A stretch of DNA of 64,000 nucleotides from Dictyobacter arantiisoli (GTDB lineage: Bacteria > Chloroflexota > Ktedonobacteria > Ktedonobacterales > Ktedonobacteraceae): assembly GCF_008326305.1 (NCBI RefSeq), contig NZ_BIXY01000007.1, forward strand, positions 55,143 through 119,142, read 5' to 3'. The notes beneath the pieces were generated by a model, which saw only the letters and a list, made by a program, of their open reading frames with translations, did not search any database and was not told the DNA's origin. This document shows, in pieces, positions 1-64,000 of the stretch (positions within the stretch are counted from its first letter, which is position 1; every line of letters begins with the position of its first letter). Position numbers and translations under genes: made by a program.

Positions 1-1427
1 GGCAGCAGCGCGAGCTTCGCAGTGGTGACATCTTACGCCGTGCCGTCTCCGATATCGATACATTGCAAAACTTTTATATCCGTGTGCTGGCTCCTCCGCT
101 GGTTGCCGTGATTATCGGGATCGTAATGTGGATCTTCTTTGGATTCTTTGGAGCGGTCTTCGGCTTGATCTTTATTGCCTTCTATCTGATCTCTGCAGTG
201 GTCATTCCCTGGCTCTCGCATCTGCTAGGACAGCGCGTCAACCGCGAGACAGTAAGTACGCAGGCAGAACTGGAAGCCCAGCTGGTCGATAGTGTACAGG
301 GGATTGCGGATCTGGTCGCCTTTGGGCAGGAAGAACGCCAGGAACAACAGATCCAGCTCTTGAATAAAAAGATGCGGCGCTTACAGACCACCAATTCATA
401 TGTCAGTGGCATGCAGGGCACACTCACCAATCTGATAATGAATCTATCGGCCTGGACGATGTTGATCGTTGCCATCCCTTATGTCATGCGGGGACAGCTC
501 GATGGTATCCTGCTGGCTGTACTGGTACTGGGTGCTCTGGCTAGCTTTGAGAGCGTGCTACCGCTGGCTGGAGCCTTTCAGCAGTTAGGTGGAAGCCTGG
601 AGGCAGCACGCCGCCTCTTTGAGGTTGTGGACGCCAAACCAGCGGTTCAGAATCCTTCCATCCCATCGCCAACACCTGCTAACCATACCATCGAGGCGCA
701 GCATCTCAATTTCCGCTACGCTCCCGCTGAATCCCATGTCTTGCAAGACATCAACTTCACCCTGCCGCAGGGCAAATGTATCGCCATCGTCGGACCCAGT
801 GGTTCCGGCAAATCCACCCTGGCTCATCTGCTGCTGCGTTTCTGGGACTATCAAGAAGGACAAATCAGCCTGGGTGAACATCCTTTACACGATTATCAGC
901 AGGATGATCTCTATTCCCTGGTCAGTGTTGTAGAACAGGACACCCATCTCTTCAACACAACCATCCGTGAAAACCTGCTCATCGCACGCAAGGGAGCGAC
1001 CGAGGAAGAGATGATCGCGGCAGCCAAACAGGCTCAGCTCCACGATTTTGTACAGACATTGCCAGCTGGCTATGACACGCAGGTTGGAGAGCAAGGCTTG
1101 CGCCTGAGCGGTGGTGAACGACAGCGCGTCGCTATTGCCCGCGCCTTCCTCAAAGACACCCCCATCCTGATCCTGGATGAGCCAACGGTCAACCTGGATG
1201 CCATCACCGAACGAGCGGTACTAGATGCCATCAAAGCCCTGCGCCAGAGCCGCACCACCTTCCTGGTCACTCATCGGCTGGTCGAGATGGACATCGCCGA
1301 TGAAATCCTGGTATTGCAGGCAGGGCACATCGCCGAGCGAGGCACCCATACCGCGCTGCTCCAAAAAGAAGGACTCTACTGGCGTATGTGGCAGCAGCAA
1401 CGCTCCAAAGCTCAAACTAAAGCCTGA
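1..1427 (+). CDS. cydC: CydC-type ABC exporter subunit, 5' end cut by the window
   Basis: This is an exporter half-molecule (membrane domain plus ATPase) of the CydDC type, which moves cysteine or glutathione across the membrane to support cytochrome bd assembly. The frame is open from base 3; the residues before the first visible start codon (LRSGDILRRAVSDID) match the conserved CydC region before the third membrane helix, so the true start lies outside the window. About 475 residues are visible against a usual 550-580. Walker A is GPSGSGKST, the signature is LSGGERQRVAIARA, Walker B is ILILDEP and the switch His is in VTHRL, so the ATP site looks active. CydD would be expected just upstream. 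It converges with the kinase gene and overlaps it by 16 bp. CydC is the best family match; another heterodimeric exporter subunit is possible. Confidence 0.85.
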   Translation, partial: QQRELRSGDILRRAVSDIDTLQNFYIRVLAPPLVAVIIGIVMWIFFGFFGAVFGLIFIAFYLISAVVIPWLSHLLGQRVNRETVSTQAELEAQLVDSVQGIADLVAFGQEERQEQQIQLLNKKMRRLQTTNSYVSGMQGTLTNLIMNLSAWTMLIVAIPYVMRGQLDGILLAVLVLGALASFESVLPLAGAFQQLGGSLEAARRLFEVVDAKPAVQNPSIPSPTPANHTIEAQHLNFRYAPAESHVLQDINFTLPQGKCIAIVGPSGSGKSTLAHLLLRFWDYQEGQISLGEHPLHDYQQDDLYSLVSVVEQDTHLFNTTIRENLLIARKGATEEEMIAAAKQAQLHDFVQTLPAGYDTQVGEQGLRLSGGERQRVAIARAFLKDTPILILDEPTVNLDAITERAVLDAIKALRQSRTTFLVTHRLVEMDIADEILVLQAGHIAERGTHTALLQKEGLYWRMWQQQRSKAQTKA

Positions 1428-2728
1428 CCGTCCAACACAATCAATGGGGAGAGCATTATCTCCCCATCGCTCTGGGGATAATTTATGGCATTGATCGGAG
1501 TGGGGGTGGGCGTTGGTGGCACAGTATGTCTGGACCAGATGGGCAGGCTCCAGAAGATTACCAGTGGCACTAATACGAGCAGCAGCACCAGAAAGACGAT
1601 CGCTGCGAAACGCGAGGATGTCTTCTTACTGGATGGTTGCTGTTGTGTTGCATAGCGAGCCATGGTGGCGGGCAGGACGGCTGTGCTCAACTGCGTCTGT
1701 TTATGCAACGGGGCCGATGGTCCTTCTTCCAGAAGGACATCTTCCCCCAGGGATTTTCTGAGTGCAGCGAGACTGCTCCCTGAACTATAGAGCAAGCTCT
1801 GCGCGGCTCGCTGCGCGACCGGTTGGGCCAGTGCCACCGCGCTGACAGGATACGGTAACGCAGGAAGCTCTGTATTCTGTTCACAAACAACGTTCATTAA
1901 AGCATACAAAAAATCGAGTGGACGCTGATAGCGCCGCTCGACATCCTTCTCCAGAGCTCGCATCACCACATCCTCCAGGGCCAGAGAAACCGCTGGATTC
2001 CGCTCGCTCAGCGCCGGGGGGCGCTCATAGAGATGCATGGTCAGGACGCGTATCGCTGTATCCGCGACAAATGGAGGGCTGCCAGCCAGCAGTTCGTAGA
2101 GCACCACACCCATGCTATAGATATCGCTGGCCGGTACGGCCCGCCCCTGGATCTGCTCTGGTGACATATATTGTGGGGTACCCAGAATACTGGTCGTATG
2201 TGTCACATAACTCGACTGCGGCGGTGCTCCATTCTCATCGGCCAGCACCTTCACCAGACCAAAATCCGAGAGGGCCAGCGAATGATCCGCCTTAAATAAC
2301 ATATTATCGGGCTTAATGTCGCGATGGATCAGGCCACGATCATGCGCATATTGGAGAGCCCGTAAAATAGGAGACAATAAGGATAGCGCATCGCGAGGAG
2401 GAAGCATCTGTGGGGATTTCAAATAGTTTCGTAACGAGCCATGTGAGAGATAGGGCATTGCAAAATAAGCCATGCCATTATAGCGCCCATACTCATATAC
2501 TGACAAAATATTAGGATGTTCGAGTCGCGCCACCACCTGAGCCTCACGCTCGAAACGACGAAGAAAAGCAACCTGATCCTCAGAGTGGGCCTGAAACACC
2601 TTCAACGCCACCTCACGGTTCAGGTACGCATCATGGGCGAGAAAGACAGTTGCCATCCCCCCACGACCAATCAAACGCGTAATACGATAATGACCCAAAC
2701 ACTGACCGACCATTGCTCCCGGCTCCAT
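1412..2728 (-). CDS. Membrane-anchored Ser/Thr protein kinase (PknB type)
   Basis: The protein phosphorylates Ser/Thr residues of unknown targets at the inner face of the membrane. The kinase domain spans about residues 10-270, with the glycine loop (GRGGMA), the VALK lysine, HRDIKPDN, DFG and the SPE version of the APE motif. A basic linker leads to one membrane helix near residues 375-397, then a short outward tail that starts with a Pro-Thr run. There are no PASTA or WD40 sensor repeats. I chose the ATG at 2728 because AGAGGGAG lies 8 bp upstream; the GTG codons further up would sit on top of that ribosome site. The gene converges with cydC and a small hairpin near 1443-1464 lies inside its 3' end. 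Confidence 0.9.
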   Translation of the reverse strand: MEPGAMVGQCLGHYRITRLIGRGGMATVFLAHDAYLNREVALKVFQAHSEDQVAFLRRFEREAQVVARLEHPNILSVYEYGRYNGMAYFAMPYLSHGSLRNYLKSPQMLPPRDALSLLSPILRALQYAHDRGLIHRDIKPDNMLFKADHSLALSDFGLVKVLADENGAPPQSSYVTHTTSILGTPQYMSPEQIQGRAVPASDIYSMGVVLYELLAGSPPFVADTAIRVLTMHLYERPPALSERNPAVSLALEDVVMRALEKDVERRYQRPLDFLYALMNVVCEQNTELPALPYPVSAVALAQPVAQRAAQSLLYSSGSSLAALRKSLGEDVLLEEGPSAPLHKQTQLSTAVLPATMARYATQQQPSSKKTSSRFAAIVFLVLLLVLVPLVIFWSLPIWSRHTVPPTPTPTPINAINYPQSDGEIMLSPLIVLDGQALV

Positions 2729-2898
2729 GCACACCACTCCCTCTATGATCGAGAACGACCCTACTATCCATACCTCTTAAATACTACCACGCCTCTTACT
2801 ATCAAGCAATGTATCCACTTATATAATAATACTTTTGGATCTATTTAATAGCGGCCATCCTTCACAGGTAATACCGCTAAAATGAGAGGATTTATAAA

Positions 2899-2985
2899 CA
2901 AAAACGTAGACATCGCATGGAGCGCAGCGCAGGTCAATGCGCCCTTGCTCGTACGACTCTCTCACCCCAACGCTCTATAATGTCC
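2899..2985. repeat. Dispersed intergenic repeat, family 2, copy 1
   Basis: A stretch starting AAAAACGTAGACATCGCA and ending near CCCCAACGCTC reappears with roughly 80 percent identity at 14898-14992. It has internal GCGC-rich short inverted repeats and no open reading frame of its own. It looks like a small non-coding mobile repeat (REP or MITE type). No transposase is nearby. Confidence 0.6.
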
Positions 2986-2989
2986 CCGG

Positions 2990-3110
2990 CACGGATGTTG
3001 GGGAGGAATGGCCTGCCGGTTTGAACCGTATTGGGCCGCACCTACGTTTTTCGTCATAATTCCTCTTCTTTAAGTGGTATTGCCCGTGAAGGGGGTTGCT
3101 ACGGGGCGTA
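2990..3110. repeat. Dispersed intergenic repeat, family 3, single copy
   Basis: The segment carries TGGTATTGCCCGTGAAGGG followed by GTTGCTACGGG, and on the other strand AAAAACGTAGGTGCGGCC. Both pieces recur in the repeat-rich spacer at 33840-34330. It sits just ahead of the pentapeptide-repeat gene, so it may hold or displace that gene's promoter. Confidence 0.55.
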
Positions 3111-3184
3111 TGGTATACATAAAGCATAAGAGAAAAGATAAATCTGTAATGCGGCCTGTTATTGGCGCAGAAAGGATAGCTATT

Positions 3185-3958
3185 ATGGAAGAGACGGAGA
3201 TGGGTGCGACGACACCTTCTACTACGCCCTCTCAAGAATATGATAATATCTATGGCCCACTACCACCACCACCACCACCAGCGGCTCACCCTTATGTGTG
3301 GACACATCTCTGGAGTATTTTGCTCGTTATCTGTCTGGCCGGCGGCTTTCTCTGGCTGAATCTGCAACAGCGGCAGACGGCCCTGCTCGCCAGTCAGCAA
3401 GAGCAGGCGACTCAGCGTGGCATAGCCACCGAACAACAGCGTGAAACCATTCTACAAAACTATATGAATAAGATGACCGACTTGATGATCAATAACCAGC
3501 TTTTGAAAAACCATAGTCGGGCAGATTCCGCCAAATTAGCCGCCGATGCCCTGACGCGCGAGACGCTGTCGCGTCTGGATGCAGACCGCAAGGCGATCCT
3601 GATGCGTTTCCTGTTTCAAACCAGATTGATCAGCAATGATAGTGACGCCATCGATTTGCAGGATGTCGATATCAGTCAGGCACATATGGGCCAGATCGAT
3701 ATCCGCGATACGACGCTCACAGGAGCTAATCTGAGCGCAACGGATCTACATGGAGCCACGTTAAGCAATGCAATCCTTGTCTTCACCAATCTTTCCCACG
3801 CCAATCTGGCGAAAGCGGATCTCCACGCCTGTGATATGCATAATACCAATCTCTCAGGAGCCAATTTACGGGATGTCACTGGACTCACAACCGATCAGAT
3901 CAATCGCGCAGGTTCACTCAAAGGAGCCACCATGCCCGATGGGACAGTACATAATTAA
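3185..3958 (+). CDS. Membrane-anchored pentapeptide-repeat protein
   Basis: A protein of 257 residues. After a low-complexity start with a proline run (about residues 25-32) there is one membrane helix near residues 42-60, a helical, Gln-rich linker to about residue 165, and then pentapeptide repeats of the A(D/N)LXX kind to about residue 240 (for example TGANLSATDLHGATL, SHANLAKADLHACDM). Such repeats form a right-handed square helix, usually for protein contacts; no enzyme activity is implied. The start at 3185 has AAAGGA 8 bp upstream. An upstream in-frame start would translate through the intergenic repeat and is less likely. The role is unknown. Confidence 0.75.
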   Translation: MEETEMGATTPSTTPSQEYDNIYGPLPPPPPPAAHPYVWTHLWSILLVICLAGGFLWLNLQQRQTALLASQQEQATQRGIATEQQRETILQNYMNKMTDLMINNQLLKNHSRADSAKLAADALTRETLSRLDADRKAILMRFLFQTRLISNDSDAIDLQDVDISQAHMGQIDIRDTTLTGANLSATDLHGATLSNAILVFTNLSHANLAKADLHACDMHNTNLSGANLRDVTGLTTDQINRAGSLKGATMPDGTVHN

Positions 3959-4125
3959 AATAACCAACCATGCAAACATGCCAGATCAAGCCGAAAAACT
4001 TCATCTCTGATTCATCTTGCTCTGCTATAGTAAGGAAGATTCTACAGAGTTCCATTGAGTATGCCCCTACGAAAAAGAGGGTTGATAAATCTCTACAGGC
4101 ATGATTAGCAGAGAAGGAGACGAGC

Positions 4126-5640
4126 ATGATTGCACGCATGAAACGACAAGGATGGCCGCTAGGCGTTCGGCTCCAACTGATGCTCTGGTATACATGCGTC
4201 TTCGCCGTTCTCCTCTTTATCTCAGGCGTTATTCTTTATAAACATTTGCAAACGTCGCTGGCAGGCAGCCTGGATACTGCATTGCAAAGCAGGGCCGAGC
4301 AGATTGCCGGTGAAATCTACCTCGACCATGGAACGATCCAGATGCATGAGTCGGTAGGCGAACTGCCAGGCTTTGAGCATAGTGTCAACAATCATCCTCT
4401 CTCCTATAGTGATGTCAATGATGATATTCTGGTACGTATTCTGGACGCGCAGGGCAAACCATTTCGTATGACGACCGCCTTTCGTTCTATTCACGTACCT
4501 GAGAGCAGCATCACACAACCGCTCCAGGGCAATCCCTGGCAGGATACCATCGAAACGATAGATGGCAAGCAAGATGCACGTATCTATAGCCGCTCGGTCA
4601 CGAAAGATGGGAAATTAATTGCCGTTATCCAGGTGGGACAATTTATGGGGGATTTGCAAAATACCCTCCATCATGTGGCAAAAGAATTTATTTTTCTGGG
4701 TGTCGTGGTGCTCTTATTCAGTGCTCTGGGGAGTTACTGGCTGGCGGCACTGGCCTTCGCGCCCATCCATAATCTTATTCGGACAGCACGCTCGATCAAA
4801 GAGGGAGACCTGAAGCAGCGCGTGCCCGTACCCGCCGCACGCGATGAGGTCCGTTTCCTGGCCCTTACACTCAACGAGATGATTGCCAGTCTGGATCTGG
4901 TATTCGAGCGTCAGCGACGCTTTGTAGCTGATGCCTCGCATGAACTACGCACACCGGTAGCGGTAATCAGAAGCACAACCGATGTAGCTCTCCTGCATGG
5001 GAACGCACAAGAAGACTATATTGCCGTGATTCGCAATGTGAACCTTGAGGCCGAGCGCCTGGGACGGCTCATCAACGATTTGCTGGCCCTGGCACGCGGG
5101 GATGAGGGACAAACCAAACTGGAACACGAAGCTGTCCGCCTGGATCAGCTGGCGGATGTTGTAACGGCTCATGCGGAAACTCTGGCGGAAGAACGCCAGG
5201 TTACATTACAGTGTACAGACCTGCAAGCAACGACCGTGGAAGGCGATGAAACACGCCTGATCCAAATGATTATGAATCTAATCGACAATGCCATTATTTA
5301 TACCAATGCTGGCGGCTCTATCAGCGTATCGGTCACTCATAATGCCCAACAGGCCATCCTGACCATTCGGGATACTGGCATTGGTATCGCCCCTGAACAT
5401 CTCTCGCATATATTTGAACGCTTTTATCGCATCGATCCGGCACGCATCCATGATGGTGGCGGCAGTAGCGGCCTGGGACTGGCTATCGTACAATGGACCA
5501 TTCAGGCACATCGAGGGACCATCAATGTTGACAGCCAACTCGGACAGGGAAGTACCTTCACAATCACCTTACCACTGGCTCCAGAACCAAATAAACAGTT
5601 GCTCAAAATCTCCAGAGACAACCACAAACAAAGTGTTTGA
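4126..5640 (+). CDS. Transmembrane sensor histidine kinase
   Basis: A two-component sensor that autophosphorylates on His and passes phosphate to a response regulator. Residues 15-37 and about 185-210 are membrane helices that bracket an outside sensor domain of about 145 residues; a HAMP linker follows, then the dimerisation/phosphoacceptor helix with SHELRTP near residue 272, and the ATPase domain with N (LIDNAI), G1 (DTGIGI) and G2 (GLGLAIV) boxes. Overall layout is that of CusS/BaeS-like kinases. The start has AAGGAG 7 bp upstream. No response regulator gene adjoins, so it is an orphan here. Its last codons and stop lie within the boundary sequence shared with the hairpin element that follows. 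Confidence 0.93.
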   Translation: MIARMKRQGWPLGVRLQLMLWYTCVFAVLLFISGVILYKHLQTSLAGSLDTALQSRAEQIAGEIYLDHGTIQMHESVGELPGFEHSVNNHPLSYSDVNDDILVRILDAQGKPFRMTTAFRSIHVPESSITQPLQGNPWQDTIETIDGKQDARIYSRSVTKDGKLIAVIQVGQFMGDLQNTLHHVAKEFIFLGVVVLLFSALGSYWLAALAFAPIHNLIRTARSIKEGDLKQRVPVPAARDEVRFLALTLNEMIASLDLVFERQRRFVADASHELRTPVAVIRSTTDVALLHGNAQEDYIAVIRNVNLEAERLGRLINDLLALARGDEGQTKLEHEAVRLDQLADVVTAHAETLAEERQVTLQCTDLQATTVEGDETRLIQMIMNLIDNAIIYTNAGGSISVSVTHNAQQAILTIRDTGIGIAPEHLSHIFERFYRIDPARIHDGGGSSGLGLAIVQWTIQAHRGTINVDSQLGQGSTFTITLPLAPEPNKQLLKISRDNHKQSV

Positions 5641-5828
5641 TTCCCATGCTCTCCACCATCTCTGTGCATGAGTTTTCGCACCTGCGGTGCTCAAAACAGT
5701 TTTTAGTGTGTGGTGCAGGAAAGGTGCACAGCACCTTTCCTGCACCACACACTAAAAAGGGCGCAGGCGCGCACGCGCCTGCCAGCCAGGGAGCAGCAAG
5801 ATCCCGCTGGTATTGGGGGGCTGACACT
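5632..5828. repeat. Variable-hairpin element, copy A
   Basis: A non-coding element with these parts in order: boundary AGTGTTTGATTCCCAT; a conserved arm ending in a small hairpin (GCACC-TGC-GGTGC, about 5678-5690); a perfect 28-bp stem with a 3-nt loop at 5700-5758; a GC-rich small hairpin (GCAGGCGCG-CA-CGCGCCTGC); a conserved arm containing AGCAAGATCCCGCTGG; and a boundary whose complement reads AGTGTCAGCCCCCCAAT, forming an imperfect terminal inverted repeat. Copies with the same flanks but different stem sequence lie at 22550, 48024, 50071, 52262, 60872 and 63802. The T5/A5 ends of the stem could also make it a bidirectional terminator for the histidine kinase gene. Confidence 0.75.
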
Positions 5829-5951
5829 CTCAAAGAGAAAATCAAAAAATAGGGAAACCCTGCCTGTCGGTGACCTGATACAATAGAGCCATCAACTTAA
5901 CATGCCAGCGGCTTATGCGCGAAATTTTTAGAGTGAAGAAGAGAACGATAT

Positions 5952-7376
5952 ATGCCATATACATCCATTCGTGAGATTGCTGACGAATTACACGCAGGAA
6001 TCATCACTCCGACCGAATTAGTCTATGAGCTATTTGAACGCATCGATGAAGTAGAGGGACAGGTTCAGGCCTTTACGACGCTGCTACGTGAGCAGGCGAT
6101 GCGGGATGCCGAACAGTCTGAGCGAGAGTTGCGTACCGGTCTTTATCGCAGCCAGCTCCATGGAGTACCGATAGCGATCAAGGATCTTATCGCCGTACAA
6201 GGGGTCAATACCAGCGCCAGCTCCCAGGTATTGACAGATAATATCGCATTGGAAGATGCCGCCGTGATCGAACAGCTCCGCCGCAATGGAGCTATTATCA
6301 TCGGCAAAACTAACACCTTTGAGTTCGCCTATGGTCCCTATGCGCCCCCCACCCGCAATCCCTGGGACTATAGCCGCACGACGGGAGGTTCCAGTGGGGG
6401 TTCCGCGGCGGCGGTCGCAGCCGGGATGTGTCTGGGAGCCATTGGCACCGATACAGGCGGCTCTATTCGCATCCCCGCTGCCTGCTGTGGCGTAACAGGT
6501 CTCAAGCCCACCTATGGACGTGTCAGTTGCTACGGCGTGATCCCATTGAGTTGGACACTCGATCACGTTGGTCCCATTGGACATAGTGCCGAGGATTGTG
6601 CCATTATCTTTGATGCCATCGCCAAATACGATCCACGTGATCCCAATAGCGTTTCTGGTCCACCAACCACACCCAATCGCTATACCACCATCCTGGAAGG
6701 TGTTGAAGGCCGTGGTCCACTGTCATTACAGGGGCTCAAAATCGGCGTGCCGCAGGACGATTTTGTCAATCCACTCGATCCAGAAGTACGCCGGGCCTGG
6801 CGTGCGGCCTTATTAGTCCTTCAAGAAGAGGGGATAGAAATTATCAATGTAGATCTGCCACGGCCGGATATGGATCTTTATCGTACGATCCAGAAACCCG
6901 AAGCGGCACTGGCACATATGCAAAAGGGCTGGTTTCCTGAGCGGAGTAGCGCCTATGGAGATCTCGTCCGCACACGTCTCAGCGAAGGCCAGCAGATTCC
7001 CGCTATCAACTATCTGGCGGCACTGCATGAGCGCCGTCAGCTTTCAAGCAACTTCCGGGCAGCATTACAACGTGTCGATGCCTTTATTCTTCCTACCATT
7101 CCCACCCCGGCAATCCTGGCGTCGCAAGCGGGCCAGATAATCAAGATAGATGGTGTGCAGGAAGAGGCCACCACCGCGTACTTGCGTTTAACCATGCCAT
7201 TTAATATCACCGGACTTCCGAGCATCTCGTTTCCGGCTGGTTTTAACGCAGCAGGCTTACCGATTGGATTGCAAATCGCTGGCAAGCCATTTGAGGAAGC
7301 CACCATCTTGCGCATTGCCCATGCCTACCAGCAACTAACCGACTGGCACCGGCGCGACCTGCCCGATCAGGCATAA
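5952..7376 (+). CDS. Amidase signature family enzyme
   Basis: An amide-bond hydrolase of the Ser-cisSer-Lys family. The catalytic Lys is in AIKDLIAV (about residue 76), the cis-Ser in [14 protein letters not shown] and the nucleophile Ser in [12 protein letters not shown] (about residue 172). Length 474 residues is normal. It resembles GatA, the glutamyl-tRNA amidotransferase A subunit, but gatB and gatC are not adjacent and a lone gene of this family is more often a general amidase, so I give no symbol. The ATG is preceded by a purine-rich stretch (GAAGAAGAGAA). A hairpin terminator follows 40 bp after the stop. Confidence 0.85.
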
Positions 7377-7416
7377 CTAACTGATACAGGCAGCCATAAC
7401 AGATCTACCACAGTAA

Positions 7417-7441
7417 GATTGCGGCATGCTATGCCGCAATC
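7417..7441 (+). terminator. Terminator after the amidase gene
   Basis: An 11-bp perfect stem (GATTGCGGCAT) with a 3-nt loop, 40 bp after the amidase stop. The following T run is weak. Confidence 0.55.
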
Positions 7442-7516
7442 CGATCCTTTCTGTCACACTCGACTGGCATTCTCCCGTATTTAAAGAGGAAGCATCGTAT
7501 TGATTAAGGAGAGTTT

Positions 7517-8374
7517 ATGCAAGATGTAACAGTGCAAGCCACCAATAAAGAATTTTTAAATTCAATCGCCAATAATGATTATGAATTACCAGCAGATATA
7601 GATCCCTTTGCATTTGCACAGGCATTGCTCGCCAATCTAGCCTCACCGGATGCCGAATTGCGGGATGAGCTGAGCTGTCTCATTCTGGCCGGAGGCATTA
7701 TCGACAAACAGAGGTTATCAACCGAGCAACTGGAACAACTGCTCTTATTGACCATTGATCAAGAGCATCTGTTTTATCATATCGGAGAAAAAGAGACAGA
7801 CGCGGTCTTTATGCGTAGCTTCTCCTGCCTCATCATCGCCTCCATCCTCTTTAACGATGCACGTTCGCCGCTATTCAAAACTTCGTTAGTACAACAGAGC
7901 AAAGAAAAGTTGTTACGCTATGCCCAGGAGGAGAAGGATTGGCGCGGTTTCGTGGAAGGAAAAGGCTGGGCGCATGCCATGGCCCATCTCGCCGATGCGT
8001 TAGACCAATGCGCACAACATCCATATATGACATCCGAGGATCGACAAGAAATTCTGACGGTCATCAGCCAGCTCATCCCCCTCTCCGAGCCGCTCTATCA
8101 TGAGGAAGATATACGGCTGGCAAAAATAGCCTACCATGTCATTTTAGGACATCAGGTTAACGAAGCCTTTATTGCCGAATGGCTGAAAATGTGCTCAGTA
8201 GAACGCGATCCGGATGTTATTGCGTGGACGCGCATTACCAATGCCAAAAATGTCTTACGTAGCCTCTACTTCTTGCTACAATGGGACAATATCGCGCCCC
8301 TTGTCGTGGAACAAATATCGCAAGCATTACGTAAGCAAGATGAGATCTATCTGGAAAAGCTGATCTCCGATTAG
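7517..8374 (+). CDS. DUF2785 family protein
   Basis: A 285-residue soluble, helical protein. The segment GWAHAMAHLADALDQC followed by PYMTSEDRQEIL is typical of DUF2785, a family found in Firmicutes and Chloroflexota whose function is unknown. No signal peptide or membrane helix is visible. The start has GGAGAG 5 bp upstream (AAGGAGAGTTTATG). It stands alone, with terminators on both sides. Confidence 0.8.
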   Translation: MQDVTVQATNKEFLNSIANNDYELPADIDPFAFAQALLANLASPDAELRDELSCLILAGGIIDKQRLSTEQLEQLLLLTIDQEHLFYHIGEKETDAVFMRSFSCLIIASILFNDARSPLFKTSLVQQSKEKLLRYAQEEKDWRGFVEGKGWAHAMAHLADALDQCAQHPYMTSEDRQEILTVISQLIPLSEPLYHEEDIRLAKIAYHVILGHQVNEAFIAEWLKMCSVERDPDVIAWTRITNAKNVLRSLYFLLQWDNIAPLVVEQISQALRKQDEIYLEKLISD

Positions 8375-8397
8375 CAAACCAGCGTGATAGCCATAAA

Positions 8398-8429
8398 AAA
8401 GAGTATTCCAGCAAATTGGAATACTCTTT
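8398..8429. terminator. Bidirectional terminator
   Basis: A 13-bp stem AAAGAGTATTCCA with a 6-nt loop lies between the convergent DUF2785 and response-regulator genes. A-rich DNA on the left and the CTTT end on the right allow use from either strand. Confidence 0.65.
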
Positions 8430-8487
8430 CATGGATGAGTAGATATATCTGTCGCAAATATATAGATACTCATAACTGCATGACCTT

Positions 8488-8886
8488 CTATTGGAGTAAG
8501 TCTTCAATTTTATCTAACAACTCATCTAATTCAAATGGCTTATGTAGAGCTGCAAGCTGGCGCTTACGGACTTCGTCTTCTGGCAGGAAAGCACTCATAA
8601 TAATAGCCGGTACATCTGAAGTATGCTCCATAGAATGCATCCGGTCACACAATTCAATGCCATTGATATGCGGCAAGCGATAATCAGTAATCACCAGACA
8701 AGGTTTCAAAGCCTCGATAATATCCAATGCCTGAATGCCATCGGTTACCAGCATAGTATGATATGAAGTTTCCTGGGAGAGTGCATAGATCAGCAAAGAG
8801 CCAATGCTATCATCGTCCTCAACCACCAGAATTGTTTTATCTAATGGAGTGTTTCCCTGTTGGGATTGCTCCTCTAACTGCTGCAT
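8488..8886 (-). CDS. Single-domain response regulator
   Basis: A 132-residue CheY-like receiver with no output domain. The acidic pocket is VVEDDD (about residues 21-26), the phospho-acceptor Asp is in VITDYRLP (about residue 72), the conserved Thr/Ser position is in IIMSA, and the Lys is in LHKPFELDEL. The first 17 residues are Gln/Glu-rich. It could relay phosphate in a phosphorelay or act by protein contact. No kinase adjoins; the orphan histidine kinase about 3 kb away on the other strand is a possible but unproven partner. Confidence 0.88.
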   Translation of the reverse strand: MQQLEEQSQQGNTPLDKTILVVEDDDSIGSLLIYALSQETSYHTMLVTDGIQALDIIEALKPCLVITDYRLPHINGIELCDRMHSMEHTSDVPAIIMSAFLPEDEVRKRQLAALHKPFELDELLDKIEDLLQ

Positions 8887-9066
8887 AACATGCTCCCTCT
8901 TTATGAATTTACACCATCATAAACTACCTATAGGATAAAATACGGCCCAGGAGAGAACACAGTTTCGCAAAAAGGTCTATTTTACATTAATTTTTACTGA
9001 GTAATTAACTGAAATATAATAAGAAAGATAAAAGCAAAGCTATCATAAAACATCCTGAAAAAAAGC

Positions 9067-9095
9067 TTGACAGTGAGAAAAGTTCCCTGTATAAT
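9067..9095 (+). promoter_or_regulatory. Sigma-70-type promoter of tRNA-Thr copy 1
   Basis: A perfect TTGACA (9067-9072) and a perfect TATAAT (9090-9095) are separated by 17 bp. The tRNA begins 29 bp after the -10 box. A near-identical arrangement precedes the second copy. Confidence 0.85.
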
Positions 9096-9124
9096 CTAGC
9101 GTGTAGTCGAAAAGCTACCTGTTT

Positions 9125-9196
9125 GCCGAAGTAGCTCAGTGGTAGAGCAACGGTTTTGTAAACCGTCGGTCGTCAGTTCAATCCTGACCTTCGGCT
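9125..9196 (+). tRNA. tRNA-Thr(TGT), copy 1
   Basis: A 72-nt cloverleaf: acceptor GCCGAAG/CTTCGGC, D stem GCTC/GAGC, anticodon stem ACGGT/ACCGT with loop TTTGTAA (anticodon TGT, reads ACA), variable loop of five bases, T stem GTCAG/CTGAC with TTCAATC. Discriminator T; CCA is not encoded. A T run (CTCTTTTTTTTGCC) right after it can serve as terminator. Identical in sequence to the copy at 13526. Confidence 0.95.
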
Positions 9197-9203
9197 CTTT
9201 TTT

Positions 9204-9434
9204 TTGCCTTTTTTCAACAACCTCCCTTCCTTCCTCACCCCATCCATATTTTTAGCAGTTTCTAGAAATGGCAAAAACTATGCCTTCAGGACGGCTAGCC
9301 TTCAGGCCACAGGATATGACAAACTCTTCGTTGGCTCACTTGGTGGCGGTCAACCCAGAGTTATTGCGGCAGATGGTGCAGGTGGTATCGCCCAAAACGC
9401 AGTACTAAATATTGCAGGTTGGACCACAATCTAA
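9204..9434 (+). pseudogene. Possible gene remnant with a beta-propeller-like tail
   Basis: A frame of 76 codons begins only 8 bp after the tRNA and has no ribosome site. Its second half (YAFRTASLQATGY, LFVGSLGGGQPRVIA, NIAGWT) has the rhythm of a TolB/PD40-type propeller blade, as if it were the last part of a longer exported protein. It may be the tail of a gene lost by rearrangement near the duplicated tRNA. The identity is not secure. Confidence 0.3.
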
Positions 9435-9571
9435 TAAGTAATCTAGTAAAATATAGTGAACTACTTCACAAATAAATTGTGTAACACTTCACAGTAAATC
9501 AATGTATTACAAATTATACTTTATTCATGCTTATGATCCTCCATATTTGTAGAATAAAAGGAAATTACATC

Positions 9572-10672
9572 ATGAACAAAACTATCAATAACTCAAAAAA
9601 CATCCTTTCAAGCCAATTGTCACGTCGTTCTGTAATAATTGCTGGATTAGCAGGAATTGCATTAGCGACCACTGGATTGTCAGAAAATGTATCCCGTGTC
9701 GCGGCTACACAGATTGCACAACCCCCGGCTGGAAAAACGTTGCTTGTTCGTTCGGATATCCACCCATCCGTCCCTGTAACCTGGCTCTCTAATGGTCATC
9801 AGATTGCCTCCGGAGGGAAAACATCATCCATTGATATATGGGATGCTACCACTGGAGCGCGTTCAAGTAGTATTAACTACAGTTCGATCAATAATAGCCC
9901 ATTTGCTGTTTCCCCTGATGGTAAACATCTGGTCACTGCGAATAATAGTACTGCCTCAGGCACCACTCCACCCCCGATAGCAACTGTTTGGAATACTGCG
10001 ACCGGTCAACGCGTGCTAAACTTTAAAAATCCACCTGTCGTTAATCCACTAGCAGCGGCTTTAGATATAGCCTGGTCTCCTGATGGAAAATATGTGGCTG
10101 CAGTGTATCTCAATGTGGTGTATGTATGGGAAGCTTCAACTGGCAAAATACTGCATACGCTTAATCCTAATGGCAATATTTCAAGAGTAGCCTGGTCACA
10201 TACCAGTCGCTACATTGTGGCCGGGCACGATGCATTAGGCTCTGGCATTATCAATCCTCAAATCTATACGTGGAATAGTGATACAGGCGCACTGCTTTAT
10301 AAAAAGAATGGTTGGGCCACTGCCATTTCTATCTCACCAGATGACCACTTTTTTGCTCATGCTGATAACAATACAGTAAAAATCCGCTCGTTACAGAGCG
10401 GCGCAATTCACACTACTTTGCCAGCGGTCGTTAATAATCAGGTCGTCGCTGTAGGCTGGTCACCTGATGGCACACGGCTTGCTTACAGCGGTGGTAGCAC
10501 TCAGTCTGTTATGTTCGATGGATATGTTAATGTGAGTGTGCTTGCTACTGGTAAGACACTTCACTATACCGGACAAAAAATGGCGGTGATGCACCTTTCC
10601 TGGTCACCGGATAGCACACGGATTGCCAGCGTTTCACTGGATCAAGTTGTAAATGTCTGGCAAGCCCGCTAG
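9572..10672 (+). CDS. Tat-exported WD40 repeat protein
   Basis: A 366-residue protein with a Tat-type signal (LSRRSVIIAGLAGIALATTGL, about residues 17-37), so it should be exported folded. The rest is a WD40 beta-propeller: repeated blades of the form WSPDGKYVAAV...VYVWEASTGKIL and WSPDSTRIASVSLDQVVNVW. No catalytic domain is visible; propellers mostly bind partners. The ATG at 9572 has AAAGGA 8-9 bp upstream and puts the twin arginines at the right distance from the start. A 40-nt palindrome follows the gene. It lies between the two tRNA-Thr copies. Confidence 0.82.
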   Translation: MNKTINNSKNILSSQLSRRSVIIAGLAGIALATTGLSENVSRVAATQIAQPPAGKTLLVRSDIHPSVPVTWLSNGHQIASGGKTSSIDIWDATTGARSSSINYSSINNSPFAVSPDGKHLVTANNSTASGTTPPPIATVWNTATGQRVLNFKNPPVVNPLAAALDIAWSPDGKYVAAVYLNVVYVWEASTGKILHTLNPNGNISRVAWSHTSRYIVAGHDALGSGIINPQIYTWNSDTGALLYKKNGWATAISISPDDHFFAHADNNTVKIRSLQSGAIHTTLPAVVNNQVVAVGWSPDGTRLAYSGGSTQSVMFDGYVNVSVLATGKTLHYTGQKMAVMHLSWSPDSTRIASVSLDQVVNVWQAR

Positions 10673-10806
10673 ATTACGCTACTTTCTCTCACTCACAGGC
10701 AAGTGATGTTCATCATTGACTCCTATACATAGATGGTTATCGATAATTGGCATCCCTTACCTACATCGCTGGTAAACCATCGCATGTTATCAGGAGTTAC
10801 CTCGAT

Positions 10807-10846
10807 TTTGAAACGTCATGCGCTTGCAAGCGCATGACGTTTCAAA
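10807..10846. terminator. 40-nt perfect palindrome
   Basis: Two 20-nt arms meet without a spacer (left arm TTTGAAACGTCATGCGCTTG). It sits 135 bp after the WD40 gene. No clear T run, so termination is only one possibility; it could be a binding site for a dimeric protein. Confidence 0.4.
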
Positions 10847-10868
10847 CATGCGGGAGAGCAAAATAAAC

Positions 10869-10907
10869 CAAAAAAGTGTCGGAACGCCTATTAGGGGTTC
10901 CGACACT
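10869..10907 (-). terminator. Terminator of the PL14-like gene
   Basis: Read on the minus strand, an 11-bp stem AGTGTCGGAAC/GTTCCGACACT with an 11-nt loop is followed by six T residues. This is a classical intrinsic terminator 36 bp after the stop of the gene at 10943. Confidence 0.85.
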
Positions 10908-10942
10908 AATCACTTGCAAATAAGGGATACAATAGAGAAAGC

Positions 10943-13315
10943 TTAGAATTGCTGGGTCAATAGGTTGTCATTAGAATTGGCGTCCCTTGAATTGCCAGAG
11001 ACGTCGGTCCAGAGATCCAGGTAGGCGTTCGGGCTGGTAGGACCAGTCACGGTCAGCGTGAGCACCGGAAGATCGCTATTGGCCCCCACTGGATAACCAG
11101 GCTTGATACCTGTATAGGTTGCTAACAGATGCGGTGAGGCACTGTCCGATGTATTCACTACGGTCCAGCCACTATTCTTTCCTGAGGTATTTGCCAGTTG
11201 TAATCGTGAACTATTGCCCACGACCGATAAGCCCAGCAGAATAGAGCTTTTCACTGCTCCTGTTGTGTTATGCACCTTGATCTGATACGTATGGGTATTA
11301 CCAGTCTGGGTGGCACTGACAAGCTGCACCGATAGATCGTACTGACCATCTGGATTGACTGTGGTCAGCGGGATCATGGGTGCACCCGGCGTTGGCGTTG
11401 GCCCCCCAACGGTTGGAACGGTTGGGGTCGGGGTCGGGGTTGGCTTGCCTCCAACGGCTGGATCGGTTGGGGTATCGGTTGAGGTGTTCGTTGGCGTAAC
11501 CTCTGGCGTGCCTGTCGTGTCTGTTGGCGTAACCTCTGGCGTGCCTGTCGTGTCTGTTGGCGTAACCTCTGGCGTGCCTGTCGTGTCTGTTGGCGTAACC
11601 TCTGGCGTGCCTGTCGTGTCTGTTGGCGTAACCCCTGGCGTGCCTGTCGTGTCTGTTGGCGTACCGGTCGCTGAAGTGGTAGGCACAGATGAGGTGATCA
11701 GGTGATCGCTTACCACGAAATTTGCATAATCCATTGTCGCAGTGGTCGGTAGAGGCGTGGCGCCTTTGGCGGCTCCATTCATCGAGGAATCGAAGAAAAT
11801 GCCGTTGATGCCTAACGTTGAGCTATCCGAAGGACGGTAGTTGACACCGCTGGCCTGAATCACCTGCTGATTGTCATACCACATGTCTACCTCGCCATTG
11901 GGAAGCTGATCAGCGGGATTGGTATTGAGCTTGACGAATTGCTGGATCTGGTGCCACTGACCATCCCCACTATACTTCCAGGCATTCTGTCCAATCGAGG
12001 TATTGCGGCCATCATAGGCGTACCGGGCCGTGTTCAGGGCCGAACCAACGGGAAGATAGGCACAGATGCCGCCGCCATTCTGGCGCGTCCACATGAGACG
12101 GGTGGAGAATCCCTGCCCGGCGATTGGCGACGTATTACCTTCAACCGCTGTTCCTCCATAGAGGCCAGGCAACTTCCCACCATTGGCAAAGACAAATCCT
12201 TTGGGGAAATACACATCGTAGCTCAGATAGAGACAATTAGAGGATTTCCCTGTGAGGGTCCCCAGAAACTTCGCTCCATTGATCTGCTTACTGGTGGCAG
12301 TACTCGAGTAAGCCACCTGCAAGACCTTTTGCTTCAGCTGACCGGAAGGATCATCTACGACGCTCAGGTTACTCAATCCCACGGTTTCTTTGCTCGTACT
12401 CTGGATACCCCATGACTTTTGCCAGTCCGCGCTACTGAAATCGCTGGACCAGAGGGGGGACGAGCTGGAACCGCTACTGGCACAGGTCGTCGTCTCCTGG
12501 GAATTGCTCGTTGTGTCAGGGGTTGAGGCGGCCGTCACCTCTGGTGTGGGTGTTGCTTTGGAATGGCGCGTGGCTGCTTTTCTGATAGGTGATGTTGCTG
12601 TCGGTGTTGATGTTGCACCACTCCCACTACCATTGCTGTTATTACTACTGTTATTGCCATCCGTGAGTGCGGGCTTGTAATTATAGAAGAGATTGTTTTT
12701 AATGTTGCAAACGCCACTGCTGGTAAACATCGGGGTGGTGTTCACTTCAAAACCGGGACCTGGATTGATGATGACATTCACAGCATTGTTCGGCGTAACA
12801 TTATTCTCACAGCCCTGCACATCTCCACCAACTTTGCGGGCTGGCCCCATAAATAGATCGGCATGGCCGATACCATCCTGACAGCCGGCGCATTGGTCTT
12901 CCATAATGAAATACTTTTTGACGAATGGGACATAAATAATACTGCCAACCGGGAAGTAGGTCTTCACATTACGATCCGGGGCAGCGAAGGTGACAGGGTC
13001 ATCATAGGTTCCCTTACCCTCGGTCGTCTGATTATGCAGGGTTGGAAAACCATCAGATTTGCCGTAGGCGATAAGGGACGAGGCGAGCTGACTCTCCGTC
13101 TGACCAGAATTGTCATCATAGCCATACCATGTCACCACGGTAGAGACAAATTGGGGATTGCCATTCTCAGCCTTCACATATTTGTGGGTGGTTGCTGGAG
13201 TGGCCGCCAACGCCGTCAGCGGATTAGCAGTCGATGCGATAGTCAGCATCGCAATCGCCGCCAAAGCACAGACAACCGTTAAAACAGCGCGGAGATGAGT
13301 ACGTTGCTTACGCAT
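10943..13315 (-). CDS. Secreted multidomain protein with PL14-like polysaccharide lyase region
   Basis: A 790-residue exported protein. Residues 1-38 are a signal peptide. Residues 45-205 resemble a double-psi beta-barrel fold (VVTWYGYDDN..., FPVGSIIYVPFVKKYFIMEDQC, GHADLFMG). A Ser/Thr/Asn linker leads to residues about 290-530, which look like a family 14 polysaccharide lyase (LSYDVYFPKGF, GGKLPGLYGG, GFSTRLMW, GEVDMWYDNQQV). Then come a Thr-Pro repeat region, coded by tandem 33-bp units, and a C-terminal beta-sandwich (about 660-790; YQIKVHNTTGAVKSS) that may bind sugar or the cell wall. It probably degrades a uronic-acid polysaccharide outside the cell. The lyase call rests on recognised motifs only. 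An intrinsic terminator follows. Confidence 0.75.
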   Translation of the reverse strand: MRKQRTHLRAVLTVVCALAAIAMLTIASTANPLTALAATPATTHKYVKAENGNPQFVSTVVTWYGYDDNSGQTESQLASSLIAYGKSDGFPTLHNQTTEGKGTYDDPVTFAAPDRNVKTYFPVGSIIYVPFVKKYFIMEDQCAGCQDGIGHADLFMGPARKVGGDVQGCENNVTPNNAVNVIINPGPGFEVNTTPMFTSSGVCNIKNNLFYNYKPALTDGNNSSNNSNGSGSGATSTPTATSPIRKAATRHSKATPTPEVTAASTPDTTSNSQETTTCASSGSSSSPLWSSDFSSADWQKSWGIQSTSKETVGLSNLSVVDDPSGQLKQKVLQVAYSSTATSKQINGAKFLGTLTGKSSNCLYLSYDVYFPKGFVFANGGKLPGLYGGTAVEGNTSPIAGQGFSTRLMWTRQNGGGICAYLPVGSALNTARYAYDGRNTSIGQNAWKYSGDGQWHQIQQFVKLNTNPADQLPNGEVDMWYDNQQVIQASGVNYRPSDSSTLGINGIFFDSSMNGAAKGATPLPTTATMDYANFVVSDHLITSSVPTTSATGTPTDTTGTPGVTPTDTTGTPEVTPTDTTGTPEVTPTDTTGTPEVTPTDTTGTPEVTPTNTSTDTPTDPAVGGKPTPTPTPTVPTVGGPTPTPGAPMIPLTTVNPDGQYDLSVQLVSATQTGNTHTYQIKVHNTTGAVKSSILLGLSVVGNSSRLQLANTSGKNSGWTVVNTSDSASPHLLATYTGIKPGYPVGANSDLPVLTLTVTGPTSPNAYLDLWTDVSGNSRDANSNDNLLTQQF
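11490..11654 (-). repeat. Five tandem 33-bp units coding TDTTGTPEVTP
   Basis: Five units of exactly 33 bp, almost identical at the DNA level (only the fifth has a visible change, encoding GV in place of EV). They encode the Thr-Pro linker between the lyase region and the C-terminal domain. Such identity suggests recent expansion by slippage or unequal exchange, and copy number is likely to vary between strains. Confidence 0.95.
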
Positions 13316-13460
13316 AGTAATCTAATTCCTCTTGCTTCACACATACATATTGTTCATTGTGTATTATTTGTACAGTCTTTTCCAAACAAAATACATAAAA
13401 CCGATTCTATAGTAAACAAAATAGCACAGAATAGCGAGGGAAAAAGAGGGACAAAAAAGC

Positions 13461-13490
13461 TTGACAGCCGGGAGCATAGCACGGTATAAT
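13461..13490 (+). promoter_or_regulatory. Sigma-70-type promoter of tRNA-Thr copy 2
   Basis: TTGACA at 13461-13466 and TATAAT at 13485-13490 with an 18-bp spacer. The preceding AAAAAAGC is shared with copy 1, but the spacer is different, so the box sequences were kept while the rest diverged. Confidence 0.82.
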
Positions 13491-13525
13491 CGGTACTGTT
13501 AGCAATATCCATGTGCCAACAACCA

Positions 13526-13597
13526 GCCGAAGTAGCTCAGTGGTAGAGCAACGGTTTTGTAAACCGTCGGTCGTCAGTTCAATCCTGACCTTCGGCT
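13526..13597 (+). tRNA. tRNA-Thr(TGT), copy 2
   Basis: Same 72-nt sequence as the copy at 9125, base for base, including discriminator T and lack of encoded CCA. Downstream the shared sequence continues briefly (GCCTTTTTTCA) and then diverges. Confidence 0.95.
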
Positions 13598-13692
13598 CTT
13601 CTTTTTGCCTTTTTTCAGCACCCTCCAGTTCCCATCGCTCGCATCCTTGCGGCGTGGACATCTTTACGACATAGAGATCGCAAGATCGAGTG

Positions 13693-14754
13693 TTATTCCC
13701 AGATGCCGCTCTGGATAAAGCGACGCATCTGGACAAGGTGCAGCTCAATCTCCATATGCTGATCCATCAACCATTGAGGATTGTAATAGGTATCGCGATA
13801 GAGTTCCCCGGAATCACAGCCTAACATGACCAGGGAGCCACTGATGTTATGGCGAACCATATCAGCCATCAAGATACAGGCTCCATAAAAATTGGTGCCA
13901 GTTGAACCGCCGTAGCGCTTGCCTAGCAGATCGTCAAGGAGATGAATAGCTGCATATGAGCTCACATTAGGCACAGATATCATATGGTCGATAATCTCAG
14001 GCAGAAAAGAAGATTCAATCTGAGGCCGCCCAATCCCTTCAATACCAGAACCGCCCTGAATAGTAGGGCAAGTACTGCGCGTTTGATAGTAATTATAATA
14101 GGCCGAATGTTCTGGATCGACGACACACACCTGGGTTTCATATCCCTGATAGCGAATATAGCGTCCCATTGTAGCCGCAGTACCGCCCGTGCCAGCCCCA
14201 CAAACAATCCAATGGGGAACAGGATACGGTTCATTGATCATTTGCTTAAAGATAGATTCAGCGATATTATTATTGCCACGCCAATCGGTGGCGCGTTCAG
14301 CAAAGGTAAACTGATCCATAAAATGACCATTTAGCTCGGCGGCCAGCTCATGTGCTCGCGCACGATCCTGACTGGGCTCATCCACCAGCACACACTCGCC
14401 GCCATATCTGGTGATACGCCGAATCTTTTCAGGCGAGGTACTACGAGACATCACTGCAATAAAACGCAGTCCCAACAAGCGGGCATAATAAGCTTCAGAG
14501 ATAGCCGTGCTACCTGATGAAGCCTCAATAATCGGGGTATCATGCCTGATCCAACCATTGCAGAGCGCGTAAAGAAAGAGCGAACGCGCCAGACGATGTT
14601 TCAAACTACCCGTGATATGGGTTGACTCATCTTTGATATAGAGCCGGATACGGGGTAGAAATGGCAGAGGAACCAGGATAAGATGAGTATCAGCAGAGCG
14701 GGTAAAATCAGCATTAATGGTCGCAATAGCCTCACGAACCCATAGATCAGACAT
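13693..14754 (-). CDS. PLP-dependent cysteine synthase family enzyme (Cds1-like)
   Basis: A 353-residue fold-type II PLP enzyme. The PLP lysine is in GSLKHRLA (about residue 52), the substrate loop is EASSGSTAISEA, and the phosphate-binding glycine loop is CGAGTGGTAA. The sequence resembles the Cds1 group of L-cysteine desulfhydrases more than CysK: longer C-terminus and a GSTGTNFYGA motif. It would make or break cysteine (pyruvate, sulfide and ammonia if a desulfhydrase). The start ATG at 14754 has GAGGAG 7 bp upstream; the GTG six codons before it lies on the far side of that site. Single gene, no partner seen. Confidence 0.78.
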   Translation of the reverse strand: MSDLWVREAIATINADFTRSADTHLILVPLPFLPRIRLYIKDESTHITGSLKHRLARSLFLYALCNGWIRHDTPIIEASSGSTAISEAYYARLLGLRFIAVMSRSTSPEKIRRITRYGGECVLVDEPSQDRARAHELAAELNGHFMDQFTFAERATDWRGNNNIAESIFKQMINEPYPVPHWIVCGAGTGGTAATMGRYIRYQGYETQVCVVDPEHSAYYNYYQTRSTCPTIQGGSGIEGIGRPQIESSFLPEIIDHMISVPNVSSYAAIHLLDDLLGKRYGGSTGTNFYGACILMADMVRHNISGSLVMLGCDSGELYRDTYYNPQWLMDQHMEIELHLVQMRRFIQSGIWE

Positions 14755-14897
14755 AAATATTCTCCTCAACACGCGAACACCAGGATTTTAAGTTTACCAA
14801 TATGGTTCAGATTTTACACTATATTTTCAATACAGGTCAATCATTTAAGCATGTAAGCGTTGCTCAGCGATAACTATTTCGGCTTTGCCATCCTGAT

Positions 14898-14992
14898 GAA
14901 AAACGTAAGCATCGCACGAAGCGCAAGCGTAGGTCGATGCTCCCTTACTCGTACCACCATCTCGCCCCAACGCTCCCAATGGAAAACAGTAC
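14898..14992. repeat. Dispersed intergenic repeat, family 2, copy 2
   Basis: Matches 2899-2985 along its whole length (shared blocks CATCGCA, GCGCA, AGGTC, CCCTT, CTCGTAC, CCCCAACGCTC). It fills much of the spacer between the cysteine-synthase-like gene and the SRAP gene. No coding potential. Confidence 0.6.
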
Positions 14993-15151
14993 TATTCCGT
15001 TTTTTCGAGAATGCCAGGAATTTTGGCTGGCAGGTGCGGTCTACAAGATGACCGTTTCTCTCGTATTAAATAAGAATAGTCATGCGGATACCAATAGGGG
15101 TCTAATGCAAGCAGGTGTCTTAGCATAGCAAGCGAGCAGGAGAGAAATGTT

Positions 15152-15820
15152 ATGTGTGGTCGCTATACGCTCTTTCATTCTATTCAGGATATCGCCAGCA
15201 CGTTCAATGTGCCGGTGCCAGTTTCGATGCAGATCACGCCACGTTATAACGTTGCACCAACACAGGATGTCGTGACGATCATGCATACCAATGACCAGCC
15301 TCAATTGGCGCTACTCCGCTGGGGTCTGATTCCCTCGTGGGCAAAAGAGGAGAGTATCGGGAGTAGGATGATTAATGCACGCGCAGAGACGCTGGCAGAG
15401 AAACCAAGCTTTAAGCGCCTCCTGCATGCGAAGCGCTGCCTGATCGTGGCGGATGGTTTCTATGAGTGGATGCAGGAGCCGGGCTCAAAAGTAAAGACTC
15501 CCATGTATATCACGCTGAAGAATCAACAACCCTTCGCCTTTGCCGGTCTGTGGGATAGCTGGAAAAATCCTGAGGGAGAGGCTATTCGGACCTGCACAAT
15601 TATTACCACACAGCCCAATAGCTTGATGGAATCCATTCATACCCGCATGCCAGCACTGCTGGGAGCGGATGCCCGTGACATCTGGCTTGATGCCGCTGAA
15701 CGCGATGAGCAGGCGCTTTTACATCTGCTGGGAGCGTATCCAGCGCAAGAGATGGAGGCGCGTCCGGTCTCACGGCGCGTCAATGATGTCCGCTATGATC
15801 AAGCAGATTTAATTGCCTGA
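15152..15820 (+). CDS. yedK: SRAP abasic-site processing protein (YedK/HMCES)
   Basis: Protects abasic sites in single-stranded DNA by forming a covalent thiazolidine link through its N-terminal Cys, which becomes residue 1 after loss of Met. The sequence starts MCGRYTL, the family hallmark, followed by the conserved NARAET, DGFYEW and HTRMPALL motifs that hold the DNA and the catalytic Asn, Glu and His. Length 222 residues is normal. The start is fixed by the need for Cys2, and AGGAGAG precedes it. Expressed alone as far as can be seen. Confidence 0.93.
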   Translation: MCGRYTLFHSIQDIASTFNVPVPVSMQITPRYNVAPTQDVVTIMHTNDQPQLALLRWGLIPSWAKEESIGSRMINARAETLAEKPSFKRLLHAKRCLIVADGFYEWMQEPGSKVKTPMYITLKNQQPFAFAGLWDSWKNPEGEAIRTCTIITTQPNSLMESIHTRMPALLGADARDIWLDAAERDEQALLHLLGAYPAQEMEARPVSRRVNDVRYDQADLIA

Positions 15821-15879
15821 GCGCGTTCTATACTGGCATTCATAGCAGGTAAATGTCTGCAGAGTGATCAATTTGAGTG

Positions 15880-15937
15880 TATAATACTCCTGGGACAATT
15901 GCGTCCATGTCATAGTCACGTTAAGAAGGAGTATTAT
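15880..15937 (+). promoter_or_regulatory. bioY leader: -10 box and dyad overlapping the ribosome site
   Basis: A perfect TATAAT is at 15880-15885; no good -35 box is visible. ATAATACTCC (15881-15890) is the exact inverted complement of GGAGTATTAT (15928-15937), which holds the Shine-Dalgarno sequence of bioY. If a start site lies upstream, the two arms could pair and hide the ribosome site; if the -10 box is used, the left arm is not transcribed and the dyad could only be a DNA site. Confidence 0.4.
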
Positions 15938-15941
15938 TTTT

Positions 15942-16559
15942 ATGGCTATTGCCCCGGGCACGACTATTGTAGATTATATTGGATCAGCTCGCACATCGCG
16001 CAGCCAGACCCTGGTCAAAGATGGCATATTAGTCGTCGGAGCCAGCCTTTTGATGGCGTTAGCTGCCCAGCCCCAAATTTCGCTGTTCTTCACCCCGATT
16101 CCATTGACACTGCAAACATTGATGGTGATGCTGATTGGCGCGACCCTGGGAAGTCGACGCGGTGCGCTTGCTCTGCTACTCTATCTGGCGGAAGGTGCAC
16201 TTGGCTTACCAGTTTTCGCCGGCGGCAGCGGTGGATGGCTGTATCTGGCACTTGCTCCCAGCGCAGGCTATCTCTGGGCCTGCCCAATTGCTGCCCTGGT
16301 CGTTGGTTATTTATGTGAGCGCGGCCTGGATCGCAGCTTCCTGACATCCGTACTCGCCATGCTGCCCGGCACATGTATCTTCTATGCCATTGGCGTTTCC
16401 TGGCTGGCGTTCATCACGCATATGAGCCTGGGACAGGCCATCGTTGCCGGTATGCTGCCCTTCATCCCTGGTGATCTGTTGAAGATTGTAGTGGCAGCTC
16501 TGCTCATGCCTGCAGCCTGGCAGATTGTACGCTGGTTGCAGCCAGAAAAGCACGTATAA
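15942..16559 (+). CDS. bioY: Biotin transporter substrate-binding subunit BioY
   Basis: A small membrane protein that binds biotin; it works as the S component of an ECF transporter or, in some bacteria, alone. After about 25 polar residues there are six hydrophobic segments. The family core is visible as PIPLTLQTLMVMLIGATLGSR, shown here in the part PLTLQTLMVMLIGA, then LYLAEGALGLPVFAGG and FIPGDLLKI. Length 205 residues fits. AAGGAG lies 10 bp before the ATG. ECF ATPases and EcfT are not adjacent, so shared ones elsewhere would be needed. Confidence 0.92.
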   Translation: MAIAPGTTIVDYIGSARTSRSQTLVKDGILVVGASLLMALAAQPQISLFFTPIPLTLQTLMVMLIGATLGSRRGALALLLYLAEGALGLPVFAGGSGGWLYLALAPSAGYLWACPIAALVVGYLCERGLDRSFLTSVLAMLPGTCIFYAIGVSWLAFITHMSLGQAIVAGMLPFIPGDLLKIVVAALLMPAAWQIVRWLQPEKHV

Positions 16560-16669
16560 CATTCATAAACCCATGTAAATCCGTTATACGCTATCTCCCC
16601 TACAGCTCCATATGCGCCTGTTCACAGAGGTGGATGTAGAGCTGTGGCGCAAGATGCGTGATCGATGAC

Positions 16670-16725
16670 CCTCCAAATCAAAGAAAGCCCGACCGCAAGG
16701 GTTCGGGCCTTCTTTGATTTGGAGG
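16670..16725. terminator. Long-stem terminator between bioY and the DUF512 gene
   Basis: A 23-24-bp stem (arm CCTCCAAATCAAAGAA...) with one non-Watson-Crick pair and a short loop, one base from the stop of the minus-strand gene and about 110 bp after bioY. The inner part CAAAGAA.GCCCGA recurs in the palindrome at 42581. Confidence 0.7.
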
Positions 16726-16726
16726 C

Positions 16727-18145
16727 CTACAAGCGGGATTGAACACGCACCAGTTTGCGCTCACCACCCCTGGTAATACCGGCGAGAGCACGAATGGCGT
16801 CGATGGTCTCCGGTGCGTTGCGCACGAACTCGACACGCGCTGGAGATAGCTTTGCTTTGAATTCTTCAACCGTGATATCGTCCAGGAAGCGTACGCCATC
16901 GTTATCCAACATCACCCGTGGCAGCAGGATCAGATCAGAGCGCTCGCTAGACTCGAAAATGGCATCCAGTACGTCCTGTCCGCAGAGCAGACCGGCGACG
17001 GTGATGCCTTCACCCCAGAACTTATTGACCACAGGCAAGAGTTGCACATCCAGATTCTCGATCTTTTCCATGTCTTGCACAAATTTAGCAATCACTGGCT
17101 CGGCCATGGTGCTCGTGACAATCGTGACATGCTTGTGCTCAGGCATCTGAGCTGGCAAACGGCGTTTGGTGCGGGCCCATTGGTCAATCAAGAAACGTGT
17201 CATCCCGACACCATTCTCGATCTGAGCATACAAGCCATAATGTTTGGCAGGTGGAAACTCACGCTCCGTGATAAAGTACCATTCATCCGAGAGATAGACA
17301 AAGGGATTACCGTCGGGATCGCTGGCTTCAAATTCACGCTGATAGGCTTCAAGCTTATCGACAATGGCCTCGGCCTCCTCACGCGTATGACGGCGCATGG
17401 ATGGCAGATTCTCGACCGGGAGCATGTTATTATATTTTGTCAGTCCTACTGGCACTGCCGAGATCGACTCTACAATCGGACGCAGGGCAGTTAGATCACG
17501 AATACTGCGATCCAGATATTCGCCATCGTTATAGTCGGGACAAAGCACCATCTGCGTATGACAGGTCAGGCCGATGCTTCCCAGGTGCTCAATATGCTCA
17601 AGAATCTCACCGGCGCGCGGTCCATCAACCATCTTGCGCCGCATATCGGGATCAGTAACATGAACAGAAACGTAGAGAGGAGTTAATTTCTGCTCATCGA
17701 GACGCTGCCAATCCTGTTCTTTCAAATTCGTCAGCGTCACAAAATTACCGAAGAGGAAGGAATAGCGATAATCGTCATCTTTTACATAGAGTGAAGAGCG
17801 CATCCCATGGGGCAAACCGTGCTGCGGAGCGAAGCGCTCAGGCAAGCCTTTGATAAAGCAGAACACGCATTTGTTTGCACAGATACGAATAAAGGGGCTT
17901 GGCTCATCGCCAAAGAGTACGCCAAGATTTTCATCAATGCCTTTTTTGACACGTACTTCATGCTGATCTTGCTGTCGATCATAGCCAATTAACAGCTCCT
18001 CGTCTGCGACGTAGAAGCGATAATCCACCAAATCTCGGATCACATTCCCATTGATGGAGCGAATCAAATCCCCTGGTTGTAAGCCTGCACGATCAGCAGG
18101 GCTTTCGGGCACTACCTCACGCACCCATCCATACATTTTTGGCAT
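16727..18145 (-). CDS. PDZ and radical-SAM protein of the DUF512 family
   Basis: A 472-residue iron-sulfur protein. Residues about 5-70 are a PDZ-like domain (ESPADRAGLQPGDLIRSING). A CANKCVFC motif (CX3CX2C, about residue 94) binds the 4Fe-4S cluster of radical SAM enzymes; the radical SAM barrel and the DUF512 C-terminal region follow (VPVGLTKYN, FLDDITVEEF). The family occurs in Firmicutes, Chloroflexota and cyanobacteria and its reaction is not known to me. The ATG has AAGGA about 9 bp upstream. A terminator begins one base after the stop. Confidence 0.85.
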   Translation of the reverse strand: MPKMYGWVREVVPESPADRAGLQPGDLIRSINGNVIRDLVDYRFYVADEELLIGYDRQQDQHEVRVKKGIDENLGVLFGDEPSPFIRICANKCVFCFIKGLPERFAPQHGLPHGMRSSLYVKDDDYRYSFLFGNFVTLTNLKEQDWQRLDEQKLTPLYVSVHVTDPDMRRKMVDGPRAGEILEHIEHLGSIGLTCHTQMVLCPDYNDGEYLDRSIRDLTALRPIVESISAVPVGLTKYNNMLPVENLPSMRRHTREEAEAIVDKLEAYQREFEASDPDGNPFVYLSDEWYFITEREFPPAKHYGLYAQIENGVGMTRFLIDQWARTKRRLPAQMPEHKHVTIVTSTMAEPVIAKFVQDMEKIENLDVQLLPVVNKFWGEGITVAGLLCGQDVLDAIFESSERSDLILLPRVMLDNDGVRFLDDITVEEFKAKLSPARVEFVRNAPETIDAIRALAGITRGGERKLVRVQSRL

Positions 18146-18874
18146 TGGTTCATATCCTTAAAAAAAGAGAGGGGAAAAAGGGACAGCCTGTGGTTTGCTA
18201 TCCGATAAACTTCTAGCTATCCCGCAATTATAGCTTCTTAGCCGCTGAACGTCAAATTTTGGGGATTTAAACCATTGCCTCCCGCGGCGGCAGCTGCGAG
18301 AAGAGGAGGGGATGGGGACTGCGTTCCATAGGTGCGAACAGAAGCGGGATTGTTAAGGGTGCAACCCTTAACCTGGGGCCCGGGGCTGTGCCCCGGTCTC
18401 TCACCTCCCTCTCGCCGCCGCGTGCGGTGGCGAAGAAAAGAAGAAAAAGAGGTATTTGGGGACTGCGTTCCCCCTGCGCTCCCTGCGTGAGATTTTCAAA
18501 ACTCGTCGCTTTACCTCTTTACAAATGTCTGGTGTTTTATGGTATGCTTTGTAGAGTAAATTAGTAAAGAGATTCAGGATTGCAACTTATTATGAGTAAC
18601 TAAGACATTTCCTACCTAACATAATTAACCCCATATCCATCCGCAAGACGGCATGGAAACACGTCATAAGATGTCAATTATCGTCTCGGATAATGAAGAC
18701 AGTTGATACGAAGCAACTTTATTGAAGACTAGTTTTGTGCTTCAATCCGCCAGATAGCAAACAGCCTTACAACTATGTGCATGATAGGGATTGTATGCAA
18801 TCACCCTGGGATCATTCTGCCTGTCTGGCAGCTTCTATGTAGTGCATTACACTAACTCCAGCTGGAGGTTTCCT
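18146..18874. other. 730-bp spacer with GC-rich hairpins
   Basis: No gene is seen. Around 18290-18490 the DNA is GC-rich and contains two strong small hairpins (GTTAAGGGT-GC-AACCCTTAAC and CCCGGGGC-TGT-GCCCCGG) and the word GGGGACTGCGTTCC twice (18314 and 18461), so it is probably a decayed repeat element. The following 300 bp are AT-richer and should hold the promoter of the ABC genes. Confidence 0.5.
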
Positions 18875-20674
18875 TTGTTAGCTAAACGCGAGTTCACTGT
18901 TGCCAACACATACCACTACAACTGGTCCAGTCCGATGCGCTGGATTATCTCTCATTTATTACAATATCGCTTTCTTTTCCTTGGTTTCGCTTTGCTCTGT
19001 ATTGTCAATAATATCTTTGCTGCATCAACCTCATTATTCATAGGTAGAGCTTTTGATGCTGTACTTCAAAAAAATACAGCACTACAGCAATTAGGGATGA
19101 TTACGCTTGCGATGCTGATCGTCATTACGATGCAGGGTTGCTGCGATCTGGGCGCACGCCTGACGGCTGAGATGCTGAGCAAGCGTTTTGCACGTGACGC
19201 ACGCGAAGAACTGTATACCAATCTGCTGGGCAAGAGCCAGACGTTCCATAATCGGCAGCGCGTCGGGGATATTATGGCCCGCGCTTCAAATGATATGACT
19301 CAGCTCAGCGATATGATGTCGCCGGGCATTGATACGATCATGGATTCCTTTTCGAGCCTGTTCATGAGTGTTCTTTTCATTGGCCTGCTGAATCCACAGT
19401 TGCTCCTGGTTCCGATCCTGTATGTGATCGTGTTTCTGGTTGCGCTGCGCTTTTATGCACGCCAACTTGGTCCCGTGGCAGTTAATCTACGTGAGGAGTT
19501 TGGACAAACCAATGCAGTACTTACGGAGTCGGTGAATGGTATTGAGGTTGTGAAGGCTACAGCACAGGAGCCACAGGAGATACATAAGTTTGTGACCCGT
19601 GCCAGCCGTTACCGCGACTTCTATGTACAAAACGGTAAGATCCATGGGCGTTATCTGCCAACCTTATTACTTGGTATCGCGCTGGCGCTGGCCTTCTTGC
19701 ATGGACTATATCTGTACTCGCATCATGAGATTTCTCTGGGTATGCTGGTGACGTTTATGAGCCTGATGACCTATTTGCGTTACGTTACCTATATGTCTAC
19801 CTGGAGCTTTAGCCTGCTACGCCTGGGCGTGGCTGGCGCGGAACGCATTATCAGCCTGCTTAAAGAGGAGACTGAACTGGATGCGAATATGGGCGGTCAT
19901 AAGGAAGAGATGCGGGGAGATGTGGTTTTTGAGCATGTGACCTTTAGCTATGGCTCGACACCGATCCTTAAGGATATCTCGTTCCATGCACGTCCAGGTC
20001 AGACAATTGCGATCGTGGGACAGACGGGCGCGGGCAAGAGTACCCTGACTAAACTGGTGAATCGCATTTATGATGTGGATACCGGGCGTGTGCTGATCGA
20101 TGGCGTCGATGTACGGGATTGGGATATGGATGCTTTGCGCTCACAAATCTCGACGATAGAACAGGATGTCTTTCTATTTTCGCGTACAATCGCTGAGAAT
20201 ATTAGCTATGGCCTGGGCTCAAAAGCGGATCAGTCGGCCATCGAGGTGGCGGCACGCGATGCGCAGGCCGATGAGTTTATCCAGAGCTTCCCACAGGGCT
20301 ATGAGACAGAGATTGGTGAACGTGGCGTGACACTTTCCGGTGGTCAGCGTCAGCGTCTGGCTATTGCCCGCGCTCTGCTGACCGATCCACGTATTCTGGT
20401 ATTGGATGATTCGACCAGCGCCATCGATAGCGCCACGGAAGATGAGATCCAGAAGGCCATTCACCGTATCCTGGAGGGACGCACAACACTGCTGATCACA
20501 CCACGTATCTCACAGATCCGCTGGGCCGATAGCATCCTGGTATTGCGTAAAGGTGAATTGATTGATCAGGGCTCGCATGAAGAGCTTCTGGCACGCTGTG
20601 AGACCTATCGCCGGATCTTCTCACACTATGATGCAGCCCTTCCCGCGTCCGTTGGCGGCGTAGAGCACGATTAG
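18875..20674 (+). CDS. ABC exporter half with degenerate ATP site
   Basis: A 600-residue exporter half: six membrane helices (about residues 25-310) and an ATPase domain. Walker A (GQTGAGKST, about 381) and signature (LSGGQRQRLAIARA, about 486) are normal, but Walker B ends LVLDD with Asp in place of the catalytic Glu, and the switch region is ITPRIS with Pro in place of His. This subunit therefore cannot form an active site around its own Walker motifs. It pairs with the next gene, as in TM287/288, BmrCD or TmrAB. I chose the TTG at 18875 because GGAGG lies 6 bp upstream; an ATG at 18935 lacks a ribosome site and an upstream TTG at 18791 is less likely. Substrate unknown; drugs or lipids are typical. 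Confidence 0.85.
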   Translation: MLAKREFTVANTYHYNWSSPMRWIISHLLQYRFLFLGFALLCIVNNIFAASTSLFIGRAFDAVLQKNTALQQLGMITLAMLIVITMQGCCDLGARLTAEMLSKRFARDAREELYTNLLGKSQTFHNRQRVGDIMARASNDMTQLSDMMSPGIDTIMDSFSSLFMSVLFIGLLNPQLLLVPILYVIVFLVALRFYARQLGPVAVNLREEFGQTNAVLTESVNGIEVVKATAQEPQEIHKFVTRASRYRDFYVQNGKIHGRYLPTLLLGIALALAFLHGLYLYSHHEISLGMLVTFMSLMTYLRYVTYMSTWSFSLLRLGVAGAERIISLLKEETELDANMGGHKEEMRGDVVFEHVTFSYGSTPILKDISFHARPGQTIAIVGQTGAGKSTLTKLVNRIYDVDTGRVLIDGVDVRDWDMDALRSQISTIEQDVFLFSRTIAENISYGLGSKADQSAIEVAARDAQADEFIQSFPQGYETEIGERGVTLSGGQRQRLAIARALLTDPRILVLDDSTSAIDSATEDEIQKAIHRILEGRTTLLITPRISQIRWADSILVLRKGELIDQGSHEELLARCETYRRIFSHYDAALPASVGGVEHD

Positions 20675-20697
20675 GCATTGGAGAAAGGAATTTCAGC

Positions 20698-22545
20698 ATG
20701 GGTTTTATCATGGAGGGCCTGGACGCGGAGGCCTACGACCGTACGTATTCCGATGGTCATTTGATCAAGCGCATTATTGGCTACTTTAAGCCCAAGTTAC
20801 CCTTGATGATTACGATTACGATCCTGATTGTGTTCAATGCAGGCCTGGATACGGCATTCCCGCTTCTGGTCTCCAACAGTATCGATACACTATCCAGTAC
20901 ACACGCCTTTCAGACGGCGGTGATCATCGTTGGCTTTATTCTTTGTTCCAGCGTGCTATCCTGGACCTGTAATCTCTTTCGGCAACGCTTTACCGCCCGC
21001 TCGGTCGGTGATGTAGTGCTCCATTTGCGCAAGGATGCCTTTACTGCTGTCATGTCCAGAGATATGTCCTTCTTTGATGAGTTCTCTTCGGGCAAGATTG
21101 TCAGTCGGGTAACATCGGATACCGAGAGTTTCGCGACCGTGGTCACCTTGACGCTGAACCTGCTCAGCCAGGTCCTACTCTATGTCCTGATTGTAGTGGT
21201 GCTCTTCTTCCGTAACTATCAGTTGGCCTTGATGACACTGACAATCATGCCAGCGATCATTGGGGTCGCGCTCGGCTTCCGGGTCGTTGCCAGACGCTTT
21301 ACACGCCGGGCTCAACGCTCGCTGGCCCGCGTGAATTCCAATGTACAGGAGATTGTGAGCGGCATTACCATTGCCAAGAACTTCCGCCAGGAACAAAATA
21401 TGTATGATGAGTTCAAACAGATCAATGCTCAATCATACTACGTCAACCTGCGCTCAGGCTTCCTCTACAATGGTATCTTTCCTGTCCTGGTCTTTATCGC
21501 TAATATTGGTACCACGATTATAGTCTACTTCGGCGGCCATAGCGTGCTGGGAGGCGTGATTTCGGCGGGCGAATGGTTCCTGTTTGTGCAAAGTTTAAGC
21601 TTGCTCTGGCAACCACTCACCAGCATCGCATCCTTCTGGAGTCAGTTCCAGTTAGGCCTGGCCGCCAGCGAGCGTGTCTTTGCCCTGCTGGATGCCGAGC
21701 CACGCATCCAACAGACCGGACACGAAACGGTCGGACAGATCAAGGGCGAGATCACCTTCAAGCAGCTTTTATTCAGCTATGATCAGCGTCAAACGGTGCT
21801 GAAAGACTTTAGCCTGACTATCAAGGCCGGTGAGACTATCGCCTTTGTCGGTCATACAGGTGCGGGAAAATCGAGTATCGGGAAACTGATCTCGCGCTTC
21901 TACGAGTTCCAGGGCGGCAAGATTTTGATCGATGGCCGCGATATCCGCACGTTAGATCTGGCGCAATATCATGCCCGTCTCGGCATTGTGCCACAATCGC
22001 CCTTCCTCTTCTCAGGAACCGTAGCAGACAATATTCGCTATGCCCGGCCCACAGCCACGGATGCCGAGGTCTATGCTATCGCGCAGCAGATCGGTAACGG
22101 AGACTGGATTGAAGCACTCCCTGAGGGATTAGAGACGCTGGTAGGCGAAACTGGACGCTCCCTTTCTATGGGACAACGCCAGTTGGTAGCGCTGGCCCGC
22201 GTCCTCCTGCAAGATCCCGCTATTCTGATCATGGATGAGGCTACAGCCAGCGTTGATCCACTGACCGAGGCACAAATTCAAGAAGGATTGGATGTTATTC
22301 TGAAACAGCGCACCGCTATTGTGATCGCGCACCGCCTGTCCACCATCAAGCACGCCAACCGCATCATCGTGCTCGACGGCGGACGCATCGCCGAAGAAGG
22401 AAGCCATGAGGATTTGATGCGTCGCGGAGGACATTATTCGGACCTCTACAATACCTACTTCCGGCATCAATCGCCGGACTATAAACCGGGCGAAGGCTTT
22501 ATCCCTGTGCGTGATCCCAACATGCAGGCCCCCTCGACCAGATAG
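20698..22545 (+). CDS. ABC exporter half with active ATP site
   Basis: A 615-residue partner of the preceding protein. Six membrane helices are followed by an ATPase domain with normal Walker A (GHTGAGKSS, about 384), Walker B (ILIMDEATA) and switch His (IAHRLST), but a non-consensus signature LSMGQ where LSGGQ is usual. The odd signature faces the degenerate Walker motifs of the first subunit in a heterodimer, so all defects fall in one composite site. Only 23 bp separate the genes and AAAGGA precedes the ATG, which indicates one operon. A hairpin element just after the stop could end transcription. Confidence 0.9.
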   Translation: MGFIMEGLDAEAYDRTYSDGHLIKRIIGYFKPKLPLMITITILIVFNAGLDTAFPLLVSNSIDTLSSTHAFQTAVIIVGFILCSSVLSWTCNLFRQRFTARSVGDVVLHLRKDAFTAVMSRDMSFFDEFSSGKIVSRVTSDTESFATVVTLTLNLLSQVLLYVLIVVVLFFRNYQLALMTLTIMPAIIGVALGFRVVARRFTRRAQRSLARVNSNVQEIVSGITIAKNFRQEQNMYDEFKQINAQSYYVNLRSGFLYNGIFPVLVFIANIGTTIIVYFGGHSVLGGVISAGEWFLFVQSLSLLWQPLTSIASFWSQFQLGLAASERVFALLDAEPRIQQTGHETVGQIKGEITFKQLLFSYDQRQTVLKDFSLTIKAGETIAFVGHTGAGKSSIGKLISRFYEFQGGKILIDGRDIRTLDLAQYHARLGIVPQSPFLFSGTVADNIRYARPTATDAEVYAIAQQIGNGDWIEALPEGLETLVGETGRSLSMGQRQLVALARVLLQDPAILIMDEATASVDPLTEAQIQEGLDVILKQRTAIVIAHRLSTIKHANRIIVLDGGRIAEEGSHEDLMRRGGHYSDLYNTYFRHQSPDYKPGEGFIPVRDPNMQAPSTR

Positions 22546-22549
22546 GATT

Positions 22550-22650
22550 TCCGCACCAATGCCGCTCCAAAGGGTTTATAATGGGATGCAGAGAATGTGC
22601 CTGGCACGTTCTCTGCATCCCATTATAAACAGGGCACCCTGCAAGCCTGC
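22550..22650. repeat. Variable-hairpin element, copy G
   Basis: Stem of 27 bp with 3-nt loop CTG at 22574-22630; the only non-Watson-Crick pair is T opposite G. Left flank CCGCACCAATGCCGCTCC and right flank AGGGCACCCTGC-AAGC-CTGC are degenerate forms of the flanks of copy A. Stem sequence is unrelated to the other copies. It lies right after the ABC operon. Confidence 0.55.
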
Positions 22651-22830
22651 TAATGGAAAAATGAAAATTGTATTGATGGACATTTATGGTAAAAATGACC
22701 TCAATCAGACGTGTGAATAGTCATAACAAAGAAGCATTGTGTCACGGATTTGCAGCTTTAGCGCGTTAAAGCATTTATAGCTATTCTTCTCTACCATCAC
22801 TACGATACAATTGGCACAAAGGGGTCCTTC

Positions 22831-24543
22831 ATGGGAACACCATCAACACCATCACTATCACCATTACCTTCAGGCGGGGAGCGCTTTAAGCGTGGTGCGC
22901 TGGCTGGCCTGCTAGCGGGCATTCTGGCATCCTTGATCATGCTCTTGCTCAGTCTGACTATCGGCAGCACATCGCTACCGGAAGCCCTGGGATCGAGCAT
23001 CGCGCAAACATTGCCACTCCCTATCTTTAGCTATCTCCACGATCTTTTAGGCGTCGATGCCAAGCGTTATTTATTCGCCATTATCCTGATTGGACAATGT
23101 CTGGTCTTCGCCCTCTTTGGAGGACTCTGCAACCTTTTCGTAGATCGCCTGAAGTTTGGACAGTGGCGCGACGAGCAGGGAGATCTTTCATACAGCACCG
23201 GCCTGACATTATCGGGCATTCTCTGGCTCTTCAGTGGACTGATCTTTCTACCATTGACCGGTTCTGGTGTCTTTGGCTCGCAACTCCCCACAGGCGTATC
23301 CAGCACCATGGCATCCCTGGCACTCACCGGCATCGCCTTCGGCCTGATCTTTATCCTGATCCATAACTGGCTGGTCTGGCGCTCCCTGCGGCTCAATAAC
23401 GCAGCAGGGGATAGCGAAACAGCGGCCATGCTGGCGGAGAAACAGGCGCAGCGTCGCTCACTGATTCGTAATGGATTAGTGGTACTCGGTCTGGGAACCT
23501 TTGGGGTCGCCGCCTGGCGCTTTATCGTAAGTTCCAGCGGCCTGGGAAGCGGGAGCAGCGCCGCTGATCCACAGCTACAGGGTACATTAATCCAAAACTA
23601 TCAGGCAAAAATATCGCCACCGCCCGTACCCGAATATGGCACCCTCTCAACGGTGAAGGGGCTTACACCCGAAGTCACAGCCAATACCAACTTTTATACT
23701 GTCTCGAAAAACTTCGTCTCCGATCCAACGGTCAATGGGCAAACCTGGAAACTAACGGTGGATGGGCAGATCACCCAACCTTTTACCATGACCTATAACG
23801 AGATCGCGGCCATGCCGATGCATTCCCAAACCGAGACGATGATGTGCATCAGTAACGAGGTTGGCGGCAACTATATGAGCAACGCAAAGTGGGATGGCAT
23901 TGCGCTGAAAGATTTGCTACAGCGCGCTGGCAGCATCAAGCCAGGAGCCACCAAGGTTGTCCTCTATGCCGCGGATGGCTATAGTGACAGTATCCATCTC
24001 TCCAAAGCCCTGGAGCCAACCACCATGGTCGCGCTCCGTATGAACGGCGTCACCTTACCTAACAATCATGGTTATCCCGCACGCCTGCTTGTGCCTGGCA
24101 TCTATGGCATGAAACACGTCAAATGGATTGAGCGTATAGAGGTCGTCAACACCGATTATCAGGGCTACTGGCAACAAAACGGTTGGAGCGATCCCGCTCC
24201 TATCAAAATGACCTCGCGCATCGACACACCCGCTAATGGAGCACAGATCAGCGCTAATCAGCCAACCTATATCGCAGGCATTGCCTTCGCCAGCAATAAA
24301 GGCATCAGTCAGGTAGATGTCAGCATGGATAGCGGTCAACACTGGCAAAAAGCGTTGCTCAAAAAACCACTTTCTGATCTCACCTGGGTCTTATGGGAAG
24401 TACCCTGGCAGCCTAAAGCAGGTAGCCATCAGATCGTCGTGCGTGCCATCGATTTGCAGGGCAATGTACAATCTCCACTCTCCGCCGCCCCCTTGCCGAA
24501 TGGCTCGTCGGGCTATCACACCATCAAGGTCACCGCCAATTAA
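22831..24543 (+). CDS. Membrane-anchored sulfite-oxidase-type molybdoenzyme
   Basis: A 570-residue fusion. Residues about 20-230 hold five hydrophobic segments; after a linker, residues about 280-460 are the molybdopterin domain of the sulfite oxidase family, with the likely molybdenum Cys in MMCISNEVGG and the conserved HLSKALEPTTM, NNHGYPARLLVPG and KWIERI segments. Residues about 475-570 are the immunoglobulin-like dimerisation domain (SRIDTPANG, SMDSGQHWQKA, WEVPWQPKAG). The catalytic part would face outside. The substrate (sulfite, nitrate, or oxidised methionine as for MsrP) cannot be told. Start ATG follows AAGGGG. It converges with the YtkA-like gene. Confidence 0.85.
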   Translation: MGTPSTPSLSPLPSGGERFKRGALAGLLAGILASLIMLLLSLTIGSTSLPEALGSSIAQTLPLPIFSYLHDLLGVDAKRYLFAIILIGQCLVFALFGGLCNLFVDRLKFGQWRDEQGDLSYSTGLTLSGILWLFSGLIFLPLTGSGVFGSQLPTGVSSTMASLALTGIAFGLIFILIHNWLVWRSLRLNNAAGDSETAAMLAEKQAQRRSLIRNGLVVLGLGTFGVAAWRFIVSSSGLGSGSSAADPQLQGTLIQNYQAKISPPPVPEYGTLSTVKGLTPEVTANTNFYTVSKNFVSDPTVNGQTWKLTVDGQITQPFTMTYNEIAAMPMHSQTETMMCISNEVGGNYMSNAKWDGIALKDLLQRAGSIKPGATKVVLYAADGYSDSIHLSKALEPTTMVALRMNGVTLPNNHGYPARLLVPGIYGMKHVKWIERIEVVNTDYQGYWQQNGWSDPAPIKMTSRIDTPANGAQISANQPTYIAGIAFASNKGISQVDVSMDSGQHWQKALLKKPLSDLTWVLWEVPWQPKAGSHQIVVRAIDLQGNVQSPLSAAPLPNGSSGYHTIKVTAN

Positions 24544-24607
24544 CATCCCATCCAATGACCACCCGTTGATCGGTCTGTATGGGATAGGTTGTGTTACGCC
24601 TTTGCAA

Positions 24608-25048
24608 CTACGAGTTGGCAACGGTGACATCGAAGGAAGTTGATTGTACTGGCTGACCCGGCATAGCAATAGCAATATGAACCGCCCAGGACCCACTCAT
24701 CGAAAACTGGTATGTTCCTCGATACATACCAGATGCTTGGGATTGGGCGGTCACTGTGTCTGTGCCCATGTCCATCGTGAGCATAGAGATAGCCAGGGTG
24801 ACGTGGGCGTTATCGATGGATTGCTGCGTCTCTTTGTTAATGATATGTACTGTGAGTGCGGCTACTTGCGCGACATGGGGCGGATTAGGATTAACGCTAA
24901 ACGAGATTTGATACGGGCCCGCCTGCGCAACCTGTACCGTGGCGCTGGTAGGCGGCGGGAATAACGAATCCAGCGAGGTCGCCAGCACGGTGAATAATAT
25001 CAGCAGGGCAATGCCCAGCATGAGTATTAAAAGTTGTCGTCTTTTCAT
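24608..25048 (-). CDS. YtkA-like exported protein
   Basis: A 146-residue protein with one N-terminal hydrophobic segment (about residues 6-28) acting as anchor or signal, then a single beta-sandwich typical of the YtkA-like/FixH group: YQISFSVNPNPPHVAQVAALTV, in which the part up to PPHVAQ is visible, MLTMDMG and MYRGTYQFSMSGSWAVHI. Related proteins assist metal or oxidase assembly, but no partner gene is here. It ends 64 bp from the end of the molybdoenzyme gene on the other strand. No strong ribosome site precedes the ATG. Confidence 0.7.
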   Translation of the reverse strand: MKRRQLLILMLGIALLILFTVLATSLDSLFPPPTSATVQVAQAGPYQISFSVNPNPPHVAQVAALTVHIINKETQQSIDNAHVTLAISMLTMDMGTDTVTAQSQASGMYRGTYQFSMSGSWAVHIAIAMPGQPVQSTSFDVTVANS

Positions 25049-25618
25049 ATAATCTTTATTAGAGGATCATTGACTAACAATCTACTAATCCACAGGTTGC
25101 CTTATTAAGGATCATTGTAACGCACGTGTATTATAAGCGATGTGCCAGGCTCTCTACAACTATAATGGATAGCGGCACGGCTCTTTTGGACCAAAAACGA
25201 ACAGGGGGGATTTTTGCTGACAAAAGTAGAGCGTTTGCTGGTGGCGCACTCCAGCCTGCTGAAGTATAATAGCAATAACACCGTCAACTCCCAGAAAGGT
25301 ACGAAGAGGTGCTAGACACAAAGACAGTGCAGCTAAGGATCCTGAATATAGTAATTCTCTAAGGATGTGCTGTGCGTTTCTATCGCAAAAAGATTGCGAG
25401 CAGGTTTGATAATAGGAACGTGTAGAACAGCTTATTTGCTAGTCCAATCGATAGCACCTTCAGATGGATGTCCAAATGGCGAGAGCAAGAGCCAGGAGGC
25501 AAAAGACAGATCAGGGCCAACGGAATGCCAACCATATGGTCCCCAATTGCCATAGGTGTGCAGGAACTCATCTCCATTGCCTCAAGCCTCACCTCCCGCC
25601 TCCAGAATCGAGGAAGAA
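25049..25618. other. 570-bp spacer upstream of the sdh operon
   Basis: Frames here are short and lack ribosome sites. The stretch must contain divergent promoters for the YtkA-like gene and sdhCDAB, but I see no consensus -35/-10 pair that I would defend. Confidence 0.4.
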
Positions 25619-26005
25619 ATGTACAAAGGTCAATCTGGAATGTGGTCCTGGCTGTTTCACCGCATCTCAGGACTCGGTATCTTACTCTTTCTGTTTATTC
25701 ACATCGTCGATGTCTCTATGCTGAGCTTCGGACCCGATGTGTATAACCAGAGTGTGACGCTATTCGACTACTGGATTGTACGCTTGCTATCGCTGTCCTT
25801 AGTAGTAGCAGTCCTCTATCATGCATTTAACGGCGTGCGCATTATGGCTATCGACTTCTGGCGTAAGGGATCACGCTATCAGCGCGCCATGTTTGGCGCG
25901 GTACTGGTTCTGACCCTGGTCGTCTTCATTCCTGTTGCGTATATTATTATGCTACCCGCCCTTCACTGGCTCACACAGATGCCACACTCAACGGCTGGTC
26001 ATTAA
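25619..26005 (+). CDS. sdhC: Succinate dehydrogenase cytochrome b subunit
   Basis: A 128-residue membrane anchor of complex II that carries haem and the quinone site together with SdhD. Three membrane helices are visible: GLGILLFLFIHIVD (start SGMWSWLFHRISG, the usual family opening), the segment around LSLSLVVAVLYHAFNGVR and a last helix VLVLTLVVFIPVAYI. His residues in HIVD and YHAFNG are the likely haem ligand candidates. I chose the ATG at 25619, 5 bp after GAGG, because it gives the normal short N-terminus; an in-frame ATG 63 bp upstream would add a Pro/Ser stretch. Confidence 0.85.
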   Translation: MYKGQSGMWSWLFHRISGLGILLFLFIHIVDVSMLSFGPDVYNQSVTLFDYWIVRLLSLSLVVAVLYHAFNGVRIMAIDFWRKGSRYQRAMFGAVLVLTLVVFIPVAYIIMLPALHWLTQMPHSTAGH

Positions 26006-26101
26006 TGAAACATCCCACCCGGGATGCCATTACGCCGGGTACTCGTGATCAAAAATGCTGGTGCTATGATTGTATTGCTCACGATAAGGAGAAAAGTCTT
26101 T

Positions 26102-26521
26102 ATGCTGCGTATTTCAACTGGCCGTGGACCGCGACCTGCCATGGGAAGTAATTTTGAAACTTTTTCCTGGTATTATTTCCGCGTTTCTGGTGCAGTGCTA
26201 CTGATTATGGTGCTTGTGCATCTTTTTATCATGCACGTCTCCAATGATGTATCCTGCACAACCTATGCATTTGTCGCTGCTCGCTACAGCAATATCTTCT
26301 GGCGTGTTTTCGACTGGTTATTGCTAACCCTGGCTCTCACCCATGGGATGAATGGCCTGCGCATCTTCATTGATGATTATGTCCGCAAACCCGGGGCACG
26401 CATGTGGTTGATGTCAATCGCTGCCCTGCTGCTGCTGGTATTCTTTATGCTTGGAACGATTACCTTGATAACCTTCCAGCCCGTTACCAGCGCGCTTGGA
26501 GCACAATGTCTTCCCCGGTAA
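26102..26521 (+). CDS. sdhD: Succinate dehydrogenase membrane anchor subunit
   Basis: A 139-residue second anchor of complex II with three membrane helices: GAVLLIMVLVHLFIMHV, the segment around VFDWLLLTLALTHGMNGLR and the final IAALLLLVFFMLGTITL. The HGMNGLRIFIDDY motif matches the SdhD/SdhC anchor family; His in LTHGMNG is a candidate haem or quinone residue. The ATG at 26102 has AAGGAG 10 bp upstream. It lies 97 bp after sdhC and 23 bp before sdhA in the same operon. Confidence 0.82.
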   Translation: MLRISTGRGPRPAMGSNFETFSWYYFRVSGAVLLIMVLVHLFIMHVSNDVSCTTYAFVAARYSNIFWRVFDWLLLTLALTHGMNGLRIFIDDYVRKPGARMWLMSIAALLLLVFFMLGTITLITFQPVTSALGAQCLPR

Positions 26522-26544
26522 AAAAGTGTGAATGAGGATAAATT

Positions 26545-28281
26545 ATGTATCAGAAATTTGATGTGGTGATTGTTGGTTCCGGCGGCGCTGGATTAATGGC
26601 AGCAATGCAATTGCCAAATGCTAGCGTGGCGGTCCTGACCAAGGTCTATCCTACCCGCTCACATACGGGGGCCGCTCAAGGAGGCGTCGCCGCGGCGCTG
26701 GGAAATCAGGAAGAAGATCACTGGAAGTGGCATATGTACGATACCGTCAAAGGCGGCGACTATCTGGTCGATCAGCCTGCGGCAGAGATCCTGACCCGCG
26801 AAGCTATCGATGCGGTCTACGAGTTGGAGCATCGCGGCCTACCCTTTAATCGCACGGAAGATGGTCGGATCGATCAGCGCCGCTTCGGCGGTCATACGCG
26901 CAACTATGGTGAAGGTCCAGTGCGCCGTTCCTGCTATGCAGCCGACCGCACCGGCCATATGATCCTTCAGACCATGTATCAGAACGCCATTAAAAATGAA
27001 GTTCGTTTCTTCAATGAATTCCTGGTCCTGGACCTGCTGGTCAATGATGGACAGGCCTGTGGAGTGGTCGCACTGGAGATTCGCACTGGCGAGATCCATA
27101 CCTTCCACGCCAAAGCCATTCTCTTTGCAACTGGAGGCTATGGACGGGCATGGCGCGTCACCAGCAATGCCTTCGCCTGTATGGGCGATGGGATGTCGAT
27201 TGCTTACCGCCGTGGTGTCCCTTTGCAGGACATGGAGATGTATCAGTTCCATCCCACCGGCATCTATAAAGTGGGCGTACTGCTCAGCGAGGCGGCACGC
27301 GGTGAGGGTGGCAAACTCCTCAACGGCAAGGGCGAATACTTCATGGAACGCTACATGCCGACGCTGAAGGATCTGGCTCCTCGTGATATCGTGTCACGCT
27401 GTATTGTCCAGGAAATCAAAGATGGTAATGGCGTGGATGGTAAGGATTATGTCTATCTGGATGTGCGCCATCTGGGAGCGGAGAAGATCGCCGAGAAGTT
27501 ACCGGATATTACTGACTTTGCGCGTAACTATCTGGGTGTTGAGCCAATCACCGAGCCTGTGCCGATCCAGCCGACGGCCCACTACGCCATGGGAGGCATT
27601 CCTACCGATACCGATGCGCGTGTTGTAATCGATTCACAGTGGACCCCCATGCCAGGCTTCTATGCTGCTGGTGAGGTTGCCTGTGTCTCCGTCCACGGCG
27701 CGAACCGCCTGGGTACCAACTCCCTGGTAGATCTGATCGTCTTTGGACGCCGTGCCGGCAAACATATGGCCCAATTTATCCAGGAAAACGACTTTGCTCC
27801 CCTGCCAGAGCATCCCGAAGACGCTTCCCGCGAATACATCGATCATCTTTACAGCTCAACCGGTGGTGAATCAGCGGCACGTATCCGCTCTGAACTCCAG
27901 AATGAAATGATCGATAATGTCTTCGTCGAGCGCACGGACAAAGGACTGCGCCACGCGCTGGATGAGATTGCTGGCTTACAAGAAGCTTATCAAAACGTAC
28001 AACTCCAGGATAAGGGCAAAACATTCAATACCGAGTTAGTGGAAGCCGTCGAACTGCGCTTCTTACTCGATTGTTCAGAGGCCACCATCCACGGTGCCCT
28101 GGCGCGTACCGAGAGTCGTGGAGCCCACTTCCGACTGGATTATGAGAAACGCGACGACGTCAACTGGCTCAAGCACACGCTGGCCTACCGAGGCACTCAA
28201 GCCCACGATGTCCGCCTGGATTATAAAGACGTGATCCTTATCGAAGATCCGATCTTCAAGCCTAAGGAACGCAAATACTAG
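26545..28281 (+). CDS. sdhA: Succinate dehydrogenase flavoprotein subunit
   Basis: The catalytic subunit of complex II: oxidises succinate to fumarate with covalently bound FAD, on the cytoplasmic side. Visible are the FAD loop GSGGAGLMAA (residues 11-20), the flavin-linked His in RSHTGAAQGG (His41), the substrate motif HPTGIY (about 233-238), RGEGGKLLNGKG, and the C-terminal FAD motif HGANRLGTNSLVDL. Length 578 residues is normal. A GAGGATAA stretch precedes the ATG. It is 11 bp from sdhB. Confidence 0.97.
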   Translation: MYQKFDVVIVGSGGAGLMAAMQLPNASVAVLTKVYPTRSHTGAAQGGVAAALGNQEEDHWKWHMYDTVKGGDYLVDQPAAEILTREAIDAVYELEHRGLPFNRTEDGRIDQRRFGGHTRNYGEGPVRRSCYAADRTGHMILQTMYQNAIKNEVRFFNEFLVLDLLVNDGQACGVVALEIRTGEIHTFHAKAILFATGGYGRAWRVTSNAFACMGDGMSIAYRRGVPLQDMEMYQFHPTGIYKVGVLLSEAARGEGGKLLNGKGEYFMERYMPTLKDLAPRDIVSRCIVQEIKDGNGVDGKDYVYLDVRHLGAEKIAEKLPDITDFARNYLGVEPITEPVPIQPTAHYAMGGIPTDTDARVVIDSQWTPMPGFYAAGEVACVSVHGANRLGTNSLVDLIVFGRRAGKHMAQFIQENDFAPLPEHPEDASREYIDHLYSSTGGESAARIRSELQNEMIDNVFVERTDKGLRHALDEIAGLQEAYQNVQLQDKGKTFNTELVEAVELRFLLDCSEATIHGALARTESRGAHFRLDYEKRDDVNWLKHTLAYRGTQAHDVRLDYKDVILIEDPIFKPKERKY

Positions 28282-28292
28282 AGGAGTTTGTC

Positions 28293-29000
28293 ATGAACAT
28301 ACTGGTACGTATTAAGCGTTACGATCCTGAACGCGATGCCAAGCCATATTGGGATGAGTTCCGTGTCGACGTCGAACCTATCGACCGCTTATTAGACACC
28401 CTCAATACCATCAAATGGACCATGGATGGCACGCTGACGTATCGCCGTTCCTGCGCGCATGGAGTCTGCGGCTCGGATGCAATGCGCATCAACGGGCGCA
28501 ACCGCCTGGCCTGCAAAGTACTGATGCGTGACGTAGGCAAAAAGGTCACCATCGAGCCCATGCTCGGTTATTCCGTCATCAAGGACCTTGTCATCGACAT
28601 GGATCGCTTCTTTGATAAGTATCGCTCCATCAAACCCTACCTGATCACGCACGATAACGAACCGGGGACCGAGCGGCTACAATCCCCCGAGCAACGCGCC
28701 ATCTACGACGAAGGCACCAAATGCATCCTCTGCGGAGCCTGCACAGGATCATGTCCCTCCATCTGGGGAAATCCCGACTGGGTAGGACCGGCCTCCATCG
28801 TCAACGCGCACCGCTTCATTTTCGACAGCCGCGACCAGGGAGGAGCTGAACGCCTGAACCTGCTCAGCAACAAAGACGGCGTCTGGCGCTGCCGCACCAT
28901 CTTCAACTGTGCCGACGCCTGCCCACGCAACATCCCGGTCACCGACCTGATCGAACAGGTCAAACGCGCCATCGTCTACGGCGGCCCCGAAGAAGCTTAA
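28293..29000 (+). CDS. sdhB: Succinate dehydrogenase iron-sulfur subunit
   Basis: Passes electrons from SdhA to quinone. The N-terminal ferredoxin part shows the 2Fe-2S ligands in CAHGVCGSDAMRINGRNRLAC, of which CAHGVCGSDAM is distinctive (about residues 52-72). The C-terminal part has the 4Fe-4S motif CILCGACTGSCP and the 3Fe-4S motif CRTIFNCADACPRNI. Length 235 residues is normal. GAGGAG precedes the start. It is the last gene of sdhCDAB, followed within 3 bp by a 29-bp stem terminator. Confidence 0.97.
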   Translation: MNILVRIKRYDPERDAKPYWDEFRVDVEPIDRLLDTLNTIKWTMDGTLTYRRSCAHGVCGSDAMRINGRNRLACKVLMRDVGKKVTIEPMLGYSVIKDLVIDMDRFFDKYRSIKPYLITHDNEPGTERLQSPEQRAIYDEGTKCILCGACTGSCPSIWGNPDWVGPASIVNAHRFIFDSRDQGGAERLNLLSNKDGVWRCRTIFNCADACPRNIPVTDLIEQVKRAIVYGGPEEA

Positions 29001-29002
29001 TT

Positions 29003-29065
29003 ATTACGCCACCAAAAACATAGCCCTCGCCATTTCGGCGAGGGCTATGTTTTTGGTGGCGTAAT
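29003..29065. terminator. Long-stem terminator after sdhB
   Basis: A perfect 29-bp stem (arm ATTACGCCACCAAAAACATA...) with a 5-nt loop ATTTC begins 3 bp after the sdhB stop. It is far longer than a normal intrinsic terminator and lacks a T run. Confidence 0.75.
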
Positions 29066-29460
29066 AGCAATAAATTATGACAAAGATTGGTTCTGTAACT
29101 CTTTGCTATCGTACAACAGCAAAGGTAAGCCATCCCTCCCAGGGCCTCATCCTTCGCGGTCTGGGCCCCTTTCTTCCCAAGCAGAGAAGGGCCCGATCCC
29201 TTGTGGTCGGGCTCTGTTGCTCGCACGCTCAAGTACGCTCCATCACCCCCAAATTGTTCATGTATTTTGATACTTCAATTCAGATTTTGCCTGCAATAAC
29301 TCTCTATTTCTGCCAAGAGACAAAATATTATAGTATTGCTATTGCCGAGCTTTTTATGTAAAATAAAAGATAGAGATACATACATATTTATTTTTTATAC
29401 ATTTGTAAAAACATCTATAGTTAAAGCCCGCCAGAGAGGCTTGTTATCTCTGAAAAAATA
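29066..29460. other. 395-bp spacer
   Basis: No gene is seen. A weak hairpin with GCCCGA/TCGGGC arms lies near 29191-29212. The last 150 bp are AT-rich and likely contain the promoter of the gene at 29461. Confidence 0.4.
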
Positions 29461-31194
29461 ATGCAAACACCATCATCTGAATCTACGCCATCACTTCCCA
29501 ATGCAGAAGAAAGAACAGCTCATTTTTCCTCAGCAGAGACAGAAGTAACAGTACCATCAGAAGCCGCCTTCGCTTCTCAAGCAGAGAAAACTGTAGCAGA
29601 TCAGGATACACATCCTACCTCAACGCAGCCCTCTCCCAGTCAACAAGAGGCTTTCCCAATAGCGGACACGGATGCCGTCACACTATCTTCATCAACATTA
29701 AGCACGCCGGATGCTGCTACATCCCTGGATCAAACGGTGGTCAGGCCAATAGCATCAGAAAATATGAATGTTGTTATCCCACCTCCGCCTCCTGGCATAC
29801 CCTCAACAGGAATGCCCTATCAGGGATCGAACTACTATCCACCGCTGGAACAACCGGTCTTTTATGCAACTCAGCAAGCCAGTACGCCAGCCCAAAAACA
29901 GGTCCCTGGTATTGCACGACCCTTGCCAATATGGGCATTTGTGATTGGCATTCTGGTTATTATCATTGGTCTGGTAATTGTCTTCTTGACTACTGGTGAC
30001 TGGGCTGATGGTGATCTGACCACCTCTTTCGTCGCGTTAGGGCTCGCTGGCTTCCTGGCAATCGTACTGGGGATACGTGCAGTCTTTGGGCTGGCATCCC
30101 CGTATAATCCAATGCGCTTGCGACAATTGGTCAGTAGCGTCATGGTGATCTTGATCTTATGTGTCAGTAGTGGATCAGGTCTGATCGCTCATTCCTCGCT
30201 TCATGATGTGCAGGCGCACTATCTGGAAGGTCAGCAACAATGGGCACAGGCGCTTCAGGAATATCAATTGAATGGCGATAAAGCTCCTTCGAGCCTGGAT
30301 CTCGCACGTACCTATGATGAATGGGGTGAGGATCTCAGTCAACAGGGGAAGTATGAATCGGCAAGCAACAAATTTGATACCGTGATCAATCAGTTTACGA
30401 ATGCAACTAATGAGGTAATGCGCGCACAAACGGATGAGGTCAATAGTTATATGAACTGGGGCAAACAGGCTTTTCAGCAGCGCCGTTATGCTGACGCCTC
30501 AGACCATTTTGATATGGCGTTAAGCCTGAGCTATTGTACCAGCGATTGCCAGAAGCAAATAAGCCAGCTAGACGCAACAGCCTATTATAATACCGCCGAA
30601 GCGTCCCTCAAACAGTCTAACTATGCTGATGCAGCGACGGCTTTCGGCGTCGTGCAAACACGCTTTCCTCAATCGAAGGAAGCAGATCTACAGCATGTCG
30701 ATATGAGTAAAGCGCTGCTGGGTCAGGGCAAAGAGAATATTGTGGGCACATGCGCGACGGCAGTGCCTATTTACCAGCAACTGGCCAAGGATTTTTCGGA
30801 TACGGCGGCAGGGCAAGAAGCGAAAACGGCATTGAATGCTCCACAAACTGTCACCGGCCATTTTGAAGGACCCATTCCTCAGGCGAGCGATGGCTATGTT
30901 GAGGTGAATGCTGCACTCATGCAGAATCTTGTCGGCACCATGGGTCAAGCTGCTTTCTATCAACAACTGGCCACCAGCCCTACGGCAACCATTGCGAACG
31001 ATGGAAACTTTACCTTTAAAGGGGTCGCACAAGGAACGTACGATCTGGCCTGGGGTGTTAGCAAGAGCGATGGTAGCCAGTTCTATAGTTTCTATTACAA
31101 AAAAGACTCATTTAAACCAATCTACGTAGCTCAGGTTGGCCCATTATGTCCCTTCGACTTTGGTGATATTCCAGAACATATTGCTGTGAGTTAA
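29461..31194 (+). CDS. Large membrane protein with Ser/Thr-rich N-terminus and TPR-like outside domain
   Basis: A 577-residue protein I do not recognise. Residues 1-150 are low complexity (Ser, Thr, Pro, Gln, a PPPPPGIP run). Three membrane helices follow (about 160-182, 190-210, 222-242). Residues about 250-440 are helical repeats of TPR character (WAQALQEYQLNGDKA, ASNKFDTVINQF, YADASDHFDMALSL, YADAATAFGVVQTRFP). The last 110 residues look like a small beta-sandwich of the carboxypeptidase-regulatory kind (NFTFKGVAQGTYDLAW). The TPR part would be outside if the N-terminus is inside. No clear ribosome site precedes the ATG. A hairpin terminator follows. Confidence 0.7.
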   Translation: MQTPSSESTPSLPNAEERTAHFSSAETEVTVPSEAAFASQAEKTVADQDTHPTSTQPSPSQQEAFPIADTDAVTLSSSTLSTPDAATSLDQTVVRPIASENMNVVIPPPPPGIPSTGMPYQGSNYYPPLEQPVFYATQQASTPAQKQVPGIARPLPIWAFVIGILVIIIGLVIVFLTTGDWADGDLTTSFVALGLAGFLAIVLGIRAVFGLASPYNPMRLRQLVSSVMVILILCVSSGSGLIAHSSLHDVQAHYLEGQQQWAQALQEYQLNGDKAPSSLDLARTYDEWGEDLSQQGKYESASNKFDTVINQFTNATNEVMRAQTDEVNSYMNWGKQAFQQRRYADASDHFDMALSLSYCTSDCQKQISQLDATAYYNTAEASLKQSNYADAATAFGVVQTRFPQSKEADLQHVDMSKALLGQGKENIVGTCATAVPIYQQLAKDFSDTAAGQEAKTALNAPQTVTGHFEGPIPQASDGYVEVNAALMQNLVGTMGQAAFYQQLATSPTATIANDGNFTFKGVAQGTYDLAWGVSKSDGSQFYSFYYKKDSFKPIYVAQVGPLCPFDFGDIPEHIAVS

Positions 31195-31227
31195 ACAACA
31201 TCCCGCTCCATGCCAGAGTCAGATTCC

Positions 31228-31268
31228 TGTAGTGCAGATAAGATGCCAGACACCTTGTCTGCACTACA
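31228..31268. terminator. Bidirectional terminator
   Basis: A 15-bp stem TGTAGTGCAGATAAG with one G-T pair and an 11-nt loop separates two convergent genes. Confidence 0.65.
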
Positions 31269-31274
31269 CTCTCA

Positions 31275-31601
31275 TTATCTTATCGGTAGCTTTGCGAACC
31301 GTCGTGGCCGTGGGCTAGCTTTTATATCAGGAGTCTGTTCCTGTAATTGTAAAACCATCTGGGTAATGGACTCGTGTCGTTCTACTTCCGCATAGACACT
31401 CTCATGGGCGCTCGCTTCAATCTCCTGTCGCCGGAGCGTGCCCAGGGGTCCTTCTGCTTCAATAACCTGCTCCATCCATTGTATGCCACAGATACCACAT
31501 ATCCCATGGCTTGCCTCGTAGAGCTTGGGTAGTGGTTGAAGAGAGACACGCTCTCCTACACCATTAATCAAGCGCAGACACCAGGCACATTGACGCACCA
31601 T
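31275..31601 (-). CDS. Small Cys-rich (probable zinc-binding) protein
   Basis: A 108-residue protein with an N-terminal CAWCLRLIN and a second pair HGICGICGIQWMEQ about 30 residues later, which together can bind one zinc ion. The rest is helical and charged, ending with Pro-Arg. AAAGGA lies 9 bp before the ATG. Related short proteins with the same spacing of CxxC and HGICxxC occur in Ktedonobacteria and other bacteria, sometimes next to signalling genes; the role is unknown to me. Confidence 0.65.
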   Translation of the reverse strand: MVRQCAWCLRLINGVGERVSLQPLPKLYEASHGICGICGIQWMEQVIEAEGPLGTLRRQEIEASAHESVYAEVERHESITQMVLQLQEQTPDIKASPRPRRFAKLPIR

Positions 31602-32624
31602 ACATCCACATCCTTTCTCAACACAGCAGGTATCTCCTTGAAAAAAGGAGTCATTAACGGCAGTATAAAAATTGATAGAGATAGGTTTAACAAAACGCCT
31701 GTCCCTCTTCCAGTTCTCAGGGACAGCAAAAGCTTCTGAATACTATTTCTTTTTCGTTTCAACATTGATTGCATTACGTATTATTCACCTCTCCACAGCC
31801 AACATCCAGGGGACAGCTCATTTCAAACATTAAATTGGCAGCACGAAATCACTCAACCTGATGAGGCAAGAGCAATGGTACATGAGATTTGCTATGGCAC
31901 GTATAAACCTGTAGTAGTACACCATATATTCACTTCCATCCTCCAATAATCCATTTGCCGATCCTGTACGCTGTCAGTCTTCATTTCATGTGGACGTGCT
32001 CTAGCAGGCAGAGTATTGATGCACTTGCAAACACTCATACGCTAACATGAACAATAGCACATGCACTATTTCGCTTCTGGAAAGCTTATCTGTATAGCAA
32101 GCCATCAATAATAGCTTTCGCACAGACGGAATAGAAACGTCAAATGATCAGTTTCCCCTATCTATTATAATCAATTCGCAGCCATTTATGGACGATTCCT
32201 ACACGAATTTGCTGCTTCTTCGCAAAACATCTACCTGCACAAGAAACGAAACATACGCGTGGCAGCACATAAAGAAACGGGCGAGATTTTTAATTTAGAG
32301 TATGTGTTAATTGAATAGACGAAGTATCAGTGCATTTGTCACACCAAAACAAGTAAGCAGCATATAATATTAATTAAATCCTAATAAATTGAATCATCCT
32401 CAATAAAGCTTTGATTCTATCCTACAAATGCTATCATAGATCTCCTGTCTATTAAATCTCCAGAGGAAGCAACATTTATAGGATTTGTATAACTTGAGAA
32501 CAAGCATATTTAACACGCATTGTGTGCTATACTATTCAACAATATACATGTCTCACAGCATCTCCAGGTATCCAAGTATCATCAGGGGATATAGCGAGTA
32601 GCGCAACACCCAAAGGAGTTTTTT
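31602..32624. other. 1-kb AT-rich gene-free spacer
   Basis: Only short frames without ribosome sites are present on both strands. Small hairpins occur at 31632-31652 (CTCCTT/AAGGAG) and near 31700 (CTGTCCCT/AGGGACAG). It is the longest empty stretch in the window and may hold a regulatory RNA or decayed DNA, but nothing can be named. Confidence 0.4.
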
Positions 32625-33836
32625 ATGAGTCGTATCCCTTGGAAGTCTGGTATGCCAATGTCACTGTGTAGCTTGCTTCTCAGCCTGCTCTTACTCACAG
32701 GCTGTGGTAGTAGCGCTCACACTACGGATAAAAGCCAGGCAACTCCAATCCCTACAGCAGCGCCCCCCACCACGGCTTCCACAAACGTGGGGCCAGGACA
32801 ACATATTCTAAATACGATGGCCCAGCGACTCGACGCCGCCAGAACGTTGCATGGACGTTTCAGTCTCAACAGTTCGGTAGCAACGATGAATGGCACCGTT
32901 GAGACCGAGCTATGGAAAAACGCTCCCAACCAGAGCCGTACTGAAGTCCTGCAATCAACGCTGAATCGTGTCAGCACAGGTTCAATCGCGGTCACCGATG
33001 GAAAACATATCTGGCAGTATGATGCCGCTAAAAAAATTGTCTATACCAGTCTGGTCACAAATAATGCGTCCACACCTGATACACAAAGCAAAGGGATTGC
33101 CGGGGCTGCGGGTGGTGAGAGTCAGACGTTATTAAATATCATCCAAACCATTTTTGATCATAGTAACGGCACATTGCGCTCACCATCCACATCAATTAAC
33201 GGCAAAAACGCTGCCGATATTCATGTTGTACCTCAGGCGGATGCTGCCAGTAGCGGTGCGACCAACTTTAATTATAGTGGAGAGGTCTACATTGACACTC
33301 ACAACCAGTTACCCCTCAAGGTCGTACTGAACATCAACAACCTGGGCACCGTCACCGTGACGATTCCACAGTTAGATCTCAATCCTCCCCTGGATGCCCA
33401 TCTCTTTAGCTTTAGTGCTCCTGCGGGCACCAGTACGCGTCCGCTTACGGATAGCACGAATAGCCAGAACGCAAATACAACAGGCACACTCACGCTGGTC
33501 CAGGCGCAAAGACAGGCCGGCTATCATCTGCTAAGCATTCCCGGGGATCACAGTGAGTACACGTTGAATGGGGTCATGGCACTGGGTTCACCCGGCCTGC
33601 AAACCTTTACTCTCAACTATATGAAGGGCAACCAGACATTCACGCTTGCGGAAGGTAAAACGCTGGCGAATCTTCCCGGCCAGGGACAGGCAACGTCGGT
33701 GCGTGGAACACAGGGAGCTATTTCCACCCGTAACGGTCTACTTACCCTTGCCTGGACTGAAAACGGTCTGGGATTGCATCTGACCGGTACGCTCACCAAT
33801 GATGAGGCGCTCCAGATCGCTCAGTTGCTCAATTAG
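32625..33836 (+). CDS. Lipoprotein with LolA-like and DUF4367-like regions
   Basis: A 403-residue exported lipoprotein: signal peptide with lipobox LLLTGC (Cys about residue 27), then a Pro/Thr linker. Residues about 60-270 resemble the LolA/LppX half-barrel used to carry lipids or sense the envelope (ELWKNAPNQSRTEV, GKHIWQYDAAKKIVY, INGKNAADIHVV, LPLKVVLNINN). Residues about 290-403 resemble DUF4367 (GYHLLSIPGDHSEYTLNGV, LAWTENGLGLHLTGTL). This pair of domains occurs in proteins linked to sigma-factor control in Gram-positive bacteria; no sigma gene is next to it. AAGGAG lies before the ATG. Confidence 0.75.
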   Translation: MSRIPWKSGMPMSLCSLLLSLLLLTGCGSSAHTTDKSQATPIPTAAPPTTASTNVGPGQHILNTMAQRLDAARTLHGRFSLNSSVATMNGTVETELWKNAPNQSRTEVLQSTLNRVSTGSIAVTDGKHIWQYDAAKKIVYTSLVTNNASTPDTQSKGIAGAAGGESQTLLNIIQTIFDHSNGTLRSPSTSINGKNAADIHVVPQADAASSGATNFNYSGEVYIDTHNQLPLKVVLNINNLGTVTVTIPQLDLNPPLDAHLFSFSAPAGTSTRPLTDSTNSQNANTTGTLTLVQAQRQAGYHLLSIPGDHSEYTLNGVMALGSPGLQTFTLNYMKGNQTFTLAEGKTLANLPGQGQATSVRGTQGAISTRNGLLTLAWTENGLGLHLTGTLTNDEALQIAQLLN

Positions 33837-33839
33837 CAA

Positions 33840-34330
33840 TACCACTTCAAGAGGAGGAATGAGGGCGGTTACGGTTGGTTTTGCCGATCCACCCATTTAG
33901 GGCAATACCGCTTCAAGAGCGTGAATGTGGAAGAAAAACGTAGGTGCGACCAAGGCCGCACCTACTCCAACAAATGGAGGTGAAGCAAGAACTCCCTGCC
34001 TGCTGACGGAGTCTGGGTACGGATCCTGGCGTGCTTGCAAGCGTTTTTTTGGGTGCACGACCATACCGCTTCATGAAGAGGAATGAAGGCGAGTGGAGCC
34101 ATCCGTAGGAGCCACCCTTCACGGGTGGAGGGCCACGACCCTCTCGCACTGGCCCGCCTTCCCGCCTGCTCTGGGGCGGCTTTGGGGCGCAATGGCAATG
34201 CCCCTCCACCCGTGAAGGGTGGCTCCTACGGATGCATCGGCGTTCCCCATGCTCCCTCTTTCCATTCATTCCTCGTTATTGAAGCGGCATTGCCCGTGAA
34301 AGGTGGCTGCTACGGGTCCTACATTGGCAT
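33840..34330. repeat. Intergenic repeat cluster, family 3, with 31-bp inverted repeat
   Basis: The spacer contains at least four partial copies of one unit: versions of AATACCGCTTCA(A/T)GA and its complement at both ends, TTGCCCGTGAA(A/G)GG, GGCTCCTACGG and AAAAACGTAGGTGCG. A perfect 31-bp inverted repeat (34101-34131 and 34203-34233; arm ATCCGTAGGAGCCACCC...) encloses 71 bp. A related single copy is at 2990-3110. It looks like nested insertions of a short mobile repeat. No protein frame is credible. Confidence 0.75.
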
Positions 34331-34367
34331 TCATCCCTGGCATTGCAAATAATTGGGTGAGAAGACC

Positions 34368-35309
34368 TTAGTTTTGGGCCAGGGTATCGTGCACCACGGC
34401 TGCTAGCGCTTTGATGAATAAAGGACTGGTATTCAGGGATTCGATACGGGCAAATTGGATACCATGCTCCTCGGCCTGTTCGCGGGCGCCAACCTCAATA
34501 TCATAGAGAATTTCTAGATGGTCGGCCAGAAATTGGACGGGAGCAATTAAGACATGCCCCTTGCCTGCTGCCTGGAGTTCCGGCATGACATCCGCGAAGT
34601 CCGGCTTCAACCATTCTTCGGGAGTATGTCCGGCGCTCTGATAACAGAACATCCAGCGCTCATCAGACAGGCCAGCACGTCTGGCAATCTCTGCGGCGGT
34701 CTCTTTAAGATGGTTGATATAATCTGGTTCGTTTTCGATCACACGCTTTGGCATGCTATGGGCGGTCAGGAGTACAGGCACATTGGCACGTACATCGGCC
34801 GGGAAGCGTTCCAGAGCCTCCAGTACGCGCTCAGCAACAGCCTGCAAGAAGAAGGGCTGCAAATGCCAATCGGTCGAAATCTTGAGCGCTAAACCGTCCT
34901 GCTGCAGGTTGCTATAGGCTTTCTGTAATGTCTTAATATAGCCACTCATGATGATAGGCGAGTATTGGGGTGACATAATAATGCCAACGAGCGTCTGCGC
35001 TCCAGTAGCCGTTTCCGCCACCATATCAGGAATAAAGGGAGGCGAAAAGCGCATGCCAGCTGTGACATGATAGGTCGTGCCATCGGCACTGCTGCTATTC
35101 AATTCTTCCTCAAGTGCCTGAGCCTGCTCACGCGTGATGCGGATCAATGGGGAACCACCAATCAAGGAATAGCGCCGTCGGAATTCGGTCAGGACCTCTT
35201 CGGTTGGTGGACGACCACCATAGACATTGGTAATATAAGCAGGAATATCATCCAGGGTAGCAGGCGAACCATATGTCATTAACATGACACCAACATGTTT
35301 ATTTGTCAT
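34368..35309 (-). CDS. hemH: Ferrochelatase
   Basis: Inserts iron into porphyrin at the end of haem synthesis (protoporphyrin, or coproporphyrin in the Gram-positive-type route). The sequence opens MTNKHVGVMLMTYGSP, and contains the product-binding YSPIIMSGY region and the catalytic His in LLTAHSMPKRVIENE. Length 313 residues fits the short bacterial form; no iron-sulfur C-terminus. The ATG at 35309 has AAAGGGA 7 bp upstream. It starts 12 bp after hemE, so the two are one operon. The oxidase step (hemG, hemY or a coproporphyrinogen oxidase) is not in the window. Confidence 0.94.
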   Translation of the reverse strand: MTNKHVGVMLMTYGSPATLDDIPAYITNVYGGRPPTEEVLTEFRRRYSLIGGSPLIRITREQAQALEEELNSSSADGTTYHVTAGMRFSPPFIPDMVAETATGAQTLVGIIMSPQYSPIIMSGYIKTLQKAYSNLQQDGLALKISTDWHLQPFFLQAVAERVLEALERFPADVRANVPVLLTAHSMPKRVIENEPDYINHLKETAAEIARRAGLSDERWMFCYQSAGHTPEEWLKPDFADVMPELQAAGKGHVLIAPVQFLADHLEILYDIEVGAREQAEEHGIQFARIESLNTSPLFIKALAAVVHDTLAQN

Positions 35310-35321
35310 CAATCTATCCCT

Positions 35322-36398
35322 TTATCTTTGTGTTGTTTCATGTACAGCATCGACCAACTGCCGCAATAGACCGGGATCAGCGGCAGCGGGAATTCCATGT
35401 CCCAGGTTAAATATATGGCCCGAGCGATTGGCAGCGCGGCGTAATACATCGTGCATACCAGCTTCCAGGACAGGCCAGGAGGTCAGGAGCAAGGTGGGGT
35501 CCAGATTGCCCTGAATACCACGTTCGAGTCCAATACGCTCCCAGGCTTGATCCAGCTCGACGCGCCAATCCACGCTAATCACATCGCCGCCGGCCTCAAC
35601 CAATACTTCGAGTAACGCCGCCGTGCCAGTTCCAAAATGGATTGCTGGAGCGCCAGCCTGTTTGACGGCGGCAAAGATACGCTGTGTATAGGGTAAAACA
35701 AATTGGCGGTACATAGCAGGACTCAGCATGCCGATCCAGCTCTCAAAGACCTGGATCACCTGAGCACCGGCGGCAATCTGCGCCAGCAGATAATTTGTGA
35801 CAACGGTCGAGATTTTCTCCATCAAACGCTGCCAGAGTGCGGGCTGACTATACATCAATGCCTTGGCCGTGGCATAATCGCGCGAAGGCTTGCCCTCAAT
35901 CAGATAGCAGGCCAGCGTAAAAGGCCCACCAGAGACACCAATCACAGCCTGTTTTCCCTCTAACTCATGCCGTACCAGACGAATCGCAGAGAGAATGTAA
36001 GGCACCGACTCCTCGATATCCATGATACGCAAGGCCTCAACATCCCGTGCGGAACGGACAGGATTGTGAATTACCGGTCCTTCGGTACGGAGCTCAAAAT
36101 CAATGCCCATCCCCTCAAGCGGTAACATGATATCGGCGTAGAGAACCGCACCATCCACGTGAAAGCTTTGAACAGGCATCAATGTCATCTGAGTACACAA
36201 CTCAGGCGTCTTGGTCAGCGTCAGCACATCGTATTTATCGCGTAACGCCTGATAGCCCTGAGAACTGCGTCCCGCCTGACGCATAAACCAGATGGGGGTT
36301 GCATCAGGTTGCTCATGCCGACATGCCGCCAGGAAACGCGCTACACCAGTAGCTGGCCGGGTAGACATTGGAACAGACGACGCGCTATCTTGTTGCAT
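35322..36398 (-). CDS. hemE: Uroporphyrinogen decarboxylase
   Basis: Removes four carboxyl groups from uroporphyrinogen III to give coproporphyrinogen III. Family signatures are visible: PIWFMRQAGRS near residue 40 (the Arg residues that hold the substrate), YADIMLPLEGMG, GGPFTLACYLIEG and HFGTGT. Length 358 residues is normal. The ATG has GAAGGA 6 bp upstream. It leads the hemE-hemH operon. Confidence 0.96.
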   Translation of the reverse strand: MQQDSASSVPMSTRPATGVARFLAACRHEQPDATPIWFMRQAGRSSQGYQALRDKYDVLTLTKTPELCTQMTLMPVQSFHVDGAVLYADIMLPLEGMGIDFELRTEGPVIHNPVRSARDVEALRIMDIEESVPYILSAIRLVRHELEGKQAVIGVSGGPFTLACYLIEGKPSRDYATAKALMYSQPALWQRLMEKISTVVTNYLLAQIAAGAQVIQVFESWIGMLSPAMYRQFVLPYTQRIFAAVKQAGAPAIHFGTGTAALLEVLVEAGGDVISVDWRVELDQAWERIGLERGIQGNLDPTLLLTSWPVLEAGMHDVLRRAANRSGHIFNLGHGIPAAADPGLLRQLVDAVHETTQR

Positions 36399-36675
36399 AG
36401 ATGTTCCTTCTAAAATTATTCTCGCCCTTCAATCAACCAGAATGTCTTACATATCATAGCGCGACCAAATCAATCCTGGCAACGGCAAATCTACAAAGAA
36501 TCTGTAGAAATCTCAATTTTCCTACAGAATTTTCTTTTTTTATAGAGATAAAAAATCAATCATACTAAGCGGCAATTTGAGAGAGCTTGAAGTGGGTAAA
36601 GCTGGCAATAGCAAGGTTAGAATCCTTGATGTGCTAATTTTTAATGACCGGTCCCTTGCTATTGGGATCTTACTA

Positions 36676-36710
36676 CTCGCTCGCAGGCGGGTAAGCGGCC
36701 TGCGAGCGAG
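36676..36710. terminator. Terminator after the second Ser/Thr kinase gene
   Basis: A 13-bp stem CTCGCTCGCAGGC with a 9-nt loop lies just beyond the kinase stop on the minus strand and within the 330-bp spacer before hemE, which holds no gene. Confidence 0.6.
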
Positions 36711-36732
36711 CATGGGCTGCATAGAAAATGAA

Positions 36733-38022
36733 TTATTTGTCTTTCTTATGCCCGTATCCCTTGTCATTCCCATTATGATTCCCCCCCTCATCCCCGGTGG
36801 CTCTTCCAGTGGTCGGGACAATATTTACAGGTGGATTATAATGACTGGTCTTCAGTGGTGATGTGGCGTGGGCAGATACTCTCTTTTTGGGTGGCGCAGT
36901 GGGAGTAGGAGATGGATGATGAAGCACAGTCGGTTTTATAGATGCCGGGGATGAAGATACATGCTGCAAGTGGATAGAGGGGGGAGCCGCGTTGGCTCCC
37001 TTTATGGTGCTATTCCACCCATTGCTGTTGAAACAAAAGTAGAACAAAATCGGGATGGTGACTAAGAGAAAGGGTAATAAGAACATGGTAAACAAAAAGC
37101 GCCCACGAAAGACACGATGTTTTTGTTGCACAATCGCGACTCGCGGGCGTCCATATGAAAGATGAACAGCCTGTGTCACTATCGATTCCAGGCCACGCCG
37201 CCGCTCATCCGCTAGGGCCAGCGCCCGGGCATAAGCCTGATACAGGTCCGATGCGGACTGAAAACGCTTTTGTGGATCTTTCTCCAGAGCACGAATAATC
37301 ACCTGTTCAACCTCAGATGGAATCAAAGGATTGAGCAACGATGGTGGCTCAGGGATATCCCGAATATGGCGGAGATAGACAGCTATGGGGGTATTGCCTT
37401 TGAAAGGGACCCGGCCAGTCAACATCTGATACAATAAGACCCCGAGCGCATAGACATCGCTACAGGGTGTTGCCTCCTGTTCCGCCAATTCTGGAGCCAT
37501 GTATTCGGGTGTACCAATCAAGAAGCCAGTCAATGTTAAACCATTATCTTCTCCTACTCGCTTCACCAGACCAAAGTCCGCCAGATAGGCATGAGTTCCA
37601 TCCTGCATCAACACATTAGAAGGTTTAATATCCCGATGAACAATGCCTTTATCGTGGGCATATTGTAGCGCCTGCGCCAACTGGGCCAATACCTGATCGG
37701 CCTCATCCAGCGAAAACGTCCCTTTCTTGATCCGTTCACTCAGCGTACCGTGCTCAATGTAAGGCATGACAAGGTAGTACCATGAATCGAATTCGCCATC
37801 ATCCAGGACGGGCAAGATATGCTCATGTTTGAGTGCAGCCTGTGCCTTCACTTCACTACGGAAACGCTCATAGTACTCACCCGCTCCCACGTTTACTAAT
37901 TTTACAGCCACAACCTGATCAGTTTCAACATCGCGTGCGAGATAAATGTCCGCCATACCGCCACGCGCCAATCTCCTCAGGATGTGATAACGTCCCATCG
38001 TAACTTGTTCTAGCTGTTGCAT
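36733..38022 (-). CDS. Membrane-anchored Ser/Thr protein kinase
   Basis: A 429-residue PknB-type kinase. The glycine loop is ARGGMA, with VAVKLV, HRDIKPSN, DFGLVKR and GTPEYMAPE following, so all catalytic residues are present. One membrane helix lies near residues 310-335 and the outside tail is Pro/Thr/His-rich and ends in a Gly/Asn/Lys stretch (GGNHNGNDKGYGHKKDK). There is no recognisable sensor domain. The ATG at 38022 has GGGGA about 5 bp upstream; the ATG four codons earlier lacks a ribosome site. Similar in layout to the kinase at 1412 but not a close copy. Confidence 0.9.
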   Translation of the reverse strand: MQQLEQVTMGRYHILRRLARGGMADIYLARDVETDQVVAVKLVNVGAGEYYERFRSEVKAQAALKHEHILPVLDDGEFDSWYYLVMPYIEHGTLSERIKKGTFSLDEADQVLAQLAQALQYAHDKGIVHRDIKPSNVLMQDGTHAYLADFGLVKRVGEDNGLTLTGFLIGTPEYMAPELAEQEATPCSDVYALGVLLYQMLTGRVPFKGNTPIAVYLRHIRDIPEPPSLLNPLIPSEVEQVIIRALEKDPQKRFQSASDLYQAYARALALADERRRGLESIVTQAVHLSYGRPRVAIVQQKHRVFRGRFLFTMFLLPFLLVTIPILFYFCFNSNGWNSTIKGANAAPPSIHLQHVSSSPASIKPTVLHHPSPTPTAPPKKRVSAHATSPLKTSHYNPPVNIVPTTGRATGDEGGNHNGNDKGYGHKKDK

Positions 38023-38337
38023 TACAATCCCCATGCGTTAAAAAATATCGCTGCCCATAAACAAACCTACCACTCGACTACACATATACGTACACGGCTC
38101 TATAGCTCCATTGGTGTCAAGATGTGGTAATATCGCCATAGTTAGACAAAACAACAATTGCTGCGACAGAGCTCAGTTGCGGAAGCATCAACATCATCGA
38201 CCAGATAGCCCATATACTGCGGACCAACCCCACGAGCGAACAAAGAATCCGGTTGAACGCGGCTCTGCTGAAAAGGATCAGAGTCTGTTATAATAGGGGC
38301 GTATATGCGCATCTAGCACGAGAGGAAAGTATGTGTT
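38023..38337. other. Spacer with probable yciH promoter
   Basis: A perfect TATAAT at 38289-38294 lies 43 bp before the yciH start, with no convincing -35 box. Two short A/T-rich frames here are not credible. Confidence 0.4.
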
Positions 38338-38694
38338 ATGTCAGACCGCCTTGTATATTCAACCGATAATGGAAAGATCGCAACCTGTCCCGATTGCGGT
38401 CAGCCCTATAAAACATGTCGTTGTGATCAACCATCGGTCCCAAAAAAGAAAAGTGATGGGATTGTACGCATCATGCGGGACCGTAAACAGCGCGGGGGGA
38501 AGACCGTCACCGTCATCACAGGCATACTGGTCAATAGTAACGAACTTGCCGCATTGGCCCAACAACTCAAAAAACTCTGTGGCACCGGTGGCACCGTCAA
38601 AGATGGAAACATCGAGATTCAAGGCGACCACTGCGACAAAATCCAGGACAAACTCACCACCCTCGGCTATAAAGTAAAGCGAGCAGGCGGCTAA
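38338..38694 (+). CDS. yciH: SUI1/eIF1-like translation factor
   Basis: A 118-residue protein of the SUI1 family, which in bacteria (YciH) influences start-codon choice during initiation. A short N-terminal Cys cluster (CPDCGQPYKTCRCD) may bind zinc. The SUI1 fold follows: VRIMRDRKQRGGKTVTVITG, of which RKQRGGKTVTVITG is distinctive, then LKKLCGTGGTVKDGNIEIQGDH in the usual register, ending LGYKVKRAGG. GAGGA precedes the ATG by 11 bp. Confidence 0.9.
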   Translation: MSDRLVYSTDNGKIATCPDCGQPYKTCRCDQPSVPKKKSDGIVRIMRDRKQRGGKTVTVITGILVNSNELAALAQQLKKLCGTGGTVKDGNIEIQGDHCDKIQDKLTTLGYKVKRAGG

Positions 38695-38933
38695 ATGGGG
38701 CCAGACTCCATTTAGCTCCTGCTGGCAGCAAGCTCTTAGCAATTCCACATAGAATGATCACCTCAGATTGGCTTATCACGTTCTTCATCCTCAAGAAATT
38801 TCAGCGCATATAGTATATTTTGGCATTGCTCATCTTTTTTTTCCGCTTTGCTATATGTGGAAGGGAATACTATAGATAAGGGAAGGTTTATTGGCGTTAC
38901 AAAGACAAAAGGCATTGCATGGAGAGGAACAAG

Positions 38934-39422
38934 ATGAACATCAATGAACAATTTGAGCATTTTCTGGCTGGTTTAGGAGTAGAAATGGAACGTGCAGAGG
39001 ATCGACCATATGAGGATGACCCTCTTCCAGAGATCTCCATTTTTCAAGCCTCACGTGATCATTACGGTGTCTTTTATCGCCTGGATGTGATCAATCAACG
39101 ACCCGAACTGCGTGTTATGGTGCCGGTCGATAAGGGTGAGGCAAAGATGGATATCTATCTGGTCCGCTTGAGCGAGCGTACCGCACTCAACGAGAGTATG
39201 CGTAAGATGTCAGCGTATGAAGGCAGTGAGATTTATGAACAGGGTCGGGAAGCTACATTGCAGCACCTGCTGTACGCGATGGCTGAGATGATGAAGCAAT
39301 TGTTCTGGGCTGGTGATATCCAGCGCTTAATCTTTCCCTCTGAAATCGAGGTACACCCCATTCTCGTCCAGGATGGACAGTATAGTGGTAAGAAAAAGTC
39401 GCAACACGATCAAACCCTTTAA
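38934..39422 (+). CDS. Conserved-looking protein of unknown function
   Basis: A 162-residue soluble protein I do not recognise. It begins MNINEQFEHFLAGLGV, is acidic in the first third, mixes strands and helices, and contains YRLDVINQRPELRVMVPV and LQHLLYAMAEMMKQLFW. No signal peptide or metal motif is visible. The ATG at 38934 has GAGAGGA 5 bp upstream and is better than an ATG five codons earlier. A normal terminator follows. Confidence 0.6.
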   Translation: MNINEQFEHFLAGLGVEMERAEDRPYEDDPLPEISIFQASRDHYGVFYRLDVINQRPELRVMVPVDKGEAKMDIYLVRLSERTALNESMRKMSAYEGSEIYEQGREATLQHLLYAMAEMMKQLFWAGDIQRLIFPSEIEVHPILVQDGQYSGKKKSQHDQTL

Positions 39423-39518
39423 GGACAGCTTTGGATCTCATCAATGTAGCGCCAGCCTGCATTCACACATGCCAACAAACGTATTTAATTCCCCCTGCTA
39501 GCAAGATTTAGCGCGCGC

Positions 39519-39556
39519 AAAGCGGTCAGGATAGTACTTATTCTGACCGCTTTTTT
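39519..39556 (+). terminator. Intrinsic terminator
   Basis: An 11-bp stem AAAGCGGTCAG with a 13-nt loop, followed by TTTTTT at 39551-39556. It ends the gene at 38934. The rest of the 460-bp spacer holds nothing I can name. Confidence 0.85.
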
Positions 39557-39884
39557 CTGCACAGCCACCTTTGCGAAAGAGAATGCCGAGAAAACAGGAT
39601 TATTGGGTTGAAGAAAAATCTGGAGAGTCATCTCTACCGTCTAAAACGTTATAGAGAGTAGCATGTAATATTCTGTAGACAGATCCCCATTGAATATTTA
39701 GTGTTGATCCGAGTACAATTGAACCAGCATCGGTAAATTAAAATCTGGCAGAAACATTACGTCGGGCTATTACGTTAAAATTCATTTAGCATGTCGCGAT
39801 ACAGGTGATGCTTGATATCCACAGGTAATATGCTGCGTTATCATGCTATCTTTTACAAGAACCACAGAAAGGAACCAAACTATT

Positions 39885-40538
39885 ATGCCTGAACGCATCG
39901 ACACGATAGGGCGTGAGGCTATCGCATACTTTACGCTGAAACATAGCGCCCGTGAGCGTGCATTACCGAAATCTCGTACCGCAATTCGCTACTGTGCCAA
40001 TAGTATCCGAGCAACCCATCGTCACGAAATAGAGAACGCCAACAAACTCATCACCCAGGCGGGAGCCTTGCTGGCAGAAATGAATGCCGATTTACAGGAC
40101 CATCAAGATATTTATTTCGCGGGTTTTGTACAGGATGCCCAGAAAGAATTCGCGGAAGCCGTTACCTTCGCGGCCCTCACCCAACATCATCCATTGCCAA
40201 CGCCCGCGGAACTCTCCATCGGCCATGCGGCCTATCTCAATGGCATCGCTGAAGCTATTGGAGAACTACGGCGCTATGTCCTTGATCAATTACGTCGCAG
40301 TAACTTTGAAAGCTGCGAAGCCTTTCTCTCCTATATGGATGATATTTATGCGGTCCTCATCAGCGTTGATTTTCCCGATGCAATCACCAGCGGCCTACGA
40401 CGTACTACCGATTCCGCACGTGGAATCCTGGAGAAGACGCGTGGTGACCTGACAGCGGCGGCTATCCAGCTTCAATTACAACGCTCAATGCGCGAACTAC
40501 AAGAGAGTTTACAAGAACGCCTATCAGTCGATGAATAA
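39885..40538 (+). CDS. Translin/TRAX family protein
   Basis: A 217-residue all-helical protein that matches the translin fold along its full length: RTAIRYCANSIRATHRHE, of which NSIRATHRHE is typical; then YFAGFVQDAQKEFAEAVTF, YLNGIAEAIGELRRYVLD, MDDIYAVLISVDFPDAITSGL and RRTTDSARGILEKTRGDLT. In eukaryotes translin and TRAX form an octamer that binds RNA and single-stranded DNA and cuts RNA; TRAX uses acidic residues including Glu pairs in the helices, and the FVQDAQKEFAEA segment retains acidic residues. Prokaryotic members are known mainly in archaea and a few bacteria. AAAGGA precedes the ATG by 11 bp. Stands alone. Confidence 0.85.
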   Translation: MPERIDTIGREAIAYFTLKHSARERALPKSRTAIRYCANSIRATHRHEIENANKLITQAGALLAEMNADLQDHQDIYFAGFVQDAQKEFAEAVTFAALTQHHPLPTPAELSIGHAAYLNGIAEAIGELRRYVLDQLRRSNFESCEAFLSYMDDIYAVLISVDFPDAITSGLRRTTDSARGILEKTRGDLTAAAIQLQLQRSMRELQESLQERLSVDE

Positions 40539-40808
40539 AGAATAGGAGTTATACACAGAAAAAAGTCCGCTTCCTTGACTTTATATACGAACCCAAGTAA
40601 GCTGACAGATGATAAAATCAAGAGAATAGCTGCACTCTCATTGTGTATACAGAAAAAAGATCCCAGGAATGTGTACACATGCGTAATTACCCATCCAGTG
40701 ATCTTCATGGCAAACCAACATATTAATGTATACAATCTCTCACTCTGTAGATGCATAGATGCACTTATAAAAACGCTATAGTCGATCACTACGCCAAGAG
40801 GGGGGCGT

Positions 40809-42572
40809 ATGGAAAATACAGAAAAAAAGAATGCTACTCAAGAAATAATCCATGACAAAGAGCTCAGAGAGGAGTTCTCAGGCACATCATCGCAGGCCAC
40901 GCAGGTCATCGATGCCACACCGGATAGTGGTGCTACCTCCAATGCTACTCCAGCGCTGGATGCTATTCCGGATACTGGCGACGTGCCCGCTCTGGCTCAA
41001 ATCGAAGATGCCTCGTCCACACATGAAAAGGAGCTATATATGCACCAGGTTGTTGATGCCAACCCGGATAGCAATTCAGAGCCCCAGATTGTTGACGCCA
41101 ACCCGGACACTACCTCGGAGTCCCAGACTATTGATGCTCGCCTGGATACCACTTCCGAGTCTAAGATCGTTGATACTAGCCTGGATACTACTTCCGAGTC
41201 TAAGATCGTTGACGCCAGCCTGGATACTACTTCCGAGTCTAAGATCGTTGACGCCAATCCGCAAAACAAATCAGCGTCCCAGGATGCTGATTCTACCGTA
41301 AAATTTACGATCCAGCCTGCTGTAAGCGAAATGGATAAAGAAGATGGGATAGAGCAAAAGCAAGATCAGGACCACTCTCTGTCCCATAAAAAGGGCAAAG
41401 ATAAGAAGCGGGACAAAAAGAAACAGCAGTCTTCGCAGGTTGTCCGGGCTGAAACAGTACCAGCGGAAGAGGTCCCAACAGTACCCATCGGTTCACTTCA
41501 ATCAATTAGTACGCTCAAACCAGCCGTGTCAGTACATTCTGTTGCATCAATGCGTGCCGTCGGAGTACACACGCCATTGGTGGCTCAGCCAGTAGAATAT
41601 CGCCGTGGGCTGAGTGAATGGATTGAAATCTGGCGTGATGGCATGCGCCCGGGTTATTTACCCCTCTCGCTGATGCCAATCATTCTCGGTAGCGTCCTGG
41701 CCTGGACCCAGAGCCTGACAGCTCAACATCCATTTGGACACTTCAACATAATCAACTTTGCGCTCGCACTTATCTCAGCAATCATTCTCCAATCTGGCGC
41801 ACACTTGATTAATGATTACTATGATTATCAACGCGGTGTTGATGCCAGTAATACTATGGGTCCCGGTGGCCTGATCCAGCAAGGACTGGTCAAGGCACCA
41901 CGTATGTTATACATTGGCTTAGGTCTCCTGGGCCTGGGAGGTGTTGTTGGTCTGCTGGCATCCCTGGCCGGTGGTCCATTGGTCTGTCTGTTCGGTCTGA
42001 TCATTGTCTTATGCGCGTACTTCTTTAGTGCCAGCCCCAAAGCGCTCTCAACCCTGGGCCTGAGCGAACTGGTCGGCTTTATAACCTTTGGATTATTAAG
42101 CGTCATGGGCGCATACATGATCCAGACACATGGACAGTTATCCGTTGCAGCCTTTCACTATAGCTTGCCACTTGGTTTCCTGGCCGCGGCCACCATTTAC
42201 GCCAATAATATGCGAGATATTGAGGGAGATGCTCACGTTAACAAGCGAACCCTGGCAACACTCCTTGGACTGCGCTGGAGTCGGATCGCATATATCATTT
42301 TGATGCTCGCAGCGTATCTGGTCGTCGTGCTGCTCGGTGTGCCACATACTCGCCCTCACTATGTCCTGATCGCACTGTGGACGCTGCCCGGACTGGTAGT
42401 CGCGATCAGTGGTGTCCTGCGTACAGAGATTTCAACCGGCTTTGATAATGTCATGCGTCAGACATTAAAAATCTACGTACAATTCACCATCCTACTCGCG
42501 ATTGGCCTGATCATCGCCTACGCAATCCCGGTCATCCCTAAAATACCAGCCAACCTGCTCAAACTTCCCTGA
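40809..42572 (+). CDS. menA: UbiA-family prenyltransferase (MenA-like) with long repetitive N-terminus
   Basis: The last 330 residues are a membrane prenyltransferase with eight or nine helices, which by family joins a polyprenyl chain to 1,4-dihydroxy-2-naphthoate in menaquinone synthesis. The two Asp-rich motifs are NDYYDYQRGVD (about residue 337) and NNMRDIEGDAHVNKRTLA (about 470), the latter typical of MenA. The first 250 residues are unusual: acidic, Ser/Thr-rich, with five 13-residue repeats (TTSESKIVDASLD) and then a Lys-rich block (KKGKDKKRDKKKQQ). No such part is needed for catalysis. The ATG follows GAGGGGGG. A 68-nt palindrome follows the stop. Confidence 0.85.
   Translation: MENTEKKNATQEIIHDKELREEFSGTSSQATQVIDATPDSGATSNATPALDAIPDTGDVPALAQIEDASSTHEKELYMHQVVDANPDSNSEPQIVDANPDTTSESQTIDARLDTTSESKIVDTSLDTTSESKIVDASLDTTSESKIVDANPQNKSASQDADSTVKFTIQPAVSEMDKEDGIEQKQDQDHSLSHKKGKDKKRDKKKQQSSQVVRAETVPAEEVPTVPIGSLQSISTLKPAVSVHSVASMRAVGVHTPLVAQPVEYRRGLSEWIEIWRDGMRPGYLPLSLMPIILGSVLAWTQSLTAQHPFGHFNIINFALALISAIILQSGAHLINDYYDYQRGVDASNTMGPGGLIQQGLVKAPRMLYIGLGLLGLGGVVGLLASLAGGPLVCLFGLIIVLCAYFFSASPKALSTLGLSELVGFITFGLLSVMGAYMIQTHGQLSVAAFHYSLPLGFLAAATIYANNMRDIEGDAHVNKRTLATLLGLRWSRIAYIILMLAAYLVVVLLGVPHTRPHYVLIALWTLPGLVVAISGVLRTEISTGFDNVMRQTLKIYVQFTILLAIGLIIAYAIPVIPKIPANLLKLP
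41067..41261 (+). repeat. Five tandem 39-bp units in the menA-like gene
   Basis: Units begin at 41067, 41106, 41145, 41184 and 41223 and encode 13-residue repeats. The last three are nearly identical in DNA, the first two diverged, which suggests stepwise growth toward the 3' side. Confidence 0.9.
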
Positions 42573-42580
42573 TATACTCC

Positions 42581-42648
42581 AAATTCATTCCCATCCAAAG
42601 AAGGCCCGATGCGCGCGCATCGGGCCTTCTTTGGATGGGAATGAATTT
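42581..42648. terminator. 68-nt perfect palindrome after the menA-like gene
   Basis: Two perfect 34-nt arms without spacer, 8 bp after the stop. The inner part (CAAAGAAGGCCCGA) is shared with the terminator at 16670 while the outer part is unique. The rest of the 310-bp spacer before tatD shows no gene. Confidence 0.75.
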
Positions 42649-42882
42649 GTTAATAAGGAACTATTCGTCCTGATGATCCAATTACTCTATCCGAGACACA
42701 GGACATCGCACAAAAAGCAAAATATGAACAAGCGACTAAAGAAGCGATGGAACTCACAATTTGACACTATTCCAAATCTTCATCTATACTACAAGTAAAT
42801 AAAGTAACCTGGGAGAGAGAAAGCCAGTCCGCTTTAACTCTCCCTTTCTTATGCCAACTTCTAATGAGAAAGGATCAAGAGG

Positions 42883-43662
42883 GTGCTCATCGACAGCCAC
42901 ACCCATGTAGATACCGAACGCTTTGACAACGACCGCGAAGCGGTAATCCAGGCCGCGTTAGCCGGTGGAGTCACGCGTATGGTAGATCCAGGGTGCGATC
43001 TGGCCTCCAGCCAGGCCGCGCTCGAGTTAGCCAGGAGCCATCCCGGAGTGATATTCGCCGGAGTGGGAGTTCATCCGCATGAAGCTACGACCTATACGGA
43101 AGAGGTTGAGCATCAATTGCGTGCCATGGCTGCCGAACCTGAAGTAGTGGCAATTGGTGAATTCGGTCTTGACTACTTCCGTATGCTCACGCCACGCGAA
43201 GTACAACGCACGGTCTTCTGTGCTCATTTGAAACTGGCTCGCGAGTGCAATCTTCCTTGTATTATCCATGTACGTGATGCTCATGATGATGTCATGGAAC
43301 TCTTACGTGCCCATGGTCAGGGCTTACGTGGTGTCTTCCATTGTTTCTCGGGAGATGTCGCGCAGGCAGAAGAATGCCTGGGCTTTGAGGGTTTTATGCT
43401 CTCATTTGCAGGTCCGCTGACAAAACAAGGAAATGCGCTCCCTGATGTGGCTCGTATGGCTCCTCTTGACCGCATACTGGTTGAGACGGATAGCCCCTAT
43501 CTGGTCCCTAAACCCCTGAAGACCAGACGGAATGAGCCACTCTTTGTCAGACAGACCGCAGAGAAACTGGCAGAAATACGTGGTATGACTCTGGAAGAGA
43601 TAGCTCAGGTTACTACCACAAACGCAATTCGTTTGTTCCGCCTAGGAGAAAAGCAAGCATGA
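42883..43662 (+). CDS. tatD: TatD family metal-dependent hydrolase
   Basis: A TIM-barrel DNase-like hydrolase of 259 residues. The metal ligands are visible: DSHTHVD at the start, the Glu in VAIGEFGLDYF, His in IIHVRDA, His in GVFHCFSGD, and Asp in LVETDSPYL. TatD enzymes have 3'-5' exonuclease activity and act in DNA repair. The start is GTG at 42883, with AAAGGA 8 bp upstream; the short N-terminus before DSHTH is normal. The stop overlaps the next start by 4 bp, so the two genes are translationally coupled. Confidence 0.93.
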   Translation: MLIDSHTHVDTERFDNDREAVIQAALAGGVTRMVDPGCDLASSQAALELARSHPGVIFAGVGVHPHEATTYTEEVEHQLRAMAAEPEVVAIGEFGLDYFRMLTPREVQRTVFCAHLKLARECNLPCIIHVRDAHDDVMELLRAHGQGLRGVFHCFSGDVAQAEECLGFEGFMLSFAGPLTKQGNALPDVARMAPLDRILVETDSPYLVPKPLKTRRNEPLFVRQTAEKLAEIRGMTLEEIAQVTTTNAIRLFRLGEKQA

Positions 43663-44843
43663 AACTGTTCAATACACTCACCCAATCCTTGCAGGAGTTT
43701 GTCCCGCTTGACGATACGGTGAAGATCTATGTTTGTGGCGTAACCCCTTACGACACAACTCACCTCGGACACGCCTTTACTTATCTTACCTTCGATACAT
43801 TAATGCGCTATTTAGAATATACCGGCCATAAAGTTAAATATGTACAGAATGTAACCGATATTGATGATGATGTCATTCGCAAAGCGCGTGAACTGGGTAT
43901 GCAATGGGATGAGCTGGGCAACCGCGAGATTGAGCGCTTCCTGGATGATACGGATTCTCTCAATATTCGCCGACCAGATGTCTATGCACGCGCGACAGAT
44001 GAGATTGAACGCATTATTGAGCTGGCGCAGGCTCTGGTAGAACGTGGCTATGCCTATGTCAACGAGGGCTGCGTTTTCTATGATGTGAAACATGATACCG
44101 AGTTCGGTGCGCTGGCCCAATCGATTGGTCTGAATGATTATCAATCCATGCTCGCTATCGCCAACGAGCGCGGCAATTTCCCTGAGGATAAACGCAAACG
44201 CGATCCCCTGGATTTCGTACTCTGGCAGGCGCAGGCACCCGGTGAGCCCGCCTGGGAGAGCCCCTGGGGAGCAGGACGCCCCGGCTGGCATGTAGAGTGC
44301 AGCAGTATGTCGATGCATTATCTGGGTCAGCAAATCGACATCCATGGCGGTGGGGCCGATCTTACCTTTCCACACCATACCTGTGAAATCGCGCAGTCCG
44401 AACACTACAGCGGCAAAGCTCCGTTTGTACGAACCTGGATGCACGTCGGCATGGTCTATCAGGATGGCGAGAAGATGAGCAAGTCGTTAGGCAATCTGAC
44501 GTTGGTCAGAAATTTATTGAAAGAATATAGCGCCGACGCGATCCGCATTGTCTTACAGAACCATCACTACCGCTATCCCTGGGAATGCTTCCCCGAGGAT
44601 TTGAAAATTGCGGCGGATACAGCGCAACTCTTCAAACAGGTGCGCGAGCTAATAGGCCCTCGCCTGGATGGTGAAAATACCATGCTCCACAACCGCTTCA
44701 TTGCGGCCATGGAGAATGATCTCAATACACCCGAAGCCCTACAACTGCTCAAACAAAGCGCACGCGAGGCACTCGACACACGCGATAAGAATCTCGGTGC
44801 CGAAGTCCTGCGTCTGACCGGCATTCTTGGTCTCACCGCTTAA
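43659..44843 (+). CDS. Short cysteinyl-tRNA synthetase / MshC-like ligase
   Basis: A 394-residue class I ligase that activates cysteine as an adenylate. The HIGH-type motif is HLGHAF and the KMSKS motif is KMSKSLGN. Zinc ligands of cysteinyl-tRNA synthetase are all present: Cys in YVCGVTPYD, Cys in WHVECSSM, His and Glu in FPHHTCEIAQSE. However YVCGVTPYDTTHLGHA, the HVGMVYQDGEKMSKS stretch and the length are closer to MshC, the mycothiol ligase, than to normal CysS of about 460 residues, and the tRNA anticodon-binding end is short. It could charge tRNA-Cys or join cysteine to another amine. Overlaps tatD by 4 bp; terminator 22 bp downstream. Confidence 0.75.
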   Translation: MKLFNTLTQSLQEFVPLDDTVKIYVCGVTPYDTTHLGHAFTYLTFDTLMRYLEYTGHKVKYVQNVTDIDDDVIRKARELGMQWDELGNREIERFLDDTDSLNIRRPDVYARATDEIERIIELAQALVERGYAYVNEGCVFYDVKHDTEFGALAQSIGLNDYQSMLAIANERGNFPEDKRKRDPLDFVLWQAQAPGEPAWESPWGAGRPGWHVECSSMSMHYLGQQIDIHGGGADLTFPHHTCEIAQSEHYSGKAPFVRTWMHVGMVYQDGEKMSKSLGNLTLVRNLLKEYSADAIRIVLQNHHYRYPWECFPEDLKIAADTAQLFKQVRELIGPRLDGENTMLHNRFIAAMENDLNTPEALQLLKQSAREALDTRDKNLGAEVLRLTGILGLTA

Positions 44844-44864
44844 ATAAGTCTACAACATCGCATA

Positions 44865-44895
44865 GAAGACCCGATTCTTCACGCATCGGGTCTTC
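44865..44895 (+). terminator. Terminator after the cysS/mshC-like gene
   Basis: An 11-bp stem GAAGACCCGAT with a 9-nt loop, 22 bp after the stop; only a weak T run follows. Confidence 0.7.
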
Positions 44896-45025
44896 CTGTC
44901 TCTCCATGATCAACCCATGGTATCTCAGCACAATCCTTACCTTCGCCGATCTGTTTTAATGATACACTGGATCTTAATAAGCTGCTCAAATAACAAATCG
45001 TCTATGCGCAAGCAAGGATACTACT

Positions 45026-46216
45026 ATGAAACGACGCTTCCCAGGTATGTTCGCCATTATTTGTGTCCTGATACTGGTATTAGTACTACTCGGCATCGGG
45101 ACATCAGCCTATACCGAGCAGAGCACGCTTGCCAGAATTGGCAACGTTAAGGCGGCAAACACCCTTGCAGCCAGAATCTATCTTACCCACGACGCGCTAG
45201 TACAACGCTTCCAGCAAGAAATTAATCGGCAGCTTCCACAGCTCAAAAAGAATGCCATCAACAATGTAACTGGAGGTGCATCCGCCAGCTCTCAGGGCTG
45301 GGAGGGACAACTAGTCAATGCGCTGATAGATCCCTCAGTCACCCTGAGCACACTCACGCCTGAGAGTAACGGCCTGAACGCTGGCTTAACCCTCAGCCTT
45401 TATCCCGGCGATAGCACACCAACCACCTCACACATGTTGATTACCTTCCATATTCTCAATGGATCAAACATCCAGGTGAGCAGTCAGGCCCTGCCAGGAA
45501 GTCAGGCATTGATAACCGGTCCGATTACCACGCTACAGGTTCCCATAGGCACGCTGACCACCATTCAAACCACACCCAATTGCGGCGATGCCAATCTAAA
45601 ACTAGGTTTACAACTTCCACTACAGCATAGCCAAACACAGGGCATGCTCAACAGCACCCATCCACAATATATACAGACCATACAGACCATACAGGATAGT
45701 CAGACCCGTCCTCGCTACGCCACGCTCAGTATGCAGACAAGTAGACGCAACAATCTGGCTAGCCAGACAGCACTACCAGCCGGTGTTGAAATTCCATTCA
45801 GCTCATTGTCATCCCTGGCTGCGGGCATCGGCACAATCAAGCTCAACAGCAGCCTGGAGGTCAACAATATCCAGCTTGGCATACAGAATAATCAGCTAGC
45901 TGTTACAGCGGATATTGTGGCCCTGGTCTTTGGAAAACCAACCCTTAAACTGGGCACCACCACCACGCTTATCGATCCTCAGGCCCTCAACGGCAAGCTG
46001 GCGCTGCATGTCGCTAAAACCACCCTTAACGTCCTCATCTTCAGCTTTCCCGAAGATAGTTACAATCAGCAGATCCAGCAGATGCTCAGTCAACAGGTAG
46101 GCAATGTCCTCAATGGCAAATTCAACGTCAGCGCCGTCAAGCTCGGTCCTGATCCACATCTCCCCTGTGCCGCTACAGATAGCATGATCCTCACTGGCAC
46201 AACCACTATTAACTAA
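45026..46216 (+). CDS. Exported protein of unknown function
   Basis: A 396-residue protein. Residues about 7-28 form a membrane helix (signal anchor); the rest should be outside and is Thr/Ser/Gln/Asn-rich with long beta-strand pattern (LNAGLTLSLYPGD, MLITFHILNGSNIQVSSQAL, NNIQLGIQNNQLAVTADIVAL). Repeated hydrophobic strands suggest a lipid- or surface-binding sandwich of the kind in DUF2993-like proteins, but I cannot confirm this. Two Cys are present. It is a single gene between terminators. Confidence 0.65.
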   Translation: MKRRFPGMFAIICVLILVLVLLGIGTSAYTEQSTLARIGNVKAANTLAARIYLTHDALVQRFQQEINRQLPQLKKNAINNVTGGASASSQGWEGQLVNALIDPSVTLSTLTPESNGLNAGLTLSLYPGDSTPTTSHMLITFHILNGSNIQVSSQALPGSQALITGPITTLQVPIGTLTTIQTTPNCGDANLKLGLQLPLQHSQTQGMLNSTHPQYIQTIQTIQDSQTRPRYATLSMQTSRRNNLASQTALPAGVEIPFSSLSSLAAGIGTIKLNSSLEVNNIQLGIQNNQLAVTADIVALVFGKPTLKLGTTTTLIDPQALNGKLALHVAKTTLNVLIFSFPEDSYNQQIQQMLSQQVGNVLNGKFNVSAVKLGPDPHLPCAATDSMILTGTTTIN

Positions 46217-46217
46217 A

Positions 46218-46263
46218 AGGCATGTTTGAGAGACAAGGAATAGCTCGTCTTTCAAACATGCCT
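46218..46263. terminator. Terminator after the gene at 45026
   Basis: A 17-bp stem AGGCATGTTTGAGAGAC with one G-T pair and a 12-nt loop, immediately after the stop. Confidence 0.65.
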
Positions 46264-46294
46264 GTGTTTAGAGGTATCATATAATAAAATAACG

Positions 46295-46348
46295 GCTTTC
46301 TCCCTACCCCTATTTAGTACAGGATACCAATAGGGATAGGGAGAAAGC
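46295..46348. terminator. Long-stem terminator of the former men operon
   Basis: A 20-bp stem GCTTTCTCCCTACCCCTATT with one non-Watson-Crick pair, 10 bp beyond the stop of the menB fragment on the minus strand. It may have been the terminator of an intact men operon. Confidence 0.65.
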
Positions 46349-46357
46349 ACCGGGCAG

Positions 46358-46470
46358 TTATGGTAAGCGTGGGAATTTGGAGAAGTCAGGTTTGCGCTTT
46401 TCCAAGAAAGAGTTTTTGCCTTCGCGGCCCTCTTCTGTCATGTAATAAAGCAACACGAGAGCATAAGCTG
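46358..46470 (-). pseudogene. menB: C-terminal fragment of menB (naphthoate synthase)
   Basis: Reading the minus strand from about 46470 to the TAA at 46358 gives [15 protein letters not shown] followed by [16 protein letters not shown], which is the strongly conserved end of 1,4-dihydroxy-2-naphthoyl-CoA synthase. Only about the last 35 codons exist; the rest of menB is absent. The fragment is in a different frame from the menF remnant with which it overlaps, so it is not translated as such. It marks the far end of a deletion. Confidence 0.85.
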
Positions 46471-47456
46471 GATAAGGCGTTGCGGATCATTTCAGAAACA
46501 AAACTATGCTCGTCCTGGTTTTTGGCGCTGTGGAGCAGTTCGCGCTCTAAACGCTGATCCTCTTCGAGAGTATTGCCTCGTGGCGCAGAGCCCGCTAAGG
46601 CCATCGTTTGAATCTGACCATCAGCACTGCACACGAGCTGTTCAGGAGTCGCACCAACAAAATAACGCTTCCCCCTCTGGATAGCGAAAATATACGCTTG
46701 CGGATAACTCCGGCTCAGACGCCGCAACGTGGCATCAATATCGAATGGCTCACCCTGGCTTGTGAGCTGAACGGCTCGCGCCAACACAACTTTTTGAAAG
46801 TCCCCCTGCTTGATACGATGGATGGCTTCCCCAACTTGCCCTTTCCAGAGCTCCGGCTCCAAGATATCACGGGATAAAAACATGTTTGGCGCGGGCGGGC
46901 GCTCTATTGGGATAGGAGAGCGTTGGATCAGAGAAGTAAGATGATCAAGATAAGCTGCCAGTTCGGTGGCACGCTGAGTAGCATCGGTGGTGACAGAGAC
47001 AAGAGTGTTGAGGGTAAGCGCAGCACATTCATCATCACAATGGAAAAGGAGCGTAGGCAGGATCAATAAGCCAGCAGGAAAACCTTGCCAGAGATCTGTC
47101 GCCGGATTAAGTGTATCAAAAGTGAAACCGCCAAAGAGGATTGGTCCACTCGTGTGCGTTGGCACTTCAGTAGATGTAGCATGCATCAGGGTGTGCTGCT
47201 GAAGCGTACGCCAGGCAGCCGCAGCCGTCGTGACACCCTCTGATCCGTTCGTTTCAATAGTGATGGTCGCACCAACACCAGTTAAGATGCGCCCCTCGGA
47301 TGGGCGCGCCCAGTAGAAGCTGTCTCCTAATCCAAGCGCATGGAATGCACGAAAAACACGCAAAGGTTCAACAGATAAAAGTGGATAGGAGATACTAAAA
47401 AGAACATCATGATCAGCGAGTACTGCCTGAGCAACAGCTTTCTGTAAACAATACAA
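46386..47456 (-). pseudogene. menF: Isochorismate synthase, C-terminally truncated by deletion
   Basis: MenF converts chorismate to isochorismate at the start of menaquinone synthesis. The sequence follows the family up to [14 protein letters not shown] (KVVLARAVQL with the catalytic Lys, [39 protein letters not shown] are all present), then runs out of frame through menB DNA for about 22 codons. The final 100-110 residues, which carry metal-binding Glu residues of the active site (in the conserved HPTPAVGG and GWYAGPIG regions), are missing, so the product should be inactive. The start is an unremarkable TTG near 47456 shortly after an in-frame stop. Confidence 0.82.
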
Positions 47457-47531
47457 AAGTTCGAACGGCTTCCTTCTGCCAATTTAAGGTAAACGGGCAT
47501 TCCAAGGCGCACTTTTTCCACTAATACAGAG

Positions 47532-47843
47532 TTAAAAAGAACCATTCGGTGATGACTCAGCAAGAGCACCAAGAAGAAGCGCAAGCCTTGCGTGCAGCTT
47601 AATCACTGGTAGATGCATGATATCAATCAGAAACGGAATTGTTGCTAGTATGATCTCAATGTGGGTATCCTGGTTCAAGACTGTTTTGGCCAAACTATCA
47701 AACGAAGCACTAACCTTTGCTTCATCAGTTGAAATCAAATCACGAAACAACCCAGGAATGGCATAGGCCGTACCTGCACCTCCGTCAAGTTTATTCCAAT
47801 CGATCTGGTCAAGGTTATTGATCAGGTCAAGATTATTGATCAT
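47532..47843 (-). CDS. Short HEAT-like protein, probably truncated
   Basis: A 103-residue frame. IDWNKLDGGAGTAYAIPGLFRDLIS and IPFLIDIMHLP follow the pattern of the N-terminus of longer HEAT-repeat proteins (WxxLxHAYGxAxDVPxLLRxL, then AVPFLIELL), known from actinobacteria and Chloroflexota, but the protein stops after about two repeats, which suggests loss of the rest. The ATG at 47843 has GGAGGAG close upstream. It ends 75 bp before the truncated menF. Confidence 0.5.
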   Translation of the reverse strand: MINNLDLINNLDQIDWNKLDGGAGTAYAIPGLFRDLISTDEAKVSASFDSLAKTVLNQDTHIEIILATIPFLIDIMHLPVIKLHARLALLLGALAESSPNGSF

Positions 47844-48023
47844 ATCTCCTCCGGGCATTAAAACGATAAAGCGGAATGCTGAGAACTTGTTTGGGATCAG
47901 GATTTTCGATGCTCTATCTTCCTGTTACGTGTTGGTGGTAAAAAGAAGAAATAGAGAAGTCAAAAGCTGCCTGGCAGTCCAAATATGATCGGTAAAAGCA
48001 ATAGCAGTTTGTTGCTTGAACAA

Positions 48024-48212
48024 AGTGTTTGATTCCCATCACCAGCGGGATCTTGCTGCTCACCTGCTGGCAGGCGCAGGCGCGCCTGCGCCCTTTTTAT
48101 TGTATGTTGCTGTAAATGAGCATAGCTCATTTACAGCAACATACAATAAAAAGTGGTTTGAGCACCATTGGTGCGAAAACTCATGCACCAGGATGGTGAA
48201 GACCATAGAGTT
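48024..48212. repeat. Variable-hairpin element, copy B (inverted relative to A)
   Basis: The boundary AGTGTTTGATTCCCAT is the same as at copy A, but what follows is the complement of the far end of A: ACCAGCGGGATCTTGCTGCTC, GC-rich hairpin (GGCGCAGGCGCGCCTGCGCC), then a perfect 28-bp stem with loop ATA (48094-48152), then TTTGAGCACC-ATT-GGTGCGAAAACTCATGCAC. Stem length, loop length and T5/A5 ends equal those of copy A; the 23 inner base pairs are unrelated. Confidence 0.75.
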
Positions 48213-48226
48213 TTCAGATTGAAGAT

Positions 48227-48280
48227 ATGAAAGATAGTGCCAGACTCAACGATTTAATTGATGCTGGCACTATCTTTCAT
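48227..48280 (-). terminator. Terminator of the amino-acid permease gene
   Basis: A perfect 17-bp stem ATGAAAGATAGTGCCAG with a 20-nt loop, 20 bp after the permease stop. Confidence 0.7.
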
Positions 48281-48300
48281 AGTATTGACGTTGTGGGATG

Positions 48301-49734
48301 TCAGGCCGAAACGTCTTCGGCGTAGATCTTTCCGCTCTCTTTGAGAGAGTCGGGAGAGCGTTTTTGGAGTATGATGGTGATGATGATACCTACGACAAGC
48401 CAGAGCGCGACAATTGGGCCTGCCAGATTAAGCGGAGCAGCCGGAAGAGGCGAGAATTGGAAGTACAGCACAAACAGTAGGATGATGAATGGGATCACTG
48501 GCGCAATGATGTGCCGGAGAACATTGAATTCATCCCGATGTTTGCGCAGGTAGAAAATTGGTACGGAGGCACAGGTAGCCATGTAGACGAGGATGATGGG
48601 TAGCGTGAGCACGGTGCCCAGGAAGGCGAAGCCCAGAGTTGTTCCATAGATGACACCCGGTAGCAATGAGAAGACAACGGCGATGATCATGGTGAAGATG
48701 ATAGCAACATCCGGTACGCTATCTTTATTCAAATGCGCCAATACATGCGGTAGGGAGCGGGTACGGCCCATGGCATAGAGCATACGCGAGGCTGCATTGA
48801 CACCAGCATTTGCGTTCCCCAGCGCGCTATTCAAGATCGCCAGGATCACGATAATATGAAAGGGACCCCAGACACGGGTTGCCATTGTTCCCCAGGGATC
48901 AGGATCACCTGTGTAGGCAGAAAGCTTATCAATGCCCCAGCCAACGACGCCAGCATAGGAACAAAAGACATAGAAGATACCGATCAATACGGCTGCCAGG
49001 AAGATAGCACGTGGTACGGTGCGGCGTGGATTCTTCGCTTCTTCCGCTAGTTGCGCTGAAGATTCAAAGCCTGAAAAGGCGAGTAGCACGAAGACCATGC
49101 CGAAGAATACACCCTGCCAGCCACCCAGGCCACTTTGCAGGCTGGATGCTGGATTAAAGACCGCCCAGGTATTATGTCCCGAGGTGGCAATCAACCAGAT
49201 TGATAATACGCCAAAGACGATAATTTCGATTACGCCCAGTACGATACCAGTATCGGCTGACAGTTTGATACCAAAGAAGGTCAAAGCAAAGACGATAACG
49301 GCGAAAATCAGTGCCCAGACTGCCCAGCCCAGTGAAATATGAAACACATTGCTCACAAATGAGTCAGCAACTGGTCCTAATACCAATAGCTGGAAGGGTA
49401 CAATCAATAAATATGCCAGATCGAACATCCAACCAGTCAACCAGCCAATACGAAATCCTAATGATTCGCTGACATAGGTGAAGTAACCACCGGCGGAAGG
49501 GAGATGTCGCGCCAGGGCACCGATGTTCAGGGCGATAAAACAACAGACAATTAAAGCAATCAGAACAGCGAGAGGGAGGGCACCTCCCGTAAAGGGAATC
49601 GCAGCACCCAGGCTGAAAGAAACAGCCGAGGCTGGCGCCATCGTCGTAATAGATTGGAATAAGACACCGGGCAAACCAATTGTGTTGGCACGTAACTGGC
49701 CTTGCTCGGGTGGGGAAGAAGTTTCAACGGACAT
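48301..49734 (-). CDS. APC-family amino-acid permease
   Basis: A 477-residue secondary transporter with 12 membrane helices. The first unwound helix carries GLPGVLFQSITTMAPASAVSFS, of which TTMAPASAVSFS is distinctive, and GGYFTYVSESLGFRIGW and FSGFESSAQLAEEAKNPRRTVPRAI (segment GFESSAQLAEEAKNPRR) are family hallmarks of the AAT/APC superfamily. It takes up an amino acid or amine with protons or by exchange; the substrate cannot be told. The ATG at 49734 has AAGGAGA 5 bp upstream, better than an earlier frame start. Confidence 0.88.
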   Translation of the reverse strand: MSVETSSPPEQGQLRANTIGLPGVLFQSITTMAPASAVSFSLGAAIPFTGGALPLAVLIALIVCCFIALNIGALARHLPSAGGYFTYVSESLGFRIGWLTGWMFDLAYLLIVPFQLLVLGPVADSFVSNVFHISLGWAVWALIFAVIVFALTFFGIKLSADTGIVLGVIEIIVFGVLSIWLIATSGHNTWAVFNPASSLQSGLGGWQGVFFGMVFVLLAFSGFESSAQLAEEAKNPRRTVPRAIFLAAVLIGIFYVFCSYAGVVGWGIDKLSAYTGDPDPWGTMATRVWGPFHIIVILAILNSALGNANAGVNAASRMLYAMGRTRSLPHVLAHLNKDSVPDVAIIFTMIIAVVFSLLPGVIYGTTLGFAFLGTVLTLPIILVYMATCASVPIFYLRKHRDEFNVLRHIIAPVIPFIILLFVLYFQFSPLPAAPLNLAGPIVALWLVVGIIITIILQKRSPDSLKESGKIYAEDVSA

Positions 49735-50070
49735 ACCAGTCTCCTTCACTAAACACTTGAAAACGGAACATTTACGACTCAAGGCTGCTCACGTATCACA
49801 TGGAAAGAATAGAAAACGAACGTTGCTGAGCGCCAGAATGACGATATCTGGCCTATTCTTCTGATGGAACTTTACAGCACAAAGCTATCAAACATCCCTG
49901 ACCACAACTACTTTTGAGAGAACGCCGAACCTATAAAAGAGGCAAGTTCATGGCTATTCAGTAGATCGTATGCATCAGCATCGAATACAATACACCAGTT
50001 CCATCCGGATGGGGAATATAAACTCCAGTATAAACCAATCCAACACATCAAGCAAGCGCTATTAAATAGA

Positions 50071-50190
50071 CAGGCACACAAACGCCTGCACCCTATTTAC
50101 TCTGTGGTGTAGAAAATGTACTTTGAACATTTTCTACACCACAGAGTAAATAATTCTAAGCACCTCAGGTGAGAAAAATCATATGGGAAG
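50071..50190. repeat. Variable-hairpin element, copy D
   Basis: A perfect 26-bp stem with a 7-nt loop (50094-50152, span 59 nt). Left flank CAGGCACACAAACGCCTGCACCC and right flank AAGCACC-TCA-GGTGAGAAAAATCAT correspond to the flanks of copy B in the same orientation, more diverged. It fills the end of the 480-bp spacer beyond the acetamidase gene on the minus strand; the rest of the spacer shows no gene. Confidence 0.65.
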
Positions 50191-50211
50191 AACCTGGGAA
50201 ACGAGCACGCT

Positions 50212-51168
50212 CTATGAGAAGATGCTGAGCGGCAAGAGTGCCGCAACCAGCCAGTTAGGCATATCGACTACTTCACACAGCTTTAAATCTACCACCACGC
50301 TACATAACATATAAGCATCGTTGCGCGATAGTCCATAAGTACGTACAAGATGATCGATCATATGGCGTACCGCATTGCGCGTCGCCTCAGCTGGATCGGG
50401 TCCAATACCATCAGTGCCATAATACGGGGCGGTATTGGTACGCACGGTCAACGGGCCGCTGGTCAGGAACTGCGGCTCCTGTACCTGTATGTCTTTACGC
50501 ACCGTCAGTCGGACTGTAGCATGCATAGGTGCCTCAATTGCGGTACCACACACCTCACCATCTCCCTGGGCGGCGTGCCCATCGCCCATCGAGTACAGAG
50601 CTCCCTGTACCTCAATCGGCAAATAGAGATGCGCACCTTTCGTCAAATGTTTGGTATCCATATTGCCGCCGTGGCGATAGGGTGGAATAGTGGAATGGGG
50701 ACCTGGAGCTGCTGGAGCCAGTCCAATCTCGCCGCAGAAAGGTGCCAGCGGAATACGAATGCCAGGAGCAAACTCGGCCCAGCCATCAGCTCCGTCCTCA
50801 AGCTGCCAGATCTTCAAAGCTGGCTCGGTAAACTCATCAGCAAGCAGACCAAAGCCAGGAATCACCGCCGTCCAGCCCCAGGTAGCCGGCTGTAAATCCA
50901 CTATCTCAACCTCCAGCGTATCCCCTGGCTCAGCCCCTTCCACATAGATAGGACCATTCACGTGATCAACCAGCGCAAAATCAAGCTTCGCCACATCCTC
51001 AACCGTGCTCGTAGGACCAAACTGGCCGCCAGCAGAATCGAACAGATCAAACTCTACAATCTCACCGGATTGAATAGTATCAATTGGTTCGACACTATGA
51101 TCCCAAAACGCGTGCCGCTGATTGCGGTGTACATGGATAGTTCTTCCGCTCTTTTGTATATTCGTCAT
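50212..51168 (-). CDS. Acetamidase/formamidase family enzyme
   Basis: A 318-residue cytoplasmic hydrolase of the FmdA/AmdA family, which releases ammonia from short amides. Family motifs are visible: GPIYVEGAEPGDTLEVEI (part PIYVEGAEPGDTL), FCGEIGLAP, RHGGNMDTKHL and MGDGHAAQGDGEVCGTAIE, with metal-binding His and Glu/Asp residues. The amino-acid permease gene nearby on the same strand could supply nitrogenous substrates, but there is a 480-bp gap with a hairpin element. The substrate is not known; formamide and acetamide are family examples. Confidence 0.88.
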   Translation of the reverse strand: MTNIQKSGRTIHVHRNQRHAFWDHSVEPIDTIQSGEIVEFDLFDSAGGQFGPTSTVEDVAKLDFALVDHVNGPIYVEGAEPGDTLEVEIVDLQPATWGWTAVIPGFGLLADEFTEPALKIWQLEDGADGWAEFAPGIRIPLAPFCGEIGLAPAAPGPHSTIPPYRHGGNMDTKHLTKGAHLYLPIEVQGALYSMGDGHAAQGDGEVCGTAIEAPMHATVRLTVRKDIQVQEPQFLTSGPLTVRTNTAPYYGTDGIGPDPAEATRNAVRHMIDHLVRTYGLSRNDAYMLCSVVVDLKLCEVVDMPNWLVAALLPLSIFS

Positions 51169-51434
51169 ACCGTTTCACAAACATCCTTTCCACGCAATCC
51201 TTGCCTTATAAAAATATATACCAGTCGCTTGATTCTAGGGTAGCCGATTTCGCGCCAAAAGACAAGGCAGTCGAATACTTGCCACATAGCAACATGCCGT
51301 TCACTTCCTATAATGCCTATTTACAGCCAGAGGGAAAGTAGGATATTGTCAGGAGGGTGATAGGTGTGTTGATGTATGTATTGATATACAGGCAGATCAA
51401 ATAGCTCTAGTTCTAGCGACAAGGAGCCCTAAAA

Positions 51435-52235
51435 ATGATACAAAAAATGACTCCTCCAAATGATGAGATGCTGGATATTGTCCCCGACTTATTGACACAA
51501 CTTGTAGCTACCGATGCTCCGCCAACGGTCCCGTTGCCGCCAGCGGAGCCTGAATATCACGCGACGGTCCATGATATGCCAATTGATGATCGTCCCCGTG
51601 AGCGTCTTCAGAAATTCGGAGCCGATACCCTCTCGACAGCGGATCTGCTGGCGATCATTCTACGCACAGGCACCCAGCGGGAAAACGTGGTTGAACTGGC
51701 AACCAAGCTACTTGCCAAATATGGTGGTTTATCAGGTCTGATGAGTGCCGATTTTTATGAACTCGGGAATGAGCATGGCATCGGTGCCGCCAAATCAGCC
51801 CAGTTAAAGGCATCCTTAGAGATTGGCAAACGCCTGAGCATGCTTTCGAGCAAGAAACGCTATCAAATCACCTCCGCCGACGACGCTGCACGTCTGGTAC
51901 GCATGGAGATGATGTATCTGGACCATGAGGAGATGCATATCATTCTGCTCGACACCAAAAACCAGGTTATCGAATGTATCAAACGCTATAAGGGGACCGT
52001 CAATAGCTCTGTACTGCGTATTGCCGAAGTTATGCGACCGGCGATCACGCGCAACAGCCCACGTATGATCGTCTGCCACAATCATCCCAGCGGCGATCCA
52101 TCCCCCTCACCCGAAGACATCGAAGTCACGCAGCAACTGGTAGAGGCAGCCAAGCTCCTGGATATCGACATCCTTGACCATATCATTATCGGCAATCCCC
52201 GCTATATCAGCCTCAAAGAAAAACTGCACTGGTAA
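51435..52235 (+). CDS. radC: RadC family JAB-domain protein
   Basis: A 266-residue protein. Residues about 50-130 are a UPF0758 helix-hairpin-helix region (RERLQKFGADTLSTADLLAIILRTGT, in part); the C-terminal JAB1/MPN-like metalloprotease domain has the ligand motif HNHPSGDPSPSPED with its upstream Glu. Despite the name, a role in DNA repair is not established; domestic RadC proteins are dispensable in tested bacteria. The first 45 residues (Pro-rich) are an extension. AAGGAG precedes the ATG by 8 bp. A hairpin element separates it from lon. Confidence 0.9.
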   Translation: MIQKMTPPNDEMLDIVPDLLTQLVATDAPPTVPLPPAEPEYHATVHDMPIDDRPRERLQKFGADTLSTADLLAIILRTGTQRENVVELATKLLAKYGGLSGLMSADFYELGNEHGIGAAKSAQLKASLEIGKRLSMLSSKKRYQITSADDAARLVRMEMMYLDHEEMHIILLDTKNQVIECIKRYKGTVNSSVLRIAEVMRPAITRNSPRMIVCHNHPSGDPSPSPEDIEVTQQLVEAAKLLDIDILDHIIIGNPRYISLKEKLHW

Positions 52236-52261
52236 TCGATAGGCATCAAACTCCCAGATGC

Positions 52262-52410
52262 TTATCTGCGGCAGGTGCTCACGCGCCAGCATCCTTATAT
52301 ATATATTGCAGGAAAAGTGTAAAGAACTTTTCCTGCAATATATATACCTATTTGAGCACCCTGGGTGCAAAAAAATCATACGTAAAAATCGCGAAGGCCA
52401 TAGGCATCTA
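52262..52410. repeat. Variable-hairpin element, copy C
   Basis: A perfect 21-bp stem with a 7-nt loop (52298-52346), between convergent radC and lon. Right flank TTTGAGCACC-CTG-GGTGCAAAAAAATCAT and GGCCATAGGCA match the B orientation; left flank GCAGGTGCTCACGCGCCAGC is strongly diverged. Likely used as bidirectional terminator. Confidence 0.6.
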
Positions 52411-52432
52411 ACACATACTGAAAAACAATCAG

Positions 52433-55369
52433 TTAGGCTTTTGCGACAGCCTTTTCGCTTTTCTCGTTTTTTGAGCCTTTATGTTTGCGGGAACGGCCGT
52501 CGCCATCCGAAGAACCTTTATGGTCATGCTCTTGCTCATCCTCTGGTTCAAGGGCGGCATCGAGCACCTCTCGGATATCGCTGACATAGACAAAGGACAT
52601 CTGGTCGCGTAGCTCAACGGGAATATCTTCGAGCAGGTCAGCCTTGTTCTTCTCAGGCAGGATCACGGTCCGAATACCTGAGCGATAGGCGGCCAGGGTC
52701 TTCTCCTTGATACCACCAATCGGCATGACCTTGCCACGCAGGGTAATCTCACCAGTCATTGCCACATCCGAGCGCACCTTGCGACCAGTCGCAAGCGAAA
52801 CCAGTACCGTTGTCATGGTAACGCCAGCTGACGGTCCATCCTTAGGGATACCTCCTGCAGGGACGTGAATATGGATATTCTGGCCCTCAAAGACGTTCTT
52901 AGGCAAGCCCAGTGCGGTTGCATTGGAACGTACATAGCTCAGAGCTGCCATCGCCGATTCTTTCATCACATCACCAAGCTGACCGGTCAGAATCAAACGC
53001 TCTTCTTTTCCGGGCATAGTCGCGACTTCGATGAACATGATCTCGCCGCCGACAGCGGTCCATGCCAGGCCAGTGGCAATGCCGGGACGGTCGATACGCT
53101 CAGCCACCTCATCGAAGAAACGCTGGCGACCAAGATATTCAGGAACCTGATCGACAGCAATATGGATTGGAGCCTGCAAACCTTCGGAGATCTGACGAGC
53201 CACCTTTCGGCTAAGAGAGCCAATCTGACGCTCAAGATTACGCACCCCGGCCTCACGTGTATAATCACGTGCCACGCGGCGAATAGCATCATCGTCAATC
53301 GTCAATTCATTTTCCTTCAAACCATTAGACTCACGCTGCTTGGGCAACAGATAGTTAAGCGCTATATGGAGCTTCTGCTCCTCTGTATAACCCGAGAGCT
53401 CCAGAATCTCCATGCGATCCCGCAATGGAGCAGGAATTGGCTCTAAGGAATTGGCGGTGGCAATAAACATGACTTTGGACAGATCAAAGGGCAAGTCCAG
53501 ATAGTTATCGCGGAAGTTATAGTTCTGCTCGGGGTCCAGAACCTCTAGCAGCGCCGAAGAAGGGTCTCCACGCCAGTCTGCACCGACCTTGTCCACCTCG
53601 TCAAGCATGATCACGGGATCGTTCGCCTCGAGACGACGTAACGTCTGAATGATTCTGCCCGGCATAGCGCCAATATAGGTACGACGATGACCACGAATCT
53701 CAGCTTCATCACGAATACCGCCCAGCGACATGCGTGCAAACTTGCGACCAAGCGCGCGAGCAATCGACTGTCCCAGGGATGTTTTACCCACGCCCGGAGG
53801 TCCCACAAAGCATAGAATAGGCTCACGATTGATAGGACGGCCCGCCTCTTGATTGATCAACGGCTGTGTCGGGATAATATTTTCCACCTCCACACCACCC
53901 TCAATCTCAACCTCAGCGCGAGCACGCTCCTTCTCCTCGGACAAACGATCCTCTTTCAAGCGGCGTACCGCCAGATACTCAAGGATGCGCTCTTTAATCT
54001 TTTGCAGATCGTAATGATCTTGATCCAATACTTCACGAGCATGTGGCACGTCGATCTGCGTTGCGGTTCCTTTATTCCAGGGCAACGAAACCAGTAACTC
54101 GACATACGTGCGAATAATGCTGTACTCAGGCGAGACCGTGGGCAGCTTCTCCAGACGCGATAGCTCGCGATTGGCTTCTTTATAAGCCTCATCAGGCATT
54201 TTCGCATCCTCAAGCTTGCGGCGCAGCTCATTCACGGTTGCCTGCTCTTCGCTCTCCTCACCCAGTTCACGCTGGATCGCTTTAAGCTGTTCGCGCAACA
54301 GATATTCCCGCTGCACCTTGCCCATCTCTTCCTGAGCGCTATTCTGGATTTTCTTGCCCAGCTCAAGAATCTCCAGTTCATGGGTCAGGAAATCGCTCAA
54401 GCGGTTCAACTTCTCGTGAACTGAATCGATCTCCAGCAGCTTCTGGCGCAGTTCCATCTCCATCTGCACAAAAGTCGCGATTACATAGACAACCTGGCGC
54501 GGCTCCTCAAGGTTCAGCGTTGCCGCCGCCACACCCTCAGGCACATTCTGCACCAGGGCAACGAGGCGCTGGAAGTAACTGATCACATTGCGCTTAATCG
54601 CCTCGGTCTCGGTATCGTTCTCCTGTGTATCCGGCTTGGAAGTCACGCGAGCCATAAGATAAGGCTTTTCCTGCGTAAACTCATCAATCGTCACACGCTC
54701 CAGACCCTGAACAGCGATCTGAACCGTTCCATCAGGCATGCGGAACATGCGACCAACACGTGAGACCGTACCCACCCGATAAATATCATCGGGACCAGCA
54801 TGGTCAATATCTGGCGACTTCTGGGCGACCAGCACCACCAGGCGATTGCCACGCATAACATCATCAATCAAACGAATATAGCGCTCTTGTCCAACCGAGA
54901 AGGGTTGTACAGAGAAAGGATAAATGACGGTATCCTTTAACGGCAAAATGGGCAGGACCTCAGGAATATTTAAAGGCTCCTCATCCTCAGCCCGTGGCTG
55001 AGTATCAGATGATTCAGATGATTCTTTAGCGTCCTCAGTTACAGTTACGGGAGCTGTGCCTGACGCATCAGAATCTGATTCATCACTGGTGCTGCTTGAT
55101 ACAGCAAAGGAACTTGCAGGCTCATCCTGTGGTTCCTGAGGTGCAGATTCCGTATCCGGGGATGATGTATCCTCAGAAGAGGGTGTCGATACAGGATCAA
55201 CATCGGTAGCGGAATGTGTCTCATCAGCAGGCTGCGCAGCATCGGCGAGTTCAGACTCAACGACAACTGGCAAAATCTCCTGTTGGAATTCATTCGTAGC
55301 TTCAACGCGTTCCTTTTGTATCACGTCCTCTTGCGGCTCTGCCTTTTGATGATTTGTAATTTTCTCCAT
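52433..55369 (-). CDS. lon: ATP-dependent protease Lon with acidic N-terminal extension
   Basis: The hexameric AAA+ protease that removes damaged and some regulatory proteins. Residues about 145-345 are the LON substrate domain ([16 protein letters not shown]), residues about 490-700 the ATPase with GPPGVGKTS (about 525), [11 protein letters not shown] and sensor motifs, and the last 200 residues the protease with the catalytic Ser in [10 protein letters not shown] (about 845) and Lys in [10 protein letters not shown] (about 888). The protein has 978 residues against about 800: the first 140 are acidic, Ser/Pro/Glu-rich and probably disordered. The C-terminal tail is Lys-rich. AGAGAAG precedes the ATG. 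Directly follows hsp20 by 27 bp. Confidence 0.96.
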
Positions 55370-55396
55370 AAAATCTTCTCTACGTTGCGAATTTTC

Positions 55397-55873
55397 TTAC
55401 TCTGGTTTGGCAACTCCCTGTATATGCACTTGTTCCACATTGCTCACAGGCAATTTAGGGAGATCAACAGAGAGTATGCCCTGTTCGTAGCGGGCAGTAA
55501 CAGCATCACGGGCCACGGGCGTCAGGATAAAGACCTCAACCCGAAAAGGGCCATAGCGAATTTGCGCCTCTTGATAACTCAACCCTTGTTGGTGCTCATA
55601 ATCGTCGCGGCGCTCGCCACTTACTACCAATGCGTCTTCGTAAAGGGTAACATCTATATCTTCTTCATTCATTCCAGCAAGCTCAATCTTCACTCGGATG
55701 ACTTCTGGGGATTCCAGAATGTCAGCCAGAGGACGCCAGATGGTCGATTGATATAAGATCGATTGCTGGCCCTGGCGAAGTGCGTCATTGAAAAACTGAC
55801 GATAATGCTGTTCCAGTTGCTTCTGCGAATTCTCGCGATAGCGATAAGTTACATATCGATAGCGCATGCGCAT
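55397..55873 (-). CDS. Small heat-shock protein Hsp20
   Basis: A 158-residue chaperone that holds unfolded proteins. The alpha-crystallin domain covers about residues 45-140 (VIRVKIELAGMNEEDIDVTLYEDALVVSGER, for example ELAGMNEEDIDVTL; YGPFRVEVFIL; ARYEQGILSVDLPK). The C-terminal IXI-type anchor is not clear (PVSNVEQVHIQ). The N-terminus is Arg/Tyr-rich (MRMRYRYVTYRYRE). It is the first gene of an operon with lon. No CIRCE or HAIR operator is visible upstream. Confidence 0.9.
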   Translation of the reverse strand: MRMRYRYVTYRYRENSQKQLEQHYRQFFNDALRQGQQSILYQSTIWRPLADILESPEVIRVKIELAGMNEEDIDVTLYEDALVVSGERRDDYEHQQGLSYQEAQIRYGPFRVEVFILTPVARDAVTARYEQGILSVDLPKLPVSNVEQVHIQGVAKPE

Positions 55874-56102
55874 AGCTCATTACCCCTATCATACACAAAA
55901 AAGGATGGCGCACAGTCTCTCCTCACCTTTGTCTGGCAACAAAGAACTTGCTTGTATACAATATCACGACAAGCACAGCGAACGAAAGGAGAGAACGTGC
56001 ATTCTATAGAAAATGGCAAAAGGAATAGAGCTTCCACTGACTGGATAATGTAAGTCTACTACCTTTTGCCATCAACGACGCGCTAGAAAAGAATAGAATG
56101 TT

Positions 56103-56309
56103 TTACCCGAGCGTGAGATCTTTTTCTCCTGCGGCAAGGGCTTCCTGGCATTCTGGGCAGAGATATTCATACTCGGAATTGCTATCTGAAAGTACATCAC
56201 TTTGAATGACGCGCGCGTAACGAAGACGTGTTGCTTTGCTGCATCTCGCGCAAGTGACATACGTTTCCGTGACGGCAGTTCGTCGGGTACCAAGAACGTC
56301 TTCCTGCAT
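56103..56309 (-). CDS. Small zinc-ribbon protein
   Basis: A 68-residue protein with TCARCSKATRL and YEYLCPECQEAL, two CxxC pairs 29 residues apart, the layout of a zinc ribbon. No other domain. The ATG at 56309 is preceded by a weak AGACAGG; a GTG three codons earlier is possible. Found alone between hsp20 and a small plus-strand gene. Function unknown. Confidence 0.55.
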   Translation of the reverse strand: MQEDVLGTRRTAVTETYVTCARCSKATRLRYARVIQSDVLSDSNSEYEYLCPECQEALAAGEKDLTLG

Positions 56310-56619
56310 GACCGACACCTGTCTTTCTCTACTATTTCAGAAAAGGATTTCAGCGTGTAATGTTTCAAATTGTTCCATAATAGTCGATAATGGAACCTTT
56401 GCCAGAGAACACATCAAAAGGCCCGTCTATAAGGCCTAACACCCTTGATTATGGCATGCCCTATATAAAATTGCAAGTGCGTTTGACGAGTCCACATTGA
56501 TATGCTACTATGTTTCTATATTCCTCTGTGTACCATCGAGTATTTTCCTTGTAGCGCGACATAAGAACTTTTGTCATATACTGTCAGTTATCTCGACAAT
56601 AATGAGGGCAAAAAATACT
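56310..56619. other. Divergent spacer
   Basis: About 310 bp between divergent small genes. No consensus promoter or repeat is evident. Confidence 0.35.
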
Positions 56620-57018
56620 ATGCTCACGCAAACGCTCGCACATTGGCTGAACAAGCTGTTCGCATGGTGGCCCTGGAGGCAAAGTGCCAGGGTAAATACT
56701 CCGCTACTCACCAGCAGCGCAAGCCGAAACATTTCGCCAGAAGCAAATTGGCGCCTGGGCGCTCATAGCGTGGAGCCTGTGATTCCACAATCTGGCACTA
56801 TTTCTGCTATCGCGCTTGAACAACAAATGGACCATATTATTTCTGATGGCTCAATCCCACATGCCAACCAGCCAACCAGAGCAATTCAAAAGCAACCATC
56901 CCACCTGCGACCATTAGCCCAACTCAATCTTGATCCAGCCACTAACACTGAACGCCATTTACAATTTCTCCGTTTTCTTGTACAGCGTGGTACCTTTAAC
57001 GACGACCTGAAGAAATAA
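56620..57018 (+). CDS. Small protein of unknown function
   Basis: A 132-residue protein I do not recognise. It opens with an amphipathic, Trp-rich segment (LAHWLNKLFAWWPWRQ) that could lie on the membrane; the rest is polar and probably disordered, with ISAIALEQQMDHII and a charged end HLQFLRFLVQRGTFNDDLKK. The ATG at 56620 has GAGGG 10 bp upstream. A hairpin terminator follows. It may be real only in close relatives. Confidence 0.45.
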   Translation: MLTQTLAHWLNKLFAWWPWRQSARVNTPLLTSSASRNISPEANWRLGAHSVEPVIPQSGTISAIALEQQMDHIISDGSIPHANQPTRAIQKQPSHLRPLAQLNLDPATNTERHLQFLRFLVQRGTFNDDLKK

Positions 57019-57109
57019 ACAAAGCAACAGCTAGCAGAGACACATAGGATGTAGCAGGATCTCTCCGGGAATGAGAGGCCGACACATTCTTCATAGGAAC
57101 AAGGCATAA

Positions 57110-57147
57110 AAAAATATGGAGCTGGCTTGCTAACACTCCATATTTTT
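57110..57147. terminator. Bidirectional terminator
   Basis: A 12-bp stem AAAAATATGGAG with a 14-nt loop and T/A-rich ends, between convergent genes at 56620 and 57176. Confidence 0.7.
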
Positions 57148-57175
57148 GTGCTCGTTTGCTACATTATGCAGCTAT

Positions 57176-58051
57176 TTATACTCTGGCCGGGGTAAAACCC
57201 TGAGCCTGCGCCTCCTGTTCAGAAGCAAAGTAGATGACATCGATGGGCTGCTCACTGGCGTCGGCCAGTTGATCCAATGGTGTCGAAACAGGATAATATT
57301 GCTTTGTGTAGGCGACACCCACAAAGCTGGTATCCGCAGGTACAGAAGAAGCACTCGGCTCAAACGCATCTATCTCTTCAGGCACGGATTGCGCATCCTC
57401 ATACGCTTCTTCACGTTCCTGAGAGGAGCGGAGGCTATAAATCTCTCCCCTCGGCTGAGAGGCAACAGGCTCTGTGTAGGCAGCATCCAGAGGCAATTCA
57501 ATCGCTTGCTCTTCCGTTTCGGCTGGATGTTGCAGGCGACGCCGGATTAACACAAACGTGACGATGCCAGCAGCGGTCAAACCAAAACCGAAGCCCAGAG
57601 CAATCCAGAAGCGACGATCCTGTTCTGCAATACTCTGCTGTGCTTTGCGGCCCTTCTTCGCCCATTGATTGGTAACGGCACTACCACGCTCAGCAAACGC
57701 CTGTGAAAGCTTACTACTACGATCTTTCAAATCGTCGCGTAACTCACTGGTCCGGCTGATCAAATCCTGATTATTAGAACGAGCCCGTAGCTCAGTCAAC
57801 ACATCAGAAAGAGTCGTGCCGACAGACTGGACACGCTCCTGCCAATCCGCCTGTACATCGGTGGCGAAGGCAGCAACCTTTTCTTTATATTCCTGGCTAC
57901 GTGCCGAAACGGGCGCTACTTCAGCCTGCTGCTGAGCTTGCATGCGTTCCCGAATAGCATTTATGACTGGCAAGATGGTACTTGCAGATAACACACTAAC
58001 ACGGACCCAACGTCCGGTTTCAGTGGTTATTTTTTTCTGGCTAGAACTCAT
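57176..58051 (-). CDS. Single-pass membrane protein with coiled-coil and C-terminal short motif
   Basis: A 291-residue protein. Residues about 30-145 are helical and charged, like apolipoprotein or DUF-type stress proteins (YKEKVAAFATDVQADWQERV, in part; SELRDDLKDRSSKLSQAF). One membrane helix is near residues 150-172. The cytoplasmic or outer tail is acidic and ends in FVGVAYTKQYYP...DVIYFASEQEAQAQGF, which resembles the short Ada-like/sunset motif (FVGNxxTxxYH...VYFASExEAxAxGY) with His and Cys replaced. A perfect AAGGAGGT precedes the ATG. Function unknown. Confidence 0.65.
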   Translation of the reverse strand: MSSSQKKITTETGRWVRVSVLSASTILPVINAIRERMQAQQQAEVAPVSARSQEYKEKVAAFATDVQADWQERVQSVGTTLSDVLTELRARSNNQDLISRTSELRDDLKDRSSKLSQAFAERGSAVTNQWAKKGRKAQQSIAEQDRRFWIALGFGFGLTAAGIVTFVLIRRRLQHPAETEEQAIELPLDAAYTEPVASQPRGEIYSLRSSQEREEAYEDAQSVPEEIDAFEPSASSVPADTSFVGVAYTKQYYPVSTPLDQLADASEQPIDVIYFASEQEAQAQGFTPARV

Positions 58052-58451
58052 AGAACCTCCTTATGCAGAGCAAAGCTACTATGTAGAGGTACACGATTCA
58101 ATACCCATTCTCGATGTAGCGACAGCAAGAACAGAAAAGCGCATACTCAAAAATAACCTTCAGCACTCAGCATTCTCATCACTCCACCTGACAGGCAATA
58201 CACAACTACCGTGGCAAAGCTTACGCATAAGTATGTCAGTTTGTATTGAAGTATGTCAAGCACAAAAAAAGGTATTTCATTAACAGCGCTGGTAATCAAC
58301 GGGAGAGAAAAAACATAAAAAAGGGGCAACGAATAGAAGTGCAAAAACGAGTGTTATAAGCAATCATCCGAGATAATAAAAGCCAAAAAAGCATAGGAAA
58401 TAAGCAGAAAGCACAAAGCCTCAGTTTTTTATTAAAATAAGGCGTAATGAA
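58052..58451. other. 400-bp spacer
   Basis: No gene is seen. It should hold the promoter of the gene at 57176. AT-rich, no notable repeat. Confidence 0.35.
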
Positions 58452-58931
58452 CTAGAAATCTTCAGTGGTAAAATCGCTTAATTGCAAAACCAGGCGACAG
58501 AAGTGCAGAATCGCTGAAGCGGATTCGAGATAGGCCTCATCATTCGTATCGGGTTGCTGGGGGGTAGGAAGACGCTGACGCAAGGCACGCAGTACAACCA
58601 TCACATCTTCTTTCACAGCGGCATCCAGATCACCGCGTTGCATCAAAAGCACAACCTGACTCACAATCGTATCAACTTCATGATGCATCATTTCTAGATC
58701 TTCGACCCAGAGACCATCATCTCCTTCGGTATCGTGCAGCCGCATTGTCTCTACATCCTCAACCCAGGGGCCCTCGTCATCATCATCCCACAAGAGTGAA
58801 TCGCTAAACTGCTGATGACTGGCATCGCTACGCATAGGTTTACACGACTGTTGTAGGTGAGCTTGTGGCCCTTCCTGCTTTACGCCTAGCTCGTTCAATA
58901 GTGTAAACAATTCATCTTCCCAGCTAGCCAT
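58452..58931 (-). CDS. Acidic protein of unknown function
   Basis: A 159-residue soluble acidic protein, not recognised. It starts MASWEDELFTLLNELGVKQE; a repeated short motif (GPWVEDVETMRLHDTE and GLWVEDLEMMHHEVD) lies in the middle, followed by helices (VDTIVSQVVLLMQRGDLD, AILHFCRLVLQLSDFT). A strong AAGGAGGT precedes the ATG by 6-7 bp, which supports real translation. Confidence 0.6.
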   Translation of the reverse strand: MASWEDELFTLLNELGVKQEGPQAHLQQSCKPMRSDASHQQFSDSLLWDDDDEGPWVEDVETMRLHDTEGDDGLWVEDLEMMHHEVDTIVSQVVLLMQRGDLDAAVKEDVMVVLRALRQRLPTPQQPDTNDEAYLESASAILHFCRLVLQLSDFTTEDF

Positions 58932-59535
58932 AGAGCACCTCCTTGTAAAACACCGTGGACAGTGATCTGAACAAGAACATCAGAGCTACAAGACAGCATA
59001 CACTAGAAGTCTGTAATACAGCATAGTGCTTCTAAATAGCGCCAATCCTCTCAGACGTCGAAACCTCAACGGAAGTGTAGCACAGTGTTCCAGCAATGTA
59101 AATAACCCAAATGGTTTGAGAAGATGCTGCTAACGGTAGGACTTTTGCGCACCCGCACAGACGATAAATAAGAATGTTTAACTTTTGAATAACACAAGTT
59201 TAATATATCTCTGCTACACTACAACCATCAACAAGATTCACTGCCTGAATGGTAACAAGGGAACAGGTATTGAGAAGCGCGAGGAAGTAGACTACTTCAT
59301 AAACCCTCGGCAGCATCTCCCTGCATTCCCCACACTATATGCTGGTAATTATTTTACAATTACTGGCATATTACCGCTTGTAGCGACGTTTATGCAACAG
59401 CGTAGACGCTCGTTCGCCGGGCGAGAAGTATCTTCGCACTTCTCGCCCATAGGGACCCTATAACATTGATAAACTGTTGCATATTTATGATCACATTGTC
59501 AATACAGGAGAGATGGTAGCACAATCTGGCTGCAA
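58932..59535. other. 600-bp spacer with a nested inverted repeat
   Basis: No credible gene; the longest frame (59185-59463) runs through the inverted repeat at 59391-59483 and lacks a ribosome site. Confidence 0.4.
59391..59483. repeat. Nested inverted repeat
   Basis: Outer arms TATGCAACAG (59391-59400) and CTGTTGCATA (59474-59483) enclose a second 11-bp stem GGGCGAGAAGT (59419-59448) with an 8-nt loop. It may terminate the gene at 59536 on the minus strand or be a small mobile repeat. Confidence 0.55.
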
Positions 59536-59871
59536 CTAAGATTCTTCATCCTGTAAGGTGTTTAAAATGAGTTCTTCGGTATTCTGCTTGCGCCTCTCAT
59601 AGCGGGCGCGCCGTAAGTCACTGGGCAACATAGGATTAATCAGGCCAATGCAGACGCGAATCAGGCCGATCAAAACGACAATCGCTCCAAAACCAATCAA
59701 TAAGCCTTCCGTTGAATACGCTCCTTCATCCAGCATTCGGCCAATCACTATCAGAATGCAGCCAATACCAATAATCAGTAAACCGCTCCAGGTATATTTA
59801 TTCCACTTGCGCGAGACGGCACGATCTAATATCTCAGTCTCTTCCACCAGGTTAGGATCTGGCTCTGCCAT
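59536..59871 (-). CDS. Small membrane protein with two helices
   Basis: A 111-residue protein with membrane helices near residues 28-46 (SGLLIIGIGCILIVIG) and 55-77 (LLIGFGAIVVLIGLIRVCIG), then a basic tail (RRARYERRKQ). Both ends are likely cytoplasmic. AGAGG lies about 8 bp before the ATG. No family is recognised. Confidence 0.6.
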   Translation of the reverse strand: MAEPDPNLVEETEILDRAVSRKWNKYTWSGLLIIGIGCILIVIGRMLDEGAYSTEGLLIGFGAIVVLIGLIRVCIGLINPMLPSDLRRARYERRKQNTEELILNTLQDEES

Positions 59872-60201
59872 AATGGAACCTCTTTCTTATTGTATACAAT
59901 AGATTTGTGGAGAGGACTGAATGAAACGAATGATAGCGTGCTAAAAATTGTCCTCTTGTGTTTTATACGCCAGCTAGCGACTTCTCGATCCAAAACCAGA
60001 AGATTCCATGTAAACAGCAGCTTTGTATACTCTATTTGTGGATAATGAAGTGAGCGAAAAAACAACTGGTAGCATGTCAGTACAACCAGAAAGAACAGGA
60101 AGGGGAAAATGAGAGGGAAAAAGCAGCTTCCCTTCAGTCATACAATGCATACATCACCTATTCAACAGAGAAAGGAGACAGTCAGGCAATGGAAACTCTC
60201 T
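59872..60201. other. 330-bp spacer
   Basis: No gene supported. A short plus-strand frame of 18 codons near 60189 follows AAAGGAG but overlaps the next gene and is not convincing. Confidence 0.35.
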
Positions 60202-60546
60202 TTATTGCAGAATATTGGTTGAGGAGACACGTAGCAATGGTGTAAAGAGTCCCATCAAAACGCCCTCTTCAGTATCTACTACAATACCGCTACTCTGCTT
60301 ACGATACTGTCCACAGCCGATTTCGCGCCGATTAAAATGACAACGAATCTGAAATGTCGTGCCCGACACTAACTGTTCAACGCTCGCCAGACACTCGTGC
60401 AGCGTAAGCATCCGCCGCCAGGGAGAGAGCGTATCATCCAACCAGATCTCTAATAGGAACTCTTTTGACGGCTGATCCACACTACTGGTATGCAAGCTCG
60501 TCAGAGCGGTAACGGGTACAAAATAAGAATGATCATTCATGCTCAT
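60202..60546 (-). CDS. Small protein of unknown function
   Basis: A 114-residue soluble protein of mixed structure (FLLEIWLDDTLSPWRRMLTL, in part; FQIRCHFNRREIGCGQY; GVLMGLFTPLLRV). No motif is recognised. Starts at 60546 and 60540 are both possible; the ribosome site (AAAGAAG) is weak. Codon use and length suggest a real but lineage-restricted gene. Confidence 0.45.
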   Translation of the reverse strand: MSMNDHSYFVPVTALTSLHTSSVDQPSKEFLLEIWLDDTLSPWRRMLTLHECLASVEQLVSGTTFQIRCHFNRREIGCGQYRKQSSGIVVDTEEGVLMGLFTPLLRVSSTNILQ

Positions 60547-60871
60547 CACTTCTTTCACCGTTGATCAAAGCACAATCAGTCATAACAGACAAAAGGATTG
60601 GAGGATTTTCACCAGTGCTACCGGAGAGTAACACTTTAGGCACTATAGGTTAAGCTTATCTACAAGGAAAGATACATAGACAGAAACATACATGGACAAA
60701 GAGAGCAATGGATTGTATAGCAAATAATTCAGGATAAGTATACAAAGAGAGAGAAATATTCTAAGTATTCTAAGCGAATTCTAAGTAGAATATACCATAC
60801 CCATCCTCAAAAGTACAGGGTATAGAGAGCTAAAAATGTCTCTATCCCTTTTCTATAGCTGCTTTATAGAA

Positions 60872-61010
60872 TGTGTCAGTCTTCTATGCCTCATCCATGA
60901 ATTTTCACGCCTTTGGAGCTCAAAAGGTTTTATAGTATGGTACCGAAGGGATGCTGAGTGTATCCCTTCGGTACCATACTATAAAAAAGGGCGCAGCCGC
61001 ATCAGCACTT
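60872..61010. repeat. Variable-hairpin element, copy E
   Basis: A perfect 25-bp stem (27 with a G-T and a C-G pair inside) spanning 59 nt at 60928-60986. Left flank CATGAATTTTCACGCC-TTT-GGAGCTCAAAA and right flank GGGCGCAGCCGC match the A orientation. The outer boundary TGTGTCAGTCTTCTATG resembles the A boundary. The remaining 325 bp upstream (from 60547) hold no gene. Confidence 0.65.
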
Positions 61011-61023
61011 GTCCACAGTCACT

Positions 61024-61644
61024 TTATTTTTGTTCATCAATCTGTAGAGTCCAATCGCCGGTTGCATTGATATCCAGATAGACCGATCCCCCTTGATGCA
61101 GGATCGTCTCATCAGAGGTTGTTGTCCCGTCCTTACAGGTTGTATTGACAGCCATATCCTGCATGGTGCCATCTGGCGTATACACAAGCACACTCAACAC
61201 GCCATCTATTCCCTGGCCGAGACCACTACAGGTATACTTTAGCTTCCAGGTACTCGCAACCGGAAAAACAGCCGTCTTTTTAAGTCCATGCCCACTAAAT
61301 TCCTGTATCTTGGCCCATCCCGGAGAAGTTGCAGGAAGCGCGGTAGTCGTAGCCTGCATCACCGAAGAGACCGCCGCATGTGGAGTAGCCGCCGTATGCG
61401 TTGAGCCGTTGAGAATAACACTCAATGATCCCATGCAGATACACAGGGCCAGTATCAATACAGCACCAATGATCCAAAAGAGCTTCTTACTCTTCTTCGA
61501 GGGTTGCTCAAAGAAAGCCGCCCGAGCCTGCGGCGGCTGAGAAAGCGTAAAATGCGCTGGTGGCTGATAGGGATCAAACGATGATTGTGATTGCGTGGGA
61601 CCAACTGGAGGTTGTGGGCGATTCAGATCATCAAACATGCTCAT
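61024..61644 (-). CDS. Single-pass membrane protein with outside beta domain
   Basis: A 206-residue protein: Pro/Gln-rich cytoplasmic start (PQPPVGPTQSQSSFDPYQPP), a Lys-rich stop (KKSKK), one membrane helix near residues 56-78, a Thr/Ala linker and an outside beta-sandwich of about 100 residues (STWKLKYTCSGLG, VLVYTPDGTMQDMAVNTTC, GGSVYLDINATGDWTLQI) with two Cys that could form a disulfide. The layout is common in Chloroflexota and actinobacterial surface proteins. The ATG at 61644 has GAGGAGAGGAAG upstream. Function unknown. Confidence 0.65.
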   Translation of the reverse strand: MSMFDDLNRPQPPVGPTQSQSSFDPYQPPAHFTLSQPPQARAAFFEQPSKKSKKLFWIIGAVLILALCICMGSLSVILNGSTHTAATPHAAVSSVMQATTTALPATSPGWAKIQEFSGHGLKKTAVFPVASTWKLKYTCSGLGQGIDGVLSVLVYTPDGTMQDMAVNTTCKDGTTTSDETILHQGGSVYLDINATGDWTLQIDEQK

Positions 61645-61980
61645 TCTTCCTCTCCTCAAAAGACAACATACCACGTATCCTAAAAATGACCGCTCAATTG
61701 GGCCGTCAATTATACTATGCGTTGTCACTCGCCAGAAATAGAAAGAATTGTGAGCGAATGTTACTGGTTGCTATTGGAACTTATTGTTCGTCGTCTGCTG
61801 GGACATGAGCATAGACACCAGCCAGGGCCAGCGAGCTATCCAGACAGGGATCAACAACCATAGCATGTAGCTTCTCTCAATCCTTACAAGATGTATATAG
61901 TAAATATTGCACCTTTTCGCCACAAACTGACATACCGTCAGGTCCGGAAGTATCGCGCTACCATATTCACGCACAAAAAA
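61645..61980. other. Spacer between the gene at 61024 and tRNA-Met
   Basis: About 340 bp; a 67-codon frame on the minus strand without a ribosome site is not credible. Confidence 0.35.
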
Positions 61981-62004
61981 AAGGGAAGCTGTTACACTTC
62001 CCTT
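61981..62004 (-). terminator. Terminator of tRNA-Met
   Basis: Read on the minus strand, an 8-bp stem AAGGGAAG/CTTCCCTT with an 8-nt loop is followed by nine T residues, 4 bp after the tRNA CCA end. Confidence 0.85.
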
Positions 62005-62008
62005 TTGG

Positions 62009-62084
62009 TGGTAGCGGCGACAGGAATCGAACCTGTGACACAGGGCTTATGAGTCCCTTGCTCTACCGACTGAGCTACGCCGCC
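62009..62084 (-). tRNA. tRNA-Met(CAT), elongator type
   Basis: A 76-nt cloverleaf with encoded CCA: acceptor GGCGGCG/CGCCGCT (first pair G-T), D stem GCTC/GAGC, anticodon loop CTCATAA (CAT), T arm ACAGG-TTCGATT-CCTGT. The initiator features (unpaired first base, three G-C pairs in the anticodon stem) are absent, so it is the elongator or, if C34 is lysidine-modified, tRNA-Ile2. A terminator follows. Confidence 0.9.
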
Positions 62085-62240
62085 AAGCTTGACAGGTCCT
62101 GCCTCTAGCAGGATTTTTGTCTGTTCGCTTTACGGCACTATAATATCACGACTATCAATAGGATGCAAGGGGTTAAGTGATGAATTTTTCTGGCTTAGAA
62201 AAATTCTATCAAAAAATACTCTCTGATGGGACGCAAAAGA

Positions 62241-62465
62241 TTAGCGTACCACACGATTATATGCCTCAATCACAATATCTAATGCCTGCTGCTCGCCAAC
62301 TAGCGTTTCCAGTTCTTCCTGATATGTGCCCAGAGTGCTATATCTATGATTAATAATGTCATGACGCGCGGTTACTGCATAACCAGAGAGCATCTGATTC
62401 ATGGCACGGCATACCGTTTCAATTTGGTCTCTAAGCCTACGCACTTCACTCCTACATTCACCCAT
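62241..62465 (-). CDS. Small helical protein of unknown function
   Basis: A 74-residue charged, helical protein (SEVRRLRDQIETVCRAMNQM, in part; YQEELETLVGEQQALDIVIEAYNRVV), probably a coiled coil. AAAGGAG lies 7 bp before the ATG. No family is recognised. Confidence 0.6.
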   Translation of the reverse strand: MGECRSEVRRLRDQIETVCRAMNQMLSGYAVTARHDIINHRYSTLGTYQEELETLVGEQQALDIVIEAYNRVVR

Positions 62466-62623
62466 GCCCGGGCTCCTTTCTTCCTATTGTATTGTCAGAG
62501 ACTTAAAAAACCTGCTATACTAGCAAAACTTCCCGTATACAGTATTAAACTAAAAATTCGAGTTTTACAGGACATTTATCGCATTACTGTGTGGATATGT
62601 AGAAGTTAGGAAAGGGACACGCG

Positions 62624-63781
62624 ATGACACCGCACACACTGAAAACACGTAATCACTCACCACTATCTCAGATTGTACGCGAGTATCGAGATAAATTTAA
62701 CCTGACGCAGGAACAATTAGCACACGATCTCTCAGTCGATGTACGTACCTTACGCCGTTGGGAAAGCGGAGAAACGGTGCTCAATGATGTACGAGAACTA
62801 CGGCGCGTAGCCGATCTTTTAGGGGCAGAACCCGAACGTCTGGGCATCACTAAATCCACATACACAGCCGTAACGCTAGAACAAGTTGATAGCATGCTGG
62901 AACATATCTGGTATCTGATCGATGTTGCACGCAGCATGGAAGCTGATATGCTGATCACAAAGCTGATCCAGGATCTTAACGCTCAGCTGACCGATGAAAA
63001 TGTTGAATTGCTCCGCCGCCTGGCTCAGGCCTTACATCTGGCTGGCTATGTCAAATCGGTGACAACACGTTCCAATGAAGCCTATCATTCACTGCATCAA
63101 TATGCGGAAATGGAGCGTGTGGCTCGCTTGATCCAGGACGATACCCTGTTAAATATCGCTCTGACCTATGAGGGGGATATGTATTGCCGGGGCGGCAATA
63201 TCCAACAGGGCATTCAATATCTGGAGGCGGCCCGCGATACCACTCCGCGAGCGGATACCGCTGCACGTGGCAATGGTATCCAATTGCTTGGTCGCGCCTA
63301 CTTACGCGTCAACCAGATCAAATCCTTTGAACAGGCAATGGCCCAGGCTGAGGAACTCTCACAACAAATTGATCCTCGCCACAGCAGTACGCGTGGACAA
63401 TATAGCCTCGGAACCGTATATGAAGAATATGGACGCAGCTATACACGCCTGGGAAAAATCCAGCCCGCCATGGATTATCTGGATAAGGCGGAAAAAACAT
63501 TGGAGCCCACCAAGCACTGGGAAATATTGATCAAGACAGCCCGTGCAATGGCACTGGTACGGGGAGGCGAGATTCAAAGCGGAGTCCAGCTGGCCGTCGA
63601 ATCGGTAGAACAATGCCGGGAGTACGGCACAGTGCGTCTGATGGAACGCATCTATGGTATCCAGAATCATATTGATCGCCTGACACGCGACATTGGGATG
63701 GTAGGGGCCAAGCTGCATGAAGCTCTGGATGGTCCGGTGGAATATGCCATCAAAAGTGATGATTCACCTACGGTGCTATAA
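62624..63781 (+). CDS. XRE-type regulator with TPR domain
   Basis: A 385-residue DNA-binding protein. Residues about 13-70 are a helix-turn-helix of the Cro/CI type (FNLTQEQLAHDLSVDVRTLRRWESG). The rest is helical with tetratricopeptide-like repeats (YEGDMYCRGGNIQQGIQYLEAA, in part; SLGTVYEEYGRSYTRLGKIQPAMDYLDKAEK, in part). Such HTH-TPR proteins often sense a small peptide or protein and are common in Ktedonobacteria and actinobacteria. AAAGGG lies before the ATG. No target can be named. Confidence 0.82.
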   Translation: MTPHTLKTRNHSPLSQIVREYRDKFNLTQEQLAHDLSVDVRTLRRWESGETVLNDVRELRRVADLLGAEPERLGITKSTYTAVTLEQVDSMLEHIWYLIDVARSMEADMLITKLIQDLNAQLTDENVELLRRLAQALHLAGYVKSVTTRSNEAYHSLHQYAEMERVARLIQDDTLLNIALTYEGDMYCRGGNIQQGIQYLEAARDTTPRADTAARGNGIQLLGRAYLRVNQIKSFEQAMAQAEELSQQIDPRHSSTRGQYSLGTVYEEYGRSYTRLGKIQPAMDYLDKAEKTLEPTKHWEILIKTARAMALVRGGEIQSGVQLAVESVEQCREYGTVRLMERIYGIQNHIDRLTRDIGMVGAKLHEALDGPVEYAIKSDDSPTVL

Positions 63782-63801
63782 CAGTCTGCACTTCTATAAA
63801 G

Positions 63802-63900
63802 AGTGTGTGTGACCCCATCCCTGGCGGGATCTTTTTGTTCGCCTGCACACGGGTCACCCCGAATTGTTCGAACATCGGTTCGAACAATTCGGGGTGGTAG
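63802..63900. repeat. Variable-hairpin element, copy F
   Basis: Boundary AGTGTGTGTGACCCCAT, then CCCTGGCGGGATCTTTTTGTTCGCCTGC (B orientation), then a perfect 19-bp stem with a 4-nt loop at 63855-63896 (arm CACCCCGAATTGTTCGAAC). The distal conserved arm is not seen, so the copy is partial. No gene is seen from here to the window end. Confidence 0.55.
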
Positions 63901-64000
63901 AAAAAGCAAGAGAAAAGAATGGATGATGCTCAATCCAGAGCCGGCTCAAGGCCCAACGAAGTCGATATAATGGTACGATGGTTTCTTTTAGCTTCTTTCC

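What the first reader, a model, noticed from the sequence alone, without database searches (positions are those of the whole stretch)
5632..5828. A family of non-coding elements with conserved flanks and a hairpin whose stem sequence differs in every copy
Seven intergenic loci (5632, 22550, 48024, 50071, 52262, 60872, 63802) share flanks: GCACC-N3-GGTGC next to CTCATG-like words on one side, and a GC-rich mini-hairpin plus CCAGCGGGATCTTGCTGCTC on the other. Between them sits a long hairpin that pairs perfectly or nearly so in each copy but has unrelated stem sequence. Stem/loop sizes are 28/3, 27/3, 28/3, 26/7, 21/7, 25/9 and 19/4; total spans are 59, 57, 59, 59, 49, 59 and 42 nt. Ordinary repeats diverge by point mutation, so stems should stay recognisably alike while flanks diverge. 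Here the stems are replaced wholesale while flanks and length are kept. That implies a process that writes or swaps inverted-repeat content into a fixed frame (cruciform or hairpin gene conversion, fold-back copying of short pieces, or selection on hairpins made from outside DNA).
Basis: partly seen in the sequence, partly recalled or inferred. Interest (0 to 1): 0.85.

Follow-up and report, generated by a model that had tools for sequence, protein, structure and literature searches.

The report
Mobile DNA repeat with self-copying hairpin
A 203-letter, likely mobile DNA repeat with about 150 near-complete copies in this bacterial genome carries a long hairpin whose two halves differ together from copy to copy and whose loop occurs in both orientations, likely because replication copies one half over the other; this matters because matched changes of this kind are usually read as proof of a selected structure.

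Summary
Six of the seven loci belong to one MITE-like element: modal length 203 bp, terminal inverted repeats, 3-bp target duplication (67 of 96 testable copies, mostly TNA), a near-invariant TTTTCGCACC-N3-GGTGCTCA box, a ~28-bp hairpin with a 3-nt loop, and a GC-rich mini-hairpin. The 63853 hairpin is unrelated. 149 near-complete copies were recovered; exact boxes occur in 4 of 151 genomes searched, all of this genus. Stems form gradually diverging families (93 arm types in 144 distinct copies), yet 3896 of 3962 stem pairs are Watson-Crick. Rare bases coincide as complementary pairs in the same copy 21 times (0.25 expected). G·T (16) is no commoner than A·C (18), so RNA selection is not indicated. 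Loop orientation looks randomised: same 110, inverted 109, other 11 pairs of copies. The shorter hairpins of the same copies show almost no paired change. In a second repeat family, two copies show one arm overwritten by the other. Best reading: DNA-level arm copying and loop inversion by template switching, plus recombination between copies that reassorts stems and flanks. The mechanism is a known kind; the family is an unusually clean bacterial case. Selection on the DNA hairpin is not excluded.

The parts
5629..5831 (+). Complete element copy (203 bp), the locus of the finding; flanked by AAA on both sides
   Evidence: ends located; sequence
5629..5647 (+). Left terminal inverted repeat CAAAGTGTTTGATTCCCAT; its TGA is the stop codon of the ORF ending at 5640
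5673..5696 (+). Near-invariant box TTTTCGCACC-N3-GGTGCTCAAAA containing the 5-bp hairpin
   Evidence: diversity 0.022 over box sites
5700..5758 (+). Long perfect hairpin: arms 5700-5727 and 5731-5758, loop 5728-5730
5763..5782 (+). GC-rich mini-hairpin (8-bp arms, 4-nt loop)
5813..5831 (-). Right terminal inverted repeat GAGAGTGTCAGCCCCCCAA, read on the minus strand
22547..22637 (+). Degenerate copy; hairpin 22574-22630
48043..48188 (-). Core of a copy; hairpin 48093-48153; right-end repeat begins at about 48021
50069..50182 (-). Diverged copy; hairpin 50094-50152
52258..52373 (-). Diverged copy; hairpin 52298-52346 (shortened stem)
60896..61017 (+). Diverged copy; hairpin 60928-60986
63755..63898 (+). 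Box-like and right-end-like fragments beside an unrelated hairpin (63853-63898); not an intact copy

Best explanation
This is a MITE-like repeat family whose central hairpin stays matched while it evolves, likely because DNA replication now and then switches template inside the hairpin, copies one arm over the other and sometimes inverts the loop. Shown: about 203-bp elements with terminal inverted repeats and 3-bp target duplications; stems that vary between copies by changes in both arms at once; loops present in both orientations at about equal numbers; almost no paired change in the two shorter hairpins of the same copies; stems weakly linked to the flanks on either side. Inferred: in the fold-back form, the growing strand folds back on itself, loop-proximal pairs prime it, and the outer arm is rewritten as the complement of the first arm; in the cross-strand form, the polymerase crosses to the other strand within the palindrome and the loop is inverted. 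Also inferred: recombination or gene conversion between copies reassorts stems and flanks, occasionally producing chimeric unmatched stems that are later corrected. Movement by a transposase that makes TNA target duplications (IS5-type, label recalled) is inferred; no such partner was found.
For: Family: 187 distinct places, 149 near-complete; 3-bp duplication in 67 of 96 copies with both ends recognisable, shuffled mean 12.3 and max 22, modal length 203 in 54 of 96. Matched arms: 3896 of 3962 stem cells Watson-Crick against a shuffled mean of 3181, max 3226 (142 distinct rows after dropping a misaligned and an N-containing copy); on alignment A1 99.3% against 90.3% shuffled and 33-58% when slid. 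Paired change: 547 two-arm cells against 66 not Watson-Crick. Rare bases (in at most 2 rows): 35 in the 5' arm, 37 in the 3' arm, 21 coinciding as complements in the same copy; expected 0.25, max 3 of 2000 shuffles. DNA not RNA: G·T 16, A·C 18. Specific to the long hairpin: deviating cells paired 1 of 21 in the 5-bp and 7 of 60 in the 8-bp hairpin, against 548 of 624. Loop inversion: same 110, inverted 109, other 11 among pairs of copies with identical stems; 6 of the 8 stem classes with more than one loop contain an exact inverse; pairs with 1 of 144 flank differences are already inverted. Mismatches gather beside the loop: 32 of 707 cells in the five inner pairs, 34 of 3255 in the outer 23, as expected if inner pairs serve as primer. 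Events caught in a second family: 12 of 14 closed copies have 13-19 matched terminal bases, two have 31 and 37, and the latter joins at a TTTTT that can pair with an upstream AAAAA. Chimeric stem awaiting correction: C14:57696, whose two inner arms belong to different stem families. Other species: boxes picked without regard to stem have a strong hairpin in 24 of 26 (20 perfect) in G003 and 7 of 8 (5 perfect) in G004 (26 of the 73 G003 boxes examined). Precedent: arm homogenisation and spacer inversion by template switching (PMC8604942 abstract and introduction; PMC8794818 abstract and passages).
Against: No replication intermediate or mutation-accumulation data. 30 of the 51 rare stem changes (14 + 16 unpaired, 21 paired) are still in one arm only, so correction is not immediate. 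Cells and pairs of copies are not independent events, and linkage decays across the whole element, so common stem states were largely spread by recombination. Rare paired states could come from unsampled copies: one search scored only 150 candidates, and 172 exact boxes exist against 125 held. The stem pair diversity (0.213) is not higher than all flank sites by much (0.168), and rare bases per site are slightly fewer in the stem (72 in 56 sites) than in the flanks (80 in 52 sites), which leaves room for some selection. In one search the number of further pair types (20) did not exceed shuffles (19.9). 15 of the 34 outer mismatches lie in the two outermost pairs. Chemistry of the switch (polymerase, nuclease) is untested; an SbcC/SbcD family search was inconclusive.
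Confidence: 0.68

Rival explanations
1. Selection keeps the DNA hairpin perfect: a protein, for example a transposase or host factor, must recognise a cruciform or single-strand hairpin, and compensatory mutations are retained while unmatched copies are lost.
For: Near-perfect pairing persists across species with very different stems; the fixed position of the hairpin beside an almost invariant box; [quoted passage not shown]
Against: Does not predict the even split of loop orientation; private complementary changes in both arms are far too frequent for two independent hits (21 against 0.25) unless intermediates are hidden; stem pairs do not evolve more slowly than flanks; short derivatives that lack or are too short to hold the hairpin exist (L206, L210, L213, L219); arm overwriting also occurs in an unrelated repeat family.
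Confidence: 0.2
2. Recombination between copies alone explains the pattern: a limited set of ready-made matched stems is moved between flanks as a cassette.
For: Stem sites are strongly linked to each other (mean V 0.52 within the inner stem) and only weakly to right-flank sites (0.05-0.07); stems differ between copies with identical flanks.
Against: Does not create new matched stems: rare complementary changes in single copies. Crossovers inside a stem should leave unmatched arms, and only few such copies are seen (C14:57696, C46:30050).
Confidence: 0.06
3. The hairpin is a structured RNA under selection (regulatory, stabilising or processed).
For: Covariation as such; intergenic position: 19 of 149 cores lie mostly in ORFs of 150 aa or more, which cover 68% of the held DNA.
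Against: G·T pairs (16) are not commoner than A·C (18); no Rfam match other than three tRNAs in the window at gathering thresholds; both-arm transversions are common.
Confidence: 0.03
4. One reading: stem content is written in wholesale from unrelated or outside DNA.
For: Some window arms do not align with each other beyond shuffles (8 of 15 pairs among the six).
Against: All six window arms have clear relatives among 87 family arms; variable positions and states are shared across the genome. Outside sources of the stems were not searched directly.
Confidence: 0.03

Closest known systems
Template-switch mutation at quasi-palindromes (arm homogenisation and spacer inversion; PMC8604942, PMC8794818, PMC7202029)
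   Same: Both reported outcomes are seen: arms made identical, loop inverted. Double changes without G-U intermediates are also discussed there (abstract, introduction and passages read for the first two; PMC7202029 only as a search listing).
   Different: Those cases are scattered single events in genes, rRNA trees or reporters; here one repeat family in one genome gives about 150 parallel records, with a long stem that varies and short control hairpins in the same copies.
REPINs (PMC3116915, passages read)
   Same: Bacterial intergenic mobile repeat, conserved ends, variable hairpin spacer with frequent compensatory changes and fixed length.
   Different: Here there are terminal inverted repeats and 3-bp target duplications, the two feet of the hairpin are different modules rather than inverted copies of one REP, and loop inversion is documented. 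RAYT association was not searched.
Bacterial MITEs (review PMC10969869, search listing only)
   Same: Short, non-coding, high copy, terminal inverted repeats, target duplication.
   Different: The internal self-matching palindrome and its reassortment against flanks; no autonomous partner found.
IS5-family (IS1031/IS427-type) elements, label recalled
   Same: 3-bp TNA target duplication and GAG-type ends (recalled as typical).
   Different: 21 transposase loci of this genome (PF13340, PF01609) show no matching ends with 2 or fewer mismatches in 15.

Membership tests
MITE (miniature inverted-repeat transposable element) | Terminal inverted repeats | tested here: met
   Both ends recognised within 5 mismatches of 19 in 96 of 149 copies
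MITE (miniature inverted-repeat transposable element) | Target-site duplication | tested here: met
   3 bp in 67 of 96, shuffled mean 12.3, max 22; triplet TNA at 63 of 96 left and 69 of 96 right ends
MITE (miniature inverted-repeat transposable element) | Short, many dispersed copies | tested here: met
   modal 203 bp; 187 places, 149 near-complete
MITE (miniature inverted-repeat transposable element) | Autonomous partner with the same ends | tested here: inconclusive
   No partner: TIR scan of the held 456 kb, 52 TIR pattern matches genome-wide of which the 9 unassigned were read, 21 transposase loci, PF13359 none; other transposase families not searched
IS5-type mobilisation | TNA target duplication (recalled) | tested here: met
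IS5-type mobilisation | Matching ends on an IS5-type transposase gene | tested here: not met
   none at 2 or fewer mismatches of 15 in 21 loci
Template-switch palindrome evolution | Arms homogenised by double changes | tested here: met
Template-switch palindrome evolution | Spacer (loop) inversion | tested here: met
   110 same, 109 inverted, 11 other
Template-switch palindrome evolution | Switch junction visible at microhomology | tested here: met
   one case, in the second repeat family (C123 copy, TTTTT/AAAAA); not shown for the main family
Template-switch palindrome evolution | Direct observation of the event in culture | not testable with these tools
   needs experiment
REPIN | Two inverted REP copies at the feet of the hairpin | tested here: not met
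   left foot (box) and right foot (GGGCGCAGG...) are different sequences in alignment A1
REPIN | RAYT transposase | not tested
   no search for Y1 transposases was run
Intrinsic terminator | T-run directly after the stem | tested here: not met
   by reading alignment A1: GGGC follows on the plus strand, and CTGTTTTG- or GATGTTTG-like sequence on the minus strand; no terminator scan was run
Structured RNA family | Preference for G-U over A-C mismatches | tested here: not met
   16 against 18

The most novel reading that the evidence does not exclude
In Dictyobacter a genome-wide replication habit keeps palindromes self-correcting: arms of long hairpins copy each other and loops flip faster than ordinary point mutation, so long hairpins become fast-evolving DNA that stays perfectly folded with no selection on the fold. 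Covariation, the standard proof of a functional structure, would here be a by-product of copying, and the repeat family would be a natural counter of template switching.
Probability: 0.42. Interest if true: 0.75.

Novelty: new variant of a known kind. Interest (0 to 1): 0.55.

Why it matters
If right, one genome holds about 150 parallel records of how a long palindrome evolves, with shorter hairpins in the same copies as built-in controls. That would let rates of arm copying, loop inversion and correction length be measured, and it is a clear warning that compensatory changes alone do not prove selection on RNA or DNA structure. It would also tie hairpin instability to recombination between repeats and genome rearrangement in Ktedonobacteria.

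Tried and rejected
Structured RNA: Rfam gave only three tRNAs at gathering thresholds, and G·T was not preferred. Seven-member family: the 63853 hairpin was rejected as a stem relative. First pairing counts included C7:116038, whose arms were shifted in the alignment and which alone gave 21 false mismatches; one search repeats the counts without it and without the N-run copy C45:3446. The own-genome box sample (122 of 125 with a hairpin, 105 perfect) was not used as unbiased evidence because its stretches were chosen with the full-element model; the G003 and G004 samples were chosen by the box alone.

Autonomous partner: scans found none. Of the 9 unassigned TIR matches, 8 lie in stretches that match the element profile, and one (L208) shows only an end-like sequence. 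Outside the genus, one search reported short weak hits (20-49 bases) in six genomes (G014, G020, G021, G023, G024, G029) and these were not pursued; the exact box is absent from the 146 genomes outside the genus. Viral contigs: 0. Palindrome nuclease: SbcD-like matches all fall below the curated cut-off and SbcC gave no match in the own genome, but the control genomes also rarely reach the cut-off, so this says nothing. A search for the element in print: searches listed no paper on it; those papers were not opened.

Full report
What is there. The window holds hairpins of 21-29 bp arms at six of the seven reported loci, and these are copies of one repeat. A search of the genome in which the window lies (7.2 Mb, 256 contigs) found many more: 111 aligned pieces with the 5.6-kb copy, and 152 matches with a sequence-only model, which scored just 150 of 4431 candidates. 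Profile search of 456 kb of fetched DNA gave 187 distinct places, 149 of them covering nearly the whole core. The exact box TTTCGCACC-N3-GGTGCTCA occurs 172 times in this genome, 73, 8 and 2 times in three others of the genus, not at all in a fourth, and not in 146 genomes outside it; the reversed control pattern gave none. The fourth genome does match the sequence model (54 matches). Two of the genus genomes have contig lengths equal to those of Dictyobacter aurantiacus S27 and D. kobayashii Uno11, so the genus is Dictyobacter by inference.

Anatomy. From the left: terminal repeat (CAAAGTGTTTGATTCCCAT or GAGAGTGTCAGCCTCCCAT type), the box with its 5-bp hairpin, a 4-nt spacer that varies in types, the long hairpin, a GC-rich 8-bp hairpin, a right tail, and the inverted terminal repeat. 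Of 149 copies, 96 have both ends recognisable; 67 of these carry a 3-bp duplication (shuffled mean 12.3, max 22), mostly TNA, and 54 measure 203 bp. Cores avoid genes: 19 of 149 lie mostly within ORFs of 150 aa or more, which cover 68% of the held DNA. This is a MITE-like element; its mobiliser was not found.

Are the stems unrelated? No. Six window arms have relatives among 87 family arms from other contigs (scores 15-28; best of the shuffles 9-11), and the 63853 arm does not (5 against 6). Genome-wide there are 93 different 5' arms in 144 distinct copies, built from shared states at about ten strongly variable pairs.

Do the arms stay matched? Yes. After removing one misaligned and one N-containing copy, 3896 of 3962 stem cells in 142 distinct rows are Watson-Crick; dealing the 3' letters anew gives a mean of 3181. 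The same holds on the independent 38-row alignment (99.3% against 90.3%, and 33-58% with slid partners; the count of further pair types did not exceed shuffles). Where cells deviate from the commonest pair, 547 do so in both arms and 66 are unpaired.

RNA or DNA? Of the 66 unpaired cells, 16 are G·T, 18 A·C and 32 other. An RNA hairpin should tolerate G-U more than A-C. It is therefore a DNA matter, or no selection at all.

Two hits or one? Bases seen in at most two rows number 35 in the 5' arm and 37 in the 3' arm; 21 of them are complementary partners in the same copy, against 0.25 expected from shuffles (max 3 of 2000). The remaining 30 are unpaired. The same test gives 0 for the 5-bp hairpin and 1 for the 8-bp hairpin. 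Among all deviating cells, 88% are paired in the long stem, 1 of 21 in the 5-bp and 7 of 60 in the 8-bp hairpin. So something acts on the long hairpin and hardly on its short neighbours in the same copies.

Loop inversion. Among pairs of copies with identical stems, the loop is the same in 110, inverted in 109 and otherwise different in 11; six of the eight stem classes with more than one loop hold an exact inverse. Pairs of copies with 1 of 144 flank differences are already inverted. Inversion is thus fast compared with point change. Pairs of copies are not independent, so these numbers describe the state of the family, not a count of events.

Where are the mismatches? 32 of 707 cells in the five loop-proximal pairs and 34 of 3255 in the outer 23, of which 15 in the two outermost. 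In fold-back copying the loop-proximal pairs prime and are not rewritten, which fits; higher damage at the tip would fit too.

Stems and flanks. Linkage is strong inside the stem (inner-inner V 0.52, inner-loop 0.57), moderate with the 4-nt spacer (0.23-0.29), and near nil with the right flank (0.05-0.07); left and right ends are also almost unlinked (0.06). Copies identical over 52 flank sites differ in both arms at 13.7% of stem pairs and in one arm at 1.5%. Copies have therefore recombined freely, and stems travel among flanks. C14:57696 has two inner arms from different stem families, and C46:30050 joins two left halves; these look like fresh recombinants not yet corrected.

A second family. 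Copies of a 94-95-bp repeat ending in CTCGACTTTGTACA often sit beside the element. Of 14 copies with both ends in view, 12 have 13-19 matched terminal bases, and their two inner parts are unlike. In one copy (C24) the arms match over 31 bases because the same inner part stands on both sides, and in another (C123) over 37 bases because the other inner part does, joined at a TTTTT that can pair with the upstream AAAAA. These are what single fold-back copying events look like.

Other species. In G003, 26 boxes (of 73, the ones listed) were read regardless of stem: 24 have a strong hairpin, 20 of them perfect; in G004 7 of 8, 5 perfect. Stem sequences differ widely from this genome's. These are assemblies of two contigs, so the pattern is not a product of the fragmented assembly.

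Mechanism. The most likely reading is template switching during replication, within the strand (arm copying) and across strands (loop inversion), as reported for quasi-palindromes in other systems (PMC8604942, abstract and introduction; PMC8794818, abstract and passages), with recombination between copies on top. Selection for a perfect DNA hairpin is the main rival; it does not explain loop orientation or the second family, but cannot be excluded, and the near-invariant box shows that some part of the element is constrained. The use of the box is unknown.

Verdict. A new MITE-like family with a self-matching hairpin: a known kind of mutation seen in an unusually informative setting.

Noticed in passing
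C24_3178:1410-1473 and C123_549:1372-1461 (L121, L174), 18 distinct copies in held DNA: Second repeat family (CTCGACTTTGTACA ends, usually 94-95 bp), often adjacent to the element; two copies show arm overwriting.
   Followed up: partly
window 42580-42649 and 29002-29066: Perfect hairpins with 33- and 30-bp arms shortly after the stop codons at 42572 and 29000, unrelated to the element; 13 perfect hairpins of 20 bp or more lie outside the element in the 456 kb held.
   Followed up: no
C148:165-516, C33:44190-44542, C54:26201-26553, C91:27903-28251, C7:163-513: Tandem runs of two or more copies about 205 bp apart, sharing the boundary triplet in those inspected.
   Followed up: no
L206:1669-1788, L210:1628-1782, L213:1827-1928, L219:1883-1988: Short derivatives of 102-155 bp between the ends; L210 lacks the stem by profile coordinates, the others are too short to hold it.
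   Followed up: partly
C46:30050-30180 (L147): Two left halves joined through a hairpin with mismatched arms, as expected from recombination between inverted copies.
   Followed up: no
window 5626-5647: The inserted left end supplies the TGA stop of the ORF that ends at 5640.
   Followed up: no
starts or ends of C1, C4, C7, C25, C36, C42, C85, C96, C108, C135, C150, C174: Copies lie at or near contig ends, so the assembly breaks at this repeat and the true copy number is higher.
   Followed up: no
window 9125-9225 and 13526-13626: Two tRNA copies, 97% identical over 101 bases, 4.4 kb apart.
   Followed up: no
window 5673-5696 and its relatives: The box is ten times less variable than the stem; its role is unknown.
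   Followed up: partly
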